A stretch of 64,000 nucleotides of DNA from Eubacteriaceae bacterium (GTDB lineage: Bacteria; Bacillota; Clostridia; Eubacteriales; Anaerofustaceae), in NCBI GenBank assembly GCA_009782515.1, contig WRIY01000006.1, forward strand, positions 1 to 64,000, written 5' to 3'. Position 1 is the stretch's first letter, and each line of letters starts with the position of its first letter. Made by a program: the position numbers and the translations under genes. Below are positions 1 to 64,000 of the stretch, piece by piece. A model generated the notes under the pieces. That model was not told the DNA's origin and did not search any database. It saw nothing but the letters and a program-made list of their open reading frames with translations.

Positions 1-1
1 T

Positions 2-298
2 ACGACGAAATTGCACGGCAGGCCGTACAACAAGGGTACCATAGCATGGTTTATCCAAAAATACGGGCTTGCCAAGCGAAGATCCGTTGCTGAATCCGGA
101 GGTTGGATGACAGGAAGGGAAATAATGGCGGAACTCGGCATTAGCGAACACAATCTCAGGCGCTTGCGCGAAAGCGGCGACTTGGCATTCAAAGTGTGCC
201 ATACTAATGGCGTCACGTATTTATACGAACCCGGGCAGAGCCTGCCGGCACAGCGGCAGAAAAAACTGCCGATAGGTGGCATCAGTATGCCGTGTTGA
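2..298 (+). CDS. C-terminal fragment of a recombinase-like protein (partial at window edge)
   Basis: The frame is open to the left edge, so this is the 3' end of a longer gene; the TTG at 11 is probably internal. The visible part has a segment reading LHGRPYNKGTIAWFIQKYGL, then a MerR/HTH-like stretch with TGREIMAELGISEHNLRRLR, and a short tail. This layout (an NK..IAW.I.KYG segment followed by a helix-turn-helix) resembles the C-terminal DNA-binding part of large serine recombinases/resolvases, from memory of that family. The catalytic domain would lie outside the window. It fits with the accessory genes that follow. The alternative is a free-standing HTH protein. Confidence 0.45.
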   Translation, partial: TTKLHGRPYNKGTIAWFIQKYGLAKRRSVAESGGWMTGREIMAELGISEHNLRRLRESGDLAFKVCHTNGVTYLYEPGQSLPAQRQKKLPIGGISMPC

Positions 299-314
299 AT
301 TGGGGTGTGATTTT

Positions 315-551
315 ATGGGACAAACAAGTACGCAGGCCAAAAATAAATACAACGAGCGAGAGTATGCCCGATACACGATCCGCATCCGCAAGGATGACGA
401 TTTGTATGAAAAAGTTGAAGAATTCATGGCGCGCAATAAGTATACAAGCCTAAATGCCATAGTCAACAAGCGTTTAAAGGAATTTTTCGAAATAGACCGT
501 ATTTATCGAACGGATGACGAGATATGCACTACCTGCCGCAGACCGCTTTGA
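315..551 (+). CDS. Small ribbon-helix-helix-like protein, 78 aa
   Basis: The ATG at 315 is preferred to the start at 276 because it sits after the preceding stop and begins the conserved-looking part. The protein is very charged. Its middle (YARYTIRIRKDDDLYEKVEEFM, split here as YARYTIRIRKDD and LYEKVEEFM) reads as a beta strand followed by helices, as in RHH/Arc-type DNA-binding proteins found on conjugative elements. The tail has a CTTC pair that could bind metal. I do not recognise a specific family. Its position behind a recombinase-like fragment supports a mobile-element origin. Confidence 0.5.
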   Translation: MGQTSTQAKNKYNEREYARYTIRIRKDDDLYEKVEEFMARNKYTSLNAIVNKRLKEFFEIDRIYRTDDEICTTCRRPL

Positions 552-729
552 CGCATCTTCTCATCTTTAGTGGGTTATGTCCACATCTCTGGCTTTCGCT
601 TATGTCTGATAAACTGTTGCGTGTAAACAACGGTAATGTTATCATATGATCTGTATGTGTAAATTAAATCTGCTTTATTGTGAAGTGCAATAGGGTATGA
701 AGAAAGGTTGATAGTGTGCGCTACATGGG

Positions 730-1002
730 TTGCAAAAGCAAAAGCGGTACGTTCCGGGCGTTGATTCAGAGATAGCGGATATAGAAAATGACATAGAGAA
801 AGACTATCTTGACAAGGAAGCCGCCAAGCGGTTACATACTGCGCTTCATAATCTTGATGAACCGTACAAGGAGGTTTTTGCTTTGCGGGTGTTGGGGGAA
901 TTGCCTTTTTCGCAAATTGGAGAGTTGTTCGGGAAAACCGACAGTTGGGCGAGGTTGGTCTTTTACAGAGCAAAAAAACAATTACAGGAGGTTTTGAAAT
1001 GA
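730..1002 (+). pseudogene. ECF-type sigma factor lacking region 2 (5'-truncated)
   Basis: The 90 residues cover sigma-70 region 4: a helical lead-in, LDEPYKEVFALRVLGELPFS, then the HTH IGELFGKTDSWARLVFYRAK. A full ECF sigma factor is about 160-190 aa and begins with region 2, which binds core polymerase and the -10 element. Nothing resembling region 2 precedes it, the frame closes at a TAG at 712-714, and no ribosome site precedes the TTG at 730. I therefore call it a remnant. It overlaps the next gene in an ATGA arrangement, the normal coupling of an ECF sigma gene with its anti-sigma gene. Confidence 0.65.
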
Positions 1003-1319
1003 GAGTATCGTGCGAGGTCATAAAGGATTTACTACCCTTGTGCCATGACGGGGTATGCAGTAACGATAGCAAGGCGATGGTTGAGGAACACCTTGCCGAA
1101 TGTGAAAATTGCAAAGCCGAATTGCAGGCTATGGACGAAATAATCCCCATGAGAAACACAGGGCAAAATCTCAGGGAAGCCGAATCCATAAAACAATTAT
1201 CTAAGAAGTGGAGGAAAGGAATGTTGAAATCCTTTTTGAAAGGGGCATTGATAACGGTTGCTGCTCTTGTTGTACTTGCCCTCATTTTCTATCTTTTTAT
1301 GGATGTTCGCCTAACCTAA
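999..1319 (+). CDS. Zinc-finger (zf-HC2) anti-sigma factor, short form
   Basis: The ATG at 999 follows AGGAGG at 986-991 and overlaps the sigma stop codon. The N-terminus holds the zf-HC2 pattern with CEVIKDLLPLCHDGVCS and then HLAECENCKAEL, which supplies the His-x3-Cys-x2-Cys zinc site of anti-sigma factors. A single transmembrane helix (about residues 80-101, rich in Leu/Val/Ala) ends the protein after FMDVRLT. Relatives that I recall have a longer extracytoplasmic part, so this one may be truncated just past the membrane. Its partner sigma gene has lost region 2, so the pair is probably not functional as a regulator. Confidence 0.7.
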   Translation: MRVSCEVIKDLLPLCHDGVCSNDSKAMVEEHLAECENCKAELQAMDEIIPMRNTGQNLREAESIKQLSKKWRKGMLKSFLKGALITVAALVVLALIFYLFMDVRLT

Positions 1320-1339
1320 TATTTTAATCGGAGGTTATT

Positions 1340-2053
1340 ATGAGCCAATACATTTTGGAAGCCGAGCATATTCAAAAAAAATACGGCAGACAGACGGTTT
1401 TACGCGATGTTTCCATTCATGTGAAGCATGGCGGGATTTATGGGTTGATTGGTAAAAACGGGTCGGGCAAGACGACATTGTTCCGTATACTTACGGGGCT
1501 TATACAAGGATATAGCGGGGTTGTTACTGTAAGCCATACTGACAGCCACGAAAGCAGCATATCGGCAGTGATAGATTCACCGTCGCTGTTCCTCAATATG
1601 AGCGCGTTTGAAAACATGAAAGCGCAATCGTTCTTGTTGGGTATACGCGACAACGGCAGAATCCGGCAAGCCTTGGAAACAGTCAGATTGTCGGAAAGCA
1701 ACAAAAAGCCGGTGCGCTGCTATTCTCTCGGCATGACACAAAGGCTAAAACTGGCTATGGCATTGGCAGGAAACCCCGAAATCCTCATTTTGGACGAACC
1801 CGCCAACGGGCTTGACCCGGAGGGCATTGTGGAATTGCGAGAGCTATTGATTTACCTAAACCGCACAATGGGAAAGACAATTTTAGTTTCCAGCCATATT
1901 CTGAGCGAATTGGAGCAGATAGTCACCTGCCTTGGTATTCTGCATGACGGCGAAATAGTGAGGGAGCTGTCTGACAGCGATATTCTCCAAAATGGGACGG
2001 GCTTAGAGAAACTTTATATGGAATACGCCAGAGGGGGCAACCGCTATGAATAA
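1340..2053 (+). CDS. ABC transporter ATP-binding protein (BcrA/lantibiotic-immunity type)
   Basis: The 237 aa protein has all the ATPase motifs: Walker A GKNGSGKTT at residues 38-46, a signature-like SLGMTQRL around 129-136 and Walker B ILILDEP at about 148-154, followed by the D-loop NGLDP and an H-loop SSH near 180. A GGAGG site precedes the ATG by about 7 nt. It belongs to the exporters that act on peptide antibiotics or unknown lipophilic compounds, paired with a hydrophobic permease. The permease start at 2046 overlaps its end by 8 nt. The order sigma, anti-sigma, ATPase, permease is a common Clostridia operon in which the sigma factor controls the exporter. Confidence 0.88.
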   Translation: MSQYILEAEHIQKKYGRQTVLRDVSIHVKHGGIYGLIGKNGSGKTTLFRILTGLIQGYSGVVTVSHTDSHESSISAVIDSPSLFLNMSAFENMKAQSFLLGIRDNGRIRQALETVRLSESNKKPVRCYSLGMTQRLKLAMALAGNPEILILDEPANGLDPEGIVELRELLIYLNRTMGKTILVSSHILSELEQIVTCLGILHDGEIVRELSDSDILQNGTGLEKLYMEYARGGNRYE

Positions 2054-2819
2054 CATCATAAAAAACGACCTTTACCGATTCAGCAAAAGCATATTGCTTT
2101 ATGTGATTTTGTCATTGACGATTGTTATATCGTTCTCCCTTACAATGATGATCCGTCAGGATATACGTTTAGGAATATCTGTTTTCGGAAACTTGACGGC
2201 GTTTCGCGGAATTGACGACATTATTCGGATAGGCATATTGTATCAAAGAGGACTGGGGTTTTTTATCGCAATACTTCTCTCTGTGCTTATCGGGCAAGAG
2301 TATCAATGGAAAACATGGCAGCATAAATGGATTGCGAATAAGAGCCGCGCCGGAATCTATCTGTCAAAAGCTGTTCTTTCATCGGCTATTTCCGCAGCGG
2401 TCTTTTTGATATTTCAAATCGTGGTCTTGCTTTCTTCAAGCCAAATCGGGAGCATATTGACAGCCGGATATGCCGCTATGGTCATCAGCGGAGCATTTGT
2501 TTATGCCGCTTTGGGAGCCGTTGTTTGTCTGCTGTCTATGCTGATAAAGAACAATATAGCGTCAATAATCGCCTGTATTTGTTATGTAATGCTCAGTGAA
2601 ACACCGGCGTCCGTAATTGGGAATATCGGCAATTTATCCGAAACTGCTTCAAAGGTTGCCGGGTGGTGTATACGGCACTCGATATACGGTATGACAACTA
2701 TTATCTCGTCAGCCCCCGTTTCACCGAGCCTTGTAGTAACTATTGCGATAAACGCGCTTATTATCATACTTTTATCAACAGTCATTGGCTTGATGCTTTT
2801 TCGGAAATATGAACTATAA
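2046..2819 (+). CDS. ABC-2 type permease, partner of the upstream ATPase
   Basis: This 257 aa protein has about six hydrophobic stretches: near residues 15-33, 70-88, 110-130, 140-165, 170-190 and 230-250. A cytoplasmic N-terminus reads MNNIIKNDLYRFSKS. The layout fits the ABC-2/BcrB-like permeases that pair with BcrA-type ATPases and export peptides or antibiotics. It overlaps the ATPase gene by 8 nt, so the two should be translationally coupled. The substrate cannot be read from the sequence. Confidence 0.8.
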   Translation: MNNIIKNDLYRFSKSILLYVILSLTIVISFSLTMMIRQDIRLGISVFGNLTAFRGIDDIIRIGILYQRGLGFFIAILLSVLIGQEYQWKTWQHKWIANKSRAGIYLSKAVLSSAISAAVFLIFQIVVLLSSSQIGSILTAGYAAMVISGAFVYAALGAVVCLLSMLIKNNIASIIACICYVMLSETPASVIGNIGNLSETASKVAGWCIRHSIYGMTTIISSAPVSPSLVVTIAINALIIILLSTVIGLMLFRKYEL

Positions 2820-2895
2820 AGCTATGACAGGAGTAAAAGCAAGGGTAAAAAGCAAGGGGACGGCAGGCTGTTACGAAACAAACCGCAAACAGCGA

Positions 2896-3021
2896 TTAAG
2901 CGGCAATAAATACAGCGGAACCGGAGCTGTTTCGAAGTGTGCCGGCGAAATTGTCCGAAAGCCTCCCGAAAAACCGAAAGAAGATACCGTCCTCTTGCTT
3001 TCTAAGTTGCTTGTTGGTCAT
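2896..3021 (-). CDS. Possible 41-aa basic ORF in the gap after the permease
   Basis: An ATG at 3021 on the minus strand follows an AGGGA-like site by about 7 nt and opens a 41-residue frame beginning MTNKQLRKQEDGIFFRFFGR. The plus strand of the same gap also has a longer open frame (2809-3054), but it starts inside the permease and looks like low-information shadow. I cannot assign either one. The 244-nt gap contains no other feature I can support, and remnants of the element are a reasonable explanation. Confidence 0.25.
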   Translation of the reverse strand: MTNKQLRKQEDGIFFRFFGRLSDNFAGTLRNSSGSAVFIAA

Positions 3022-3063
3022 AATGCTATCCCTCGTTTATATCTGACATTCTAACGCATCTGA

Positions 3064-4236
3064 CTATTTGCTGACAAAGTACCTAACATTCCGTGAATGA
3101 CCCTCGCGTGTCAGTTCGCCCTGTTCCACAAGGTTGCGTAAAATTTTGCCTGCCGCAGTTTGTGATAAAGCAAGAAGATTTTCTGCCTGCTTACGGTTGA
3201 TTGAACCATTATCACGCACATACTGCATGATTCTATCTTCCGGCGTGATTGCCTTATCAACTGTGGGCACGGCGTTCAAATTAGGTAATACCATCTTGAA
3301 TACATTCGGTGTGACTTCAATTTTTGGTTGTGCCAATGAGGTTTTGTATGCTTCAAAGATTTTCATAATGCCCGTACCGTATGCTTCTATAAGCTGCAAA
3401 CGGTAAAACACCTCCGCAAGCTCTGAGTTGCGGCAAGCGGAATAACCGCTCATAATATCCTCTATTTTTATTCCGCTAACCAAGCCTCCGGGAGAGATGA
3501 ACTCAACCCGGTCAGAAAACATCTTGATTAAGATGCTTCCGCTGGCCGAGTATTCTCTGTGAACAACGGCGTTTAACAATGCTTCACGCAGAGCGGTTTC
3601 GGGATAGTCGCGGCTATCAATTCGCAGGAGCTTATCAAATGTCGCTGTAGTCTTATTGTTTAGGTCGAGATAGTTGTAGACATCGTTTATTTGCTTGAAC
3701 AGAGAACCGCCAAACTCCTTTCTGTCATTGAAAATCTGTTGCGTTGTATCTTGGAATATTGCAGTTTTGATGGTGTGAACGCATTGCTCCGAAAGAAGCA
3801 GCGCGAGATTCGTGTATATTTTATCTCTGTTCACCATTCCAAGCGTCGCCATCTGAGAAGTGCCGAATTGCACCTTTCGTTTAGCAAATTCAGATTTTGC
3901 AGAAGTGAATGTCAAATTTTGCTCCACCGATCGGAGCTTTTCATAACTGTCCCCGTCAGTTTCCCGAATCATCTTTCGAATGGCTGTTACAGTTGCCGGA
4001 ACCGAAGCCGCGCCGTAGCGGACATAAACCCCCTCAGGACGTATTCCTTTTCCGACAAGGTAATACGGGCGGTCTGTGCCGCTTTGAATATCTATCTGTA
4101 TTATTTCCCGCCCATTCATTTTTTCAATGTGGCACTGCGCAAAGAGCGTGACATCGGGCTTTATAGCGCCCAGCTTGCCCCCCATGAAGCCGATTTGAAA
4201 TTCGGCCATAGCCAAAAAAAAATTCTCAGAGCCCAA
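3064..4236 (-). pseudogene. 5'-truncated AlbA_2/Schlafen-type ATP-binding transcriptional regulator
   Basis: From about residue 24 onwards (IKPDVTLFAQ...) this matches the family of AlbA_2-domain proteins annotated as ATP-binding or RecG-like regulators. It shows RPYYLVGKGIRPEGVYVR, an Ile-rich central part, the conserved ALREALLNAVVHREY region, YGTGIMKIFEAY and a C-terminal winged helix (NRKQAENLLALSQTAAGKILRNL). Full proteins are roughly 450-480 aa and start with a GGxL/I-containing AlbA_2 fold of 60-80 residues, which is missing. The first 23 residues here have no family likeness and coincide with the apparent junction near 4.18 kb. No good ribosome site precedes 4236. Confidence 0.7.
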
Positions 4237-4257
4237 GACAAGCTTTCAAAAGCATGA
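4176..4257 (+). other. Apparent junction and 3' remnant of an interrupted plus-strand gene
   Basis: On the plus strand the frame ending at the TGA at 4255-4257 reads HEADLKFGHSQKKILRAQD followed by KLSKA. It is a charged, helical tail that looks like real coding sequence, yet it becomes nonsense upstream where it is antisense to the AlbA_2-like gene. On the minus strand, family similarity of that gene stops at the same place. The simplest reading is that the accessory segment to the left joined or replaced a resident gene here. No target-site repeat or inverted terminal repeat is evident. Confidence 0.35.
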
Positions 4258-4508
4258 AATAGAAATCTAATGAAATTGCACTTTTGGGCATTCCTCAGCC
4301 TGTTCACTGATGCCTGATATAGAGAGCGCTTTGCCTGGAACGTTTATAAAGTTTGATTATAATTGAATAGCGCTTAATATTGCCCGAAATTAATGGCATA
4401 ATGATGTCAATATTTAGCATAAATTGCAACCCGCCGATAGCAACCAGAACCTGAGGCAATCCTATGGCATTTTGGCATTATGAAAAGAAGAGGAGAAAAA
4501 AGAAAGGC

Positions 4509-5195
4509 ATGAAAAGTATTCTTAACAAAAAAACAATAGCCCTATGCATTGCACTAATCGCTATTTTAGGAGCGCTAAGCGCTTGCAGCGACGAAGAGAG
4601 CAAGCAAGACGGCCAAACGCAAGTTGGCCAAGCTGAAGAAAATGCTGAAAATGAACAGCCGGAGAACAGCACGCCGGGAGAAAGCAATGATGCCGCAGAA
4701 GGCTCAGAACAAGAAGCACTTGCGCCAATGGATGGCGTCCCCCTTGATATCCCGCCTTACCCTGCAGGATCTCTGGATATCGCTTCTACGATTGCCAACC
4801 TGCCTCAACAGGCTGCCAAAGCTGATCTCTGGAACTGCTTAGGCGGATATTGGACAGCAACAGACAACCTGTTTCTCGCATTCGTTATCCGCGACGGCGT
4901 TTACAGCATTGAGTTTGGCTATTTTGAAACAGAGTGGGGTTGCTTTGGGCCGCTAACGAATGCCCTTCCAACCGGAGCATACAAAGCTACCCTGTCTGTG
5001 CATATACCCAGGCAGGAGGCAAACGAAGTAGCAAGTGCAAGAGAAGAAATGGATATTGATATATTTTTGGATGTAAGCGACTACCATGTTGACGGCAAGA
5101 TCAAAGCAAAAATCGAAATCCAGGCAAATGGCGGCTGGTACCAATACCATTGGGGAGGTTATAGCCTGCAGGAGGCATACGATTCCATACAATAA
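4509..5195 (+). CDS. Putative lipoprotein, 228 aa, unknown function
   Basis: The ATG at 4509 gives a lipoprotein signal peptide, with a KSILNKK head, a hydrophobic core and the lipobox LSAC near residue 24; the longer upstream start would bury it. An acidic Glu/Gln/Asn-rich linker follows (residues 26-65), then a folded domain with many aromatics (GGYWTATDNLFLAFVI, FGYFETEWGCFGP, GGWYQYHWGGY). The protein should sit on the outer face of the membrane. I recognise no family. The 251 nt upstream hold an AT-rich stretch with TATAAT-like hexamers but no strong promoter pair. Confidence 0.7.
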   Translation: MKSILNKKTIALCIALIAILGALSACSDEESKQDGQTQVGQAEENAENEQPENSTPGESNDAAEGSEQEALAPMDGVPLDIPPYPAGSLDIASTIANLPQQAAKADLWNCLGGYWTATDNLFLAFVIRDGVYSIEFGYFETEWGCFGPLTNALPTGAYKATLSVHIPRQEANEVASAREEMDIDIFLDVSDYHVDGKIKAKIEIQANGGWYQYHWGGYSLQEAYDSIQ

Positions 5196-5336
5196 GCCCG
5201 GCTGCCAAAACTAGCTATAAATTGGTTTGCGCATGTTATGTACAGGCATCTGCCGTAAGGCAGAAGCAGTGCTTAGCGGCTTAGATATCGGCTTTGCTGA
5301 TCCACCAGCCTCTTGTTAGAATTAGTGGAAGCCGCT

Positions 5337-5468
5337 ATGTATTTATTAGCCGGAAAAGTTAAACAATCACCCGGGCTCGACGAAACCAGTGCAAAAGCGC
5401 TAATATCCAAATTGTATAATACCAGCACGGCTTTGCTGCAAACCGCCTCAGAAAGAGGCAGACTATGA
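5337..5468 (+). CDS. Mini-ORF of 43 aa, coupled to the next ORF
   Basis: The ATG at 5337 opens a 43-residue frame (MYLLAGKVKQSPGLDETSAK and onward to TASERGRL). Its stop TGA overlaps the next ATG as ATGA, the usual sign of translational coupling. Codon use (AGC, GCA/GCG, CTA) resembles nearby genes. A weak GTGGAAG site lies about 7 nt upstream. No family is recognised. It could be a short phage- or toxin-type protein, or leader sequence for the membrane peptide downstream. Confidence 0.45.
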   Translation: MYLLAGKVKQSPGLDETSAKALISKLYNTSTALLQTASERGRL

Positions 5469-5644
5469 AAAACAACATATCGAACGCGATTAAAGCGATA
5501 CTGTTTATACTTAGGCCGGAAGTAGTCAATACAATTCTCTACTTATGCAATTCCGGCATAAACGAATGGCTGGCCACGGCCATTATCGTAGCAATCGTTT
5601 TCGAGAGGTTCATTGACTGGTTTCGCAGCAACAACTTTCTCTAA
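5465..5644 (+). CDS. Small membrane protein, 59 aa
   Basis: The ATG at 5465 overlaps the previous stop; a purine-rich AAAGAGGCAG precedes it by about 3-6 nt. The 59-residue product begins MKNNISNAIKAILFILRPEV and has a hydrophobic helix around residues 37-50 (WLATAIIVAIVFERF), ending in a short charged tail. The stop codon is followed at once by a strong inverted repeat, so the two-gene unit has a clear end. The size, single helix and basic N-terminus resemble holin-like or small toxin-like peptides, but I cannot assign a function. Confidence 0.5.
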   Translation: MKNNISNAIKAILFILRPEVVNTILYLCNSGINEWLATAIIVAIVFERFIDWFRSNNFL

Positions 5645-5683
5645 ATTATATGCATCGGGCTTTTTCGCTCGATGCATATAATT
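5644..5683 (+). terminator. Perfect 14-bp inverted repeat after the mini-ORF pair
   Basis: The arms AATTATATGCATCG and CGATGCATATAATT pair perfectly around a 12-nt loop. The left arm starts on the last base of the stop codon at 5644. There is no T-tract after it, so it may work as a transcript-end stabiliser or as a symmetric protein site rather than a classical terminator. Confidence 0.5.
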
Positions 5684-5858
5684 ATTGCCGCTATAAACCT
5701 GGCTATTCACAAATGCTATTTGAAATGAAAAAAATTTCCTTTTTAATTTGCACCCTAAGCCTCTTCCCATTCTTACCCGCATAAAGCAAACCGTTTAAAG
5801 CCATTTAGGATGCATAAACAATTAAGCCAAGCAGAGTATAGCCCTTTATAAACATTTG

Positions 5859-6626
5859 CTACCCTTCAGAACTTCCTGTTTCGCCGCTGCTAAGCGCAAT
5901 AAGCTCCTTTTGCTTAATGAAAGGGTTTTTATAGCGCTCCTTGCCTTGGGTTTTATTTTTCCAGTCAAGCGCCTGATGCGGGCAGCTGTGCAGGCATGCC
6001 AGGCAGTGCTCGCACTTTTGGTGGAATTCCGGCTTTCCTTGGCTTATAGTTATGTTTTTTGCCGGGCATATAGCCTGGCAAATGGCACATCCGTTGCAGG
6101 ATTGCGCGACAGTAAAAAACATGTCGCTCTCTTCGTTTGGATAGAAACTGTAGGCTATCCTGTTTATTATTGTTGGAGGCTGGGGCACATTGCGCTTTTT
6201 TTGCGCAATGTCATCAGCTATTCTGGCTATTTTCCCATCTGCCTGCGAATGCACTTCTTCGGTGTTGTTAACTTTGAAGCTTGGAATATAATTTTCCACA
6301 GATTTAATGTATTGGCTGTAGTTTAGTGTGATGCCGTTTGATCTGAGAATTTTTCGAAACCATCCAAGCGTTCCGTTAACCACGTTTCCGTATGTGGCTA
6401 CTGCGAAAACATATGCATCGCCTGTTAACTGCAATTGCCCTGCAAAGCGCTCTACGAGTCTGGGCATCCCCCAAAAGTATATAGGGAATACAAACCCGAC
6501 AACGCTGTCATCGCAGGCAAGAGAGTTTGTGTCCATCGGCAGCACTTTTCCGCCTATTCTGCCTGCTATCGCCTTGGCAGCATGCAAGCTGTTGCCTGTA
6601 GATGAAAAGCAGTATATTGTTGCCAT
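5859..6626 (-). CDS. EFR1 family ferredoxin-flavodoxin protein
   Basis: The ATG at 6626 is preceded by GGAGGTG and gives a 255 aa protein. The N-terminal half is a flavodoxin fold with the FMN-phosphate loop CFSSTGNSLHAA (residues 6-17). The C-terminal part has two [4Fe-4S] motifs: CNGCAICQAICP at 177-188 and CEHCLACLHSCP at 205-216. EFR1 proteins are electron carriers of anaerobes that join FMN and ferredoxin in one chain; the physiological partner is usually unknown. The NimA-like flavoprotein gene lies just upstream on the same strand, so the two may be one redox unit. Confidence 0.88.
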   Translation of the reverse strand: MATIYCFSSTGNSLHAAKAIAGRIGGKVLPMDTNSLACDDSVVGFVFPIYFWGMPRLVERFAGQLQLTGDAYVFAVATYGNVVNGTLGWFRKILRSNGITLNYSQYIKSVENYIPSFKVNNTEEVHSQADGKIARIADDIAQKKRNVPQPPTIINRIAYSFYPNEESDMFFTVAQSCNGCAICQAICPAKNITISQGKPEFHQKCEHCLACLHSCPHQALDWKNKTQGKERYKNPFIKQKELIALSSGETGSSEG

Positions 6627-6822
6627 TGTTTGCACCTCCATGCTTTTTTTATTTTGCCGGCAAGCTGATCGAGCAATATAGCTTGCGCAGATGTCCGGCC
6701 ATGCCCAAAAATATATCGCTGCGAGCAGCCCGGGCACCGCCGATATATGCAAGCTTCCTGCTGCGCAATATCTTTGCACTTAAGCCTAAGGGCTCAGTTT
6801 TTTAAACTAACTTTGCGGCATC

Positions 6823-7287
6823 TCACCTCAAGTTGCGTTTGGCTGTATATGAATTAAGCTCTATCTTGTACACCAAAGTTGCCTCAAGCTCCGTTTCAGA
6901 ATAGCTCCCGGCAGCCTCAAAGCCGCAGTGCTCCAGCAGCAGATCAAGGCCTTGCAGCGCTTCATCGCCAAGGGCCTGCTTAACTTCACCAAAGCCTGTA
7001 AAGCTCTCATATAGCGCGCTGTAGCTTCCTTTATCCTGTATGTACCCATGCAGGATGTCTGCCTGAACGCATACGTTCGGGTTTTGCTTAATAAGCTCAT
7101 GCTTATAGCCGGCCTTAGCGCCATGAAAATAGATGGAGATTTGCCGGTTTTCTGCCCTGTAGCCAAATGAAAGCGCCACTACATAAGGATATGGATCGCC
7201 ATTAAAGCCAACTCGAATTGTATCTGCCCTGTCCAAAATGCCAACTATATCATCAAAGCTGTCTACTTGCCTGTCTTTTCTTCTCAC
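6823..7287 (-). CDS. NimA-like pyridoxamine 5'-phosphate oxidase family protein
   Basis: A GTG at 7287 preceded by GGAG with 5 nt spacing gives the family-typical start VRRKDRQVDSFDDIVGILD. Nim-type features follow: TIRVGFNGDPYPYVVALSFG, the ISIYFHGAKAGYKHELIKQN segment and GLDLLLEHCGF near the C-terminus. This is the small split-barrel flavin-binding fold. Members include NimA nitroimidazole reductases, but most are uncharacterised, so drug resistance should not be assumed. Length (about 154 aa) is normal. It precedes the EFR1 ferredoxin gene with about 200 nt between. Confidence 0.85.
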   Translation of the reverse strand: MRRKDRQVDSFDDIVGILDRADTIRVGFNGDPYPYVVALSFGYRAENRQISIYFHGAKAGYKHELIKQNPNVCVQADILHGYIQDKGSYSALYESFTGFGEVKQALGDEALQGLDLLLEHCGFEAAGSYSETELEATLVYKIELNSYTAKRNLR

Positions 7288-7353
7288 TGCCTCTCCATAA
7301 CAAAAAGCTGGCTTACTGCTAAATAAGCCAACTTTAAGCACAATAAGTGCAAC

Positions 7354-7683
7354 TTATTTTTTTGACAGCGCTTCTGCTATCTTCATTATCAGGGGTGCTG
7401 CTTTGGCAAGAACATTCGCATCACCCAGCCAGCCCTTTACGCTGTCCCACCATTGCGGCGCTTTTTCTGTCTGTGAGCTCTCAACAAGCTCGTTTAGCTT
7501 GCCGATTATTGATGAGTCAGTGCCGGGGGCTTTCGCCTGATCAAGCATCAGCTTAGCGATTGACGCCACTTGGCTCTCAGTTATGTTAGCGCCTTTTATT
7601 AAATCCAGCGCAGATTTGGCATCAGTTAATCCACCTGCCAAGTCTTTTGCAGACTTGAACATATCTCCAAGTCTATCTACCAT
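7354..7683 (-). CDS. Hypothetical protein, 109 aa
   Basis: The ATG at 7683 (MVDRLGDMFKSAKDLAGGLT) is preceded by GAAGG at a usable distance and is preferred to the longer frame. The protein appears soluble and mostly helical: a Ser/Ala/Lys-rich N-terminal half, a linker with PGTDSS, and a C-terminal half with WWDSVKGWLGDANVLAKAAPL and an amphipathic helix ending SKK. There is no signal peptide or recognised motif. It is preceded and followed by minus-strand genes. Confidence 0.6.
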   Translation of the reverse strand: MVDRLGDMFKSAKDLAGGLTDAKSALDLIKGANITESQVASIAKLMLDQAKAPGTDSSIIGKLNELVESSQTEKAPQWWDSVKGWLGDANVLAKAAPLIMKIAEALSKK

Positions 7684-7751
7684 AAAATACCTTCTTCCCA
7701 ATATTATAGTATATATAACATTTTTTCTCTATATTATACTATAATTTTCAG

Positions 7752-9245
7752 CTATTGGTATATTGCGCTGAACTTTTCGCTTAAATAATCTGTATAGTGC
7801 TTCGCGTTAAGCGCCTCTCCACAGGCATTCATTACAAGCTCATCCGGAGTTAAGAGCTTGCCGTAGCTGTGGATATTCTTCTTAAGCCAGGCTGTGATTT
7901 CTGCTATATTGCCCTGCATCACCAGCCGATCAAAGTCAAGCTCTTTTGACATCGCAGCTTTCAGCTGGGCTGCATACGCGGAGCCCAATGCATATGACGG
8001 GAAATACCCGAAAGAGCCGCCTGACCAATGGATATCCTGCAGGATTCCCTCAGTATCAGTTTCCGGCTTAATCCCAAGGTATTTCATATACTTTTCTGCC
8101 CATAGATCAGGAAGGCTGCCAAAGTCTGCGCTATCGCCAATCATCTCTTTTTCTATTTCATAGCGCGCCATTATATGAAGCGGATAAGTGAGCTCGTCAG
8201 CATAAATGCGAATCAGCGACGGCTTTGCGATATTTACTGACTCATAAAAATCAAGAGCCGAGAACATCTCAAAATCAGGGCCAAGTATTTCAACTATGCT
8301 GTCTCGCGCATGAACCCAAAACGAAAGGCTTCTGCCAATAAGGTTTTCGTAGAACCGGGACTGGGATTCGTGCAGGCTCATGTTGGCCCCATTCTCAAGG
8401 AAAGTGCCGGCAAGGCTTGGATCCACGTTTTGCTCATAAAGGGCGTGGCCTGTTTCATGCATAACTGCAAAGACTGAAGTGAACGGCTTTTGGACATTAT
8501 AGTTAGTTGTTATCCTGACATCATTGGCGCTAAAGTTAATCGTAAACGGATGGGCGCTTTCTGATATAAGGCCCCTGCTGGAGTCGAATCCAAGTTTGTC
8601 CATCAGGAATGCTGAGAGCTTTTTTTGGGTCTGCAGATCAACCTGCATAAACAAGAGCCTCTCGTCTATCTGGCGGCTGCTGGAAGCTACGGCTTTGACA
8701 AGGGGCACTACAGTTTCCTGCACCTGGGCAAAGAAGCTGTCAAGCTTATCTACGTTCATGCCTTCGTCATAGTCGTCAAGCAAAGTGTTGTACGGATGGC
8801 CCTCCCAACCCCTCAGATCTACGAAGCGCTTTTGGTACTCCACAATTTCTTTAAGCACCGGCGCAAACGACAGATAGTCATTCTCCTCTTTAGCCTTCTC
8901 CCACACAGCTTTTGCTTTTGAGGAAAGCTCTGCAAATTCGCCTGCAAGCTTTGGGGGTATCTTTCTCTTTGCATCAAATTCGCGCCTGGCTACCCTGGCC
9001 ATCGCTTTATGGCGGCTGTCCAGGCTGTCGATGTTTTCCTCTAAGTATTTAAGGTTGCTTTCCATTTCAGGGCTTATGCCCATAGCAAAGCTCTCCTCTG
9101 CGAGGATCGCAAACAGCCCTGCCCTTACAGGCACTCCTGCCCTGGGGGCGATTGTTGATATATCCCACTCAAACAGGCCATAAGCCGTATCGAGGGCATG
9201 TATTTTCCTGAAATACGCTTCTATATTGCCAAGCCTATCGTCCAT
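7752..9245 (-). CDS. M32 family metallocarboxypeptidase (Taq-type)
   Basis: The 497 aa protein has the full M32 set: HPF in SAHPFTINF (about 232-234), DVRIT (242-246), the zinc-binding HETGH at 263-267, the downstream HESQSRFYENL, IRIYADELTY and GILQDIHWSGGSFGYFPSYA. These enzymes remove C-terminal residues from peptides in the cytoplasm using a single Zn2+ or Co2+. Length is typical. It is probably monocistronic, with its stop about 70 nt upstream of the hypothetical gene. With peptidase T nearby it suggests peptide use. Confidence 0.95.
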   Translation of the reverse strand: MDDRLGNIEAYFRKIHALDTAYGLFEWDISTIAPRAGVPVRAGLFAILAEESFAMGISPEMESNLKYLEENIDSLDSRHKAMARVARREFDAKRKIPPKLAGEFAELSSKAKAVWEKAKEENDYLSFAPVLKEIVEYQKRFVDLRGWEGHPYNTLLDDYDEGMNVDKLDSFFAQVQETVVPLVKAVASSSRQIDERLLFMQVDLQTQKKLSAFLMDKLGFDSSRGLISESAHPFTINFSANDVRITTNYNVQKPFTSVFAVMHETGHALYEQNVDPSLAGTFLENGANMSLHESQSRFYENLIGRSLSFWVHARDSIVEILGPDFEMFSALDFYESVNIAKPSLIRIYADELTYPLHIMARYEIEKEMIGDSADFGSLPDLWAEKYMKYLGIKPETDTEGILQDIHWSGGSFGYFPSYALGSAYAAQLKAAMSKELDFDRLVMQGNIAEITAWLKKNIHSYGKLLTPDELVMNACGEALNAKHYTDYLSEKFSAIYQ

Positions 9246-9336
9246 TATTTTAATACCTCGTTAAATGTATATTTCCTTGAGTATATACGATATTGCCCGC
9301 TCGAATACACCCATCAGGCAAAATATCGGTTCCAAA

Positions 9337-9366
9337 AACAATAAAATGGCTCTAACTAAAGAGCCA
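9337..9366 (-). terminator. Stem-loop with T-tract downstream of the 218-aa lipoprotein gene
   Basis: TGGCTCT (9347-9353) pairs with AGAGCCA (9360-9366) around a 6-nt loop. Read on the minus strand the stem is followed directly by TTTTATTGTTTTT, as expected for an intrinsic terminator of the lipoprotein gene that ends at 9498. Confidence 0.6.
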
Positions 9367-9497
9367 CTAAGCTTTTTTAGCTTGTATTCATAATAATGCT
9401 TCTAAAAGCTACCGGTTTCATGTTTACTGGTATGCGCTAAGCAGACGGCATAACTCTACGCAAAGCTTGACAGAGCGATCTGCTGCAAGGCCGATTA

Positions 9498-10154
9498 TTA
9501 ATTCGCAGGCTCCATACGGTTAAACAGCTCCTCAACGCTGTCAAAGTTAGCCTCGGTGTATGTTGTTATAAAGCTTATGATTGCCTTGTCATATTTTCGG
9601 ATATAGTATGTCTGCGCCATAAAACCGCCTTGGACTGTGAATGTTCCGTAATAGTACTCTTCGCCGGCAATCTCCATATAGCCGTTTTCAACAAATTCAT
9701 ACTCTAAAGTCTCAAGCTTTTCAAGCTGTGATTTTACTTCGTCAAAGTATTGCTCCTGGGTAATTGACGACAGCCCGGGAAACGCAAGGTTTTCATATAG
9801 CAGAATAATATTTGCGTTCAGATCGTTATAGATGTAAAAGTCATATGCTGTCCTGACACTGCTTAAATCAATCTGGGTCTGGGTATAGATTCCGTCATTG
9901 ACCATTATTTCAGAGCCAATGCCCATGATAGATTCGACTTCCTCCCTGCTTGCTATGCTCCAGTTGTCCGGAAGGCTGAAAGCAATGTTAGACCATTTAT
10001 TTTCAAACGATTTTCCGTCCCATGTCCCTATAGACATAGGAATATCAGATGAACCTTCTCCTGTGCCCACTTTTTCATTGTTGTTATTTGTGCATGCCGA
10101 GAGCATAGCTAAGATCGCCAAGCAGGCAAGCAGCAGTGCTTTTTTGGTTTTCAT
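9498..10154 (-). CDS. Putative lipoprotein, 218 aa
   Basis: A lipoprotein signal peptide, MKTKKALLLACLAILAMLSAC, puts the modified Cys at residue 21, followed by an Asn-rich linker. The mature part contains FSLPDNWSIASREEVESIMG and QEQYFDEVKSQLEKLE, a pattern like PsbP- or DcrB-like small lipoproteins that I cannot assign firmly. It should be anchored outside the membrane. It is divergently arranged with pepT, with about 270 nt of shared upstream DNA. Confidence 0.75.
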   Translation of the reverse strand: MKTKKALLLACLAILAMLSACTNNNNEKVGTGEGSSDIPMSIGTWDGKSFENKWSNIAFSLPDNWSIASREEVESIMGIGSEIMVNDGIYTQTQIDLSSVRTAYDFYIYNDLNANIILLYENLAFPGLSSITQEQYFDEVKSQLEKLETLEYEFVENGYMEIAGEEYYYGTFTVQGGFMAQTYYIRKYDKAIISFITTYTEANFDSVEELFNRMEPAN

Positions 10155-10422
10155 TATATCCTACCCTTCTAATTCCTCTTCATATATTATAACTGAGCAC
10201 GTTTTAATAAAATATAAAATCTATAAATTGATTATTGCTAATTACAGCAATATGGGATATTTTTTAACAAATGCAGGGATATAAGAAGGATTATTCACAA
10301 TATAACAAGCAATTAATATAAATAGTAGCTTAGCCCCGCATGCCTTGATAACAACAGCAGGCATAGAGGCCATGCTATCATATGCTATACTGCATAGACG
10401 ATATCAAGAAAAGAGAATATTT

Positions 10423-11640
10423 ATGAGCGATGTGCTAGATCGGTTTATAAGATATGCAGGCTATGACACCCAGTCAGATCCCAACAGCTTGAGCACCCCT
10501 TCAACAGATAAGCAGCTAAGCTTATTGGCACTGCTGAGAAGCGAGCTGTCCTCGCTTGGGCTGAATGCAGAGATTTCAGAATACGGAGTTCTGTATGCTG
10601 ATATTCCTGCAACAATTCAGGGCGATGGCATGAAGGTTGGGTTCATAGCGCATGTAGACACATCTCCGGCATATAGCGGCGCCGGCGTTGTGCCAAAGGT
10701 GATAAAGGCGTATAAGGGAGGCGAAATACAGCTGGCCGAAGGCGTGATGATGAGCGACAGCGCCTTTAGCGAGCTTGGCGGCTTTATCGGATCTGATATT
10801 GTTGTTGCTGAGAGCGATACCCTGCTTGGGGCTGATGACAAAGCAGGAGTGGCTGAGATAATGGCAGCTGCAAAAGCGCTTTGCGATAACAAAGATATAC
10901 CCCATTATGGAGTTAAAATTGCTTTTACATGCGATGAAGAGATCGGCAGAGGCGCAAGCAACTTTGACATTGGCAGGTTTGGCGCTGACTATGCATACAC
11001 GATCGATGGAGGCGTATTGGGCGAATACAGCTATGAAAACTTTAATGCCATTGACATAAGCATAGCAATTGCCGGCCTTGGAGTCCATCCCGGCACTGCC
11101 AAGGGCAAGATGAGGAGCGCTATCAGAATAGCCAATGAGATCTTCGGCATGCTTCCATATGGACAAGCAGCTGAAACAACTGAAGGCTATGACGGCTTTG
11201 TGCATATATCCAACATGGAAGCTGATACAGACAAAGCCGTTATGAGCGGCATCGTCAGAGACCATAGCGAAGCAGCCCTAAACGACAGGGTAACAGCCCT
11301 TAAGCTGATTGAAGAATACATGAACAGCAAGTACGGGCCCGGCAGTGTTTCAATGGATTTCCGCAGAATGTACTCCAATATGAAAGAGCATATACTCGAC
11401 CGCTTTGAATGCGTTGAAAACCTGGTTTTAGCCCACGAGGAGCTTGGCATCAAATGCACTGCTATCCCGATGAGGGGCGGAACTGACGGTGCAGCCCTAA
11501 CGTATAAAGGCCTGCCTTGCCCTAATATCGCAACCGGAGGCATTAATGCGCATGGCAGGTATGAAGCAGCCAGTGTTTCTGATATGGAAACGACTGTGAA
11601 TCTGTTAGTTAAGCTGGTTGAAATATCTGCCAGAGGTTAA
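10423..11640 (+). CDS. pepT: Peptidase T (tripeptide aminopeptidase, M20B)
   Basis: The ATG at 10423 gives a 405 aa product; the longer frame adds unlike residues. Metal-binding and catalytic motifs of M20B are visible: AHVDTS, TLLGADDKAG, the catalytic CDEEIGRG, a TIDGG segment and the late PMRGGTDGAALTYKGLP and GGINAHGRYE. Peptidase T is a dizinc enzyme that removes the N-terminal residue of tripeptides in the cytosol. Length is family-typical. The AAGAGAA upstream is only a weak ribosome site. It stands alone between divergent and lipoprotein genes. Confidence 0.95.
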   Translation: MSDVLDRFIRYAGYDTQSDPNSLSTPSTDKQLSLLALLRSELSSLGLNAEISEYGVLYADIPATIQGDGMKVGFIAHVDTSPAYSGAGVVPKVIKAYKGGEIQLAEGVMMSDSAFSELGGFIGSDIVVAESDTLLGADDKAGVAEIMAAAKALCDNKDIPHYGVKIAFTCDEEIGRGASNFDIGRFGADYAYTIDGGVLGEYSYENFNAIDISIAIAGLGVHPGTAKGKMRSAIRIANEIFGMLPYGQAAETTEGYDGFVHISNMEADTDKAVMSGIVRDHSEAALNDRVTALKLIEEYMNSKYGPGSVSMDFRRMYSNMKEHILDRFECVENLVLAHEELGIKCTAIPMRGGTDGAALTYKGLPCPNIATGGINAHGRYEAASVSDMETTVNLLVKLVEISARG

Positions 11641-11746
11641 ATAGCCAGTTTGGCGCATTAGATCACAGGCCTGGCTGTAAACCGGGCGCCTGGAATTTAA
11701 AGAGTGTCTGCCGGTGCAGGATTTAGCTAAAAATGCGAGGTATTCA

Positions 11747-12424
11747 ATGAAAAAGACAATAACTGCAGCTGGCCTGCTAATTGCTGTTTGCTGCATTCTG
11801 CTGGGCAGCTGCGCCGGCAAAGCCAAAGAAGCCAGCCCCTCAGACGGTGCAGGCGACAGGCTGCCTGCCCTGCAGCCCCAAGACAGCCAAACAAATGAAA
11901 ACCAGAGCCAAAGCAATGGCAGCGAAACCAATATTCTTATACTTGTGAATAACGGCTCAAAACTGCCTGAAGGCTTTGCGCCTAACCTGGCTGAGCAGGG
12001 CATACTTATTGACAAAGCTGCATTTGATGATTTTGTAAAGCTCAGGGAAGCGGCAAGAAGCGAAAAGATTTACCTCATGGTTGACTCGGCTTACAGGACA
12101 GCCAGCGAGCAAGAAAAAATGTATCAGGAATTGGGCGCCGGCGTAGCGGCCCGGCCAGGCTATTCTGAGCACCAGACAGGCCTTGCAATTGACTTCTCCT
12201 ACCAGGGGCAATCAGCTGCCGACACAAATAGAATGTGGGGCTGGCTGAGTGAAAATGCATACAAGTATGGCTTTATTCTGCGCTATCCTCAAGGCAAAGA
12301 AGCTATTACAGGATTTTCATATGAGCCTTGGCACTATAGATATGTCGGGGTAGAGCATGCAGTAAACATACAGGCGCAAGGCTATACACTGGAGGAATAT
12401 CTAAGCAAGATCGATATACAGTAA
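11747..12424 (+). CDS. VanY-type D-Ala-D-Ala carboxypeptidase lipoprotein
   Basis: The ATG at 11747 with GAGG just upstream gives a lipoprotein signal peptide with lipobox LGSC (Cys at about residue 24), a Ser/Gln/Asn-rich linker and an M15B/VanY domain. The domain shows DSAYRTASEQEKMYQ, ARPGYSEHQTGLAIDF (zinc-ligand SxHxxGxAxD) and EPWHYRYVG (third ligand His). It should trim the terminal D-Ala of peptidoglycan stem peptides at the cell surface. In the absence of vanA/H/X-like genes this is a house enzyme, not evidence of vancomycin resistance. It has its own probable transcription unit. Confidence 0.92.
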   Translation: MKKTITAAGLLIAVCCILLGSCAGKAKEASPSDGAGDRLPALQPQDSQTNENQSQSNGSETNILILVNNGSKLPEGFAPNLAEQGILIDKAAFDDFVKLREAARSEKIYLMVDSAYRTASEQEKMYQELGAGVAARPGYSEHQTGLAIDFSYQGQSAADTNRMWGWLSENAYKYGFILRYPQGKEAITGFSYEPWHYRYVGVEHAVNIQAQGYTLEEYLSKIDIQ

Positions 12425-13109
12425 AGAGACAGCTTGCTGCCAAGCTATGCTATTTGCAGCGGTGCATCGGGCAATCGGGAATTCTTGCGCACATGAGATA
12501 AAGCGAATTGCTTTATCATGCTTGCAATAGGCTCGCTTGCCCTGGCTGCAATTGAAGCCTTTCTTTATTTGCCTTCCCGCTGGACCGCGTAGCCGACATT
12601 ATTCATCTTCACATTATAGCGCTGATCCGCCCGGGGCTGAGCGCCAGCTCCTTTCGGCCCGGCACACTCAAACATGCCCTGTCATCACAAGGGAGCACTT
12701 TTCGCCCATGCGCTTTGCACATTTCACAGCGTTACTGAAAGCAAGCCATAATCTATGCAAACCTAGGAACAGCCGAATACTGCAGCGCTGATCTGCTTTG
12801 GGTTAACAGCCTGTGGCAAAATCGGATTTCTCAGTGTGCAAGCAGCTAGAGGCATGCCTGCCTATGTTTTATCTTCATCGGAAAAAACTCACGTCTTGGC
12901 GCTGCTTTTATGAGAGTATTAATGATTGTGCTGGCCTTGTCGGCCAGGAGCCTGATTGCCCATCTCGTATACCCTGCCGGAGCAAAGAGCAACTCAGCAC
13001 AATGGTTTTCATGTTATTCTTGGCTTGGCAAAGGGGCAAAGCATATGCATATGTGTATATGCAAAATAGCTGCAAATTTAGCTATGAAATGCAAGCACTG
13101 CACACCATC
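12425..13109. other. 685-nt gap without a supportable gene
   Basis: The frames here lack ribosome sites and family likeness. An inverted repeat GATAAAGC (12497-12504)/GCTTTATC (12510-12517) about 70 nt after the VanY-type gene could mark its transcript end. A stretch near 13040-13062 is AT-rich and partly self-complementary (GCATAT...ATATGC). Nothing else is seen. Confidence 0.5.
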
Positions 13110-14812
13110 CTACTTCAACCGCTTTATTATAATCTTGCACTTCCTGCTTGCGTAGGTTATGCCTACGGCTACAATTGTTTTGTAGCCCTCAACACGTTTG
13201 GCATACCTTTTCTCAATTATCTGATCTATAGCTTTCTGGGCCTCAGCCAAAAGGCGTTCATCATCATCGCCTTTTTTCATAAACTTCTCTTCAATAATTA
13301 TTGCAGCATTGGCGTCTCTGTTAGTGCACAGAGTGTCTAAATAGCCGTCTCCAGACTCGGCCTCGCTTGCAGCTTCCCAGTTGCTGCACGCTAGAAGAGC
13401 AGTTACAATAAGGTGATAGTGCCTCTCTTGCTTAACAGTAAAGCTGCCGTGTACAACAACGCCGTCTTTTACGCTCAAAACGCTCTCAAGCAGATCGTTT
13501 ATTATAGCCTCCGCCTTTTCTGCTTCGCCAGCAAGCAAAGCTGCATACAGCTCGTCAGCCTTTCCTTTGCCTATTGGCATTGCAGACATTGCCCATGAAA
13601 GCGCATCTTTTCTGAGAGCACTCCTGACCTCAAGGTTTGGTGCCCTAAGCTCATACATTTCATCGCCTGTCTTCCTCACCCATGTAAGGTAGCCTGCCAT
13701 GAACAGCATCTCCCACACAGCATCGCTGTCATTGGCATCGATGAGGTCCCTGTATGCTGCTAAGATTGAAATACCCTTTTCAACGGTGCCGCCTGTTATA
13801 AGATCCTCAATCGAAGACAGCGCTTCAAGTCCGTCGCTCATAAGCATTTCGCGGGTTAAATCGTTGGTTGCTGTATTAACCCAGAATTTTTCAGGCTCGG
13901 CATTCTTTCTTACAAGCATGCGGCTGCACTGCCTCACTACAGACCAGGGGTTAAACATTTTATAAGCGCCCATCCTGTAGCCGTCATAATACTCTTTCAT
14001 ATCAGCCATGCGGCCCTCAAGGCTGTAATAGCTGAGCATTGCTGCCACCTCTCCCTCAGTAAAGCCAAAGTGGGCGCTATACTCTTCGTCAAGGGCTGAA
14101 TAGACTGAAATGTTGTTTACGCCGGAGAATATGCTTTCCTTCGAAATGCGCAGAATGCCTGTCAGCACTGCAAACTCAACAAAAGGGTTGCCTTTTAGCG
14201 CTTGGCCAAGCAAGCCTCTAAATAGGAGAATCATCTCCTCATAATATTTCATTTGAAAAGATTGGTTTATCGGGGCATCGTATTCGTCGATAAGCACTAT
14301 TGCTTTTTTGCCATAGCGGCGGTGCAGAGCCATTGACATAAGCAGAATGCTGCTTTTTACATCGTTTTTATCTGCCTGTTTTTCAGACATTCTGGCGAAT
14401 ACCGCATTTTCGCTAGGTTTGAGTTCGGGGCAGCCGTCCCCAATGCTTAGCCTGTCTGCCTCTCTGCTGATTATCAGAGCGAGCTCATCAAGCGCTTCTG
14501 GAAAATCACTGCCGGTTATACTCTTAAACGACAGAAATATAACCGGGTGCTTGCCTTGGTGCTCATCGCATAAACCATGCTGCTCTTCAATTGCAAGCCC
14601 ATTGAATAGGGCCTTTGGCGATCCTATCTCCAAAAAAGCTTTGAGCATGCTCATGTTAAGGCTCTTTCCAAAGCGCCTTGGCCTTAGTATAAGCTTTGAT
14701 TCGCCTTTGTTGGCTAATGCTTCTGCTATGAACATCGACTTGTCAAAAAATAAAAGCCATCATTAATAACAGTTGGGAAGTCGCTTATGCTGATTGGAAG
14801 AATTTTTTTTAT
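13110..14812 (-). pseudogene. AAA-ATPase-like / PD-(D/E)XK family protein, broken at the 5' end
   Basis: The intact part (14735-13110) has the AAA-ATPase-like domain (Walker A in LILRPRRFGKSLN, Walker B-like KKAIVLIDEYDAPIN) and a C-terminal nuclease-like DUF1703 domain with AAIIIEEKFMKKG. The family always begins with a motif like LPIGISDF...YYFVDKS. That motif is present upstream but out of frame: ILPISISDFPTVINDGFYF is read in another frame and meets DKSMFIAEAL only across a shift in the six-T run at 14745-14750. Moreover, the codon in the ATG position (14812-14810), 6 nt after GGAGG, is ATA. Two independent lesions argue for a pseudogene, although the homopolymer shift alone could be a sequencing error. 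Confidence 0.75.
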
Positions 14813-15410
14813 ATAAAGCCTCCAGCCTTAATATAACAGTTAAGACTGATATATCGATCCAAAAAAAGATAGCACAGCAAAGGTATCCACATGGAACAGC
14901 GGCATAAGTTAAGCTTATTTGCCATATTCCAATCCGGATAGCAGCGGCAATTATATGCGCACATGCTCTCCGCCATGCCACATTGCCTGTCTTCGGGACC
15001 TTGCGCTCTCTGATCACCGTGCCACACATGCAATCTTTACCCGATGCCAGAGCGCCGATGCTTCATCTTAAACATCGTTATTGGCAACTAAAGCGTTATA
15101 GGCGTTTATTTTATAAAGCGACAAAAACATCGCGCATATCTACTGGCGAGCTGTCGTTAAGTCCAGTATGAAGGCTTATGGCACGGCCTTTGGCATTGCT
15201 GCCTAGTACTTAAATGCTGCTTGCTTAAGCGGGGCCAAGCAAGGCGCTACAAGCTCGCGCGCGCGTGTCGTTTTGCCTTTGCTCAGCCTTTCCAAAAAGT
15301 AAAAATAAGTATATTTTCATAAAAAATTGAACTATACTGGTAAAGATCAGAGATCAGCATTAAATTCTTTCATTTTTTGCTGTTATATAATTGATCAAGG
15401 AGGTTAAGCA
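14813..15410. other. 598-nt gap upstream of the first URO-D gene
   Basis: No supportable gene. There is an alternating CGCGCGCGCG run at 15256-15265. A TATAAT-like hexamer lies at 15386-15391, but it has no good -35 partner and is very near the AAGGAGG ribosome site at 15397-15403. Upstream, GATCAG is repeated (GATCAGAGATCAG near 15345). The promoter of the URO-D pair is presumably here but cannot be placed. Confidence 0.4.
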
Positions 15411-16469
15411 ATGGCTCTTACGCCAAAAGAGAACTACTTAGGCCTGTACAAAGGCCAGTTGCCTGAGTGGATTCCTTCATGGGGAATGGGTATGCCGATG
15501 GATAGGGCGCCTGTTTTGGGCATGTTCGTCAATGTTTCAAAAAATGGCGGCTTTCCGCGCTCACCTGATCCAGACACTCCATTCAGAATGCCGGAAGAAT
15601 GGACTAATGACTGGGGAGTCACGATGGTTTCGAATCCGGAAGCCAATTATGGAGGCCTTCCTAAGCCTGGGCACTTTATACTTGACGACATTAGAAATTG
15701 GGACAAAGTAATCAAGAAGCCGGAGATGATCATGCCAACAATCGACGAAATCGATTGGGAAGCCATGGCAAAAGAGCAAACCGCGCACATAGACCGCTCG
15801 ACAACGGGTGTGATGGTTACGATAGGAAATGGCGTATTTCAGTTCATAGTTGGCTTTATGGGCTTTGAGGAAGCGCTGATAGCGTTAGTTGAAGAGCCTG
15901 AAGTGTGCAAAGAATTCTTCGCATGGGCTGACGATTATTATGTACCGATTGCGAAAAAGGCAGTTGAGTATTACAAGCCGGATATGTGCTATATGGCTGA
16001 TGATTCAGCTGCTAAGTATGCTCCATTTGTATCGCCAAAAACATACAGGGAAGTTTTAAAGCCTAGCTATGCCCGTGCTGCAGCATTCGCTACTGAGCGC
16101 GATATCCCTATAGCGTTCCACAACTGCGGCAAAGCTGAGGCATACCTTGCTGATATGCACGACTTCGGCGTAAAGTACTGGGATCCTTGCCAGACAGAAA
16201 ACGATCTTTTAAACTGCAAAGCAATGTTTGATGACATTGTTATCTGCGGCGGCTTTGATTTTGTCCCGCCAGCTGACGGGTCAGAAATAACAGAAGAGTT
16301 TACCCGCGAGTATGTGCGCTCAACCATAGACAAGCTTGCCCCTGGCGGGCGCTATGCATGGATGGGCATGTATATGGGGCCTGCTGGAGATGAAGTGGCG
16401 CCAAAGATTAATGAGTGGATTCGGGACGAAGTATATACATATGGTGATAAATACTACGAAAAGCATTAA
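15411..16469 (+). CDS. Uroporphyrinogen decarboxylase-fold protein 1 (MtaA/CmuA-like)
   Basis: AAGGAGG 7 nt before the ATG sets the start. The 352 aa product belongs to the URO-D TIM-barrel superfamily in the branch annotated as methyltransferase-like. It shows LTPKENYLGLYKGQLPEWIP at the start, DDSAAKYAPFVSPKTYREVL and the metal-ligand-like FHNCGK (His237, Cys239) with a further Cys279 in ICGGFDF. Characterised relatives (MtaA, CmuA) use a zinc His-x-Cys...Cys site to move methyl groups between corrinoid proteins and thiols. True haem-pathway HemE lacks the HxC motif. No corrinoid protein gene is adjacent, so the substrate is open. It forms a tandem pair with the following paralogue. Confidence 0.85.
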   Translation: MALTPKENYLGLYKGQLPEWIPSWGMGMPMDRAPVLGMFVNVSKNGGFPRSPDPDTPFRMPEEWTNDWGVTMVSNPEANYGGLPKPGHFILDDIRNWDKVIKKPEMIMPTIDEIDWEAMAKEQTAHIDRSTTGVMVTIGNGVFQFIVGFMGFEEALIALVEEPEVCKEFFAWADDYYVPIAKKAVEYYKPDMCYMADDSAAKYAPFVSPKTYREVLKPSYARAAAFATERDIPIAFHNCGKAEAYLADMHDFGVKYWDPCQTENDLLNCKAMFDDIVICGGFDFVPPADGSEITEEFTREYVRSTIDKLAPGGRYAWMGMYMGPAGDEVAPKINEWIRDEVYTYGDKYYEKH

Positions 16470-16580
16470 GGCCGCATGGGAAATATAAGCCAACACCATC
16501 CTGACACTGGCCCAATGCAATAATTCTTTTTAGAAAGGAAAGCTGCATATAACTGCAAACAAGCCAGATTGCGAAAAAGA

Positions 16581-17642
16581 ATGCAGCTAAATAATAAAAT
16601 GAGAACACCTAAAGAAAACTACCTTGGCATAGCTAAGGGAATAATACCTGATTATGTACCCCACTATACAATGGGAATGCCGCTAAGAGTGCACCCTGAA
16701 AGGACTCCAACGAACTCTGCCGGCCCAACACAGCTTATGTTTGGCGCAAATAGGCCGGGACTGGGCGCGCCAGCAACTGAAGTATCAGAATACACCAACA
16801 TATGGGGAGTCCCTTATGTTACAACCGAGTCTACTGGCTTTGCCGGCCTGCCTAAGCCAGACACCTTTATTGTTGATGACATTTATAATTGGGAGAAAAT
16901 TGTCAAAAAGCCTGACATTGACACTAATGTCGACTGGGAGGCGATGGCTAATGAAGCCATGGCAAACATCAACAGGGAAACAACAGCTGTAACATCAGGC
17001 TTTAGCTGCGGCACATTTACTACCCTTATCGGCTTAATGGGGTTCACTGAAGGCTTGTGTGCACTGCTTGAAGAGCCGGAAAAAGTAATAGAGCTCCTGA
17101 ATTTTATTACTGACTACTATGAGCCAATCGCTGTAAAGACACTTGAATACTTCAAGCCGGACATTGTCTCAATAGGCGATGACACAGCATCAAAGTACGC
17201 GCCGTTCTTCTCACCTGAAGTATATAGGCAGGTATTCAAACCACAGTATAATAGGGTGCTCCGATATGCAAAAGAGCGCGATATACCTGTGCAGTTCCAT
17301 AATTGCGGAAAATGCGAGCAGTTTGTTGACGACATGGTCGACCTCGGCGTAAGGTTCTGGGATCCGGCACAAACGGAAAACGACCTTGTAGGGATTATGG
17401 AAAAATACAATGGAACACTGGCAGTTTGCGGCGGGTTTGACTATGTCCCGGACGTTAACGGAGCCACAGAGGAAGCAGTTCGCGCATATATTCGCGAAAC
17501 GCTTGACAAGTATGCGCCTGGCGGTGGATATGCCTTTACAGGCGGCTATGTTGGAACATCTGAGTCGCCAGAATTCACAACCCAAGTGAATACATGGATT
17601 GCTGATGAAGTCTATAATTATGGAAGCGAATTCTATAAATAA
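16581..17642 (+). CDS. Uroporphyrinogen decarboxylase-fold protein 2 (MtaA/CmuA-like)
   Basis: This is a paralogue of the preceding gene, with the same opening (RTPKENYLGIAKGIIPDYVP), DDTASKYAPFFSPEVYRQVF, FHNCGKCEQF (His240, Cys242 from this start) and VCGGFDYVP. The start is uncertain: TTG 16569, ATG 16581 and ATG 16599 are all in frame. The last matches the N-terminus of its neighbour but has no ribosome site; ATG 16581 has only AAAAAGA upstream. The 99-111 nt gap between the pair contains no terminator, so co-transcription is likely. The function is presumed methyl transfer, or another reaction on a small substrate of the URO-D barrel. Confidence 0.84.
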   Translation: MQLNNKMRTPKENYLGIAKGIIPDYVPHYTMGMPLRVHPERTPTNSAGPTQLMFGANRPGLGAPATEVSEYTNIWGVPYVTTESTGFAGLPKPDTFIVDDIYNWEKIVKKPDIDTNVDWEAMANEAMANINRETTAVTSGFSCGTFTTLIGLMGFTEGLCALLEEPEKVIELLNFITDYYEPIAVKTLEYFKPDIVSIGDDTASKYAPFFSPEVYRQVFKPQYNRVLRYAKERDIPVQFHNCGKCEQFVDDMVDLGVRFWDPAQTENDLVGIMEKYNGTLAVCGGFDYVPDVNGATEEAVRAYIRETLDKYAPGGGYAFTGGYVGTSESPEFTTQVNTWIADEVYNYGSEFYK

Positions 17643-17676
17643 GCGATAGTATAGCAAGCACTATCCCGGCTTCTAG

Positions 17677-17715
17677 GAACCTTGGCGCTCACCACATAGC
17701 TGCCAAGGTTCTTTT
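17677..17715 (+). terminator. Intrinsic terminator of the URO-D pair
   Basis: GAACCTTGGC (17677-17686) pairs with GCCAAGGTTC (17702-17711), followed by TTTTAG. A smaller hairpin GATAGT/ACTATC lies between the stop codon and it. Confidence 0.8.
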
Positions 17716-17934
17716 AGTATTTATACCCTTGGGCAATGCAAGCAAACCTCCAAAAACAACAATAAAAATGGTAATATAGCATCAGGGATATTTTTGCCAT
17801 AAATAAACTGCTACCAAAAGAGAGACTCCTATATTAATAGTTGGTTATGCTAAAAAAGCATCTGTGGTTAGGCAACAAATGCAAACGGCTGGATATAGTA
17901 TTTATATTTATATAGATAGGAGATAGGAGAGATT

Positions 17935-19614
17935 ATGCGAAACTACCTTAATAAGACAGCCAGGTATCTGATAACAGCAGCAGCAACGATTGTTTTAATA
18001 ATATGCATTATTTCTTTATCCCAAAATTGGAATAAGAAAACGCCTGTTTTAGACTATGAAGCTGCCTCAAAGAAAATTGACAGCTATTACTCAAAGCTAA
18101 AGGTAAACAAGCTGGCTTTGAAACAAGACCCGAATTTTGAGGGCGTTGACAGCGATGCCGAAAAGGTCGCTGTGCTGCCTGACATCTCTGAGTACCCGTT
18201 TATAGTAAATCCATCTACAGACAACTTTTTGACTATATACGCGTCTGCTGAAAAAAGGGAATGGCTTATTGAAATAGGCAACAGATTTAACACAAGCGGC
18301 GCAACTATAGACGGGATGCCTGTTTCTGTAAGCATCAGGTCAATGCCAAGCAGCTTGGGAGCTGATTTCATTTCATCTGGAAAATATACGCCGGATCTTT
18401 TTTCGCCATCAAGCGAAATATACGGCGAGATGATAATTGGCAAAGGGGTTAATGCTGCTTTAGTTGAAAAGCGAATTGCGGGCAATGTTACTGGAATTGC
18501 TATTAATCGAAAAAAGGGAGATGACATTGCAATGAAGTATGGGCCAATAGACTTCTCAGTAATTGCTAAAGCTGTATTAAACGGTGACTTGGCTTTGGGC
18601 TACACTTCACCCCTTTCAAATGAAGATGGCTTTAACTTTGTGCTGGCACTGCTGTTGGATGCTGACAGCGAAAATCCGACAAGCCCTGCCGCTGTTGAGC
18701 ATCTGCGAAAAGTCCAGGACAGAATCCTGCTAATAGCATATGACGAAGACCAGCTAAGAGCTTCACTGACAGGAGGCGCTCTGGATGCAATTGTTATAAA
18801 TAGCCAGGCATATGCCAATGCGCCTAATATTTACCAGGCATTCGAATTTATTGCGCTGGGCCAGCGCTCTGACAGCCCTGTTTATGAAATAGGAGAGCTA
18901 ACCGAGCTTAAAAAGGGCATAGCCGAATTATTCACCAGCTTTTGCAAAACGCCTGAAAGCCAGGCATCTGCAACAGATAAAGGGTTTAACAGCTATGAAG
19001 CATACGCCACACCGGCATCTGTAAGCGGATTGGCCATTAACCAGGCACAGGAGATATATAAAAATGAAAAAGGCGGCTCCAGCGTTATAACTGCTGTGTT
19101 TGTTGCTGATATTTCCGGCAGCATGGAAGGATCGCCTCTGCTCAACCTTAAAGCGAGCCTAAGCAGGGCGGCAGGGGTCATCAGCTCAGATGCAAATATC
19201 GGCCTTGTTACTTTTTCTGATGATGTTAACATTGCTTTGCCGATAGCGAAGTTTGATAACAACCAGAGATCATATTTCTCCAGTGCTGTGAAGTCAATGA
19301 GCGCAGCTGGCGGCACTGCCATGTTTGATGCAATTGTAGTTGCCCAAAAGATGCTGCTGGATGCCAAAATGCTAAATCCAAACACTAAGCTGATGCTTTT
19401 TGTGCTTTCAGATGGCGAGTCAAACCGGGGCCTTCGCTTTGGCGACATAGAGGCTGCTGCATATGGCACGAAAATACCAATATACACGATTGGATACAAC
19501 GCTAACATTGAAGTTCTCAGCAGCCTGTCAGCTATTAATGAAGCTGCTGCAATGAACGCTGACTCAGACAACGTAATATACAGGCTCGAGAGCTTGTTCA
19601 ACTCTCAAATGTAG
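17935..19614 (+). CDS. Membrane-anchored solute-binding/VWA-domain protein
   Basis: The ATG at 17935 follows an AGGAGATAGGAGAG region. Residues 10-28 form a transmembrane anchor. Residues about 70-330 resemble a periplasmic type II solute-binding fold. Residues about 380-555 are a von Willebrand A domain with a complete MIDAS: DISGS with Asp392, the Thr in GGTAMFD and the Asp in VLSDGES. Extracellular binding-protein/VWA fusions are known but poorly characterised; the VWA part usually mediates divalent-ion-dependent protein contact. The PotD-like lipoprotein follows within 84 nt on the same strand, suggesting a shared surface role. Confidence 0.85.
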   Translation: MRNYLNKTARYLITAAATIVLIICIISLSQNWNKKTPVLDYEAASKKIDSYYSKLKVNKLALKQDPNFEGVDSDAEKVAVLPDISEYPFIVNPSTDNFLTIYASAEKREWLIEIGNRFNTSGATIDGMPVSVSIRSMPSSLGADFISSGKYTPDLFSPSSEIYGEMIIGKGVNAALVEKRIAGNVTGIAINRKKGDDIAMKYGPIDFSVIAKAVLNGDLALGYTSPLSNEDGFNFVLALLLDADSENPTSPAAVEHLRKVQDRILLIAYDEDQLRASLTGGALDAIVINSQAYANAPNIYQAFEFIALGQRSDSPVYEIGELTELKKGIAELFTSFCKTPESQASATDKGFNSYEAYATPASVSGLAINQAQEIYKNEKGGSSVITAVFVADISGSMEGSPLLNLKASLSRAAGVISSDANIGLVTFSDDVNIALPIAKFDNNQRSYFSSAVKSMSAAGGTAMFDAIVVAQKMLLDAKMLNPNTKLMLFVLSDGESNRGLRFGDIEAAAYGTKIPIYTIGYNANIEVLSSLSAINEAAAMNADSDNVIYRLESLFNSQM

Positions 19615-19697
19615 CAATATATTTATGGGAATGCAGGATTCCAGAATGCAGAATTCTGCTGATGAAAACGCAATTGATGCCAATAATGGAGGCTTAT

Positions 19698-20777
19698 ATG
19701 AATCGCCATGACAAAAAAGCATCGCGCTTGGCAATGCTTATCGCAGCTTGCTGCATCATAGCAGGCTGCACGCCTAGTAGTGGCAATGGCAACACTGCTA
19801 ATAACAATAACAGCATAAACTACACTTCAACACTTCGGGTGTATAACGCAAGCGAGTATATAGACGAAAGCACTTTAAGGGATTTTGAAAAAGAATACTC
19901 GATCAAAGTTGAGTACGATGAATTTGAAAGCAACGAAGAAATGTATGAGACTATTAAGCATAACCCAAACGCATACGATATTTTAGTCCCGTCAGACTAT
20001 ATGGTAGACAGATTAATAAAAGAAGGCGCATTGGCAAAGCTTGACAAAAGCCTCATTCCAAATATCTCGCATGTAGCTGAAGATTATATCAGCCCGGCAT
20101 ATGATGCCGGCAATGACTATACTGTACCCTACATGGTAGGTACGCTGGGTGTTTTATACAATAAAAAGCAAGTAGCAGAACCTGTTGAGAGCTGGAGCGC
20201 AATCTTTGATCCGAATTACAGCTCAAAGGCGCTTATGCTGGACTCAGAGCGGGATGCAATCGGAGCTGCTCTAAAAATGCTTGGCTTCAGCATGAACTCA
20301 AGCGATGATTCTGAATTATCTCAAGCGAAAGCAAGCTTGCTTGCAAGCGCGCACATCTTTGCCTTCTTGGAAAGCGAAGATATCCGCGACAGGCTTGTAG
20401 CAGGGGAAAGCTATATTGGCGTAGTTTATTCAGGGGATGCAAAAACAGCAATAGACCGAAACCCGAACTTAGCTTATTCGATTCCGGCAGAAGGGGCAAA
20501 TAAGTGGGTTGACGGCTTTGTCATCTTAAACAGCTCGCCTCATATTGATGAGGCGCACAAGTTCATTAATTATATGTGCAAGCCCAGCATTGCAGTGAGG
20601 AATATGGCGCATATTGGCTATACATCGCCAATAAAGGGGGCATGGTCTGAGTTTGGCGGCAATAAAATCATGTTTCCTTCCACAGAAGAGCTTGAGCGCT
20701 GCGAAGCGTTTATATACGATGAGCATGCAACACAAAAGTACCACTCTATATGGCAGGACATACGAGGTTATTGGTAA
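19698..20777 (+). CDS. Polyamine-type ABC transporter substrate-binding lipoprotein (PotD-like)
   Basis: The ATG at 19698 follows TGGAGG and gives a lipoprotein signal (lipobox IAGC). The mature part fits the PotD/PotF spermidine-putrescine family: LRVYNASEYIDESTLRDFEK, YDILVPSDYMVDRLIKEG, VPYMVGTLGVLYNKK, an Asp-containing GDAKTAI segment and AHKFINYMCKP. It would catch polyamines or a related cation outside the membrane. The potA/B/C partners are not in this window. The adjacent gene is a binding-protein/VWA fusion rather than a permease, which makes the pair unusual. Some divergence from PotD in ligand specificity is possible. Confidence 0.85.
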   Translation: MNRHDKKASRLAMLIAACCIIAGCTPSSGNGNTANNNNSINYTSTLRVYNASEYIDESTLRDFEKEYSIKVEYDEFESNEEMYETIKHNPNAYDILVPSDYMVDRLIKEGALAKLDKSLIPNISHVAEDYISPAYDAGNDYTVPYMVGTLGVLYNKKQVAEPVESWSAIFDPNYSSKALMLDSERDAIGAALKMLGFSMNSSDDSELSQAKASLLASAHIFAFLESEDIRDRLVAGESYIGVVYSGDAKTAIDRNPNLAYSIPAEGANKWVDGFVILNSSPHIDEAHKFINYMCKPSIAVRNMAHIGYTSPIKGAWSEFGGNKIMFPSTEELERCEAFIYDEHATQKYHSIWQDIRGYW

Positions 20778-20904
20778 TTATATTTGCTTGATTTCATGAA
20801 GCTTTTTAAGCAATATGCGCCGAAAACAAGAGCAACGCCACTGTTTATTCGGCAAATCTGCCAGATCCAGGATAGCTAAAGCGCCAGAGAGTTCCGAATA
20901 TGAA

Positions 20905-21492
20905 TCAGAGATAAAGCGTATTGGCGTGGGCATAGTATAATTGCTTTGCGCCTTTAGCAATAATGCTTTGCCAGCTTGCTGCTACACTGCCAGCATACCC
21001 TTCTGCGGTTTCATACGGCGGCAAATCTCCTACGAAAGCTGCATCGCCAATAACCAGGCTGATGCTGTCTTCGCTATGGCCTGGTGTGTGCAAAACAAAG
21101 CCATCTATGCCACAAGATCTCAAAGCATCAGTTGCTTGTGAAGCATTAACCGGATTAATCGCATTAATGCCTATCGGTATAAATCGGTTCGAAGGGTCAT
21201 TTTTTTGCTTTGAAAAAAAACTGTTTAGCCATTCAATATGAGGTATCTGTACATCAAGCACCATTGGAGCTACTCCATTCTGCTGCAGAAATGAAAACGA
21301 GCCCCCATGGTCTGGGTGAAAATGGGAAGTGAAGAGCAATTCTATTTGGGAGAAAGAAATCTCTTTCTCCTTTAACGCGCTTTTTATAATAGGCGCAGAG
21401 TCATGCCACAGGCAGTCATATAATACATACCGGCCATCGTTGCCTATTATATACATGTTAGTGTGCTTGTGTGAGATCGAAGCAATATCCAT
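20905..21492 (-). CDS. MBL-fold metallo-hydrolase
   Basis: The conserved metal site TSHFHPDHGG (HxHxDH) and HTPGHSEDSISL define a metallo-beta-lactamase-fold hydrolase. Later GDAAFVGDLPP and YYAHANT supply further ligands. The ATG at 21492 starts the domain (MDIASISHKHTNMYIIGNDG); the frame continues upstream only into the tRNA. No clear ribosome site precedes this ATG. At about 195 aa it is a short single-domain member, of the glyoxalase II-like or general MBL type. The substrate is unknown. Confidence 0.8.
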   Translation of the reverse strand: MDIASISHKHTNMYIIGNDGRYVLYDCLWHDSAPIIKSALKEKEISFSQIELLFTSHFHPDHGGSFSFLQQNGVAPMVLDVQIPHIEWLNSFFSKQKNDPSNRFIPIGINAINPVNASQATDALRSCGIDGFVLHTPGHSEDSISLVIGDAAFVGDLPPYETAEGYAGSVAASWQSIIAKGAKQLYYAHANTLYL

Positions 21493-21540
21493 TTGATCAG
21501 TATACACTGAGAACAATTCATATGTAAACAAACTTCTTGT

Positions 21541-21564
21541 AAATAAAAAACGGCTTGTTAAGCC
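21541..21564 (-). terminator. Intrinsic terminator of tRNA-Leu
   Basis: On the minus strand GGCTT and AAGCC pair around AAC and are followed by GTTTTTTATTT, 8 nt past the CCA end. Confidence 0.85.
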
Positions 21565-21571
21565 ACAAAAA

Positions 21572-21656
21572 TGGTGCGAGAGACGGGACTTGAACCCGTA
21601 CGCCTTTCGACACACGCCCCTCAAACGTGCCTGTCTGCCTATTCCAGCACTCTCGC
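21572..21656 (-). tRNA. tRNA-Leu (anticodon GAG)
   Basis: An 85-nt tRNA with encoded CCA. The acceptor stem GCGAGAG pairs with CTCTCGC. The anticodon stem CACGT/GCGTG closes the loop TTGAGGG, giving GAG, which reads CUC and CUU. A long variable arm (TGTCGAAAGGCGT) marks it as class II leucine. The T arm ACGGG-TTCAAGT-CCCGT is complete. Confidence 0.95.
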
Positions 21657-21667
21657 AAGCAAAAACA

Positions 21668-21696
21668 ATTATATAGCAGCATGTAAGAATTTGCAA
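21668..21696 (-). promoter_or_regulatory. Sigma-A type promoter of tRNA-Leu
   Basis: On the minus strand TTGCAA (21696-21691) and TATAAT (21673-21668) are separated by 17 nt, 11 nt upstream of the mature tRNA. Confidence 0.85.
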
Positions 21697-22202
21697 CAAG
21701 AAAATGATTTGCGCTTATATTATGCGTCTCTGAAATGCGCACCGACTATGATTTCCAGCCTGCAGTTTGCCAGATGCCTGGCAAAACGGCGATAGCAGGA
21801 GGCATTACTGGAGCATTCCAGCGTAAAAGGCGAAATGCCGCAGTGTCAAATCTACAAGCAAGCCGAATATACAAATCATCTTATGCCATTTTCCGTCAAG
21901 GAATGCCAAAATATCACATAAATCTCCAGAAGAAATCTTTCACTTGCAGTTGTTGTCAACGATATCACTTGGTGCAATGCTATAATCATAGTAAATTAGC
22001 CATTTCCGACGGCTGCAGATTAGCTTTCACAAAGCAGTCTGCCGCTGAATCGCTATAAGAGGGATATCAGTGAAGCCGAAGGAACAATGATACGGGACGT
22101 GCAGTCAGCTTTCCAAAAAATAACCAAAAAAATTTGCTTAAAAGTAAAACCTAACTGAGATTTTATGCATCTGTGTGGTGTAAGGAAAAGGAGGATCAGC
22201 GT
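21697..22202. other. 506-nt gap between the tRNA promoter and the sigma gene
   Basis: No gene is supportable; the longest frame (from 21735) has no ribosome site. The stretch just before the next gene ends with AAAAGGAGGATCAGCGT, a strong ribosome site. A convincing promoter for the sigma gene is not visible as a standard hexamer pair, which would fit autoregulation from an ECF-type promoter. Confidence 0.4.
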
Positions 22203-23660
22203 ATGGCAATGACAGAGCAGCAAGTGCAGTTGGTTATCGCGGCACAGAGCGGCGATACAAAGAGCTTTGAAGAGCTTTTCGCCATCTACTATGAAAAAGT
22301 ATATGCTCTGGCAAGAATGATCACAAAGAATGCCGGCGACGCTGAGGACATTCTGCAGGAAACCTTTATCACCGCGTGGAGGAAACTGAACACACTTAAA
22401 ACACCGCTGTCCTTTTCGGTTTGGATTCAGATCATAGCAAAAAACCTATGCAATATGCAGCTACGCAAGAAGAACATGGCAATCATGCTCGATGCTGAAC
22501 AGGATATTGAAAACATTTATATGGAAGAATCCGAAGAATATCTTCCGGTTATATACACCGAAAGGGCGGATTTGAAAGAACGGCTGGGCAGGATCATAGA
22601 CGGCCTTTCCGAAGTGCAGCGACAATCGATCGTATTGTATTATTACAATGATCTTTCCGTTGAGGAAATATCCGGCGTGATGGAGTGCAGCGCCAATACT
22701 GTGAAAACGCGGCTGTTCCTTGCACGAAAGGCAATCCGTTCAGAGATTGAAGAACAGGAACGCAAGAGCGGCGAAAAGTTTTACGGTATTGCTGGGGTTC
22801 CTCTGATGAGTCTTGGAAAGCTGATCCGGGCACATATACAGTCCCTGTCAATCGGGCAGCGCTCTGCAATCGACTCGTTTAATGTGATCACAAACTCGAT
22901 TTTAAATACAAGCAGCATGAATGCAGCAGGCCGCGCAGCCGAACCGGTGAAACTGGATGAAAGAAAAATCGTTAATAAAATGTCTTTGAAAGCAAAAATA
23001 ATAGCGGGAATATCGGCTGTCGCAACCGTGGGCGCTGTAGCCGTGCTGGCCATTCTGGCGCGTGTGGGATTCGGAAAAAACGATCCGGCATCCAGTGGCG
23101 CTCACGCTCCTGATATAAGCCCTAGCGCTGCCGTGAGTGCATCGGAGACATCTGGCACGCCTCCTGAACCCGATTCTGCGGTGGAAGAGACACCATCCAT
23201 CGCGCCGCCAACAACACCCTCGCCAGTTCCCCCTAGTACCCCCACCCCGTCGTCAGAGCCAACTTGGTCTTACGCATATATCACCAAGTGGAGCGAGAGA
23301 ATGGACATCTATCAGAACTATGCTTTTGATTATGTGGACTGGCTAACGGGTACAGAGGCGGTGGAGCAGTATAAGCAAGATCATCCGAGAATTTCACAGA
23401 CAGAAGCGGAGGAAGCCGTGGAAGAATACGGCTATATACGAAACGCCAATCAGCAACTCAAGTGGCTCTATCCAACAGACAGCACAGAGTATTATATGCC
23501 CGACGCACGCATCTCCGCAACGCCCGTCAGGGTTGGCTATCAAACCTTCAAGGACAGGATGATACCTGCGATAGAGAATGGTGAAACCTGGTTGGCCTTT
23601 GTGAAAGTTACTGTTTCGGGAGAAACCATTGTGAAAATTGAATGGGTCTATCATCCTTGA
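22203..23660 (+). CDS. ECF sigma factor fused to a membrane helix and extracytoplasmic domain
   Basis: AGGAGG with 8 nt spacing selects the ATG at 22203 (485 aa). Residues 10-90 are sigma region 2 (SGDTKSFEELFAIYYEKVYA, DAEDILQETFITAW) and 125-182 region 4 (LSEVQRQSIVLYYYNDLSVE, then the HTH). Then come a basic linker, a transmembrane helix at about 265-288, a Pro/Ser/Thr-rich stalk (300-354) and a C-terminal domain of about 130 residues with many Tyr/Trp and Glu. ECF factors normally stop after region 4 and pair with a separate anti-sigma protein; here sensing and tethering parts are in cis. Release by proteolysis is an inference. It heads a cluster of surface genes on the same strand. Confidence 0.88.
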   Translation: MAMTEQQVQLVIAAQSGDTKSFEELFAIYYEKVYALARMITKNAGDAEDILQETFITAWRKLNTLKTPLSFSVWIQIIAKNLCNMQLRKKNMAIMLDAEQDIENIYMEESEEYLPVIYTERADLKERLGRIIDGLSEVQRQSIVLYYYNDLSVEEISGVMECSANTVKTRLFLARKAIRSEIEEQERKSGEKFYGIAGVPLMSLGKLIRAHIQSLSIGQRSAIDSFNVITNSILNTSSMNAAGRAAEPVKLDERKIVNKMSLKAKIIAGISAVATVGAVAVLAILARVGFGKNDPASSGAHAPDISPSAAVSASETSGTPPEPDSAVEETPSIAPPTTPSPVPPSTPTPSSEPTWSYAYITKWSERMDIYQNYAFDYVDWLTGTEAVEQYKQDHPRISQTEAEEAVEEYGYIRNANQQLKWLYPTDSTEYYMPDARISATPVRVGYQTFKDRMIPAIENGETWLAFVKVTVSGETIVKIEWVYHP

Positions 23661-23689
23661 TAGCAGGTACGATGAAGGAGGACTAGCAC

Positions 23690-25111
23690 ATGAAAACAAA
23701 AGCAAGAGCTAATAAACTCATATCAGCCCTGCTGGTAATTGTCATGCTCGGCCTGTTCGCAGCGTTTCCGCTGACAGCGTTGGCTGATCCGCCAGCACCC
23801 ACAATAAGCACTCAGCCCCAAAACAAGAGTGTCACAGCGGGCCAAACTGCAGAGTTTAAGGTAGTCGCTGCCGGCACTGCGCCGCTGGCATATCAATGGG
23901 AATTCTACCACAGGGACGGAGTGTGGCTTGAAGCAGACATTGCAGGATATTCCGGCAAGAATACACCTACTCTGAAAGTGATGACAACAGATACATCATT
24001 AAATGGCAGGCGTTTGCGCTGCGTGGTGTCCAACGCAGGCGGTACGGTAACTTCCAACGAAGCCATTATTACAGTCACGGCGGCAATGCCACCGGCTGCG
24101 CCGAGCAAGCTAACAGCAACCGCTGGCGGCACAGGTGGCATAACCCTGAATTGGCAAGATAATTCCAATAATGAAACAGGCTTTGTTATTGAAAAAAGAG
24201 AAGGCGGCGGCGGTTGGTACCAAATGGATTCTGTAGGAGCAAATGTCACGACATATAGGGATGCGAACATGCAAGCGGGCAAAACCTACATTTACAGAGT
24301 GAATGCTTCTTCAGCAAACGGCTATTCGCCCTATTCCAACGAAGCCTCTATTACGATAACGGCGGCAATGATGCCACCGGCTGCGCCGAGCAGTCTAACG
24401 GCAACCGCTGGCGGCACGGGTGGCATAACCCTGAATTGGCAAGATAATTCCAATAATGAAACAGGCTTTGTCATTGAGAAAAGAGAGGGCAGCGGCGGTT
24501 GGTACCAAACGGATTCTGTAGGAGCAAATGTCACGACCTATAGGGATGCGAACATGCAAGCGGGCAAAACCTACACTTACAGAGTGAATGCTTCTTCAGC
24601 TAACGGCTATTCGCCCTATTCCAACGAAGCCTCTGTTAGTATACCTGCGGCTGCCTACGAGGTCACTGTCAATCCCGGTACAGGCAGCGGGAGCTATGTG
24701 GCGGGGCAAACCGTCACCATCACAGCGAACGCAGCCCCTGCGGGGAAGGTTTTTGACAAGTGGACGACTTCAAGCGGCGTGGCGTTTGCAAATGCATCAG
24801 GTGCAAGCACAACGTTCACCATGCCGTCCTCGAATGTCACCGTCACTGCAACATATAGGGATCTACCGGGCGCAACAACCGCGACAACAACCACACCGGC
24901 GGTAATTACACCGCCTGCAGCCAACACAGCAATGCCGGAAAGCTCATCCCCCACGCTGGGCGAAGACGCACCTGTTAACGAAGCCATCACTGGCAGTGTT
25001 GGCGACGAGAACGAAGGCGGATTCAACTGGCTGTGGATTCTGTTTATCGGGCTGGCTGGAGTAGCCGTCGGCGGTGTTGCCACTGTACTTAATCTACGGC
25101 AAAAAACATAG
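23690..25111 (+). CDS. Surface protein with Ig-like, two FN3 and InlB-type repeat domains
   Basis: GGAGGACTAGCAC before the ATG sets the start. The product (473 aa) has a signal peptide (residues 1-31), an Ig-like domain (about 33-130), two nearly identical FN3 domains (about 135-225 and 230-320), a bacterial InlB/Flg_new-type repeat (YEVTVNPGTGSGSYVAGQTV onward, 323-395), a Thr-rich stalk, and a C-terminal transmembrane helix (WLWILFIGLAGVAVGGVA) with a short basic tail. There is no LPxTG sorting signal, so anchoring is by the helix. It starts 29 nt after the membrane-tethered sigma gene and is its likely partner or target. The ligand is unknown. Confidence 0.85.
   Translation: MKTKARANKLISALLVIVMLGLFAAFPLTALADPPAPTISTQPQNKSVTAGQTAEFKVVAAGTAPLAYQWEFYHRDGVWLEADIAGYSGKNTPTLKVMTTDTSLNGRRLRCVVSNAGGTVTSNEAIITVTAAMPPAAPSKLTATAGGTGGITLNWQDNSNNETGFVIEKREGGGGWYQMDSVGANVTTYRDANMQAGKTYIYRVNASSANGYSPYSNEASITITAAMMPPAAPSSLTATAGGTGGITLNWQDNSNNETGFVIEKREGSGGWYQTDSVGANVTTYRDANMQAGKTYTYRVNASSANGYSPYSNEASVSIPAAAYEVTVNPGTGSGSYVAGQTVTITANAAPAGKVFDKWTTSSGVAFANASGASTTFTMPSSNVTVTATYRDLPGATTATTTTPAVITPPAANTAMPESSSPTLGEDAPVNEAITGSVGDENEGGFNWLWILFIGLAGVAVGGVATVLNLRQKT
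24088..24645 (+). repeat. Tandem duplication of an FN3 unit, period 285 nt
   Basis: The first unit starts at 24088 and the second at 24373, exactly 95 codons apart. By eye they differ at about fifteen positions over about 265 nt, mostly synonymous, so the duplication is recent or homogenised. Confidence 0.9.
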
Positions 25112-25127
25112 GCTGAGCATTCGTCCT

Positions 25128-25244
25128 GTGGCGTTCTGCGAAAAATGCGGAACACAGGTACAGGATGAAGCACAATTCTGCCCCGGTTGCGGAAGCAAAT
25201 CGGCGAGGTTCCCTCTCAGCAACCACCTAAAAATAAGAAGATGA
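25128..25244 (+). CDS. Zinc-ribbon mini-ORF (38 aa) or zinc-ribbon gene relic
   Basis: A GTG at 25128 opens VAFCEKCGTQVQDEAQFCPG with CxxC-x12-CxxC zinc-ribbon spacing, ending at 25244. Such ribbons usually begin longer membrane proteins. The frame after CPGCG appears to leave a Pro/Gln-rich linker in another frame (GEVPSQQPPKNKK, read from 25205), as if one base was lost, so this may be the start of a larger gene broken by a frameshift. There is no good ribosome site. It lies 16 nt after the FN3 gene. Confidence 0.45.
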   Translation: MAFCEKCGTQVQDEAQFCPGCGSKSARFPLSNHLKIRR

Positions 25245-25255
25245 GGAGTAGAAAA

Positions 25256-26137
25256 ATGAAAAAGGCTTTAACATTTGTATTGGCGCTCCTGTTAGCCCTT
25301 ACCCAGCTGGCTGCTTGCAGCAGCAGCTCCCCGCCCGCCACGAACAGTGGCAATGAAGATGAAATTGTGGAAATCGACGCTGATGCATGGTGGGTTGATT
25401 ATTATTGGAAGCTTGAGGCAAAAATTGCGCAGAACGAAGAGTTTGGCTCGCTTGTCAACCAGCCAGGCATGTACGCGGATTATGTCTTCGATATCACAAT
25501 GACAGGGGGCGGCGACCCTATAAATGATCCGAACATGACTGTTGAAGGAATTTACTATCTACAGATAGAATCCACTATAAAGATCAACACCGACGAAGCA
25601 GCCGACCGGCTGCTGAGTGAATTATTAGGAGAAACACTCAGCGATATGGGGCTCGGAATAAGCGTGGATTTGGCTGGTGTATACGAAGGCGGCATTCCTT
25701 ATTATCTCGATGGCAACGGTATGCCTGTTAAGCCCGAATACGATCAAAATTATGAACCTATTTGGCCGGAAGGCAAAACGGATGCATCCCTCGGCGCCAA
25801 TTACGTCAATAAAACCTCGAAAGACTGGCAGTCTCCTATAAAAAACAAAAATGGCACGCCCATGCAGCCGGCGGAAGGCAGCTATTTGATGTTTGATGCG
25901 TTTACAATGAAATACACAGGCTCGTCTTCTCATGAGCTCATTGGTTCTTTCAGCGAAGATTTGGCGTACGATATTTACCTCTACATAGTGATTGAACCGG
26001 CACAGCCCGGCATTATCGACTTGGGTGATTTCAACGCGAAAGTGTATCTAAATCTTGTGACTTCTGAGAATCACGAAATATGGCTGGAAGGCGAAGGAAC
26101 ACTCACCCTTGTAGAGGAATGGAACGAACAAAAATAA
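25256..26137 (+). CDS. Putative lipoprotein of the sigma/FN3 cluster, 293 aa
   Basis: ATG 25256 after GAGGAGTAGAAAA gives a lipoprotein signal MKKALTFVLALLLALTQLAAC (Cys at 21). The mature part has DADAWWVDYYWKLEAKIAQN, a beta-rich middle with EGIYYLQIESTIKIN, and a C-terminal half with YDIYLYIVIEPAQPGIIDLG and NLVTSENHEIWLEGEGTLTL. It is predicted to be extracytoplasmic. No family is recognised. It is one of two lipoproteins downstream of the tethered sigma factor. Confidence 0.75.
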   Translation: MKKALTFVLALLLALTQLAACSSSSPPATNSGNEDEIVEIDADAWWVDYYWKLEAKIAQNEEFGSLVNQPGMYADYVFDITMTGGGDPINDPNMTVEGIYYLQIESTIKINTDEAADRLLSELLGETLSDMGLGISVDLAGVYEGGIPYYLDGNGMPVKPEYDQNYEPIWPEGKTDASLGANYVNKTSKDWQSPIKNKNGTPMQPAEGSYLMFDAFTMKYTGSSSHELIGSFSEDLAYDIYLYIVIEPAQPGIIDLGDFNAKVYLNLVTSENHEIWLEGEGTLTLVEEWNEQK

Positions 26138-26173
26138 CCAAGGCCGGGCTTTAAAAATAGGAGGGCTATGGAA

Positions 26174-26806
26174 ATGAAAAAATCTATTTCGGTTGGGTTG
26201 GCAATGATTATAGCATTGTCCCTGCTATCGGCTTGTGGCAGCGGGAGCAATAGCGCAAACGACAAACCAAGCGGGGGAAACAGCAGCAGCACCCCGCCCG
26301 CTTCAGATAGCGGGAACACAAACAGCACGACTGATGCAGGCGCTTCACCAGAACAGGGCGATGTCTTTATCAAAGCGTCTCAGCTTATTCCTCTTGAAGA
26401 CGCAAAGCGCATAGTTCATGAAAGCTTTGAAGTCGGCATAGATAGCAAAACCAAACAAGCACAACTGGATTTGCCCTCCAGATCACGTCCGGGCTTTACT
26501 ACCACATATAGCGGTGATGCTTTTCTTATTCTGGTAGTCACTGTCAACTACGACGAATCTTACATCCAAGGCATAAAAAGAGACATTGATGCCAGCCTTG
26601 TTGCCTCGGAACAAGTGGACGGTGTAGGAGATTGGGCAGCGTTTGTCGAGAGTGTGGGAAAGAGCCTCTATGTCGGATACAAAGATGCTTTCTTGAACAT
26701 CACCTTAACCGGCCTAAAATCAGTGTCGATCGCGGAAGAAGATATGGATGGGATATTCAAGGATCTGGGCAGGCTTGCCTGTGAGAATTACGGCGCGCTC
26801 AAGTGA
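26174..26806 (+). CDS. Putative lipoprotein of the sigma/FN3 cluster, 210 aa
   Basis: ATG 26174 is favoured over 26168 because AGGAGGG is too near the first one. The signal peptide ends in the lipobox LSAC, followed by a Ser/Asn/Gly-rich linker (to about residue 60), then a compact domain with LIPLEDAKRIVHESFEVGID and FLILVVTVNYDESYIQGIKR. It appears to be an ion- or ligand-sensing lipoprotein, but no family is recognised. It is the last gene of the cluster on this strand. Confidence 0.75.
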   Translation: MKKSISVGLAMIIALSLLSACGSGSNSANDKPSGGNSSSTPPASDSGNTNSTTDAGASPEQGDVFIKASQLIPLEDAKRIVHESFEVGIDSKTKQAQLDLPSRSRPGFTTTYSGDAFLILVVTVNYDESYIQGIKRDIDASLVASEQVDGVGDWAAFVESVGKSLYVGYKDAFLNITLTGLKSVSIAEEDMDGIFKDLGRLACENYGALK

Positions 26807-26982
26807 CGCTCTCGTGCTGATTTCGCAATTGCATGTTTGAACCATATATCGCAGGCAGAGGCTGCCACCGGAGCCGGTTAGCTCACAGTAAATATTTGCC
26901 AGCTATTTTAAGCGTGCCTATAGCCAAATTCCAGTTGCCAGATGCAACAATGGCTACACAGGCTTAGTCGCAACCTACACTA

Positions 26983-27286
26983 AGCAGGCTCATACAAAAG
27001 CGCATGTACAGCATTATTGCTGCTGATCTCTACTGGGATTGCCTTGTTGCTGGCAGCATCGAACGGCATCGGGCATCTGCTTTATAAATACAATGCCGAG
27101 CAGACAGAAGAAGCGATAATTGCCAAACTGCGGGGGCTAAGAGTTGAAGCGCCAGTTGATGAAATGAATGATTTGGCATCTGCAAGGCATGGCTATGGTT
27201 CTTTGGCCCAGCATGCTTGTTTGTTGCAGAAAAGCTTGGCGATATTAAGCAATGCAAGCATATGTGGAATCTGTCAAGACAGCTAA
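26983..27286 (+). other. Possible fragment of a membrane-anchored protein; otherwise empty gap
   Basis: In the 524-nt gap 26807-27330, one frame (open from 26983, first TTG at 27017) reads LLLISTGIALLLAASNGIGH and then a charged helix, like a membrane-anchored tail. It has no ribosome site and no ATG, so it may be a relic. A small inverted repeat TTAGT/ACTAA lies near 26965-26985. Confidence 0.25.
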
Positions 27287-27316
27287 AAAAAGGCAAGCTG
27301 TATGCTTGCCCTTTTT
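27285..27316 (-). terminator. Bidirectional terminator at the valS end
   Basis: GGCAAGC (27292-27298) pairs with GCTTGCC (27304-27310), flanked by seven A on one side and CTTTTT on the other, so it can act on both strands. On the minus strand it ends valS 15 nt after the stop. Confidence 0.85.
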
Positions 27317-27330
27317 ACGCTTTTACGCCC

Positions 27331-29979
27331 TCATGATAGCTCATTAATGCTCTGCTCAATGCCGTCGAGCAATGCCTCGAAATCATGAAGCAGCGACCTC
27401 TCCTGGCTTACAATGTTTTCAGGCGCTTTCTTAATAAAATCGCTATTTTCCAGCTTGCTTTTTGAGCGCTCAATGTCTTTTTGTATTTTGTCTTTCTCTT
27501 TATTAAGCCTGCTCAGCTCAGCCTGCTTGTCGATTAGGCTGTCGAGCGGCAAGATATATACAGCATTAAGCGTAGTTACCTTTGAAGAATTGCCAAGCTT
27601 TTCAGCTTCACCGGCATCAATTGATAACACCTCGCTGGCTCCGGCAAGCCGTTTAAACGCATTTTCATAAGCCAAGTATTTATCAGATGAGCCGCTAGCA
27701 GCAGCTATATACAGCTTCGCTTTTGTTGAAGGAGGAATATTCATATTGGTTCGGGTATTTCTAATGCCGCGTATTGCTTCAATTATCTCCTCAACCTCAT
27801 CCACTATGCCATGATCTGCCGGGCCGGCAGATGGCTCCGGCCACTTGGCAACAATAAGCATTTGGCCAGGCGCAAAAATTTGGTAGATGCTCTCCGTAAT
27901 ATATGGCATGAAGGGGTGCAGAAGCTTTAGGATGGACATAAATGCTGTGTATAGCGTATGCTGGGCCGCTTTCTTCTCTGCCTTATCGTCTGAAAACAGC
28001 CTTGGCTTAACAAACTCTATATACCAATCGCAAAAGTCATTCCAAACGAACGAATACAGCTTGCCTAGCGCAAGCCCAAACTCATACTTCTCAATATTGG
28101 CTGTTACCTCGGATATCGTGTCATTTAGCTTTGAGCGTATCCAGATGTCAACACTGTCCATGCTTTCAGACGCGTTGGCATCGCCAGGATCATAGCCATC
28201 AAGGTTCATTTGTATAAATCGTGCAGCATTGTTAATCTTATTGCAGAAATTTCTGCTCGCCTGCACTTTTGTGTCTTGCCATCTCTGGTCATTGCCTGCT
28301 CCAACACCTGTTACAAGGGTGCAGCGCACTGCATCAGCGCCATACAGCTCGATTAGCTCAAGTGGATCAACGCCATTGTCCAAGGATTTCGACATCTTCC
28401 TGCCAAGCTCATCCCTGACGATTCCGTTAATAAACACGTCGCTGAACGGGATTTCCCCCATGTATTCCAGGCCTGAAAAAATCATCCGTGCTACCCAAAA
28501 GAATATAATGTCTTGGGCGGTCACCAGCACATCATTTGGATAAAATTCAGCTAAATCCTGAGTGGCTTCCGGCCATCCAAGCGTTGAAAAAGGCCAAAGC
28601 GCTGAGGAGAACCAGGTATCCAGCACGTCTTCGTCTTGAATAAACTTATCTGAGCCGCATTTTGGGCAGCTAGCCGGATCCTCGGCAGCCACTACAGTTT
28701 CTCCGCAGCTCTCACAGTAGTACGCAGGGATTCTATGGCCCCACCATAGCTGCCTGGATATGCACCAGTCACGAATATTCTCCATCCATTGGAAGTATAT
28801 TTTTTTGAACCTGTCCGGAACAAAAGTCACCTGCCCGCTATAAACGACTTCAAGTGCAGGCTCTGCAAGCTCTTGCATAGACACGAACCACTGAAGGGAA
28901 GTTATTGGCTCAATATCTTCATTGCAGCGGTAGCAATGCCCGATGCTATGGCTTATTTCCTCAGTCTTTGCCAGCAAGCCAAGCTCAGACAGATCCTTTA
29001 TTATTTCCTCACGAGCATCATATCGATTAAGGCCACAGTATTTTCCGCCATTTTCATTAACGTTCGCTTGCTCATCAAGTACAAGCACTTTATCAAGATT
29101 GTGGCGCTTTCCAACTTCAAAATCGTTAATATCATGGCATGGGGTGATCTTTACGCACCCGGTTCCATATTCAATATCAACATAGCTATCGCCGATTATC
29201 GGGATCTCACGGTTCATTAGCGGAAGTATGGCAACCTTGCCGATCAAGCTTTTGAAGCGATCGTCATCAGGGTTAACCGCTACAGCAGTATCGCCAAGCA
29301 TTGTTTCCGGCCTTGTTGTTGCTACAGTAATATATTCGCTGCTGCCCTTTATTGGATAGCGAATATGCCATAAATGCCCTGTTTCCTCTTCATATTCCAC
29401 TTCGGCATCTGACAATGCAGTGCGGCAGTCGGGGCACCAGTTTATTATTCGGTTGTCGCGGTAGATCCTGCCATTGTTGTAAAGCCTTATAAAGGCTTCT
29501 TTAACAGCTGCAGAGCAGCCCTCGTCCATAGTGAACCTTTCCCTGCTCCAATCGCACGAAGACCCCAGCTTTCTCAGCTGGCCGGCAATTGTTTTGCGGT
29601 AAAAATCAGACCACTCCCGAGTTCTCCTAAGGAATTCTTCCCTGCCAAGCTGATCTTTTGTAAGGCCTTCCTCTCTGTAGACTTTGTCGAGGACGCGAAC
29701 TTCAGTGGCAATGCTGGCATGGTCTTCGCCAGGCAGCCAGAGCGCTTTATAGCCATGCATTCGCTTGAATCTGATAAGAATGTCTTGCAGGGTATTGTTA
29801 TATGCATGCCCTATATGAAGCTGCCCCGTTATATTCGGAGGAGGCATTACGATGGTAAAAGGCTTTCCGCCTGGGTTAGCTTCGGGCTTGAAGTACCCGC
29901 CTTCCTCCCATTGGCTGTATATTTTTTCTTCAACGCTTTTGGGTTCATAAACTTTCGGAATTTCGTGCTCAAAGCGCAT
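27331..29979 (-). CDS. valS: Valyl-tRNA synthetase
   Basis: The 882 aa class Ia synthetase has the HIGH signature in PPPNITGQLHIGHAYNN (residues 55-58) and the KMSKS loop GRKMSKSLDNG around residue 527. It has the CP1 editing domain with TTRPETMLGDTAV, the SWWWGHR-like SRQLWWGHRIPAYYC, zinc-binding Cys pairs, the anticodon domain and a C-terminal coiled coil (LNKEKDKIQKDIERSKSKLE). It charges tRNA-Val in the cytosol. An AGGA ribosome site lies upstream. No T-box sequence is visible in the 164 nt to the divergent uvrB. Confidence 0.97.
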   Translation of the reverse strand: MRFEHEIPKVYEPKSVEEKIYSQWEEGGYFKPEANPGGKPFTIVMPPPNITGQLHIGHAYNNTLQDILIRFKRMHGYKALWLPGEDHASIATEVRVLDKVYREEGLTKDQLGREEFLRRTREWSDFYRKTIAGQLRKLGSSCDWSRERFTMDEGCSAAVKEAFIRLYNNGRIYRDNRIINWCPDCRTALSDAEVEYEEETGHLWHIRYPIKGSSEYITVATTRPETMLGDTAVAVNPDDDRFKSLIGKVAILPLMNREIPIIGDSYVDIEYGTGCVKITPCHDINDFEVGKRHNLDKVLVLDEQANVNENGGKYCGLNRYDAREEIIKDLSELGLLAKTEEISHSIGHCYRCNEDIEPITSLQWFVSMQELAEPALEVVYSGQVTFVPDRFKKIYFQWMENIRDWCISRQLWWGHRIPAYYCESCGETVVAAEDPASCPKCGSDKFIQDEDVLDTWFSSALWPFSTLGWPEATQDLAEFYPNDVLVTAQDIIFFWVARMIFSGLEYMGEIPFSDVFINGIVRDELGRKMSKSLDNGVDPLELIELYGADAVRCTLVTGVGAGNDQRWQDTKVQASRNFCNKINNAARFIQMNLDGYDPGDANASESMDSVDIWIRSKLNDTISEVTANIEKYEFGLALGKLYSFVWNDFCDWYIEFVKPRLFSDDKAEKKAAQHTLYTAFMSILKLLHPFMPYITESIYQIFAPGQMLIVAKWPEPSAGPADHGIVDEVEEIIEAIRGIRNTRTNMNIPPSTKAKLYIAAASGSSDKYLAYENAFKRLAGASEVLSIDAGEAEKLGNSSKVTTLNAVYILPLDSLIDKQAELSRLNKEKDKIQKDIERSKSKLENSDFIKKAPENIVSQERSLLHDFEALLDGIEQSINELS

Positions 29980-30082
29980 AGTTATCCTCCTTATAAAAAC
30001 GCAGACTGAATCTTGGCATTTACGAAAAATGGCAAAGTTTTTTCTGATTATATCATGCCTGCCGCTTGTTGATACAGCTTAT

Positions 30083-30110
30083 TTGCGCCTTTGCCTCAAA
30101 GTGCTATAAT
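30083..30110 (+). promoter_or_regulatory. Probable uvrB promoter
   Basis: TATAAT at 30105-30110 has a poor TTGCGC -35 at 30083-30088 (16 nt spacing). No SOS/LexA-like GAAC-N4-GTTC box is visible nearby. Confidence 0.5.
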
Positions 30111-30143
30111 GTACAGTGTAATTAGCAAGGAAAGGAAATAAAT

Positions 30144-32141
30144 ATGGATCAAAGCACGCCTTTTAAAGTATTTAGCTCGTATGAGCCGGCAGGCGACCAG
30201 CCACAAGCCATTGCCTCGCTTGCAGAGGGCATACAAAATGGCCTGAAGGCCCAAACGCTTTTGGGAGTTACAGGATCAGGAAAAACTTATACGATTGCTA
30301 AGGTTGTCGAGCAGGTGCAGAAGCCTACCCTGGTGCTTGCCCATAACAAAACCCTTGCAGCACAGCTATACCAAGAATTCAAGGCATTCTTTCCAGAAAA
30401 TGCTGTAGAGTATTTTGTCAGCTATTACGACTACTACCAGCCTGAAGCGTATGTTCCAGGCCAGGATCTGTATATAGAAAAGGATTCAGACGTTAACGAT
30501 GAGATCGACAAGATGCGCCATTCAGCAACGGCTGCATTGTCTGAGAGAAAAGACGTGCTAATCGTAGCGTCTGTAAGCTGCATTTATGGCCTTGGCAGCC
30601 CAATCGATTATGAAAGCATGGTGCTTTCGCTAAGGGTTGGAATGATTAAGGAAAGAGATGATATCCTCAGGCGCCTCATAGACATGCAGTATGATAGAAA
30701 CGACGTTGATTTTAAGCGCGGCACATTTAGGGCTAAAGGCGATGTTATTGAGATATTCCCTGCTTACAGCTCTGACAGGGCGATTAGAGTAGAGCTTTTT
30801 GGCAACGAGATAGACAGAATAAAGGCAATATCCCCTATTAGCGGAGAGGCTGGCGCAAGCCTGAAGCATGTGGCAATTTACCCTGCATCGCATTACGTGA
30901 CTTCGCCTGAAAACATGCAATTTGCAGTGCAGACCATAGAAAAAGAGCTGGTGGAGGCATTAGAGAAGTTCAGGGCTGAGGGAAAGCTTGTAGAAGCGCA
31001 AAGAATTCAGCAAAGAACAAATTATGACCTTGAAGTCCTAAAAGAGATGGGCTACTGCAAAGGCATTGAGAATTACTCGCGCCACATCAACAGAACCCAG
31101 CCTGGCGCAGCCCCTTTCACGCTTATTGACTATTTCCCGGATGATTTTTTAATGGTAATAGACGAATCGCACCAAACACTGCCACAGGTAAGGGGCATGT
31201 GGGGAGGCGACCACTCCAGGAAGAAGAATCTGGTCGACTATGGTTTTCGCCTGCCTTCAGCTTATGACAACAGGCCACTTAATTTCGAAGAGTTTGAAGA
31301 GAAAATCGGCCAGACGATATTTGTTTCTGCAACGCCTTCTGCATATGAGCAAGAGCACTCAGGCAATATAGCAGAGCAGATAGTGCGGCCTACAGGCCTT
31401 GTTGACCCTGAGATTGAAATCCAGCCGACAAAAGGCCAAATTGACCATCTGATAGGGGCGCTCAACGGCGTAATCAAGAAAGGCGAAAAAGCCTTGGTAA
31501 CGACGCTAACAAAGAGAATGGCTGAAGAGCTGACCAAATATATTTCCAGAGTTGGAATTTCGTGCACCTACCTGCACTCAGAAATAGACACTGTTGAGAG
31601 GGTTAAGATCATTAACGACCTTCGCAGCGGAGTTTATGATGTAATCATCGGCATAAACCTGCTCAGGGAAGGTCTGGACATACCGGAGGTCAGCCTTGTG
31701 GCAATACTCGATGCTGACAAGGAAGGGTTCCTGAGAAACACAACTTCTCTCATCCAAACAGTTGGCAGGGCCTCCCGCAACGAAAACGGCCATGTCATCA
31801 TGTATGCAGACACGCTCACTGACTCTATGGACAGAGCAATTAAGGAGACAGAGCGCAGAAGGGACAAGCAAAGAAAGTACAACGAGGAGCACAACGTAAC
31901 GCCAACAGGCATAAAGAAAGAGCTACACGAAAACTTTAGCACAGTCACAGTAAAGGAAAACGAAGCTTCCTATCGAGTGAAAGGGAAATCTTTGGCTAAA
32001 AGCCTGCCTGCCCAGTCAACAGACGATCTGCTGGCGAGCCTTGACAAGGAAATGAAAAAGGCTGCAAAGGAGCTTGATTTTGAAAGGGCTGCAATGATCA
32101 GGGACAGAATAGCAAATATTAAAAAGCAGCTGGGTGCATAA
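30144..32141 (+). CDS. uvrB: UvrABC nucleotide excision repair helicase subunit B
   Basis: The 665 aa protein starts [20 protein letters not shown], has Walker A GVTGSGKT at 41-48, the beta-hairpin region [12 protein letters not shown], the helicase DEAD-like [11 protein letters not shown], motif [11 protein letters not shown] and a C-terminal UVR domain ([20 protein letters not shown]) that contacts UvrC. It loads at lesions with UvrA and recruits UvrC. A GGAAAGG site precedes the ATG. The THUMP methyltransferase gene follows after 5 nt, so the two are probably co-transcribed. uvrA and uvrC are not in the window. Confidence 0.97.
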
Positions 32142-32146
32142 AGCAT

Positions 32147-33256
32147 ATGCAAATAGTTGCTACATGCGCATCCGGGCTCGAAGCTGCACTAAAATACGAG
32201 CTGAAATCGCTGGGCTACAGCTATGTGCCTGAACAGCAAGGGCACTTTATGGTGCAGGGAAGCTGGGATGACGTATATAAGCTTAATGTAATGCTCAGAT
32301 GCGCAAATCGTGTGCTTGTGCTTGTTGGCTCAGCAAAAGCCGAAAGCTTTGATGAGCTCTTCGATCTTGCATATAGCCTTGAGTGGCAGGATTTTCTGCC
32401 GAAAACTGCGAGTTTGGCTATAGCGCGAGTGTCAAGCTCAAGATCAAAGCTGTTTTCCAAATCAGACTGCCAGAGAATCGCTATGAAAGCCGTGTGCGAA
32501 AAGCTGCTTAAAGCATACAGAATAAATGCGCTTCCCGAAAGCGGGCCTTTCTATCCTATCAACATCGGCATATCAAATGACATTGCCTCCTTTTACCTCG
32601 ACACAAGCGGCGAATCGCTGCATAAGAGGGGCTACTCCATTGATCGCGGGCAAGCGCCAATTAAAGAGACTATTGCTGCGGGCATTCTCAATCTGGCAAG
32701 ATACAAAGGCGAACGCGAATTTGCAGATATAATGTGCGGCTCCGGCACTTTTGCTATTGAAGCGGCATTAATAGCAACTGGAAAGCCGCCTGGCGCAAAC
32801 AGGGGCTTTGCATTTATTTCCTGGGAAAAGCCGAGCCAAACAGCAATAGAGCATATCGAAATGCTTTCGAAAGAAATGCATAGAGAGCCCGAATACCGAA
32901 TTCTTGCGAGCGATATCAATCCAAAAGCAATAGTTTACGCAAAGCAAAACGCTGAAAGGGCTGGCGTTTTAGGCAATATAAAGTTTCAGGTTCTCGATTG
33001 CAAGGATTTTCGCTCCAGAAAAGCCAAAGGCTTGATTGCAGTGAACCCTCCGTACGGCCAGAGGCTGGGAGATGGCAATGATGCGCACAGCGCCGCGCGC
33101 GATCTTTCAGCTGCCTATAGCAGCCTTTCAGGATGGGACCTGTTTGCGCTTAGCGCATATGAAGGCTTTGAAGCTGCATTTGGCCAAAAAGCTGACAAAA
33201 ACAGAAAACTCTACAGTGGCGGGATGAGGGCCTATTTATACCAGTACTTCGGATGA
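32147..33256 (+). CDS. THUMP-domain class I SAM-dependent RNA methyltransferase (RlmL/YpsC-type)
   Basis: The 369 aa protein starts MQIVATCASGLEAALKYELK, has a THUMP RNA-binding domain (about 50-160), then DIMCGSGTFAIEAA as the SAM-binding motif and VNPPYGQRLGD as the catalytic NPPY typical of N2-guanine methyltransferases. It most likely modifies a guanine of 23S rRNA. It is tightly linked to uvrB, 5 nt apart. The target base cannot be read from the sequence, so no gene name is given. Confidence 0.88.
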   Translation: MQIVATCASGLEAALKYELKSLGYSYVPEQQGHFMVQGSWDDVYKLNVMLRCANRVLVLVGSAKAESFDELFDLAYSLEWQDFLPKTASLAIARVSSSRSKLFSKSDCQRIAMKAVCEKLLKAYRINALPESGPFYPINIGISNDIASFYLDTSGESLHKRGYSIDRGQAPIKETIAAGILNLARYKGEREFADIMCGSGTFAIEAALIATGKPPGANRGFAFISWEKPSQTAIEHIEMLSKEMHREPEYRILASDINPKAIVYAKQNAERAGVLGNIKFQVLDCKDFRSRKAKGLIAVNPPYGQRLGDGNDAHSAARDLSAAYSSLSGWDLFALSAYEGFEAAFGQKADKNRKLYSGGMRAYLYQYFG

Positions 33257-33347
33257 TTTTACGTTCGGCTTCACTTCGCTCCCAAAGGCTATGGCCTGCT
33301 TTGCGCCAAAATATCGCCTTTTTCTTTTTTTATTCCACTTTAGCTAG

Positions 33348-33353
33348 TATAAT
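33348..33353 (+). promoter_or_regulatory. -10 hexamer upstream of the S-box leader
   Basis: TATAAT at 33348-33353 lies 9 nt before the aptamer. The -35 region is a T-rich tract with no clear hexamer. Confidence 0.5.
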
Positions 33354-33361
33354 TGTATATG

Positions 33362-33460
33362 CCTTATAATGAGCGGCTGAGTGAACTGGCACTATGAAGC
33401 CCGGCAACCGGCGAATGCGCACGGTGCCAAAACCAGCAAGGTAATCTTGAATGATGAGGC
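33362..33460 (+). ncRNA. SAM-I (S-box) riboswitch of metK
   Basis: The core GAAGCCCGGCAACC, then CGGTGCCAAAACCAGCAAG and the terminal GATGAGG, fits the S-box aptamer. Outer helix P1 can be drawn as CCTTAT (33362-33367) with ATGAGG (33454-33459). Just downstream, GAGGC (33456-33460) can instead pair with GCCTC (33465-33469), which itself can pair with the ribosome site GAGGT (33476-33480). No long T-tract follows, so the switch looks translational: with SAM, P1 forms and the Shine-Dalgarno site is masked. Confidence 0.88.
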
Positions 33461-33487
33461 GAAAGCCTCTTAATGGAGGTTAATTTT

Positions 33488-34681
33488 TTGCAAAATAACA
33501 AACGATACTTTTCTTCTGAATCCGTTACTGAGGGCCACCCCGACAAACTGTGCGATCAAATAAGCGATGCTATACTTGATGAGATTTTAAAGCTTGACCC
33601 TACAGCAAGAGTTGCATGCGAATGCTCAACTACTACAGGGTTTTTTCTTGTTTTCGGTGAAATCACAACATCCTGCTACGTTGACATTCAAAAAATTGTC
33701 CGTGACACCGTTAGGCAAATAGGATACACGAAATCCGAATATGGCATTGACGCTGAAAGCTGCGGGGTAATCGTTGCTATTAATGAGCAGTCGCCTGACA
33801 TTGCCCAGGGCGTAGACAGGGGCCTTGAGGTGCGAGAAGGCGCCGAAGACGACGGCCTTAACGCAGGCGCAGGAGATCAAGGCATTATATTTGGGTTTGC
33901 CTCAGACGAGACTGAGGAGCTCATGCCACTTGCTATAATGCTGGCCCACAAACTTGCGCTCAGGCTTGCGCAAGTTAGAAAAGACGGGACAATTGGCTAC
34001 CTAAGGCCTGATGGCAAGACGCAGGTCACAGTTGAGTATGACGAAAATGGCAATGCCGTGCGCATTGAAACTGTGCTTGTCAGCTGCCAGCATGATCCTG
34101 ATGCTGAGCATAGCCAGATTCATGATGATATTTTTGAGCATGTTATAAAGCCCTGCATGCCTGAGGGAATGCTCGACAGCGATACCAGGATTCTCGTCAA
34201 CCCTACCGGCAGGTTTGTGATTGGCGGGCCGCATGGGGATTCCGGGCTCACCGGCAGAAAGATAATAGTAGATTCGTATGGGGGCTACGGCCACCATGGC
34301 GGCGGGTGCTTTTCAGGAAAAGATCCTACAAAGGTAGACAGATCAGCTGCCTATATGGCCCGCTATATTGCCAAGAACATCGTTGCCTCCGGGCTTGCCA
34401 AAAAATGCGAAATCCAGATAGCATACGGCATTGGAATAGCCCAGCCAATAAGCGTATGGGCAGACACCTATGCAACTGGGGCAATAAGCGACACTGAATT
34501 GTCTGAAGTTATAGCAAAAGAATTTGATCTGAGGCCAGCTGCTATTATCAAAGCGCTTGATCTCAGAAAGCCGATATACAGGCAAGTTGCCTCATACGGC
34601 CACTTTGGCAGGAGCGATCTGGATCTTTCGTGGGAAAAAACAGACAAGGCTGATGATCTGAAGAAGTACCTTAAAGGCTAG
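33488..34681 (+). CDS. metK: S-adenosylmethionine synthase (methionine adenosyltransferase)
   Basis: The TTG at 33488 is chosen because GGAGG at 33475-33479 is 8 nt upstream. The in-frame ATG at 33473 overlaps that site and has none of its own. The product (397 aa) has [20 protein letters not shown], the P-loop-like [10 protein letters not shown], and the [20 protein letters not shown] substrate region. It makes SAM from methionine and ATP, needed by the URO-D-fold and RNA methyltransferases here. It is controlled by its own product through the S-box leader. Confidence 0.96.
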
Positions 34682-34703
34682 ATTAAGCCAGCTTATATTC
34701 AAA

Positions 34704-34736
34704 AACCGCCACATGGCTTGATGTGGCGGTTTTTTT
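34704..34736 (+). terminator. Bidirectional terminator between metK and pheT
   Basis: AACCGCCACAT (34704-34714) and ATGTGGCGGTT (34721-34731) form an 11-bp stem with a 6-nt loop, followed by TTTTT. The A-run before it serves the opposite strand, where it closes the pheST operon. Confidence 0.93.
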
Positions 34737-34739
34737 GCG

Positions 34740-37112
34740 CTATTCCCTTAATGTTGCTCCAAATTTCTCTTCAAGCCGCTTTAGGATATTTACTATGGCA
34801 GCGCTCACGTCCTCATCAACCAGTGTGCGATCTTCACTGCGGAACGCCAGCGCAAACGCTATGGATTTTTTGTCGCCCAGCGCCTCGCTTTTATAGACAT
34901 CAAATACGCTTGCCTCTTTTATAAATTGGCCGCCTGAAGCCAGAATCTCTCTTGAAATGTCGCCTGCCAGAATGGCCTCATCGCATACAATGGCTAAATC
35001 CCGCTCAATTGCAGGGTATCTATGCGCAGCAACTGCTTTTATTTGCTGAGAAATTATTTGCTCTGCCAGAAAATCGATGCTTATCTCACATATAACCACC
35101 GGGCTTGGCAGATCATACCCCTTTAGGACAGCCGGATGTGTTTGGCCTATATACCCTATCTTCGCGCCATCGCTTGAGATAATATCTGCGCTGCGCTTTG
35201 GGTGAAGATGGTTTTCGCTTGATCGCTGTACGCTAGAGTTACTGATTTTCAGGCTTTCAAAAAGATAATCAGCAACTGACTTTGCGTAGGCATACTCAAA
35301 GCCATAGGCGCCAAAGCACAGCATCTCCTTTTGATCAGGCAGAGCGCTGTCGGATTTATGGTACACCATGCCTATTTCAAACATCAATGCAGGCTTGGAT
35401 TTTTTCCGGAAATTCAATGAAAGCGCTTCGAGCATCCCATGGATGAGGCTCGTGCGCATAAGCGAATTGTCTTCGCCCAGAGGGTTTCTGAGCGCTATAG
35501 GGTCTTTTCTGATATCATCAAAGCGCAGCCTCATGTTTGTGCTGGGGCTGAGGAATGAATATGTTAATATCTCATTTCCCCCAACTGCAGCCATTATGCT
35601 CTTTATAAGCTGTTTGGCGCTGTAGTAAGCGTTTGGCGTTTCAGCAGCCCCGAATGGCAAAGCGCCTGTAGGTATATTTTCGTATCCATACATACGGGCT
35701 ATCTCTTCGATTACGTCTTCGGCCACATTGATGTCCTGGCGGAATATTGGCGGAGTAGCTGTCAGCGTTTCGCCTTCTATTTTCGACTTGATTCCAAGAA
35801 GGCTGAGCAGCTTTGCCATTTGGCCAATTTCAATGTTTGTGCCAAGAAGGCTGTTTGCAGCGCTTGCCTTAAGCGCAACATCGCTTGGCCTTTCAAACGG
35901 CTCGGCTACATCAATAATCCCATCAAGCAGATCAACTGCGCCCAATTCCATCAACAGGCCCGCTGCGCGATCGCAAGCGTACCTGGTAAGAAAAATGCTA
36001 AGCCCCTTTTCAAAGCGGCTTGCAGATTCGCTGTTGATGCCTAAAAATTTCCTTCCTGCTTTGATGGCAGTTTTTTCAAAGTTAGCCGACTCTATAACTA
36101 TCATTTCAGTAGAATCTGTGATCTCAGAGTTGAGAGCGCCCATAATGCCGGCAATGCCTATGTGCTTTTGCGGGTCGCTAATCATCAGCGTTTGGCTGGC
36201 AAGCTCTCTTTGCACGCCATCCAAAGTTTTAATGGCATCGCCTTTTCTTGCAGGCTTAACGATGATCTTGCCTTCGCTTATCTGAGCGTAGTCAAACATA
36301 TGCAGGGGCTGGCCTGTTTCAATCATCACAAAATTCGATACATCAACGATATTGTTTATTGGCCGAATCCCGCTTGCCATAAGCCTCACCTGCATCCAAA
36401 GGGGGGAAGGCTCTATTTTTATGACTCTGGCCATGCGCGCTGTATACCGATGGCACTTTGAAAAGTCTTCTATCTCAATATTCAGAAAGTTATTTATCTC
36501 ATCGCCATCAAAGCCTGTCTCGTATTCAGGGTAAATAAATTCTCTGCCCTGGCATGCCTCTGTTTCAGCGGCTATTCCCAAGATACTGTTGCAGTCCTGG
36601 CGGTTGTTTGTAAGCTCAAAATCTATAGTTGCTTCAGTAAGGCCTAAAGCCTCTGGCACGCTTGCGCCTAATGGCGTGTCCTTTGGCAAGACAAATACTC
36701 CATCTTCAGCGTCTTTGGGCACACAGGATGCCGGAATGCCAAGCTCGGTTGCGCTTAGCAGCATTCCCTGGCTTGTTATGCCCAAAATCTCTCTGCTCTC
36801 AAGTGGCTCATCCCTGTCTGCAAGGATTGCTCCGGGCAAGCCATGCGCGACAATGTCGCCTACGCTGATATTTTGGGCGCCAGTTACCACTGTCTTTTCG
36901 CTGCCTTCACCGGAAAGGGCAACAATCCATAAATGATCAGAGCTCTCGTGCCTTTTCATTGACAGTATTTTTGCGCTCGTAATGCCTGAGAGCTCCTTTG
37001 AATACTTTATATCTTCGGCAATTGTGCCTGAAAGCGTCATTTTCCTGGCATATTCAGGCACGCTGCCGTCAATTGATGCATAGTCTTTGAGCCATAATAG
37101 GGGGGTTAGCAT
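34740..37112 (-). CDS. pheT: Phenylalanyl-tRNA synthetase beta subunit
   Basis: The 790 aa protein starts MLTPLLWLKDYASIDGSVPE and has the N-terminal tRNA-binding (OB/EMAP-like) domain to about 160, B3/B4 editing domains, B5 with PIFRQDINVAEDVIEEIARM, a catalytic-like core and a C-terminal FDX-ACB anticodon domain (AHRYPAIERDLAIVCDEAIL). With PheS it forms the alpha2-beta2 enzyme that charges tRNA-Phe. It is 41 nt downstream of pheS in the T-box operon. Length is typical. Confidence 0.96.
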   Translation of the reverse strand: MLTPLLWLKDYASIDGSVPEYARKMTLSGTIAEDIKYSKELSGITSAKILSMKRHESSDHLWIVALSGEGSEKTVVTGAQNISVGDIVAHGLPGAILADRDEPLESREILGITSQGMLLSATELGIPASCVPKDAEDGVFVLPKDTPLGASVPEALGLTEATIDFELTNNRQDCNSILGIAAETEACQGREFIYPEYETGFDGDEINNFLNIEIEDFSKCHRYTARMARVIKIEPSPLWMQVRLMASGIRPINNIVDVSNFVMIETGQPLHMFDYAQISEGKIIVKPARKGDAIKTLDGVQRELASQTLMISDPQKHIGIAGIMGALNSEITDSTEMIVIESANFEKTAIKAGRKFLGINSESASRFEKGLSIFLTRYACDRAAGLLMELGAVDLLDGIIDVAEPFERPSDVALKASAANSLLGTNIEIGQMAKLLSLLGIKSKIEGETLTATPPIFRQDINVAEDVIEEIARMYGYENIPTGALPFGAAETPNAYYSAKQLIKSIMAAVGGNEILTYSFLSPSTNMRLRFDDIRKDPIALRNPLGEDNSLMRTSLIHGMLEALSLNFRKKSKPALMFEIGMVYHKSDSALPDQKEMLCFGAYGFEYAYAKSVADYLFESLKISNSSVQRSSENHLHPKRSADIISSDGAKIGYIGQTHPAVLKGYDLPSPVVICEISIDFLAEQIISQQIKAVAAHRYPAIERDLAIVCDEAILAGDISREILASGGQFIKEASVFDVYKSEALGDKKSIAFALAFRSEDRTLVDEDVSAAIVNILKRLEEKFGATLRE

Positions 37113-37153
37113 ATTTTTTTCTCCATTTTCGTTTTAAGGGTTTGCCTGAATGC

Positions 37154-38173
37154 TTAGAATTGTGACAAGAAATCCAAGTCGTTGTTGAATAGCAGCCGCA
37201 AGTCGCTTATTTGGTACTTAAACATCGCCATGCGGTCAATTCCCATGCCAAAAGCAAAGCCCGAATATTCCTGCGGATCGATTCCGCATGCCCTTAGCAC
37301 ATTAGGATGGACCATGCCGCAGCCAAGCAGCTCAATAAAGCCAACACCCTTGCATGTCCTGCAGCCTTCGCCATGGCATACAAAGCATGAAGCATCCATT
37401 TCGGCGCTTGGCTCAGTGAAGTAGAACTGGTGTGGCCTAAACACTGTTTTTGTGCTCTCGCCATACAGGCGTTTGGCAATATAGTCAAGCGTTGACTTAA
37501 GGCTTGCCATAGTTATTCCCTTGTCTACTACCAGCCCCTCAAGCTGGTGAAACAGCGGAGAGTGGGTAGCGTCTATTTCATCGCGCCTATAAACCTTTCC
37601 TGGCGATATAATCCTTATTGGAGGCTGGCGTTTTAGCATTTCGCGAATCTGCACAGGTGAAGTCTGCGTGCGAAGGCACAGCTCATCATCAACAAAGAAC
37701 GTGTCCGTATCTTCCCTTGACGGGTGCGAAGCCGGTACATTCAGCATGTCGAAGTTGTACTTGACGAATTCTATCTCAGGGCCTTCTGCGACTGAGAAGC
37801 CAAGGGAGAAGAAGATCTCGTTTAGCTCATTCCAAAATTTATACAAAGGGTGAGTATGGCCTACCGGTATCTTTGCCCCTGAAAGCGTTATGTCGATCGG
37901 CTCCTCTTCCAGCGTTCTGTTCAGCTCATTAAATTCCAGCTCTGCCTTCCTTGCCTTGGCAGCAGCTTCGATTGCTTCACGCGCCTCATTCGCAGCTTTG
38001 CCTGCCAAGGGCCTTTCAGTTTCGCTTAAGCTGCCCATTGAGCGCAGGATTTGCGTTAGAGCGCCTTTCCTGCCTAGATAGCGGGCTTGGGCTGCTTCAA
38101 GCTCTCTTAGCGACGCTGCCTTGCCTATCTCTTTGAGTGCGTCGTTTTGAATCTGTTGAATTGATAAATCCAT
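37154..38173 (-). CDS. pheS: Phenylalanyl-tRNA synthetase alpha subunit
   Basis: The 339 aa protein begins with a coiled-coil tRNA-binding region, then the class II catalytic core: motif 1 around GHTHPLYKFWNELNEIFFSL, motif 2 RTQTSPVQIREM and FRPHQFYFTEPSAEMDASCF, motif 3 GFAFGMGIDRMAMFKY. It has the typical Cys set in CHGEGCRTCKG near the C-terminus. It is first in the pheST operon and follows a strong T-box leader with GGAGA before the ATG. Confidence 0.97.
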   Translation of the reverse strand: MDLSIQQIQNDALKEIGKAASLRELEAAQARYLGRKGALTQILRSMGSLSETERPLAGKAANEAREAIEAAAKARKAELEFNELNRTLEEEPIDITLSGAKIPVGHTHPLYKFWNELNEIFFSLGFSVAEGPEIEFVKYNFDMLNVPASHPSREDTDTFFVDDELCLRTQTSPVQIREMLKRQPPIRIISPGKVYRRDEIDATHSPLFHQLEGLVVDKGITMASLKSTLDYIAKRLYGESTKTVFRPHQFYFTEPSAEMDASCFVCHGEGCRTCKGVGFIELLGCGMVHPNVLRACGIDPQEYSGFAFGMGIDRMAMFKYQISDLRLLFNNDLDFLSQF

Positions 38174-38189
38174 ATCTGTCTCCTAATTA

Positions 38190-38436
38190 ATAAAAAACGC
38201 CCCAATAATGGGACGAAAAATCCGCGGTACCACCCAGCTTAAGCATTTTATGCTTCACTTTAGTTGCCTGTAACGCGGCAAAAGCGCCTTAGGCTACTAT
38301 AAGTTCACCCAAGAAGCTCGGAAGTGAATTTTCCTGCAGTTTCAGCAAGGCCTCGCAGCGATCAGCCTCTCTCTGTAGCCTACGGCTGCAGAATCTGTCT
38401 TCGTCATAGCTTTTAAGCCCCTGATTAAAGGGTTTG
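38190..38436 (-). ncRNA. T-box leader of pheST, specifier UUC (Phe)
   Basis: On the minus strand the leader has a stem I region with the specifier TTC (38393-38391) in AGATTCTGCAG and the AGAGAGAGGCTGAT motif. The conserved T-box GGGTGGTACCGCGG (38235-38222) follows, then a terminator CGTCCC/GGGGCG (38215-38210 and 38203-38198) and six T at 38197-38192. Uncharged tRNA-Phe should favour the antiterminator. Confidence 0.93.
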
Positions 38437-38440
38437 CTAT

Positions 38441-38469
38441 ATTCTAATCACAAAAATGCCCAATGTCAA
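38441..38469 (-). promoter_or_regulatory. Sigma-A promoter of the pheST T-box transcript
   Basis: On the minus strand TTGACA (38469-38464) and TAGAAT (38446-38441) are separated by 17 nt, just upstream of the T-box leader. Confidence 0.87.
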
Positions 38470-38528
38470 TGTATTGGAAGAAAAACTGCATATAAAGCCA
38501 CGCTTTCAATAGCTATAGCATCATCCCG

Positions 38529-38627
38529 ATGGCGCTATTCATCTTTGCCAGCCTTTTGGGAATGGCGCAAGGGCTCTTTTTCGGTTATTATGGAGGGGTA
38601 AATGAATACTTAAGGAGGAATCATTAA
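38529..38627 (+). CDS. Hydrophobic 32-aa ORF overlapping the third URO-D start
   Basis: The frame reads MALFIFASLLGMAQGLFFGY and then a short polar tail ending YLRRNH. Its TAA stop overlaps the next ATG as TAATG. It has one long hydrophobic helix, like the last helix of a membrane transporter with a short basic tail, and no ribosome site before either ATG. The frame closes upstream at a TAA near 38493. It may be the 3' end left by deletion of a transporter gene, or a coupling leader peptide for the URO-D gene. Confidence 0.4.
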   Translation: MALFIFASLLGMAQGLFFGYYGGVNEYLRRNH

Positions 38628-39730
38628 TGGCAAGAGAGAAATTTAGCAATCGCGAGCTAGAGGCTGTTGGAACCTACCCTGCTGTGCCTTCATCGGCATT
38701 TCCAATGCCTCCTGAGCCAAGGTATGACAGGCCAATATCGCCTAAGGAGAATCTGAAGCTGTTCTTCGGCGGCAAGACGCCATATTGGATTCCAAAAGTC
38801 GGCTTTGGCGGAGGAGACCTAAAAGGGTTCCGGCCAAGGCTTCATCCGGATAATGTAGTTACACACATCATCACTGACGGGGAGCCACCGATGCAGTTCC
38901 CTGAAAATATCATGAGAAGCAGCTGGTTTGAGCTGGACTGGGAATTTGTGCCTTCTGCCAACGGGGCCACAGTGCATCCGGGAAATCCAAAAGTGCCTGA
39001 CATCAGCCGCTGGGAAGACTACGTCTCAATACCGGACCTTGACTCTCTGGATTGGGACAGCTGCGCCAGAAACAATGCCGATTTTATGGATACTGACAAA
39101 GCAGTTGAGTTAGGCATCCTTACCGGTTTCTGGGAAAGGCTCGTTGCGCTATGCGATGTAGACAAAGCAGCAATGGCGCTTATTGACGAGGACGATAAAG
39201 AAGGCGTTCACAGGCTCTTTGACAAAATAGCTGACATGCACATAGGCTACATAACAAGAATGAAAGAGATCTGTGATATCGATGGCGTCTTAATCCATGA
39301 CGACTGGGGCCACCAGAATGCACCATTCTTCTCCCTTGAGACTGCCCAAGAGATGCTTGTTCCATACCTAAAAAGAGTCGTTGGCCATTGCCATAGCCTT
39401 GGGCTCTTTTATGAGCAGCATTCGTGCGGGAAGTGCGAGATTCTTGTGCCTGCTTATGTTGAAGCCGGAGTTGATGTATGGTGCGGGCAGCCAATGAACG
39501 ACTTTGACAGGCTGAGCGAGGAATACATAAGCGAGCATATTGCATTTGGCATGCCGGGCCCTGTAATCGCTGAAGGGACACCGGATGAGCAGATACGCGA
39601 AATTGCTAAGGATTGGGTTGAGAAGTATAAGGACAGGCGCGTCGTTTTGACTCAGTTTGGCTTGTCTCCGATATTCACTGATGCAGTGTATGAATACAGC
39701 CGCAAAGCATACGAGGAAGCTGAAGCATAA
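38627..39730 (+). CDS. Uroporphyrinogen decarboxylase-fold protein 3 (diverged)
   Basis: The ATG at 38627 follows AAGGAGGAATCATT. At 367 aa it is longer and more diverged than the two tandem paralogues, with an N-terminal extension (REKFSNRELEAVGTYPAVPS) before the usual SPKENLKLFFGGKTPYWIP. The barrel shows HDDWGHQNAPFFSLETAQEM and the ligand-like EQHSCGKCEI (His265, Cys267). The ICGGF segment of copies 1 and 2 is not kept. The function is inferred to be corrinoid- or methyl-linked as in MtaA/CmuA, but the altered C-terminal half suggests a different substrate. It is linked to a hydrophobic mini-ORF upstream. Confidence 0.8.
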   Translation: MAREKFSNRELEAVGTYPAVPSSAFPMPPEPRYDRPISPKENLKLFFGGKTPYWIPKVGFGGGDLKGFRPRLHPDNVVTHIITDGEPPMQFPENIMRSSWFELDWEFVPSANGATVHPGNPKVPDISRWEDYVSIPDLDSLDWDSCARNNADFMDTDKAVELGILTGFWERLVALCDVDKAAMALIDEDDKEGVHRLFDKIADMHIGYITRMKEICDIDGVLIHDDWGHQNAPFFSLETAQEMLVPYLKRVVGHCHSLGLFYEQHSCGKCEILVPAYVEAGVDVWCGQPMNDFDRLSEEYISEHIAFGMPGPVIAEGTPDEQIREIAKDWVEKYKDRRVVLTQFGLSPIFTDAVYEYSRKAYEEAEA

Positions 39731-39752
39731 AGCGCCGGATTCATATAGAACT

Positions 39753-39787
39753 AAGAATGCGGCTTGAGTTATATTTGCCGCATTCTT
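39753..39787 (+). terminator. Stem-loop after the third URO-D gene
   Basis: AAGAATGCGGC (39753-39763) pairs perfectly with GCCGCATTCTT (39777-39787). The T-run is short. Confidence 0.65.
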
Positions 39788-39831
39788 ATGGCTATAATTG
39801 CTATATGCTTTCGAAATGAAGGGAATAGAGA

Positions 39832-40043
39832 ATGAAATTCGAATATAAAATATCAAAATCGTAAAAGGTGCAGTTTTCAGATCCAAGAATGATACAACTA
39901 TTGACATCACCAAAGCTGAGGAGTTTGAAAAGGCACCAAACGAGCTTGGCGCCGATGGATGGGAGCTCATTCAACTGGTAGAGCCAAAAGGCTTCTTAGG
40001 CCTTGATGATGTAGGCTACTGCATCTTTAAGAAGCAGGTTTAA
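39832..40043 (+). pseudogene. DUF4177-like small protein with a frameshift
   Basis: AAGGGAATAGAGA precedes the ATG at 39832, which reads MKFEYK and then hits a TAA at 39862. Changing frame at about 39850 continues as IKIVKGAVFRSKNDT, then the DUF4177-typical ELGADGWELIQL and DVGYCIFKKQV to the TAA at 40041-40043. The start and the body are each good, so this is a single-base frameshift (a true lesion or a sequencing error) in an AT-rich run. The family is of unknown function. Confidence 0.7.
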
Positions 40044-40209
40044 TGGCACTGCGTTAGCTGCCTCCAAGCTGCTGCATATTATAGGCAAGATCGCCGCCCC
40101 CGGGGAGGCTTCAAGGGCTGCACGCTTAAAAAGCGTGGAATAACCCAGAAATGACGATTAAAAATGGCTTAAAACTGATAGTTTTTATGCTTTTCGACTT
40201 TCGATAGCC

Positions 40210-40698
40210 GTGCCAATGATTATTGGAGAAATTCGGCGTTATTTGCGGGACAATTCTACTTTGCGCGTCAGCAGATCGCTTAAGGACATTGCATATAAAG
40301 CGCTGAAGCTAAAAGAGCTGGCCGGCAATGAATTGCTTAGCAATGAGCAGATCGCTGCTGCACTGGAAACGAGCGTTGCTGAAGTAGACATGGCGCTTGA
40401 ATCAGTCATTGAGCCATTCTCACTTTATGACAGCGTCTATAGCGAGTCTGGCGAGAGCGTTATACTGCTTGATCAGATCCAGGACACTAACAGCACAGAA
40501 GACATTTGGGTTGAAAAGATAGCATTGGTTGAAGCGATAAAAAGCTTAAACGAAAAAGAAAGATCCATTGTGGATATGCGCTATTACCAAGGCAAGACCC
40601 AAATTGAAGTGGCTGAGGAAATTGGCATTAGCCAAGCCCAAGTCTCAAGGATCGAAAAAAATGCTATAGAGCATATGAAAAAGCAAATCCTAATTTAA
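40210..40698 (+). pseudogene. 5'-truncated sporulation-type sigma factor (SigG/SigF-like)
   Basis: From the GTG at 40210 the sequence VPMIIGEIRRYLRDN matches the end of region 2.4 in SigG/SigF-type sigma factors, continuing into regions 3 (LKDIAYKALKLKEL) and 4 (LNEKERSIVDMRYYQGKTQI, then EVAEEIGISQAQVSRIEK). Full proteins are about 255 aa. The preceding residues degrade (YAFRLSIA where RFSTYA is expected) and the frame closes at a TAA soon after. The -10-binding and core-binding parts are missing and no ribosome site precedes the GTG. It overlaps the end of the convergent rpe gene by 9 nt. Most likely a decayed sporulation gene. Confidence 0.75.
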
Positions 40699-41331
40699 GT
40701 TTTTTAGGCTCTCAAACTTGCTTTTCATATCTTCTCCGCTAAATGCATATGACCCGCACACCAGCATAGAAGCGCCAGCTTTTGCAGCTTGGGTGCCGGT
40801 TTCATAATTTATGCCGCCATCACACTCAATAATTTTGTTTTTCCCCTCAGCTTTTTTGGATAAGTAAGATACTTTCCTGAGTGTTGAGGGGATAAATTTT
40901 TGCCCTGAAAAGCCTGGGTTAACACTCATAACAAGCAAAAGGTCAGCATGATCAAGTATATCATCAAGCATGAATGCAGGCGTTGCTACATTAATAGAGA
41001 CTCCCGCCATAATCCCGTATGACTTGATTTCGCTTATGATTCGATGCAAATGCAGGCATGCTTCGTAATGGACAGTAATAATGCTGCTGCCTGCATTGGC
41101 AAACAGCTCTATGAAATTCTCAGGGTTAGAAACCATTAAATGGGCATCAATAAGCATATTTGTATTGTTATGGATCGCATTTGCAAGAGAATGCCCAAAA
41201 GTTATATTTGGCGCAAAATGCCCGTCTATTACGTCTAAGTGGACATAATCTGCGCCAGCTTCTTCTATTCGCAGGATCTCACGCTCAAGATTGAGCAGGT
41301 CAGCAGCTAAAATCGATGCTGAAATTTTCAT
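40690..41331 (-). CDS. rpe: Ribulose-phosphate 3-epimerase
   Basis: The 213 aa TIM-barrel protein has SASILAADLLNLEREI, VHLDVIDGHFAPNITFG (metal-binding His/Asp), DAHLMVSNPE, MSVNPGFSGQKFI and ECDGGINYET, all hallmark motifs. It interconverts ribulose 5-phosphate and xylulose 5-phosphate in the pentose phosphate pathway using a divalent metal. AGGTG lies upstream of the ATG. It is convergent with the truncated sigma gene and divergent from the radical SAM gene. Confidence 0.96.
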   Translation of the reverse strand: MKISASILAADLLNLEREILRIEEAGADYVHLDVIDGHFAPNITFGHSLANAIHNNTNMLIDAHLMVSNPENFIELFANAGSSIITVHYEACLHLHRIISEIKSYGIMAGVSINVATPAFMLDDILDHADLLLVMSVNPGFSGQKFIPSTLRKVSYLSKKAEGKNKIIECDGGINYETGTQAAKAGASMLVCGSYAFSGEDMKSKFESLKNLN

Positions 41332-41469
41332 ATTTTCACCTACAATAACTGTAAATTTTCAAGCATCACAGGCTAAATTGCAATCACCTATGAAGGAGTG
41401 GATGTTTGTGGTACAATTGATAAACAATATTGCAAAATTTGCCTATGGGCGGTAGTATAGGGGGCCATA

Positions 41470-43200
41470 ATGCGAGCTGTTATATGCGCAGTAAATTCAT
41501 CATATATACATTCATCACTAGCTGCAGCAATAATATACAACGACGCTATGAAAACCCCGAACATTGATGCCTGCATAGTAGAGCTTAACATAAATGAAAA
41601 CCCGGCAACAGCGCTGGACAAGCTTTATAGCCAGCAAGGCGATGTATATTTGTTTTCTTGCTATATTTGGAATATTAATTACATTAAAGCGCTTGTGAGC
41701 GATCTCAAAAAAGTGCATTCCTGCATTGTGGTTATAGGCGGCCCTGAGGTTTCGCATAGCCCGTCTTATGCGCTTAGCTCTTTCGCTGAAGCTGATTATG
41801 CAGTAATGGGCAATGCTGAGTACACAACAAGAGAGCTTCTTTTCTATCTTGATTCGGGCGACAGAGCTGACTTGTTTCTGGAGAATGTCTATTCACATGA
41901 AAGCATAGATAAGATATCAGATGCACCAGCGGCTATTTTTGACTTTTCAACAAGGGAATTTCCATACTCTGAGAGCACATTTGGACGATTTGATGGAAAA
42001 ATTGTCTACTACGAATCGATGCGAGGCTGCCCTTACTCATGCACATTTTGCTTATCCGGCAATAGCGGGTCTTTAAGCTTTGTTGAGATACAGCAAGTCG
42101 AAGAAGAAATAATGTTCTTTATAAACAATAAAGCAAAGCTGGTCAAGTTTATTGACAGGACTTTTAACGCAAATCTTTCCAGGGCAAAGCGGATCGTTCG
42201 CTTTATAATCGAAAACAATATAAGCACAACTTTTCATTTTGAAGTATGCCTAAACAGTTTTGACGAGGAGCTGACGAACCTTTTCGCAAATGCGCCCAAA
42301 GGCTACTTTCAGCTGGAAGCGGGCCTGCAGAGCGTTAACCAAAAGACTCTTGGCATTATAAAGCGCAAAACAGACATTGTGAGCTTTCGCAAGACCCTTC
42401 ACAGCCTTCTTGAAAATGACAATGTGCATGTACATACCGATTTGATAGCTATGCTTCCCGAAGAGACTCTGGAGAGCTTTTTTTACGGGTTTGACTTTCT
42501 CTTCTACCTGTCCCCCCATACGATACAGCTTGGCTTTTTAAAAGTGCTGAAAGGAACGCAAATGTATGCGGATGCTGACAGGCATGGAATTGTATACAGC
42601 AGCGAACCTCCCTACGAAGCGCTAAAAACATCGAAAATATCGTATAGCGAAAAAACGCTCCTTCAAAAGATCAGCTTCCTGACCGAGAAATACTTTAATA
42701 GCGGCCTGTTCTCCGAAACGCTAAACGCCCTATGCATAGGCAAAGACATATCTCCCCATTCGCTCTTTTCTATGCTCTCTGAGTATTTTACCAAAAATGG
42801 CCTATTTGGAATGTCACATTCGCAAAAGAGCCTGTTTATGCACTTTCAGTCATTTATTGCTGAAAGCGGCCATGACATGGACAGCTACCTTGCCATAGAC
42901 TATATCAATACTGTCTCGCTTCGCCTTCCAAGCTTTTTGATGGGCAGCGTCAGGGAGCCACAGAAATCAGAGGTCTTTGATTATATTAACAATAACGCTT
43001 CTGTGTTTGCCGGCTTTCCTACGCTTCAAAGCAAAAGCGCAAAGGAAATATACAAGAGAATCGCAATTTATGCCATAAAGGGCATTTTTGGCTCTGAGCC
43101 AGTGATGTTTGTAGATGAAATGGAAGACAAAACGCGCAGCAAAAGAAAAAGAGCCGCAGCAAATATCACTTTTGAAGCCCAAAACACTTCTCCGGCGTGA
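41470..43200 (+). CDS. B12-binding-domain radical SAM protein (DUF4080)
   Basis: AGGGGG precedes the ATG. The 576 aa product has an N-terminal cobalamin-binding-like Rossmann domain (VVIGGPEVSHSPSYALS), the [4Fe-4S] CxxxCxxC in MRGCPYSCTFCLSG near residue 190, and a long C-terminal DUF4080-like part. Such proteins use SAM radical chemistry; the substrate of this subgroup is not established. The C-terminus is Lys/Arg-rich. It is convergent with trkH, with 7 nt between stops. Confidence 0.88.
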   Translation: MRAVICAVNSSYIHSSLAAAIIYNDAMKTPNIDACIVELNINENPATALDKLYSQQGDVYLFSCYIWNINYIKALVSDLKKVHSCIVVIGGPEVSHSPSYALSSFAEADYAVMGNAEYTTRELLFYLDSGDRADLFLENVYSHESIDKISDAPAAIFDFSTREFPYSESTFGRFDGKIVYYESMRGCPYSCTFCLSGNSGSLSFVEIQQVEEEIMFFINNKAKLVKFIDRTFNANLSRAKRIVRFIIENNISTTFHFEVCLNSFDEELTNLFANAPKGYFQLEAGLQSVNQKTLGIIKRKTDIVSFRKTLHSLLENDNVHVHTDLIAMLPEETLESFFYGFDFLFYLSPHTIQLGFLKVLKGTQMYADADRHGIVYSSEPPYEALKTSKISYSEKTLLQKISFLTEKYFNSGLFSETLNALCIGKDISPHSLFSMLSEYFTKNGLFGMSHSQKSLFMHFQSFIAESGHDMDSYLAIDYINTVSLRLPSFLMGSVREPQKSEVFDYINNNASVFAGFPTLQSKSAKEIYKRIAIYAIKGIFGSEPVMFVDEMEDKTRSKRKRAAANITFEAQNTSPA

Positions 43201-43207
43201 TCATACG

Positions 43208-44665
43208 CTAATCCATCCCGCCTCTTTTCCATATTGACGGCTTAAATAGAATAAGCACAGGGATTATTTCAAGCCTTCCGGCAATCATGCAAAAGGACAA
43301 GACAGATTTTGACAATGCTGACAGCTTTGAGTAATTTTTATAAGCTCCAACAGCATTCAAACCCGGGCCGCTGTTGCTAAGGGATGCTATTACAGCTGAA
43401 GAGCTGGTGAGGATATCAGCGCCTTCTATTGAAACAAGCAATACAGACACTATAAAAAGGAAAAAGTAGCAGAACAAAAAGAGCGAGGCCTTCGAAATAA
43501 TATCACTGCTTACTTTTCTTCCGTTTAGTGCGATAGGCTGCTCGCTTCCCGGGTGTATGATTTTTCTAAGCTCAGCTTTTGCTGCTTTGTATAAAACAAT
43601 GAAGCGCACCATCTTTGCGCCGCCGCTTGTTGAGCCGGCGCAAGCGCCCGTAAACATAAAGATAAAGAGCAAAGCTCTGCTCAAAGCAGGCCAGCTCTCA
43701 AAATCAGCAGTTACCATTCCTGTTGACGATACCATTGATGTGACCTGAAAAATCGCATACCTGAGGCCACTGGGCACAGATCCGTATATGCTGCTAATAT
43801 CAATAGCTATTACAGCTATTGAAACTATAACAATAGCTACATATACCCTTAATTCCTCATCAGCTAATGCCTGCTTTATTTTCTTATTTACAATATAGTA
43901 ATATATTGTAAAATTCACGCCAAATAAAAACATAAACAGCGCTATAACCATTTCCGCTGCCGCGTTGCCATATGCCCCAATACCGATGTCTTTGTTTGAA
44001 AGCCCGCCTGTGGCTGCTACAGAGGCTGTATTAATAATGCAGTCAAACAAAGGCATGCCAGAAGCAATCAGCATAACAAACAGCGCAGCTGACATTGAAA
44101 GGTATATTAGGCAAAGTATTTTTGCGCTCTGGCGCACCTTAGGCACGATTTTGTCCGGTGAGAGCCCTGTACTTTCTGCTTTCAGCAGGTTCACGCCGGA
44201 AGCGTTTGCTTCGGGTGTCGCGGCAAGCATAAATACAAGCACGCCAATGCCGCCTGTCCAGTGGGCGAAGCTTCGCCAAAAGAGAATGCTTTCAGGCAAA
44301 TTCTCTGTGTATACAAGAATTGAGATTCCAGTTGACGTAAAGCCGGAAACTGATTCGAAAATGCAGTCAATAAAGCTGGCAAAACCGCCTGAGAAATAAA
44401 ATGGAAGCGCGCCGAAAAAGGACATTGCCATCCATGCGAGGCTTGCAGCTGCAAAAGCGTCCCTTGCCCTGAACTGCATGCTCTTTGGCTTTGCGCTGCC
44501 AAGCGCGAAGCCCGCAGCCAAAAGAATAAGCATTGGGGCTGCGAAAGCAGCGATTGTCCTGTAGCTGTTTTTATACAGCAATGAAACGGCGAGAGGGAAA
44601 GCCATAAGCATCGCTTCAATTTTGAGTATATTCCCAATTAGCCTTAAGACAAGCCTATAGTTCAC
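43208..44665 (-). CDS. trkH: Trk-type potassium uptake membrane subunit TrkH
   Basis: The 485 aa polytopic protein has the TrkH/KtrB selectivity-filter pieces FTSTGISI, SVAATGGLSN, SSTGMVT and SLSNSGPGLN, one per repeated pore segment, each with a Gly. It moves K+ with the NAD-binding regulator TrkA encoded just upstream (62 nt). Length is typical of the family. The pair forms one minus-strand operon. Confidence 0.93.
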   Translation of the reverse strand: MNYRLVLRLIGNILKIEAMLMAFPLAVSLLYKNSYRTIAAFAAPMLILLAAGFALGSAKPKSMQFRARDAFAAASLAWMAMSFFGALPFYFSGGFASFIDCIFESVSGFTSTGISILVYTENLPESILFWRSFAHWTGGIGVLVFMLAATPEANASGVNLLKAESTGLSPDKIVPKVRQSAKILCLIYLSMSAALFVMLIASGMPLFDCIINTASVAATGGLSNKDIGIGAYGNAAAEMVIALFMFLFGVNFTIYYYIVNKKIKQALADEELRVYVAIVIVSIAVIAIDISSIYGSVPSGLRYAIFQVTSMVSSTGMVTADFESWPALSRALLFIFMFTGACAGSTSGGAKMVRFIVLYKAAKAELRKIIHPGSEQPIALNGRKVSSDIISKASLFLFCYFFLFIVSVLLVSIEGADILTSSSAVIASLSNSGPGLNAVGAYKNYSKLSALSKSVLSFCMIAGRLEIIPVLILFKPSIWKRGGMD

Positions 44666-44727
44666 TATGCTTCACTGAGCACATATCTGCTCTTTCTCCT
44701 CTTGGCATGTTTAAATATGGGTAAAAT

Positions 44728-46137
44728 TTAAAGGCTGCCAGAAAAGATGCTTGGCAGCCTGTTTGCCAGTATATCGTCAAGGTGGTGAATTTTGCTTTCT
44801 TTTGATATTATTATCACAGTGTCGCCCATCTGCAATGATGTATCGCCTGCCGGAATAAAAATGCTTTCATCTCTAATGATGCAGCCAATTAACAGCGAAT
44901 TTCTCAGTTTTAATCCCTTAATCGGAGTCCCAAGGCATCTGGCTTTGGCTGTAACCTTAAATTCAATAGCTTGAATGCTGCCATCGGCACCATCATATAT
45001 TTCATTGGCCATGGCTCTTTCATTATTGCCTTCATTTCCTGTGAGGCTTTTTATGTATCTCATAATGAATTCAGTGGTTATGCTTAAAGGGCAGACGATG
45101 TTTTTTAGGCCCAATTCCCTTACAAGCTTTTGGTTCACATAATTCACTTCAGTAATTACTTTCTTAATGCCGGCTCTTTGGGAGTACAAGGAAATGAGCA
45201 CATTATGTTCATCCTCGTCTGTAAGGCATATGACGCAGCCAGCTTGCTCGATGTCTTCGCTCAGCAGCGTTTCCTCGTTGGCGCCATCACCGTGAACTAC
45301 CAAGCACATGCTTGTTTTTATGCTTAGCTTCTCTGCAAGCGATTCGCACCTTGTTTTGTCTTTCTCGATTATCTTTACCCGGGTTTTTGGGGCTTGCCTG
45401 CTTAAGAGGTCAGCAAGCCAGTAAGTAGTTCGCCCTCCGCCAATTATCATAGTGTCCTTGATTCTCTCAGGCTTTTTTCCCAAGATGAAAAAAAAGTTGG
45501 ATATGCTGGAAGGCCGGCCAAGTATTCTTAAGAGATCTCCATCCTGAAAGATAAAATCGCCATTTGGCACTATGGCTTTCCCATCTCTTTCTACCGCTGC
45601 TATTAAGATATCAGCATCGTATTCGCCAAAAAACTGCGAAGGGCTTTTGCCCACAAAAAAGCCTGGGGCATCAGCCACTTTATATGTAATAAGCTCAACG
45701 CGGCCACCAAGCAGCGTATCAACATTTGCAGCAGTAGGGTATCTGAGCTGCCTGGATATCTCAAGTGCAGTCTGCAGTTCCGGGTTGATAATGGCATCTA
45801 TGCCAAGATCCTTCCACATGCCGCCCAGTTCAGTGCCGCTGACTCGTGCAATGGTGTTTTTCGTGCCTAAATGCTTTGCGCAAATGCAGCATAAAATATT
45901 CGTTTCATCAGAGCCTGTAACGCTTATAAGCAGGTGTGCATCCCTGGCGCCTGCTTCAATGAGCGTGCTTTCGCTAAAGCCGTTTCCATTTATGAATATT
46001 GCATCTGTGGTTTCTACGGCATGCTCGAAGCTGTCGGAATCGCTGTCAATTACTGTTACATCATAGATTTTTTCGGCTGATAGGCTCCTTGCTATCGCGT
46101 AGCCTACATTGCCACAACCGACGATTATTATATTCAT
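44728..46137 (-). CDS. trkA: Trk system regulatory subunit TrkA
   Basis: The 469 aa protein consists of two RCK units. The first begins MNIIIVGCGNVGYAIARSL with the GxGxxG nucleotide loop. The second has the weaker MIIGGGRTTYWLADLL, in which the loop glycines are partly replaced. Each has a C-terminal RCK_C domain (GVPRHLAL-type LGTPIKGLKLRNSLLIG in the second). It sits on the cytoplasmic face and gates TrkH by binding NAD(H) or ATP. The duplicated layout is that of full-length TrkA. Confidence 0.93.
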   Translation of the reverse strand: MNIIIVGCGNVGYAIARSLSAEKIYDVTVIDSDSDSFEHAVETTDAIFINGNGFSESTLIEAGARDAHLLISVTGSDETNILCCICAKHLGTKNTIARVSGTELGGMWKDLGIDAIINPELQTALEISRQLRYPTAANVDTLLGGRVELITYKVADAPGFFVGKSPSQFFGEYDADILIAAVERDGKAIVPNGDFIFQDGDLLRILGRPSSISNFFFILGKKPERIKDTMIIGGGRTTYWLADLLSRQAPKTRVKIIEKDKTRCESLAEKLSIKTSMCLVVHGDGANEETLLSEDIEQAGCVICLTDEDEHNVLISLYSQRAGIKKVITEVNYVNQKLVRELGLKNIVCPLSITTEFIMRYIKSLTGNEGNNERAMANEIYDGADGSIQAIEFKVTAKARCLGTPIKGLKLRNSLLIGCIIRDESIFIPAGDTSLQMGDTVIIISKESKIHHLDDILANRLPSIFSGSL

Positions 46138-46847
46138 TTAATACAAGCAGCAATACACTTTAAAATGAAAGGATTGCTTTCTCCGCAATATAGGATTTTT
46201 GGTACCCTGTTAGCCAAGGCCTGCTATATAAAGGCTGTTCTATTGTAATTATAATGATTTATACACTTTTACGCTTAATAATTAATAATCGCCCCGTATT
46301 TCTAATTAAAATTGTAAGTTCATAAAAATAATGGGGAAATTAAGGCAATAATAACAAATGAAGCGTGAAGAATCAAGCTGTTTCTTTTTTTCCGAGAGTT
46401 GAAAGCCGTGCAGCTTTGGCCAGAGCGGCACCAAAGTTTGCACAAACCGGCAGTATGCGCATAAACAGCAAACACTCCATAACATGGCTTAAAGCAAAGT
46501 TAAGCTATATGGGCATCGTAGGCCCCCGGAGTAAGCACTGGCTTTCTCCATGCCTTTTTGGCAGCATGCCGCTTATAGCAAGCGCAGATTGCAGCTTTAG
46601 AGTGCCCAAGCTGGTTTCATGCTGCTTATTTGCGCTATAACAGCGGATGTTTGCCAAATCTGCTCATTTCTCAGAATGCTGCAGGATGCTGTAAACTTTC
46701 CAATTCAATATAAACTTCAAAAAAGCGCTTAATTCCGCAATGCTTTGCTAATCTAATACGGTATATCAGATGCCACAAATAGCTGCCATATTGATGTAAT
46801 ATGGTATTTAGGGCGAATCGAAATTTATTAAAAGGAAATAAACGATT
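46138..46847. other. 710-nt gap upstream of the PucR-type regulator
   Basis: No gene is supportable; the frame at 46365-46640 has no ribosome site or likeness. The left part (46230-46320) is very AT-rich with TAAT/ATTA runs and may hold the trkA promoter. The right end carries the inverted repeat described separately. Confidence 0.5.
46786..46804 (+). promoter_or_regulatory. Inverted repeat upstream of the PucR-like gene, possible operator
   Basis: CCATATT and AATATGG pair perfectly around GATGT, 44 nt before the ATG at 46848. The size and place fit an autoregulatory site. Confidence 0.4.
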
Positions 46848-48401
46848 ATGGTTATTACATCCTCAATGGTTTTTCATTTTCTCTCTATAAAATATACTTT
46901 GAGCAAAGCTGAAGGAGGCATGGATAATGTGCCTGTTCTGTTTTCAAGGCTATACGAAAGCGGATCGAAGGCAACTGCAAGGAAAGGAACCCTATATATT
47001 TGCGATATTCTGCCGGCAGTTTTCGAAGATGGCTGCTCCTACTTGCTCACAGGCAAAAGCATTGGCGCAGCGATTGCGCCAAACTGTGACGCTGCTTTTA
47101 TTGACGGGCATGCCAGCCAAATTGCTCTTCTCTACGAAGTACAAGATATTTGCGCTAGCGCCCAAGCCTGGGACATCGAGCTAAAGGATGCACTGGCAGC
47201 AGCAAGCAGCCTAACCCAAGTATTTGCAGTTGGCAGCAAGCTCTTTTCATACCCGTTCTTTATTACAGACCGCAATTACACTATAGCAGAGCTAACGCCA
47301 TCTTGCATTGAGGCAGGCTACTTTAGTGGTATGAAGGAAGATCAGCATGGGCACCTGAAAATGCCGATTGACCTTCTAAATTTACTGATGTGCAACCCTG
47401 ATTTTTCATCGATGCAAGAAAATTCCGATGTGTTTTCATTTGTATTTGATTTTTGGATGGAAAATACCGCTTTGTGCATGAATATTATCAGCAGGGGCCA
47501 ATACCTTGCATGCATTGTTGCAGACTGCGGCGGCTTAAACAGCCCTGGGCTTATACACCTTTATAAACATTTATGCGAATATATAAAAAAAGCATATTTG
47601 GCGTACACAGACGATGCGCTGGCAAAACACCAAAACGACAAGCTTCACCGCACGGTTAAAAGCATGCTAAGCGATGAGCCTGGCACTGATCACAGTACAG
47701 CTGTGGAGGCGCTTAAAAGCTATGGCTGGCTACCTTGGCATGAGATTTGGATAACGGTCATTAGCCTAACTGATGGCAGGGATGTAGCTCCATACATTAG
47801 CAACCATTTTGAAAGCGCATATCCTGAATCCTGTGCAGTTATGCTTAATGAGAATATCGTTTGGCTTATTAATTGGACACTGAGCGAATCTACGAGCGAA
47901 GGAAATATCAGGCAGGCAATAATCTCTGTTGTACGCGATCTAGTGTGCAAGGCTGCCAACAGCCGAGGGTTTCATGATATAAGCCAACTCAAAATTAAGT
48001 ACAAACATGCGCTATATGCTATGCAAAAGGGAAGCCAGGCCAATTCACAGCAATGGATGTTTGACTTTCCCGATTATGAATTTGACTATATGGCAGATGC
48101 TGTAAGGCATGTAAGCGAAGAGGAGGATTTATGCCATAAAGGCTTATTAAAGCTTAAGGAATACGACAAGAACAACAACACTGACTTGACTTCTCTATTG
48201 TACAATTTTATTCTTTCCTGCTTTAACGTAAACGAAACTTCATCCCGAGCATTTATCCATCGAGTCACCTTGAATCGCCGTTTAAAAAAGATAAAAGAAA
48301 TATTAGGCTATAATTGGGAGAGCCAAAAGGATTTGGATATGCTAACGCATATACTTATGAGCTACAAGATTATAAATGGCAGCGCAGGCGAGCCCGAGTA
48401 G
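46848..48401 (+). CDS. PucR/CdaR-type transcriptional regulator
   Basis: The C-terminal 70 residues match the PucR/CdaR helix-turn-helix: LLKLKEYDKNNNTDLTSLLY, then RAFIHRVTLNRRLKKIKEIL and a DLDMLTHILMSYKI ending. The first 250 residues resemble the N-terminal sensory part seen in such regulators. AAAGGAAATAAACGATT precedes the ATG. The gene sits directly upstream of an MFS transporter and the fourth URO-D gene on the same strand, so control of substrate uptake and turnover is a reasonable inference. It is 517 aa, a usual size. Confidence 0.8.
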   Translation: MVITSSMVFHFLSIKYTLSKAEGGMDNVPVLFSRLYESGSKATARKGTLYICDILPAVFEDGCSYLLTGKSIGAAIAPNCDAAFIDGHASQIALLYEVQDICASAQAWDIELKDALAAASSLTQVFAVGSKLFSYPFFITDRNYTIAELTPSCIEAGYFSGMKEDQHGHLKMPIDLLNLLMCNPDFSSMQENSDVFSFVFDFWMENTALCMNIISRGQYLACIVADCGGLNSPGLIHLYKHLCEYIKKAYLAYTDDALAKHQNDKLHRTVKSMLSDEPGTDHSTAVEALKSYGWLPWHEIWITVISLTDGRDVAPYISNHFESAYPESCAVMLNENIVWLINWTLSESTSEGNIRQAIISVVRDLVCKAANSRGFHDISQLKIKYKHALYAMQKGSQANSQQWMFDFPDYEFDYMADAVRHVSEEEDLCHKGLLKLKEYDKNNNTDLTSLLYNFILSCFNVNETSSRAFIHRVTLNRRLKKIKEILGYNWESQKDLDMLTHILMSYKIINGSAGEPE

Positions 48402-48835
48402 GAAATAGGCTGCGCTAATCGTGGTAAATTTAATGCATAATATAAAATAAGTGCTGTGATGAAAACAGGGAGAGGCGCATTAAGATTCTGCCTGTTTTTT
48501 TATTATGCTATGGCGATGTCCATTTTGTAGCATGAAACGCAAAAAAGTCGTTTCACATTGTACAATTTCGCATTGATATAATAAAACTAGCTTCTGCAGG
48601 AGTTTTATGCCCAAATAGCATGGATGTTTATTGTTCAAAAACTATGGCATAGCAATAATTATAAAAATCCGCTCACTATAAAGCGAGCTGCCCTTGTTTG
48701 CTGTGCCTTTGGGAAATCGGCATGCTTTATCCCAATAATGAAGCCTTCAGCATCATTGGAAAGAGCTTATTCGAAATGCACCGCCCATTTGCACAATATC
48801 CATTCAGCTTGGCAAAAAAATCAGGAGGAAGTTAA
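48402..48835. other. 434-nt gap between the regulator and the transporter
   Basis: Contains the terminator at 48462-48498, then a palindromic ATTGTACAAT near 48558 and a TATAAT hexamer near 48576, the probable promoter zone of the transporter. No gene is supported. Confidence 0.4.
48462..48498 (+). terminator. Intrinsic terminator of the PucR-type gene
   Basis: AAAACAGG (48462-48469) pairs with CCTGTTTT (48491-48498), extended by an inner AGA/TCT, followed by more T. Confidence 0.75.
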
Positions 48836-50230
48836 ATGTCAGATTCTAACGAAATAAAAAAAATGTCTTCTTTCGAAAAAACCAGCTACCAGATAATGTC
48901 GGTAGGAATAATGCTTGTTCTATCGCTGTACAATTCCTCATACGCATACTTGTTTCTTACTAATGTATGCGGGTTGTCGATTGCCAGAGCCGCTTCGTCC
49001 CAAGGCATAGCAAGAGTTTTAAACCTATTGACGGTATTGTTTTTGCAGCCGATTTTGCTCGACTGGAGCGCCAAACAGAAATGGGGCAGATATATCACCT
49101 GGTTTGTCATATCACCGTTTTTGATGATAACCGGGCACTTGATGATGCAGTCAGCAGTTACGGCACTTGGCTCGGAGCAGTATATGTATTGGATGGCTAT
49201 GTTTGGCTATTTGATTCTCAATATTGGTGTTGATTTGCAGTATACAGCCATCTTCTCTTTAGGGCAGTCTTTTATTAGGGATCCGGCGGAGAGGCTCACC
49301 ATGCAAGCGCGCATGAATCTCACGAACAATATAACCTCAATGCTGTTCGGTTTTGTTTTGCTTCCTGCAATATACTACTTCGGCGGAGTGGATTTCATTA
49401 ACTCCAGGGGCATGACAGTGATGGTGGCAGTATACAATGTTATAAACTTCATAGTGCTCCAGCCAATAATTAAAGCAACAAAGGATCTTGATCAGGAAGG
49501 GGGCATGGGGCAGCAGCCGCGAGTTTCAGCTATTGACATACTTAAAGGCGTGGCTGCAAACAAAAGGCTCGCTCCATTATTTTGGTGCAATGCCATTGGC
49601 TCTACAGCCACCATGTCATGGGGACAAGTCTTCGCCTACATCTTCCTGTACTATTTCAAGGACCCAGCCATGCTATCTGCCTATAACGGAGTAAGCAGGG
49701 GCATCTCAATAATCGCAACATCGTTCGTACTGGCCTTTTCAAAGAAACTAAAATTGAATGCAGCTCTCAGATTTGGCTATATTGGCACAGCCATCGGGTA
49801 TTTATGTATTTTCTTTTTCGCCCAAAATGCGCTGATGGGGATAATTTTTGTTGCTATAAATAGCCTATTTACATCGATGTCGGCCTCATCGTTTCCGCCA
49901 TCTTACTCAGAAGTAGCAGAGTATATACGATACGAATCTGACGAAAACCTTGGAGCTGTTGTTTTTACCTGCCAATTGGCTATTAATAAGGTAGCAGCTT
50001 ATGGATCCAATATTATGGTTTCAGCTTTGGGCTGGATAGGCTTTTCCCCAACAGACCCGAATACGCATACTTCAGAGGTTCTCAGGAGCATGAAAGCTAT
50101 TTGCACCCTGGTTCCTGCAGGGCTCCTATTGGCTGCACTGCTGATTCACACGCTCTTTCATAAGTTAACGCCTGAAAAGATGGCCGAAGCCAGAAAGGCT
50201 CTACCAGAACGCAGCGCTGCTAAAGCATAG
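48836..50230 (+). CDS. MFS/GPH-type cation-coupled transporter
   Basis: AGGAGG before the ATG sets the start. The 464 aa protein has about 12 hydrophobic segments and the MelB/GPH-like start (SSFEKTSYQIMSVGIMLVLS, LFLTNVCGLS) with FLQPILLDWSAKQKWGRYIT as the loop 2-3 signature and a large central loop near residue 220. GPH carriers move glycosides, pentosides or other small substrates with Na+ or H+. Its place between a PucR-type regulator and a URO-D-fold gene suggests it imports that enzyme's substrate. The substrate cannot be read directly. Confidence 0.82.
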   Translation: MSDSNEIKKMSSFEKTSYQIMSVGIMLVLSLYNSSYAYLFLTNVCGLSIARAASSQGIARVLNLLTVLFLQPILLDWSAKQKWGRYITWFVISPFLMITGHLMMQSAVTALGSEQYMYWMAMFGYLILNIGVDLQYTAIFSLGQSFIRDPAERLTMQARMNLTNNITSMLFGFVLLPAIYYFGGVDFINSRGMTVMVAVYNVINFIVLQPIIKATKDLDQEGGMGQQPRVSAIDILKGVAANKRLAPLFWCNAIGSTATMSWGQVFAYIFLYYFKDPAMLSAYNGVSRGISIIATSFVLAFSKKLKLNAALRFGYIGTAIGYLCIFFFAQNALMGIIFVAINSLFTSMSASSFPPSYSEVAEYIRYESDENLGAVVFTCQLAINKVAAYGSNIMVSALGWIGFSPTDPNTHTSEVLRSMKAICTLVPAGLLLAALLIHTLFHKLTPEKMAEARKALPERSAAKA

Positions 50231-50343
50231 CAGCACAGCGATGCAGCATAAAGCCGATTAAGCAGCACTTTTCCCTTCAGGCTAGGCTGCAGCATATAAA
50301 TATTGAAAACTGTCTAAATATTATAAAAGGAAAGGTAAGAAAA

Positions 50344-51351
50344 ATGTTATCACCAAGAGAAAATTTTCTACGCGCTCTCAGGCACGAGCCTACAGAGTAC
50401 ACGCCAATAGCAACCTTAGACGCATACTGGGGAAGAGGGGGAATAGGGTGGCTGGACTCCGGCCCTCCAGAGGGAGGCTTAGATGGTTTTGGCGTCAATT
50501 TCGTGCGTGAAGATTCAGTTGGCATGGCAAAAATGCCAGAGCCGGGCGCCTTTGTGCTTAAGGATATTACCGAATGGAAGAAAGTGGTCACTATTCCTGA
50601 TTTGGACGCTATTGATTGGGAAAAAGCAGCTGAAACTACACCTGCCCCCGATCCGGCGAAAGTCGGCAAAACAAGCTGCGGCTGGGGGGTGTTCACACGC
50701 CTGAATTTTCTCATGGGATTTGAAGGCGCTTTAGTGGCTATGATGACAGAGCCCGAAGCGGTACATGAGTTCTTTGACGCTTTTACTGAATATAGAATAA
50801 AATATTGCGAAAAAGTAGTTAAGTACTTCAAGCCAGACATTCTTGATTACTTTGACGACATAGCAAGTGAGCGAAGCCCCTTTATTTCGCTTGAAACTTA
50901 CAAAACAATGATTAAGCCATACCATAAACGCGCTTTTAGCGCCATTAAGGATCTTGGCGCCATTCCGGCTTTGCATATTTGCGGCAGGGCAGAGGACTAT
51001 GTAGAAGAGTATATTGATGCAGGGGCTCAAGCATGGACCATGGTGCAGCCCAGAAATGACATTGCGGGAATACTCGAGAAATATGCTGGCAGGCTGTGTA
51101 TATGGGATGGTTATGATGCCAATGGGCCTGCGGGATACTATGGAGCAACGAAAGAAACAATACAAAATGAAGTTAGGCGCTGCCTAAACTCGTATGGGCC
51201 TCCCCTCAAAGGATACTTCTTTGATGTTGGGGCAGTTCAATATACAAGCGAGCAACAAGATTTTAGGGCTAAGCTCCAGGAGTATGTAGTTGAAGCATGC
51301 CTTGAATGGCGTAAAGAAGAATTTGAAAGGCTTGGCATAAAGCAGCAATAA
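50344..51351 (+). CDS. Uroporphyrinogen decarboxylase-fold protein 4
   Basis: AAGGAAAGGTAAGAAAA precedes the ATG. The 335 aa protein opens LSPRENFLRALRHEPTEYTP, typical of the superfamily. The barrel has DDIASERSPFISLETYKTMI and the ligand-like LHICGRAEDY (His211, Cys213). The third conserved Cys segment is replaced by CIWDGYDANGP. It is about 110 nt after the transporter, with no terminator between, so one operon is likely. The chemistry is inferred to be methyl transfer or a related reaction, not haem synthesis. Confidence 0.83.
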   Translation: MLSPRENFLRALRHEPTEYTPIATLDAYWGRGGIGWLDSGPPEGGLDGFGVNFVREDSVGMAKMPEPGAFVLKDITEWKKVVTIPDLDAIDWEKAAETTPAPDPAKVGKTSCGWGVFTRLNFLMGFEGALVAMMTEPEAVHEFFDAFTEYRIKYCEKVVKYFKPDILDYFDDIASERSPFISLETYKTMIKPYHKRAFSAIKDLGAIPALHICGRAEDYVEEYIDAGAQAWTMVQPRNDIAGILEKYAGRLCIWDGYDANGPAGYYGATKETIQNEVRRCLNSYGPPLKGYFFDVGAVQYTSEQQDFRAKLQEYVVEACLEWRKEEFERLGIKQQ

Positions 51352-51697
51352 GACCGTTGGCAAGTGTTTTTTACGATGCCCCCGGATCCGCTGCAGAAAG
51401 CATTCAGCGGAGGTTTCAATACGCTGTATTAGCCAACCACGATTATTTGGCTCTAGCCTGGCAGTTTCGCAATGCAGTATAAAAAATAAAGAAGCTGCTA
51501 TAAATGGCGATTGGGCAAGCCACGAACCGGCTTGTATAACTAGCAGAAAACTGGGGGCAGAGCCCCCCAGTTTGTGTTCGATTAGGATATTTTTCATGCC
51601 AGAATAGGATTTCTTCAGGCAAACTTATCTTGGCTTTCAGCGAAGCAGAAATATGCGCTGAAAAGCTGCCAAGAGCAGTATGGTGATTGCCGGCACT
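51352..51697. other. 346-nt gap without gene
   Basis: No frame with a ribosome site. It contains the hairpin at 51547-51572. The segment next to queG is AT-poor and unremarkable. Confidence 0.5.
51547..51572. terminator. Very stable GC hairpin between the URO-D 4 and queG genes
   Basis: AAACT-GGGGGC pairs with GCCCCC-C-AGTTT around AGA, with one bulged C. It lies about 195 nt after the URO-D stop and lacks a strong T-tract, so it may act as a terminator or a processing end for convergent transcripts. Confidence 0.55.
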
Positions 51698-52609
51698 TTA
51701 CTTGCGCTCGCTGTTATCGCGCACATCAAGCATCTTGATGGCGTTTCTGCGGATTGGCGCCGCGCCGCGCCAAGACATAGCGCTATTGCCATATATGGCC
51801 TTAAACTGGCTGTTTGTAATTGACGCCAATTCATTTAGATCAGCATAAGCGCTTTCCAGACTTATCAAAAATGAAGGCTCGCCCGCTTCCGGAGCAGCAA
51901 TATTGTATGGGCAGCATAGCTGGCACTCATCACAGCCATAAATATAGCCTGAGCCAGCTGCTTTGCGCGAGAGCTTGCCTATCTGGCTTTGGTATGAGAT
52001 GCATTTGCTGTATGCAAATCCACTATCCAGCGCGCCTGTCGGGCAAGCAGCAACGCATAAGCCGCATTCTGGGCATTTGCTCTCTATCAAGCGATCGTTT
52101 GCCTCAAGCTCAGCATCAACCAGAATCGTTCCGAGGAATATAAAGCTGCCGTATTCCTCGTTAACAAGCAGGCTATTGCGCCCAATAAAGCCCAAGCCAG
52201 CGCTGTATGCTGCCATTTTGTCTGATAAAGGGCCAGTATCTACGAATATTTTATGCTCTACCTGCGTTCCCAACTCTGCTTGAAGCTTTTCTACGAGCCG
52301 GCTGGCTTTCGCCATGACAGCCTTATGGTAGTCAATGCCGTAGGCGCTCATTGAAATTTTGGCCTTGTTGGCCTCTTGGCTGGGCGCTATTGTCTGTTTA
52401 TAAGCGAGCGCAACAGAAATGATTGACTTGGCATTTGGCATTATCGCTTTCCAGCCAAAAAGGCCTGAACCGCTGAGCTTGCTAAATGCAATATCCCCGC
52501 TTCCCAGATGCGTGAAATGCTTGTATTGGCTTTCAAATGTTTCAAGGCCGGCAAAGCCAGCCAATGTTAAGCCACACTCTTTGCCCAGAGCCAATGCGCT
52601 AAGCGCCAT
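51698..52609 (-). CDS. queG: Epoxyqueuosine reductase QueG
   Basis: The 303 aa protein has the QueG cobalamin-binding N-terminal part, then two [4Fe-4S] motifs: CPECGLCVAACPTGA, and CDECQLCCPYN further on. The lead FVDTGPLSDKMAAYSAGLGF and GRNSLLVNEEYGSF are family landmarks. It removes the epoxide in the last step of queuosine synthesis at tRNA position 34. It is shorter than many homologues, lacking a long C-terminal HEAT-like tail. Its start overlaps the end of coaE by 11 nt. queA is nearby. Confidence 0.93.
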   Translation of the reverse strand: MALSALALGKECGLTLAGFAGLETFESQYKHFTHLGSGDIAFSKLSGSGLFGWKAIMPNAKSIISVALAYKQTIAPSQEANKAKISMSAYGIDYHKAVMAKASRLVEKLQAELGTQVEHKIFVDTGPLSDKMAAYSAGLGFIGRNSLLVNEEYGSFIFLGTILVDAELEANDRLIESKCPECGLCVAACPTGALDSGFAYSKCISYQSQIGKLSRKAAGSGYIYGCDECQLCCPYNIAAPEAGEPSFLISLESAYADLNELASITNSQFKAIYGNSAMSWRGAAPIRRNAIKMLDVRDNSERK

Positions 52610-53201
52610 ATTCCTGGATTAGCATGTCTATAGCAAAAACCACAATACCTTCCAGATCGGCTATGCTTGAATCATTATAGACAATGATGTCGGCTTTTGA
52701 AGCTTTTTCGTCAATATCCATTTGCGATTTTATGCGGCGTGTGGCATCGGCTATGTCCATGCCGCGGTAATCAACCAGCCTTTGGGCTGCTATATCATTG
52801 CTTGAGTATACCAGAATTGTTTTGTCTACATCGCCTTCAAGCCCTGCTTCAAACAGCAGCGGGACATCATAAAAAATGATCTTATTGCCCTCGGCCTCAA
52901 GCTCTGCTTTCATCTCAGCAGCCTGGCGGGCAACGATAGGGTGTATGATTGACTCGAGCGTTTTTCTGCTTTCCTCATTCGAAAACACGATATCTGCTAA
53001 GGCTTTTCTGTCTACATCGTCGCCATCAAAAGCTATGCTGCCAAATGCGGCCCTAATGCCTTCCTTCGCCTCTATGCTTTTTGAAGCTGCTCTTGAGAGC
53101 TCGTCTGCATCGATTATTGGAAAGGAATACTTTTGCCTAATAATAGATGACACCGTTGACTTGCCGGTGCCAATGCCTCCTGTTATGCCGATAAAGGCCA
53201 T
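52599..53201 (-). CDS. coaE: Dephospho-CoA kinase
   Basis: The 200 aa kinase has the P-loop GITGGIGTGKSTV at residues 5-17 and the conserved IIDADELSR, HPIVARQAAEM and DVPLLFEAGLE motifs. It phosphorylates dephospho-CoA on the ribose 3'-OH in the last step of CoA synthesis. It lies between polA (12 nt) and queG (overlap). Confidence 0.96.
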   Translation of the reverse strand: MAFIGITGGIGTGKSTVSSIIRQKYSFPIIDADELSRAASKSIEAKEGIRAAFGSIAFDGDDVDRKALADIVFSNEESRKTLESIIHPIVARQAAEMKAELEAEGNKIIFYDVPLLFEAGLEGDVDKTILVYSSNDIAAQRLVDYRGMDIADATRRIKSQMDIDEKASKADIIVYNDSSIADLEGIVVFAIDMLIQEYGA

Positions 53202-53213
53202 AGCCTCCCCTTT

Positions 53214-55829
53214 CTACTTTGCGCCATGCCAGCTGTAAGACATCTGTGTGTCAGCTACTAAAGGCACTGAAAGCTGCGCTGCATTGCACATTTCTTCTCT
53301 AAGTATATCTGCCGCCTTCACAGACTCGCTTATTGGGCAGTCAATGATCAGCTCATCGTGCACTTGCAAAATTAGCCTTGAGAGCATGCCTTCACTTGCC
53401 AAGCGGGCATCAATGTTTATCATTGCGATTTTTATTATATCGGCAGCGCTCCCCTGAATAGGCGCATTAAGCGCAACTCTCTCATTAAAGGCCCTGGTAT
53501 TGTGGTTGGATGAATAAATGCCTGGCGTGTATACCCTTCTGGAAAACAGCGTTTCTACATAGCCTTGAGCCTTGGCCGCCTCCACAGTTTTTTGCATATA
53601 TTCCTTTACCCCTTTAAAGCGCTCCAGGTACAGCTCAATATATTTTCCAGCCTCTTGTTGTGATATGCCTAAATTTCGTGCAAGGCCAAAAGCGCTTATG
53701 CCATATACAATTCCAAAGTTAACAGCTTTTGCTTGAGAGCGCTGTTCGTAGCTGACATCCGCAAGGCTTACGCCGAATACTTCTGAAGCTGTCTTTTGGT
53801 GTATGTCTACGCCTTGGTGGAATGCTTCTATCATAGCCTCATCCCCTGACATATGCGCCAAAACCCTTAGCTCGATCTGGGAATAGTCAGCATCAATTAA
53901 CACCCAGTCCTTATGTGAAGCGACGAAAGCTTTTCTTATAAGCCTGCCTTCATCTGTGCGCATTGGTATGTTTTGAAGGTTCGGGTTGGATGAAGACAGC
54001 CTGCCGGTAGTTGTTGCCGTTTGGTTGAAGCTTGTGTGTATCTTCTCGCTGACAGGGTCCACAAGCTTAAGCATGGACTCAACATAGGTGCTATTGAGCT
54101 TGTTTATTGCTCTGAGCTCAATAATCTTGGGGATGATCGGATGCATTCCATCAAGCTGCTCCAGCACTTCAGAGTCTGTAGAATAGCCGGCCTTTGACTT
54201 TGTCTTCTTTATTATCGGCAGGCCAAGCTCTTCGAAAAGCAGGTTGCCAAGCTGCTTTGGCGAGCTGACAAGAAATTCGGGGCCTTTGCCGGCCAGCTTT
54301 AAAATATCGCTGTTTAAGATTGCAGCCCTTTCGCTCAGGCTCTCCCCTTGTCCAGAGAGCACCGAAGGCTCGATTTTAAATCCAAACTGCTCCATTCTGG
54401 CAAGAGTTATTGCCAATGGATGCTCTATCTCGTCATACAGCTTTTCGAGGCCTCTGCTTTTTAGCTCGCTTGAGAGTTCGCATGAGAGCTCCCAGACAGT
54501 TTTTGCGTCGCTTTTTGCTTTTGCTAATGCATCGCCTGCTTCCTGGCTAACTAAAAATGACATCTGGCCTTGCCCTTTTGGGCTCCCATCGCCAGAAGAA
54601 AGCTCGCCAGGCAGCTCTCCGAGGTGCCTTATCGCCAAATCGCCCAAGCTGTAGCGGGTTTCATGCGAATTGAGCACATAAGATGCTATTGATACATCAA
54701 TTACAGCGCCTTTTATTTTAATGCCGCGCTCACTAAAATCCTTATATGCGGTTTTAAGGTTTAAGCATGCCTTTAGTATGGATTCGTCCTCCATGAAAGC
54801 GCGGGCATCTTCCCAGCTTCCCTGCGCCACAGCGCTTTCGCCTTGGCTGGAGAATGCTGCAAGGCACAGGCTGCCGCCGGCGGTTTCGTATGCAAACGAA
54901 ACTGCGGCTTTGCTCTCTTTTAGCGCTTTTGGCGCTTTAAGCTCTTGCGGCGCGCCTTCTTTGGGCTTAAAAGCAGCTGCCCTCTTGGCGATGCTCACCA
55001 GGCTAAGGGCCTGCAGCATTTCAATAACTTTGCTGTTTGAAAAACATGCTTTGGAAGCGGCATCGTAATCCAGCTCTACCGGCACTTGCGTTACGATCCT
55101 GGCTAGCTCACAGCTTAGGTATGCAAGATCTTTTCCTTCTGCCAGCCTTTCCTTCAGCTTGCCTTTCTCGCTTTCTATATTTTCATAAACTCCGTCAAGG
55201 GATCCATAAGCCTTAATAAGCTTAAGGGCTGTCTTTTCGCCAATGCCCTTAATTCCGGGAATATTGTCAGAGGCATCGCCCATTAAGGCTTTTACATCAA
55301 TAAGCTGCTTTGGCGTTATGCCATATGTGCTGCTTATATAGGCAGGGTCTACAAAAACAGTGTCGGATATGCCCTTTTTAGAGTAGATAATTGTCGTAAG
55401 GCTGCTGGCAAGCTGAAACGAGTCACGATCTCCGGTAACAATGAAGGTTTCGTTGCCCGCCTCGTCTCCAACCCTGGCAATATGGCCAAGCACGTCATCA
55501 GCCTCAAACCCGTCTGCACGGACTATCGGCACGCCAGCTTCATTAAGTATCTCGATGAGTATGGGAATTTGGGCTCTGAGAGCTTCCTCCATCTCAGGCC
55601 TGCCTGCTTTGTATTCGGCATATGAAGCCAGCCTGAATGTTTGGGCCGGCGAATCGAACGCTGCAAAAAAATAGTCAGGCTGCTCCTGCTCTATTAGTTT
55701 TAGCAGCATGCTTAAGAAGCCATGTATAGCATTCGTTGGAGTCCCGTTTGGGGCACTCATTGGCGGAAGCGCAAAGAATGCTTTAAACAACAGTGAAAAC
55801 GCGTCAATAGCAACAGTCTTTTTGCCCAT
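53214..55829 (-). CDS. polA: DNA polymerase I
   Basis: The 871 aa protein has an N-terminal 5' nuclease (KTVAIDAFSLLFKAFFALPP, ADDVLGHIAR, GDRDSFQL, GIKGIGEKTALKLI), a middle 3'-5' exonuclease-like domain and an intact family A polymerase: motif A DADYSQIELRVLAHMSGDE, the O-helix region SQAKAVNFGIVYGISAFGLA and motif C QVHDELIID. In the middle domain the DxE of Exo I is not seen, suggesting loss of proofreading as in some Bacillota PolI. It is first of the polA-coaE-queG operon. Confidence 0.96.
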   Translation of the reverse strand: MGKKTVAIDAFSLLFKAFFALPPMSAPNGTPTNAIHGFLSMLLKLIEQEQPDYFFAAFDSPAQTFRLASYAEYKAGRPEMEEALRAQIPILIEILNEAGVPIVRADGFEADDVLGHIARVGDEAGNETFIVTGDRDSFQLASSLTTIIYSKKGISDTVFVDPAYISSTYGITPKQLIDVKALMGDASDNIPGIKGIGEKTALKLIKAYGSLDGVYENIESEKGKLKERLAEGKDLAYLSCELARIVTQVPVELDYDAASKACFSNSKVIEMLQALSLVSIAKRAAAFKPKEGAPQELKAPKALKESKAAVSFAYETAGGSLCLAAFSSQGESAVAQGSWEDARAFMEDESILKACLNLKTAYKDFSERGIKIKGAVIDVSIASYVLNSHETRYSLGDLAIRHLGELPGELSSGDGSPKGQGQMSFLVSQEAGDALAKAKSDAKTVWELSCELSSELKSRGLEKLYDEIEHPLAITLARMEQFGFKIEPSVLSGQGESLSERAAILNSDILKLAGKGPEFLVSSPKQLGNLLFEELGLPIIKKTKSKAGYSTDSEVLEQLDGMHPIIPKIIELRAINKLNSTYVESMLKLVDPVSEKIHTSFNQTATTTGRLSSSNPNLQNIPMRTDEGRLIRKAFVASHKDWVLIDADYSQIELRVLAHMSGDEAMIEAFHQGVDIHQKTASEVFGVSLADVSYEQRSQAKAVNFGIVYGISAFGLARNLGISQQEAGKYIELYLERFKGVKEYMQKTVEAAKAQGYVETLFSRRVYTPGIYSSNHNTRAFNERVALNAPIQGSAADIIKIAMINIDARLASEGMLSRLILQVHDELIIDCPISESVKAADILREEMCNAAQLSVPLVADTQMSYSWHGAK

Positions 55830-55859
55830 AAACCTAACCGGTTCGCTGCCTTTCTGTTT

Positions 55860-57041
55860 TTATAGATTGACTATAAAATCTCCAATGCGGCTTAGCGCTG
55901 TCGCCAGCGTTTCCCGGCTGCAAGCGTATGAAATGCGCATGTAGCCATCTGCAAAGAAGTATTCGCCCGGAATGCAGGCCACTTGGCTGCCAGCTAGCAG
56001 TGCCTCGCAGAATTCAGAGGATGTCAAAAAGCCGCCTTTCTCAAGGTACTTTTGAATGTCGCAAAGAGCATAGAACGCCCCATCAGGCTCAGGGCACCAG
56101 ATATCGTGCTCAGCAAGAAAGCCGAGAACGAGCTCGCGCCTTGCGCTGTACTCTGCAACTATCTCTTGAATATAGCCTTCGCCAAGCGAAAGCGCTGCAA
56201 GGGCTGCATATTGGCTGACAATCGAAGTGTGCGATATGCAGTGGCCTTGAAGGGTGCTTATCGCGTTTATAACTTCCCTGTTTGCGCCTATATAGCCCAC
56301 TCTCCATCCTGGCATGGCATAAGCTTTGGAAAATCCATTGACGCTAAGCGTTATATCTTTTGCCTCATCTGAGAATGAAGCTATCGATACATGCTCTGAG
56401 CTGCCGAAGAGGAATTTTTCGTAGATTTCATCGCTTATGATATAAATTCCCTCTGCTATGCATATTTCCGCAATCGCTTTAAGCTCCTCTGCTGAGTAGA
56501 CAGCGCCTGTAGGGTTGGCCGGAGAGTTTATGATAATTGCTTTTGACTTAGGCGTCAGTGCAGCTTTCAACTGGCCGGCTGAGAGCTTAAAGCCTGATTC
56601 TTTTGATGTATTCACGGTCACCGGCACCGCGCCAGCTGCTTTTGCCATTTCAACATAGCTTACCCATGCCGGCACTGGAATGATTATTTCGTCCCCAGGG
56701 CTGCACAGAGCCTGAATTGCTGTAAACAAGCCTTGTTTTGCGCCGCTTGTTACAATAATCTCATCGGTGCTGTAGCTAACAGAGTTTTCAGATTCAAATT
56801 TGCGGCATATTTCTTCCCGTAGCTCAATTAAGCCCTCTACTGAGCCATACTTGGACATATTCCCTGCTACCGCTTCAATAGAAGCAAGCTTTGCTTTTTC
56901 ATGGACAGGAAAGTCCGGCTCCCCTGCGCCAAGGGAGTACACTGTTATGCCTTGCCTTCGAAGCTCTGTGACTTTTGATGTGATTCCCATAGTAATAGAA
57001 GGCGCGATGCCTTCGAGAATTGACGATAATGGTTTTTTCAT
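55860..57041 (-). CDS. Class I/II aminotransferase (aspartate aminotransferase-like)
   Basis: The ATG at 57041 gives MKKPLSSILEGIAPSITMGI, which aligns with the family start; the longer frame adds seven residues with no better ribosome site. Key motifs are YSLGAGEPDF, GAKQGLFTA, NSPANPTGAVY, SDEIYEKFL and the PLP-lysine segment NGFSKAYAMPGWRVG. It is a cytosolic PLP enzyme of the AspC/AlaT group; the amino donor is not clear. It lies 30 nt upstream of polA on the same strand. Confidence 0.9.
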   Translation of the reverse strand: MKKPLSSILEGIAPSITMGITSKVTELRRQGITVYSLGAGEPDFPVHEKAKLASIEAVAGNMSKYGSVEGLIELREEICRKFESENSVSYSTDEIIVTSGAKQGLFTAIQALCSPGDEIIIPVPAWVSYVEMAKAAGAVPVTVNTSKESGFKLSAGQLKAALTPKSKAIIINSPANPTGAVYSAEELKAIAEICIAEGIYIISDEIYEKFLFGSSEHVSIASFSDEAKDITLSVNGFSKAYAMPGWRVGYIGANREVINAISTLQGHCISHTSIVSQYAALAALSLGEGYIQEIVAEYSARRELVLGFLAEHDIWCPEPDGAFYALCDIQKYLEKGGFLTSSEFCEALLAGSQVACIPGEYFFADGYMRISYACSRETLATALSRIGDFIVNL

Positions 57042-57123
57042 AGTATTGCCAAGCGCCGGCATTTCGGCTCTAAATTAGCAGCGCTTGCCCTTTCTTAAGA
57101 ATGAATTGTATAATGCCAAATTG

Positions 57124-58143
57124 CTATAATATCAGGCATGCATCGCCAAAGCTATAAAAGCGGTATTCTTCAGCAACTGCCTGTTCGTACATGCTCAGTG
57201 CCTCACTGGTGCCCATAAAAGCGCTCACAAGCATCAACAGCGTTGACTTGGGAAGGTGAAAATTCGTAATCAGGCAATCTACTGCTTTGAACTTATAGCC
57301 TGGATAAATAAAAATATCAGTGCTGCCTTCCATTTCATGCACTAATCCATCATCAGTGCTCGCGCTCTCCAGTATGCGAACGCAGGTTGTGCCTACGCTA
57401 ATAATTCTGCAGCCCTTTTCTCTGGCCGAGTTAATTGTATCGCATGCCTGTTTATCGATCGCCATATATTCAGAATGCATGCGGTGGCTTTCTATTTCGC
57501 CATCCTTTACAGGCCTGAATGTGTCTGATCCAACATGCAGGATGGCTTTTGCTATGCTTACGCCATGGTTTTCTATTTCGCTTAGCATGCCGGCGGTAAA
57601 ATGCAGCCCTGCTGTCGGGGCTGCTGCTGAGCCTGAGTGCTTAGCATAGACAGTGTTGTAGCGCTCAAGGCTTGCGCTTTCTTTTATATAAGGCGGCAAT
57701 GGGGCCTGTGCGGCTGAGAGGATCGCTTTGTCAGCTTCTGCTCCGCCGCTGAAAGCTATTTGCCTCATTCCATCCTCAAGCTCAGAGGCAATTGTGCCCT
57801 TAAGGCCATTTTCAAACTCAAAGCTTCTTGCTTTTCTGGCTCTGCTGGCAGGCTTTGCAAGGGCCTCCCATACACCCTCGCCAAGGCGCTTAAGCAATAG
57901 CAGCTCCAGCTTGCCGCCGGTGTCCACTCTTTTGCCGAGCAGCCTTGCGGCAAAAACTTTCGTTTCATTGAGCACCAGGCAGTCATCAGGGTGCAAGTAT
58001 TCGATGAGATCGGCAAATGTGCGGTGGCTTATAGCTTTTGTTTTTCTGTCATAAACAAGCAGCCGGCTTGCGTCTCTTCTGTCAATTGGCCTTTGCGCTA
58101 TAAGGCGCTGGGGCAGGCTATAGTCAAACTCTTCAGTTTTCAA
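57124..58143 (-). CDS. queA: S-adenosylmethionine:tRNA ribosyltransferase-isomerase
   Basis: A TTG at 58143 with GAGG 6 nt before it gives [20 protein letters not shown], the normal start; the longer frame extends into ruvB. Motifs [43 protein letters not shown] and [16 protein letters not shown] are all present. It transfers and rearranges the ribosyl part of SAM onto 7-aminomethyl-7-deazaguanine in tRNA. Its start overlaps the ruvB end by 11 nt, giving a ruvA-ruvB-queA operon. Confidence 0.95.
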
Positions 58144-59140
58144 CGCTCGCCTCAGAATAGCCCAGGTGCGCATAAGCGTTCTTTAGCGCAATGCGCCCGC
58201 GGCTTGTCCTTTGAATAAACCCAAGCTGTATGAGGTATGGCTCATATACATCCTGAATCGTTTCTTTCTCTTCGCCTATTGCAGCGCAAAGCGTATCCAA
58301 GCCGACAGGGCCTCCCTCAAACTTTTCTATGATAGCCCTAAGCAAGGCAATATCGTTCTTGTCCAAGCCAATATTGTCTATTTCAAGCAGGCTTAAGGCT
58401 TGTGAAGCTATTGCTTCGTCAATATTGTCGATATGCATAACCTGGGCAAAGTCCCGAACTCTTTTAACGAGCCTGTTTGCAATTCTGGGCGTGCCCCTTG
58501 AGCGGCTTGCCAGCTCCCTGGCCCCGCCTTTTGACATTTTTGCCCCAAGTATCGCAGCGCTTCTTTCTATTACTTGCTCAAGCTCATCTGTTGAGTACAT
58601 TTCCAGCTTGTTGATAATGCCAAACCTGTCGCGCAGCGGCGATGAGAGCATTCCCTGCCTTGTTGTCGCCCCAATAAGCGTAAACGGCTGGAGCTCAAGG
58701 CGAATTGAGCGGGAGCTTGCGCCTTTGCCTATTACAATGTCGATTCTGCAGTCTTCCATGGCCGGATAGAGCACTTCTTCAACAACATGGCTTAAGCGGT
58801 GTATCTCGTCTATAAAGAGGACATCATTCTTTTTCAGGCTTGTCAGGATGGCGGCGAGATCGCCTGGCTTTTCGATTGCCGGGCCGCTTGTTATCTTTGA
58901 AGACACTCCGAGCTCATTGGCTATAATCATTGCCAATGTTGTTTTCCCTAGGCCGGGCGGGCCATAAAGCAATACATGATCCAGAGCTTCATTGCGCTGC
59001 TTTGCTGCGCTTATGAATATATTCAGGCGCTGCTTTGCCGCTTGCTGGCCAATAAAGCCATCCATAAACATAGGCCGCAGCGATGCTTCGCTCTCTATTT
59101 CCCCATCAAGCTGCTTTGATGTAATAATTCTCTTTTCCAT
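58133..59140 (-). CDS. ruvB: Holliday junction branch migration ATPase RuvB
   Basis: The 335 aa AAA+ protein has [20 protein letters not shown], Walker [10 protein letters not shown], Walker [16 protein letters not shown], sensor [18 protein letters not shown] and the C-terminal winged-helix ([20 protein letters not shown]). It drives branch migration with RuvA, whose gene is 6 nt upstream. ruvC is not in the window. Confidence 0.97.
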
Positions 59141-59146
59141 GCTCTG

Positions 59147-59734
59147 TTAAACCTGAAGTGAAGCGCGTATGAGCTCTTCTGCCTTCATGCCTTCCTGATA
59201 TGCTGCCTTGACTTTTTTTACTGCTGAGCTTCTCTCATAACCCAGGCTTTCAAGCGCCAATACTGCTTGGGATGCTTCATCTGCCATAAATGGCTCACTG
59301 TCAAAAAAATCAGCGCTGTCAAATATGCCTTCAGCGCCTAAGGCGCCTTTTAGGCTGAATACTATAGCTTCGGCCAGCTTCTTTCCTACTCCCGGAGCTG
59401 CTGTAAGCAAGTGTGCGCTGTTTGTTGATATCGCCTGAACCACTGCTTGCGGCGTCAGGGTGGACAGAATCGCCAGTGCCGCTTTCGGGCCAACTTTGTT
59501 TACCGACGTAAGGTGGCCAAACATCTCGCGCTCCTCCTCGTCAATAAAAGCATACATGCTCAGGCCGCTGTCTGAAAAGTTCAGGTGCGTAAAAACTTTC
59601 TGATCTTCCTGGCTGGCTATTAGCGCAAAAAGTGCGCGCGATGAGCACTGTGCGCTAAAGCCCAGGCTGCCGGATTGGATCTCAAGCTGCCCCCCTTTGG
59701 CGGATGTGCACTTGCCGATAATGTATGATAGCAC
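59147..59734 (-). CDS. ruvA: Holliday junction DNA-binding protein RuvA
   Basis: The 195 aa protein has the OB-fold start MLSYIIGKCTSAKGGQLEIQ, the helix-hairpin-helix segments LTSVNKVGPKAALAIL and LTAAPGVGKKLAEAI and the C-terminal UBA-like domain III (QAVLALESLGYERSSAVKKV). It binds four-way junctions as a tetramer and recruits RuvB. The upstream IMPACT-family gene abuts it with no gap. Confidence 0.95.
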   Translation of the reverse strand: MLSYIIGKCTSAKGGQLEIQSGSLGFSAQCSSRALFALIASQEDQKVFTHLNFSDSGLSMYAFIDEEEREMFGHLTSVNKVGPKAALAILSTLTPQAVVQAISTNSAHLLTAAPGVGKKLAEAIVFSLKGALGAEGIFDSADFFDSEPFMADEASQAVLALESLGYERSSAVKKVKAAYQEGMKAEELIRASLQV

Positions 59735-60370
59735 TTAAGCCCCCTCCGAGATAGGAATATATTTATTGCATGGCGCCAGCACAGCTTCTGCTTTCAGGCT
59801 GCCGGCAAAGTATGAGAGCGCTGCGCCGGCTGCAGCTTCATTGGCAGCAGCAATTTCAAGCGATGCGAGCTGGCCGTATTGCTCATTTAGTAGAGTGCAG
59901 CCTTGCTGGCTGATATATCGCTTTGCCAAGCTCAGGCTCTCATAGGCAACATCAGCGTTTATGATTATGTGCTCTCTCATTAATAATAACTCGCAGCTTT
60001 TAATAGCCTGCGATGCGCTGGCCGCATACGCACGGCTTAGGCCTGCCGCGCCCAGCTTAATGCCTCCAAAGTATCTTGTGACAACCAAGCATGAAAATCC
60101 CAAGTTGGCCATTCTCATAGCCTCAAGTATCGGCTTGCCGGCAGTCCCCTGGGGCTCTCCGTCATCAGATGATCTGGCAATCGCTGATTGCGGGCCAATT
60201 ATATAGGCATAACAGTGGTGGCTGGCTTTAGTGTGGCTTGATCTTGCTGAAAGTATTATTTTTGAGGCTTGCTCTTCGCTGTCTATGTGCTCAAGCGCAG
60301 CTATGAATATAGATTTCTTAATTTCGCTTTTGCATTCAAATGGCGCTTTTGGCGTTCGGTACTCGCGCAT
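59735..60370 (-). CDS. YigZ/IMPACT family protein
   Basis: The 211 aa protein has the family start REYRTPKAPFECKSEIKKSI, the core SHHCYAYIIG, SDDGEPQGTAGKPIL and LVVTRYFGGIKLGAAGL, and a C-terminal ferredoxin-like domain. The family (YigZ/YvyE, IMPACT N-terminal) is linked to ribosome or translation stress response, though its precise role in bacteria is not settled. Its stop touches the start of ruvA, so it probably belongs to the ruvAB-queA operon. Start codon and ribosome site are ordinary. Confidence 0.9.
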   Translation of the reverse strand: MREYRTPKAPFECKSEIKKSIFIAALEHIDSEEQASKIILSARSSHTKASHHCYAYIIGPQSAIARSSDDGEPQGTAGKPILEAMRMANLGFSCLVVTRYFGGIKLGAAGLSRAYAASASQAIKSCELLLMREHIIINADVAYESLSLAKRYISQQGCTLLNEQYGQLASLEIAAANEAAAGAALSYFAGSLKAEAVLAPCNKYIPISEGA

Positions 60371-60442
60371 GCCTAATTATATCACTCACGCGCTTTATAT
60401 GAAACTGGCATGCTAACCGTTATAATAAGCCAGAGGTGAAAA

Positions 60443-61156
60443 ATGGGCAAAATAGAGGAATTCAAAGAAATGGCACTATCATCAGAGCGCATAGTTTTTT
60501 TCGGAGGGGCAGGGGTTTCAACAGAAAGCGGAATACCTGACTACCGAAGCACTGGAGGGCTTTACAGCCAAAAGTACAAATATGCGCCTGAGACGATGCT
60601 GAGCCATACGTTTTTTGTTAACAACCCTGAGGAATTCTATGTTTTTTACAAAGACAAGCTGTTGCACCCCGAAGCAAAGCCAAACATAACGCACATCAAG
60701 CTTGCGGAGCTTGAAGGGCAAGGCAGGCTTATGGCTGTTGTGACGCAGAATGTTGACGGGCTTCACCAGCAAGCGGGATCAAAAGCAGTTGATGAGCTGC
60801 ATGGCAGCGTGCACAGAAACTATTGCATGCAGTGCGCAAAGGAATACAGCTTGGAGTACATAGTAAGCTCAAATGGCGTTCCTGTCTGCGATGAGTGCGG
60901 GGGAATTGTTAGGCCGGATGTTGTTTTGTACGAAGAGCAGCTTGACAGCAATGTGCTCTCATCGGCAATAGAGCACATATCTTCAGCAGACATGCTGATA
61001 ATTGGGGGCACTTCCCTTGCTGTTTATCCGGCAGCATCGCTTGTCTGGAAGTTTGCGGGCAATAAGCTTGTGTCGATAAACAAAACACCTATTTCAACGC
61101 CGCCAGGCTGCCTGGCAATAACTGACAGCCTCGGAAACGTATTTAGCCAGCTGTAG
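60443..61156 (+). CDS. Sir2-family NAD-dependent protein deacylase
   Basis: The 237 aa sirtuin has the NAD-binding GAGVSTESGIPDYRS, VVTQNVDGLHQQAG with the catalytic HGS in ELHGSVHRNYC, and a zinc site of four Cys (CMQCAKEY and CDECGG). GGTSLAVYPAA supports the fold. It removes acyl groups from lysines with NAD. Substrate acyl preference cannot be read. It is a single gene convergent with murE; the start follows AGAGGTG. Confidence 0.93.
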   Translation: MGKIEEFKEMALSSERIVFFGGAGVSTESGIPDYRSTGGLYSQKYKYAPETMLSHTFFVNNPEEFYVFYKDKLLHPEAKPNITHIKLAELEGQGRLMAVVTQNVDGLHQQAGSKAVDELHGSVHRNYCMQCAKEYSLEYIVSSNGVPVCDECGGIVRPDVVLYEEQLDSNVLSSAIEHISSADMLIIGGTSLAVYPAASLVWKFAGNKLVSINKTPISTPPGCLAITDSLGNVFSQL

Positions 61157-61170
61157 CCAGCTGGCTAAAT
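61141..61170. terminator. Perfect 13-bp inverted repeat over the sirtuin stop codon
   Basis: ATTTAGCCAGCTG (61141-61153) pairs with CAGCTGGCTAAAT (61158-61170), with the stop codon TAG in the 4-nt loop. No T-tract follows. It may end transcripts from both convergent genes. Confidence 0.5.
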
Positions 61171-61196
61171 GCTTGGGCTCTGTTTGGGCATAATGG

Positions 61197-62642
61197 CTAT
61201 CCGTAAATAGACTGCACGCACCCTTTGTCTGAGAAAGGAAGCTTTTCGTCGCCTACCAGAATGTACTCTTCATGGCCTTTGCCAGCTATGAGCACATTGC
61301 CAAAGGCGGTTGCAGCCAAAGCGTACTCTATGGCTTTTGCTCTTTGGGGAATGACAATGTAGTTGTCATTCTCGCCTGGAATGCCGCTTATAATATGGCT
61401 GATAATCTCATTTGGGTTTTCATTTCTCGGGTTGTCTGTTGTAATAATTGCCAGATCGCAGTTTTTAGCTGCAATACGGCCCATAATGCAGCGCTTCTCG
61501 GCCTCCCTGCCCCCACCGCAGCCAAAGACCACAGTCAGCTGGCCCTCCGAAGACTGCCGGATGGCATCAATTGACTTTACCAGGGCATCCGGCGTATGCG
61601 CGTAATCTATATAAACCTTCGTATCGCCGTCATACACTTTTTCAAGCCTGCCCCTTATTTGCGGGATATCAAGCAGTGCTTTCTTGATGCCGGCAATGCC
61701 AAGGCCCTCAAGGTGGGCAATAGTTACTGCAAGCGAAGCGTTAACAGCATTGTGCTCGCCCAGCATTGGTATCACGAATTTTTCGCTAAAACTGCTTGTT
61801 TTTATAGTAAACTCTGTATCATTGCCCAGATGCCTGACATTGGACAGGCAATAGTCGGCATCTTCCCTTATAGCAAAGCTTACAGCTTTCTTTCCTTCTT
61901 TAACCAGAGAGTCGTAGAGCCTCTTGCCGTACTCGTCTGAAATATTAATTACTGAAACATCCGTTTGGCCAAATAGCTTGCTCTTTTGCTGGAAGTACTC
62001 TTCCATATCGCCATGAAAGTCGAGGTGGTCTTGCGTAAGGTTTAAAAAAACGGCATAGCCAAAGCTAAAGCCATTAACCCTGTTGAGTGCTATTCCTTGC
62101 GATGAAACCTCGGAAAAAACATACTCATAGCCCTCGCTGCTGGCTTTTGAAAGCAGCTTTGCATAAAGCGCCGGCGGGTACGTCGTGTTGTCGGTCAGCT
62201 CTGAATCAAATCCTTGAATATTTGTGCCCAGCGTTCCCGTAAAAGCGCTTTTATGGCCAATTCTTGTGAATATTTCCGAGGCAATAATTGTGAAGCTTGT
62301 TTTCCCGTTAGTGCCGGTTACGCCAACGCGCTTCGGCGCGAGCTCGTCAAGCCTGAAAAGCTTAATAGCCATATATGCTTGGACAGCATTTATATTGCTT
62401 GCTTTTACATAGGTCAGGCCGTCAATATAGTATGGCGCTTTACCCTCCATTACAACAGCAACAGCGCCGTTCCTCTTTGCTTCATCGACAAAGGCTATTC
62501 CATCATGCCGCTCCCCCTTGACAGCGAAAAATACAGCTTTCTCCGAAACATTCTTGGAATGAATCATAAGGGAACTGATATCTTTGTCGCTTCCGTACAG
62601 AATTTCACACCCAAACTCAGGCAATAACTCTAGCAATCTCAT
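61197..62642 (-). CDS. murE: UDP-N-acetylmuramoyl-tripeptide synthetase (mDAP-type)
   Basis: The ATG at 62642 fits the GAGGTG site, which is too near the TTG at 62651. The 481 aa ligase has the P-loop GVTGTNGKTSF (107-117), VFSEVSSQGIALNR, NLTQDHLDFHG, IDYAHTPDAL and the amino-acid selective DNPRNE (403-408). DNPR in this position is the meso-diaminopimelate signature rather than the lysine type. It adds the third residue to the cytoplasmic UDP-MurNAc dipeptide. It lies downstream of ricT with about 27 nt between. Confidence 0.95.
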   Translation of the reverse strand: MRLLELLPEFGCEILYGSDKDISSLMIHSKNVSEKAVFFAVKGERHDGIAFVDEAKRNGAVAVVMEGKAPYYIDGLTYVKASNINAVQAYMAIKLFRLDELAPKRVGVTGTNGKTSFTIIASEIFTRIGHKSAFTGTLGTNIQGFDSELTDNTTYPPALYAKLLSKASSEGYEYVFSEVSSQGIALNRVNGFSFGYAVFLNLTQDHLDFHGDMEEYFQQKSKLFGQTDVSVINISDEYGKRLYDSLVKEGKKAVSFAIREDADYCLSNVRHLGNDTEFTIKTSSFSEKFVIPMLGEHNAVNASLAVTIAHLEGLGIAGIKKALLDIPQIRGRLEKVYDGDTKVYIDYAHTPDALVKSIDAIRQSSEGQLTVVFGCGGGREAEKRCIMGRIAAKNCDLAIITTDNPRNENPNEIISHIISGIPGENDNYIVIPQRAKAIEYALAATAFGNVLIAGKGHEEYILVGDEKLPFSDKGCVQSIYG

Positions 62643-62668
62643 AAAAATCAAACACCTCTAGAAATTTA

Positions 62669-63616
62669 TCATCGACTTTTCGTAGGAGGGTAATTTGCGT
62701 TTTCAGTGCTTAGCTCAGCTAGCTCTTTTAGCTCGTCTTCGGCCAGTGCTTCATCGATGCCCTCTAACTGGTTGATCTGGCTCTTGTGCCCTTTCTTCCT
62801 AACAGATTTTCTTTCGAACTTTATTTTATCCCTCGGATATTCCTTTATTATTGTGCCGTCGTCAACGTAAAGTTTGACAAAAACTGTTTCCTTAAGGACA
62901 TTTAGCTTATGAACTGTGCCATTGCCATCAGGAGTGTTCACCTGCTGGTTGGCAGCGGGAAGCTTTCTTAAGCTGCTCTCATAGCAGTTGTGCTCATACT
63001 GCAAACAGCACAGCAGCCTACCGCAAATGCCGCTTATTTTCCCGGGGTTCAGCGACAGGCCCTGCTCTTTTGCCATTTTTATTGACACAGGCTGGAAGTC
63101 GCCAAGCCATTTGTGGCAGCACAGATCGCATCCACAGGGGCCTATTCCCCCAAGCAGCTTTGACTCGTCGCGAACGCCCACTTGCCTGAGCTCTATGCGA
63201 ATCTTAAATATCGAAGCCAAATCTTTCACAAGCTCCCGAAAGTCAACTCTTCCATCCGCAGTAAAGGTAAAGATAACTTCAGTGCTATCAAAAGTATATT
63301 CAGCATTTATGATTTTCATGCCAAGGCCATGTTTGGCTACCTGTTTTTTGCATATTTCCATGGCAGCTGGCGATTTTTCCAGGTTAGCCTCGTGTATCCT
63401 GTCATCTTTCGGAGTAGCTTTGCGGATTACCGGCTTAATAGGGTGTTTCACGTCATAATCGTCAACATACTTAACTTTTGAAACAACATAGCCATATTCA
63501 AGCCCCCGTGCTGTTTCTACTATCACTCTGTCATTGTTCTTAAGGTATATCTGATCCGGATCGAAATGGTATATTTTGCCCGCTGGCTTAAAGCGGACGC
63601 CGACTACTTTCTGCAT
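62669..63616 (-). CDS. ricT: PSP1-domain protein RicT (YaaT)
   Basis: GGAGGTC before the ATG at 63616 sets the start (MQKVVGVRFKPAGKIYHFDP). The 315 aa PSP1/RicT protein has GYVVSKVKYVDD, DFRELVKDLASIFKIRIELR and the conserved Cys set in GGIGPCGCDLCCHKWLGD and GRLLCCLQYE. In Bacillus RicT acts with RicA/F as an Fe-S complex on RNase Y; the role in Clostridia is not known in detail. It overlaps the start of the next upstream gene by 29 nt. Confidence 0.92.
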   Translation of the reverse strand: MQKVVGVRFKPAGKIYHFDPDQIYLKNNDRVIVETARGLEYGYVVSKVKYVDDYDVKHPIKPVIRKATPKDDRIHEANLEKSPAAMEICKKQVAKHGLGMKIINAEYTFDSTEVIFTFTADGRVDFRELVKDLASIFKIRIELRQVGVRDESKLLGGIGPCGCDLCCHKWLGDFQPVSIKMAKEQGLSLNPGKISGICGRLLCCLQYEHNCYESSLRKLPAANQQVNTPDGNGTVHKLNVLKETVFVKLYVDDGTIIKEYPRDKIKFERKSVRKKGHKSQINQLEGIDEALAEDELKELAELSTENANYPPTKSR

Positions 63617-64000
63617 GGCAGACCTCCTGCATTTGTATAAACATGCACTCAATTGTAAGCTGAACAGAAACGTTCTGCCTTAAATATGATATTGCGCTTA
63701 AAGCTAAGTTTAGAAGCTTCATTTGCGTTGCTTTTGGCAGCTTGCTGACAAGCGCTCCACTGTCGGGAATGCTTTGTGACATCAGGCCGCTGAAATAGGC
63801 GCAAAGGCTTTCAAGCTCTGCAATGGCAGACGGCCTGTCGTCTGAGAGCTGCTGCGCAGCCAGCAGAGCAAGGCTGTCATTTGCTTCAAATAGAATGCTT
63901 TCCAGCTTTGAGCCAAGAAACGCTGAGCCCTCGGCTGTATATGCTTCGTTGAGCTTAATTGGCGAGAGCCTTGAGAGAAGCGTGCTAAGCAGGCCTTCTC
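63588..64000 (-). CDS. holB: DNA polymerase III delta' subunit, 3' part (partial at window edge)
   Basis: The frame reads from the window end to 63588. It contains GLLSTLLSRLSPIKLNEAYT, reminiscent of the clamp-loader delta' region after the sensor (normally LLPTILSRCQ), followed by a helical tail ending CHAESSRRPL. The gene order holB-ricT is common in Bacillota and supports the call. Without the N-terminal AAA+ part the assignment rests on that order and the short motif. Its end overlaps the ricT start by 29 nt. Confidence 0.6.
   Translation of the reverse strand, partial: EGLLSTLLSRLSPIKLNEAYTAEGSAFLGSKLESILFEANDSLALLAAQQLSDDRPSAIAELESLCAYFSGLMSQSIPDSGALVSKLPKATQMKLLNLALSAISYLRQNVSVQLTIECMFIQMQEVCHAESSRRPL

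Follow-up and report, generated by a model that had tools for sequence, protein, structure and literature searches.

The fused sigma factor and its neighbourhood

The window, that is, the entire 64,000-nucleotide stretch of DNA analysed here, harbours an open reading frame on the forward strand (22203–23660; ATG at 22203, stop at 23660) that encodes a single chain of 485 residues, in which an ECF sigma factor is followed by a linker, a transmembrane (TM) helix, a stalk, and an ectodomain. The original prediction had proposed just such a fusion of sigma regions 2 and 4 with a TM helix, a stalk, and an outer domain, and reading frame, Pfam matches, and the hydropathy and charge profile bear it out. 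Region 2 (residues 25–91; 22275–22475, + strand; PF04542 Sigma70_r2, E = 1.3e-13) and region 4 (residues 126–178; 22578–22736, + strand; PF08281 Sigma70_r4_2, E = 2.2e-14) both score above the curated Pfam cut-offs, while no Pfam match to region 3 lies between them, which is the arrangement that defines ECF (group 4) sigma factors. The closest solved structures, by sequence and model matches to the PDB, are ECF sigma factors as well.

Region 4 is followed by a cytoplasmic linker (residues 184–244; 22752–22934, + strand) with the motif ERKSGEKFYGIAG-PL and two predicted helices, which is kept in the alignments of the relatives and reaches AlphaFold2 pLDDT values of about 75–90 at residues 201–240. 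The linker is a candidate built-in inhibitor of the sigma part. The only hydrophobic helix of the chain spans residues 266–284 (22998–23054, + strand), with a net charge of +3 before and 0 after it, which places the N-terminus inside the cell. Beyond the helix, a Pro/Ser/Thr-rich stalk (approximately residues 295–352; 23085–23258, + strand) is modelled with very low confidence, as expected of disorder, and leads to a 131-residue ectodomain rich in Tyr and Trp (residues 355–485; 23265–23657, + strand; referred to as type A below). In the full-length AlphaFold2 model, the sigma part and the linker are predicted confidently and the ectodomain is not. The sigma part in this model is nearer to anti-sigma-bound than to RNA-polymerase-bound structures, a likeness seen in a single model from which we draw no conclusion on masking. 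Structure prediction of residues 355–485, which had been suggested as a check, gave a weak model (pLDDT 65.5) without a significant PDB fold match. Pfam and PDB sequence searches with the ectodomain likewise gave no match (PDB: none of note), so that neither these nor the weak model reveal a recognisable ligand-binding fold.

Behind the sigma-receptor gene and on the same strand lie a surface protein (23690–25111) with a signal peptide, an Ig domain (below the Pfam cut-off), two FN3 domains, an InlB-type repeat, and a C-terminal TM helix, as well as two lipoproteins (25256–26137, lipobox LAAC; 26168–26806, lipobox LSAC), neither with a Pfam match. The gaps between these four genes are short (29, 144, and 30 nt) and no convincing + strand terminator was found before position 27292, which fits their transcription as one putative operon. 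The original prediction had named the Ig/FN3 membrane-anchored protein and both lipoproteins correctly, supported now by Pfam and the lipoboxes; the zinc ribbon that it had counted as a further gene (25128–25244, + strand) did not hold up as such. The ribbon is out of frame with the preceding surface protein gene, and the same ribbon stands in frame in the homologous surface proteins at the loci L028 (8500–10473) and L108, as a cytoplasmic tail directly behind the TM helix. The reading as a separate gene was therefore rejected; the simplest account is a tail of the preceding surface protein that has been put out of frame, be it by decay or by an assembly error. A dedicated protease gene is not present beside the sigma-receptor gene, and neither is a Pfam match to a FecR-like domain in the 485-residue chain, whose neighbours are the surface protein and the lipoproteins.

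Relatives and their ectodomains

A search for the same fusion in related genomes, proposed together with the original prediction, returned nine close relatives from gut metagenome-assembled genomes (MAGs), with 46–74 % identity in the sigma part and linker and an uninterrupted fusion in many independent assemblies. Their hosts, in a scan with one genome per species, belong to Clostridiales, Eubacteriaceae, Oscillospiraceae, Coriobacteriia, and Coriobacteriales. Most of these MAGs bear isolate codes resembling those of termite-gut MAGs, from which they presumably stem, and the code RUG230 resembles that of a rumen MAG, which we take it to be. Eight of the relatives and the window protein share 62–77 % identity across sigma part and linker, and 46–51 % with the rumen relative L035, which of all nine stands furthest off (46 % identical). 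One of them, L071, is a second fused sigma copy in genome G151. Among 296 genomes searched as relatives, the close clade is limited to the window genome and G001 (over 440 bits vs. 168 bits for the next-best matches), and viral contigs yielded one weak match (33 %) and no close-clade member. Wider searches added fused sigma genes at a greater distance, which code for roughly 360–1175 residues. All fused relatives except L076 have a TM helix after region 4, and most of them carry more positive charge on its inner side. The recurrence of the fusion in otherwise differing relatives argues against the C-terminal part being an unrelated fused gene; in addition, both sigma regions are kept and accompanied by a matching promoter (see below), so that the N-terminus looks, at the level of sequence, like a working sigma factor.

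The original prediction had also asked whether such surface-protein neighbours co-occur with the fusion, which they do: a co-directional surface-protein gene adjoins the sigma gene directly, or is separated from it by one gene, in seven of the eight evaluable relatives (L021, L028, L031, L032, L033, L034, and L071), with L035 lacking it and L085, which is cut by a contig end, left out of the count.

The ectodomains of the fused relatives are of at least four kinds. Type A is found in the window protein, L028, and L031 (the latter two 58–67 % identical to the window), and type B in L021, L032, L033, and L034 as well as, by eye, in L153, while those of L071 and L035 belong to neither type. A weak relative of type A occurs as a lipoprotein domain in L146 (E = 1.9e-6). 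Directly behind the sigma gene of L021 follows a gene for a secreted protein with a domain 87 % identical to the ectodomain of the L021 sigma protein itself. On the tree of the sigma parts, a single origin is rejected both for type A (p-AU 0.024) and type B (p-AU 0.007), the ectodomain groups having been named from the same proteins as in the tree; L031, of type A, is paired at a support of 81/85 with L021, of type B, the tree being poorly resolved otherwise. Since neither type forms one clade, the simplest reading is that ectodomains have been exchanged between sigma parts or that recombination has occurred within the gene.

A clade-wide promoter and its predicted surface-protein targets

Alignment of the DNA upstream of the sigma genes at their start codons revealed the pattern TWAARCC-N15-GCATCTRT with invariant spacing in eight out of ten cases (window, L021, L028, L031, L033, L034, L071, and L085), spanning several orders and two phyla. 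In the window, it is represented by an exact match to an ECF-type promoter, AAACC-N16-CATCTGT, at 22147–22174 (+ strand). Of the other two, L032 has the promoter before a surface gene that precedes the sigma gene, and L035 has neither the promoter in its upstream DNA nor other sites. Genome-wide, the eight close-clade genomes contain 17 exact copies of AAACCN14YGCATCTRT, with sites in every one of them and thus in both phyla, and no copy of the reversed control pattern; eight genomes of the same families that lack a close sigma factor contain a single exact site, behind which no ORF was found. Matches with one mismatch are no more frequent within the window than chance gives; as real sites they were rejected as mostly noise and served as a control only. 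A promoter of their own with AAC in the −35 element is a mark of ECF sigma factors, and the pattern would fit such autoregulation of the sigma genes through AAACC-N16-CATCT. As the exact promoter occurs just once in the window genome, the regulon may there comprise the sigma gene's own cluster alone.

Elsewhere, the promoter appears to reach further. All ten exact sites in sigma-holding genomes that do not belong to a sigma gene lie 63–273 nt upstream of a gene with a Shine–Dalgarno sequence and a signal peptide. Among the one-mismatch control sites of these genomes, this is true of just 2 out of 32 (Fisher p = 4.5e-8), both of which belong to a divergent pair of secreted-protein genes in G153. 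Five of the ten target genes stem from G152 and some are alike, so that the independent cases number fewer than ten. Seven of the ten target genes encode SLH, Ig, InlB, SpaA, or beta-helix domains above the Pfam cut-off. In G001, a homologue of the surface protein of the window (L108, 203 bits) stands behind the same promoter on a different contig than the G001 sigma gene. From the co-occurrence of promoter and fused sigma factor, we infer that the latter reads the former, which supports a self-activating sigma-receptor in control of surface proteins. Among the new findings, this regulon of surface proteins, as predicted for several genomes, stands out as the strongest.

Proposed mechanism and alternatives

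ECF signalling usually takes two proteins, a sigma factor and an anti-sigma factor. Building on the architecture, the topology signal, the clade-wide promoter, and the surface-protein genes behind it, all of which can be read directly from the genomes, we consider it likely that the protein is a membrane-tethered ECF sigma factor that acts as its own receptor, is released by a signal, and reads AAACC-N16-CATCT promoters. The sigma part would reside on the cytoplasmic side, where the single TM helix ties it to the membrane and the helical linker behind region 4 probably masks it, and the stalked ectodomain would meet a ligand or a surface partner outside. Upon this signal, the chain would either rearrange or be cut, in an outer step followed by intramembrane cleavage through an M50-type protease. 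The freed sigma factor would bind RNA polymerase and read AAACC-N16-CATCT promoters, its own first, whereby the Ig/FN3 surface protein and both lipoproteins would rise along with the sigma gene; in the relatives, unlinked surface-protein genes would respond as well. Sensing by the ectodomain, masking by the linker, and release by intramembrane proteolysis are the steps that we infer. An M50 protease is present in the window genome, and such proteases are found in 14 of 14 control genomes, so that their presence discriminates nothing. As an anti-sigma gene is absent beside the sigma-receptor gene, it is plausible that the one chain replaces the sigma/anti-sigma pair. The original notion of a one-protein sensor and transcription factor over its own surface partners is strengthened by the recurrent fusion, the co-occurring surface neighbours, and the shared promoter, with sensing by the ectodomain and the holding back and release of the sigma part as its conjectural steps.

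Among the alternatives, it is unlikely, though worth weighing, that the sigma factor acts without proteolysis, with the membrane-bound chain recruiting RNA polymerase once a conformational change or clustering has given the signal, in the manner of ToxR/CadC-type membrane regulators. Such a scenario would agree with the lack of a dedicated protease gene beside the sigma-receptor gene, the TM helix in the relatives, and the fact that no sign of cleavage emerged in this analysis. However, we know of no precedent for an RNA polymerase holoenzyme that is kept at the membrane by its sigma factor, and the characterised sigma/anti-sigma chain IutY needs cleavage by RseP (PMC5411451).

The ectodomain might, furthermore, be a passenger or an anchor (e. 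g., for surface display) instead of a sensor, with sigma activity set by expression level or turnover. Variable and apparently exchanged ectodomains would be compatible with this idea, and the 87 % identical copy that L021 makes as a separate secreted protein indicates that the ectodomain has a life of its own. We nevertheless regard this as distinctly unlikely, as the layout of TM helix, stalk, and ectodomain is kept despite different ectodomains, which suits a receptor better, and is shared by ECF52 and IutY, which are thought (in the case of IutY, shown) to sense with it.

Very unlikely, in our view, is that a different sigma factor in control of surface genes uses the AAACC-N16-CATCT sites and has the fused sigma gene among its targets. 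Sigma factor and promoter are paired here by co-occurrence and G000 has 11 matches to sigma region 2, so there would be room for such a factor; yet the sites are present in 8/8 close-clade genomes of two phyla and near chance level in the eight same-family genomes without the clade, and they are absent in the case of the more distant L035 from the rumen (46 % identical), as expected of a changed specificity. A chance fusion or assembly artefact joining a sigma gene to an unrelated downstream gene, finally, is hardly conceivable: the MAG origin of the assembly and the frameshift-like defect in the neighbouring gene could be invoked in its favour, yet the same uninterrupted fusion in many independent assemblies already refutes it.

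With the signal-released sigma-receptor as the preferred reading, it is probably one and the same molecule that perceives the surroundings and switches on part of the cell-surface coat. More tentatively, and in a reading that we hold possible rather than probable, these proteins would constitute a family of one-chain sigma receptors that has not been described so far, at home in Clostridia and Coriobacteriia of the gut. Its conserved core of sigma part, linker, and TM helix would have passed from phylum to phylum along with the promoter, would swap one ectodomain for another, and would switch the surface proteins of each genome, in some cases with a secreted copy of the ectodomain as partner or feedback. 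A whole clade seems to signal with one protein whose outer part is exchangeable, and the promoter most likely read by its sigma factor is simple enough for targets to be predicted genome by genome. With such a one-protein clade and its predictable promoter, the control of surface proteins in gut bacteria that are not in culture can be put to a direct test in a laboratory host; for synthetic sigma circuits, the exchangeable outer part could serve as a plug-in receptor.

Comparison with known systems

In ECF52 (SCO4117 of Streptomyces coelicolor), an ECF sigma factor, a TM region, a proline-rich extension, and an outer domain are likewise united in one chain, for which positive autoregulation and proteolytic release have been suggested; the group furthermore features a zinc-finger anti-sigma-type domain and a carbohydrate-binding module and was reported to be exclusive to Actinobacteria (PMC5826349). 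The protein described here shares the single chain and the TM region followed by a proline-rich extension. Unlike ECF52, however, it has no Cys in residues 179–265 and no zinc-finger Pfam match between the sigma part and the TM helix, and it has no carbohydrate-binding module, its ectodomain being without a Pfam match; moreover, its hosts are mainly Clostridia instead of Actinobacteria, and its predicted regulon consists of surface proteins. With zinc finger and carbohydrate module absent, filing it under ECF52 was rejected.

IutY of Pseudomonas putida (ECF243) combines a sigma factor and a cell-surface-signalling anti-sigma domain in one polypeptide (PMC8999054), from which the sigma factor is released by Prc and RseP (PMC5411451), and its anti-sigma domain answers to an outer-membrane receptor (PMC5411451, PMC8999054). 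Common to both is that one polypeptide carries the sigma factor as well as a regulatory part bound to the membrane, whereas the present protein has neither a FecR-like cell-surface-signalling domain nor an outer-membrane receptor. In Clostridium thermocellum, the SigI/RsgI systems place secreted or surface proteins under the control of a membrane protein that comes with differing ectodomains, and RsgI is cut by RseP (PMC12203970, PMC6056542). Membrane protein, differing ectodomains, and (predicted here) control of secreted or surface proteins recur in our case, but the anti-sigma sensor is a separate protein there, while a single ORF here encodes the sigma factor, which is of the ECF type, together with TM helix and ectodomain. 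ECF48 and ECF53 are predicted sigma–TM fusions with one or two TM helices for which proteolytic release is expected and no experimental characterisation is cited (PMC8999054). They resemble the present protein in the fusion as such and differ from it in being actinobacterial and in their zinc-finger anti-sigma part (PMC8999054).

A literature search that did not extend to the 2021 ECF reclassification returned no description of this sigma-receptor family; the clade is set apart from ECF52 and IutY by their published descriptions and may already have an ECF group number. Overall, the sigma-receptor probably works like ECF52 and IutY, yet on the features compared it is a member of neither. One-chain sigma-receptors as a kind are thus already known from these two examples, and what appears new, judging from the proteins compared, is a family that does without their zinc-finger or FecR-like parts.

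Duplicated Domains and Possible Gene Duplicates

In the window, the surface protein encoded next to the sigma gene contains two FN3 domains (24096-24660) that are almost identical to one another and represent a recent internal duplication. At L021, the locus in genome G001 that holds a close relative of the fused sigma gene, the adjoining gene (11638-12264) encodes a secreted protein, one domain of which is 87% identical to the ectodomain of the sigma protein. Because the intergenic stretches before and after this gene are, in addition, near-repeats, the secreted protein is probably the product of a recent tandem duplication. In a rumen Clostridiales MAG, the complete fused sigma gene is immediately preceded by a 169-residue piece of sigma region 4 (L035:718-1227), perhaps a broken duplicate.

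Distant Relatives, Candidate Targets and Flanking Genes

Among the more distant fused sigma genes, L157:64-3591, whose start is lost at the contig end, encodes 1175 residues with a lipase-like GHSLGG stretch in the outer part and a second TM helix close to the C-terminus. Two more distant sigma-TM proteins, of 359 (L023:8044-9123) and 438 residues (L025:9712-11028), are each encoded divergently from a surface-protein gene with a product of about 2400 residues, and at least four fused sigma genes, distantly related and each about 400 residues long, occur together in the one genome G243 (L080, L081, L082 and L087). In G153, a divergent pair of secreted-protein genes on contig C210 (L119 and L120) has a one-mismatch copy of the promoter at each gene; both are probably additional targets.

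Upstream of the window cluster, 17935-20777 encodes by appearance a VWA-type lipid-anchored or secreted protein as well as a solute-binding lipoprotein, and a tRNA-Leu (gag) gene lies on the minus strand (21572-21656) a short distance before the cluster.
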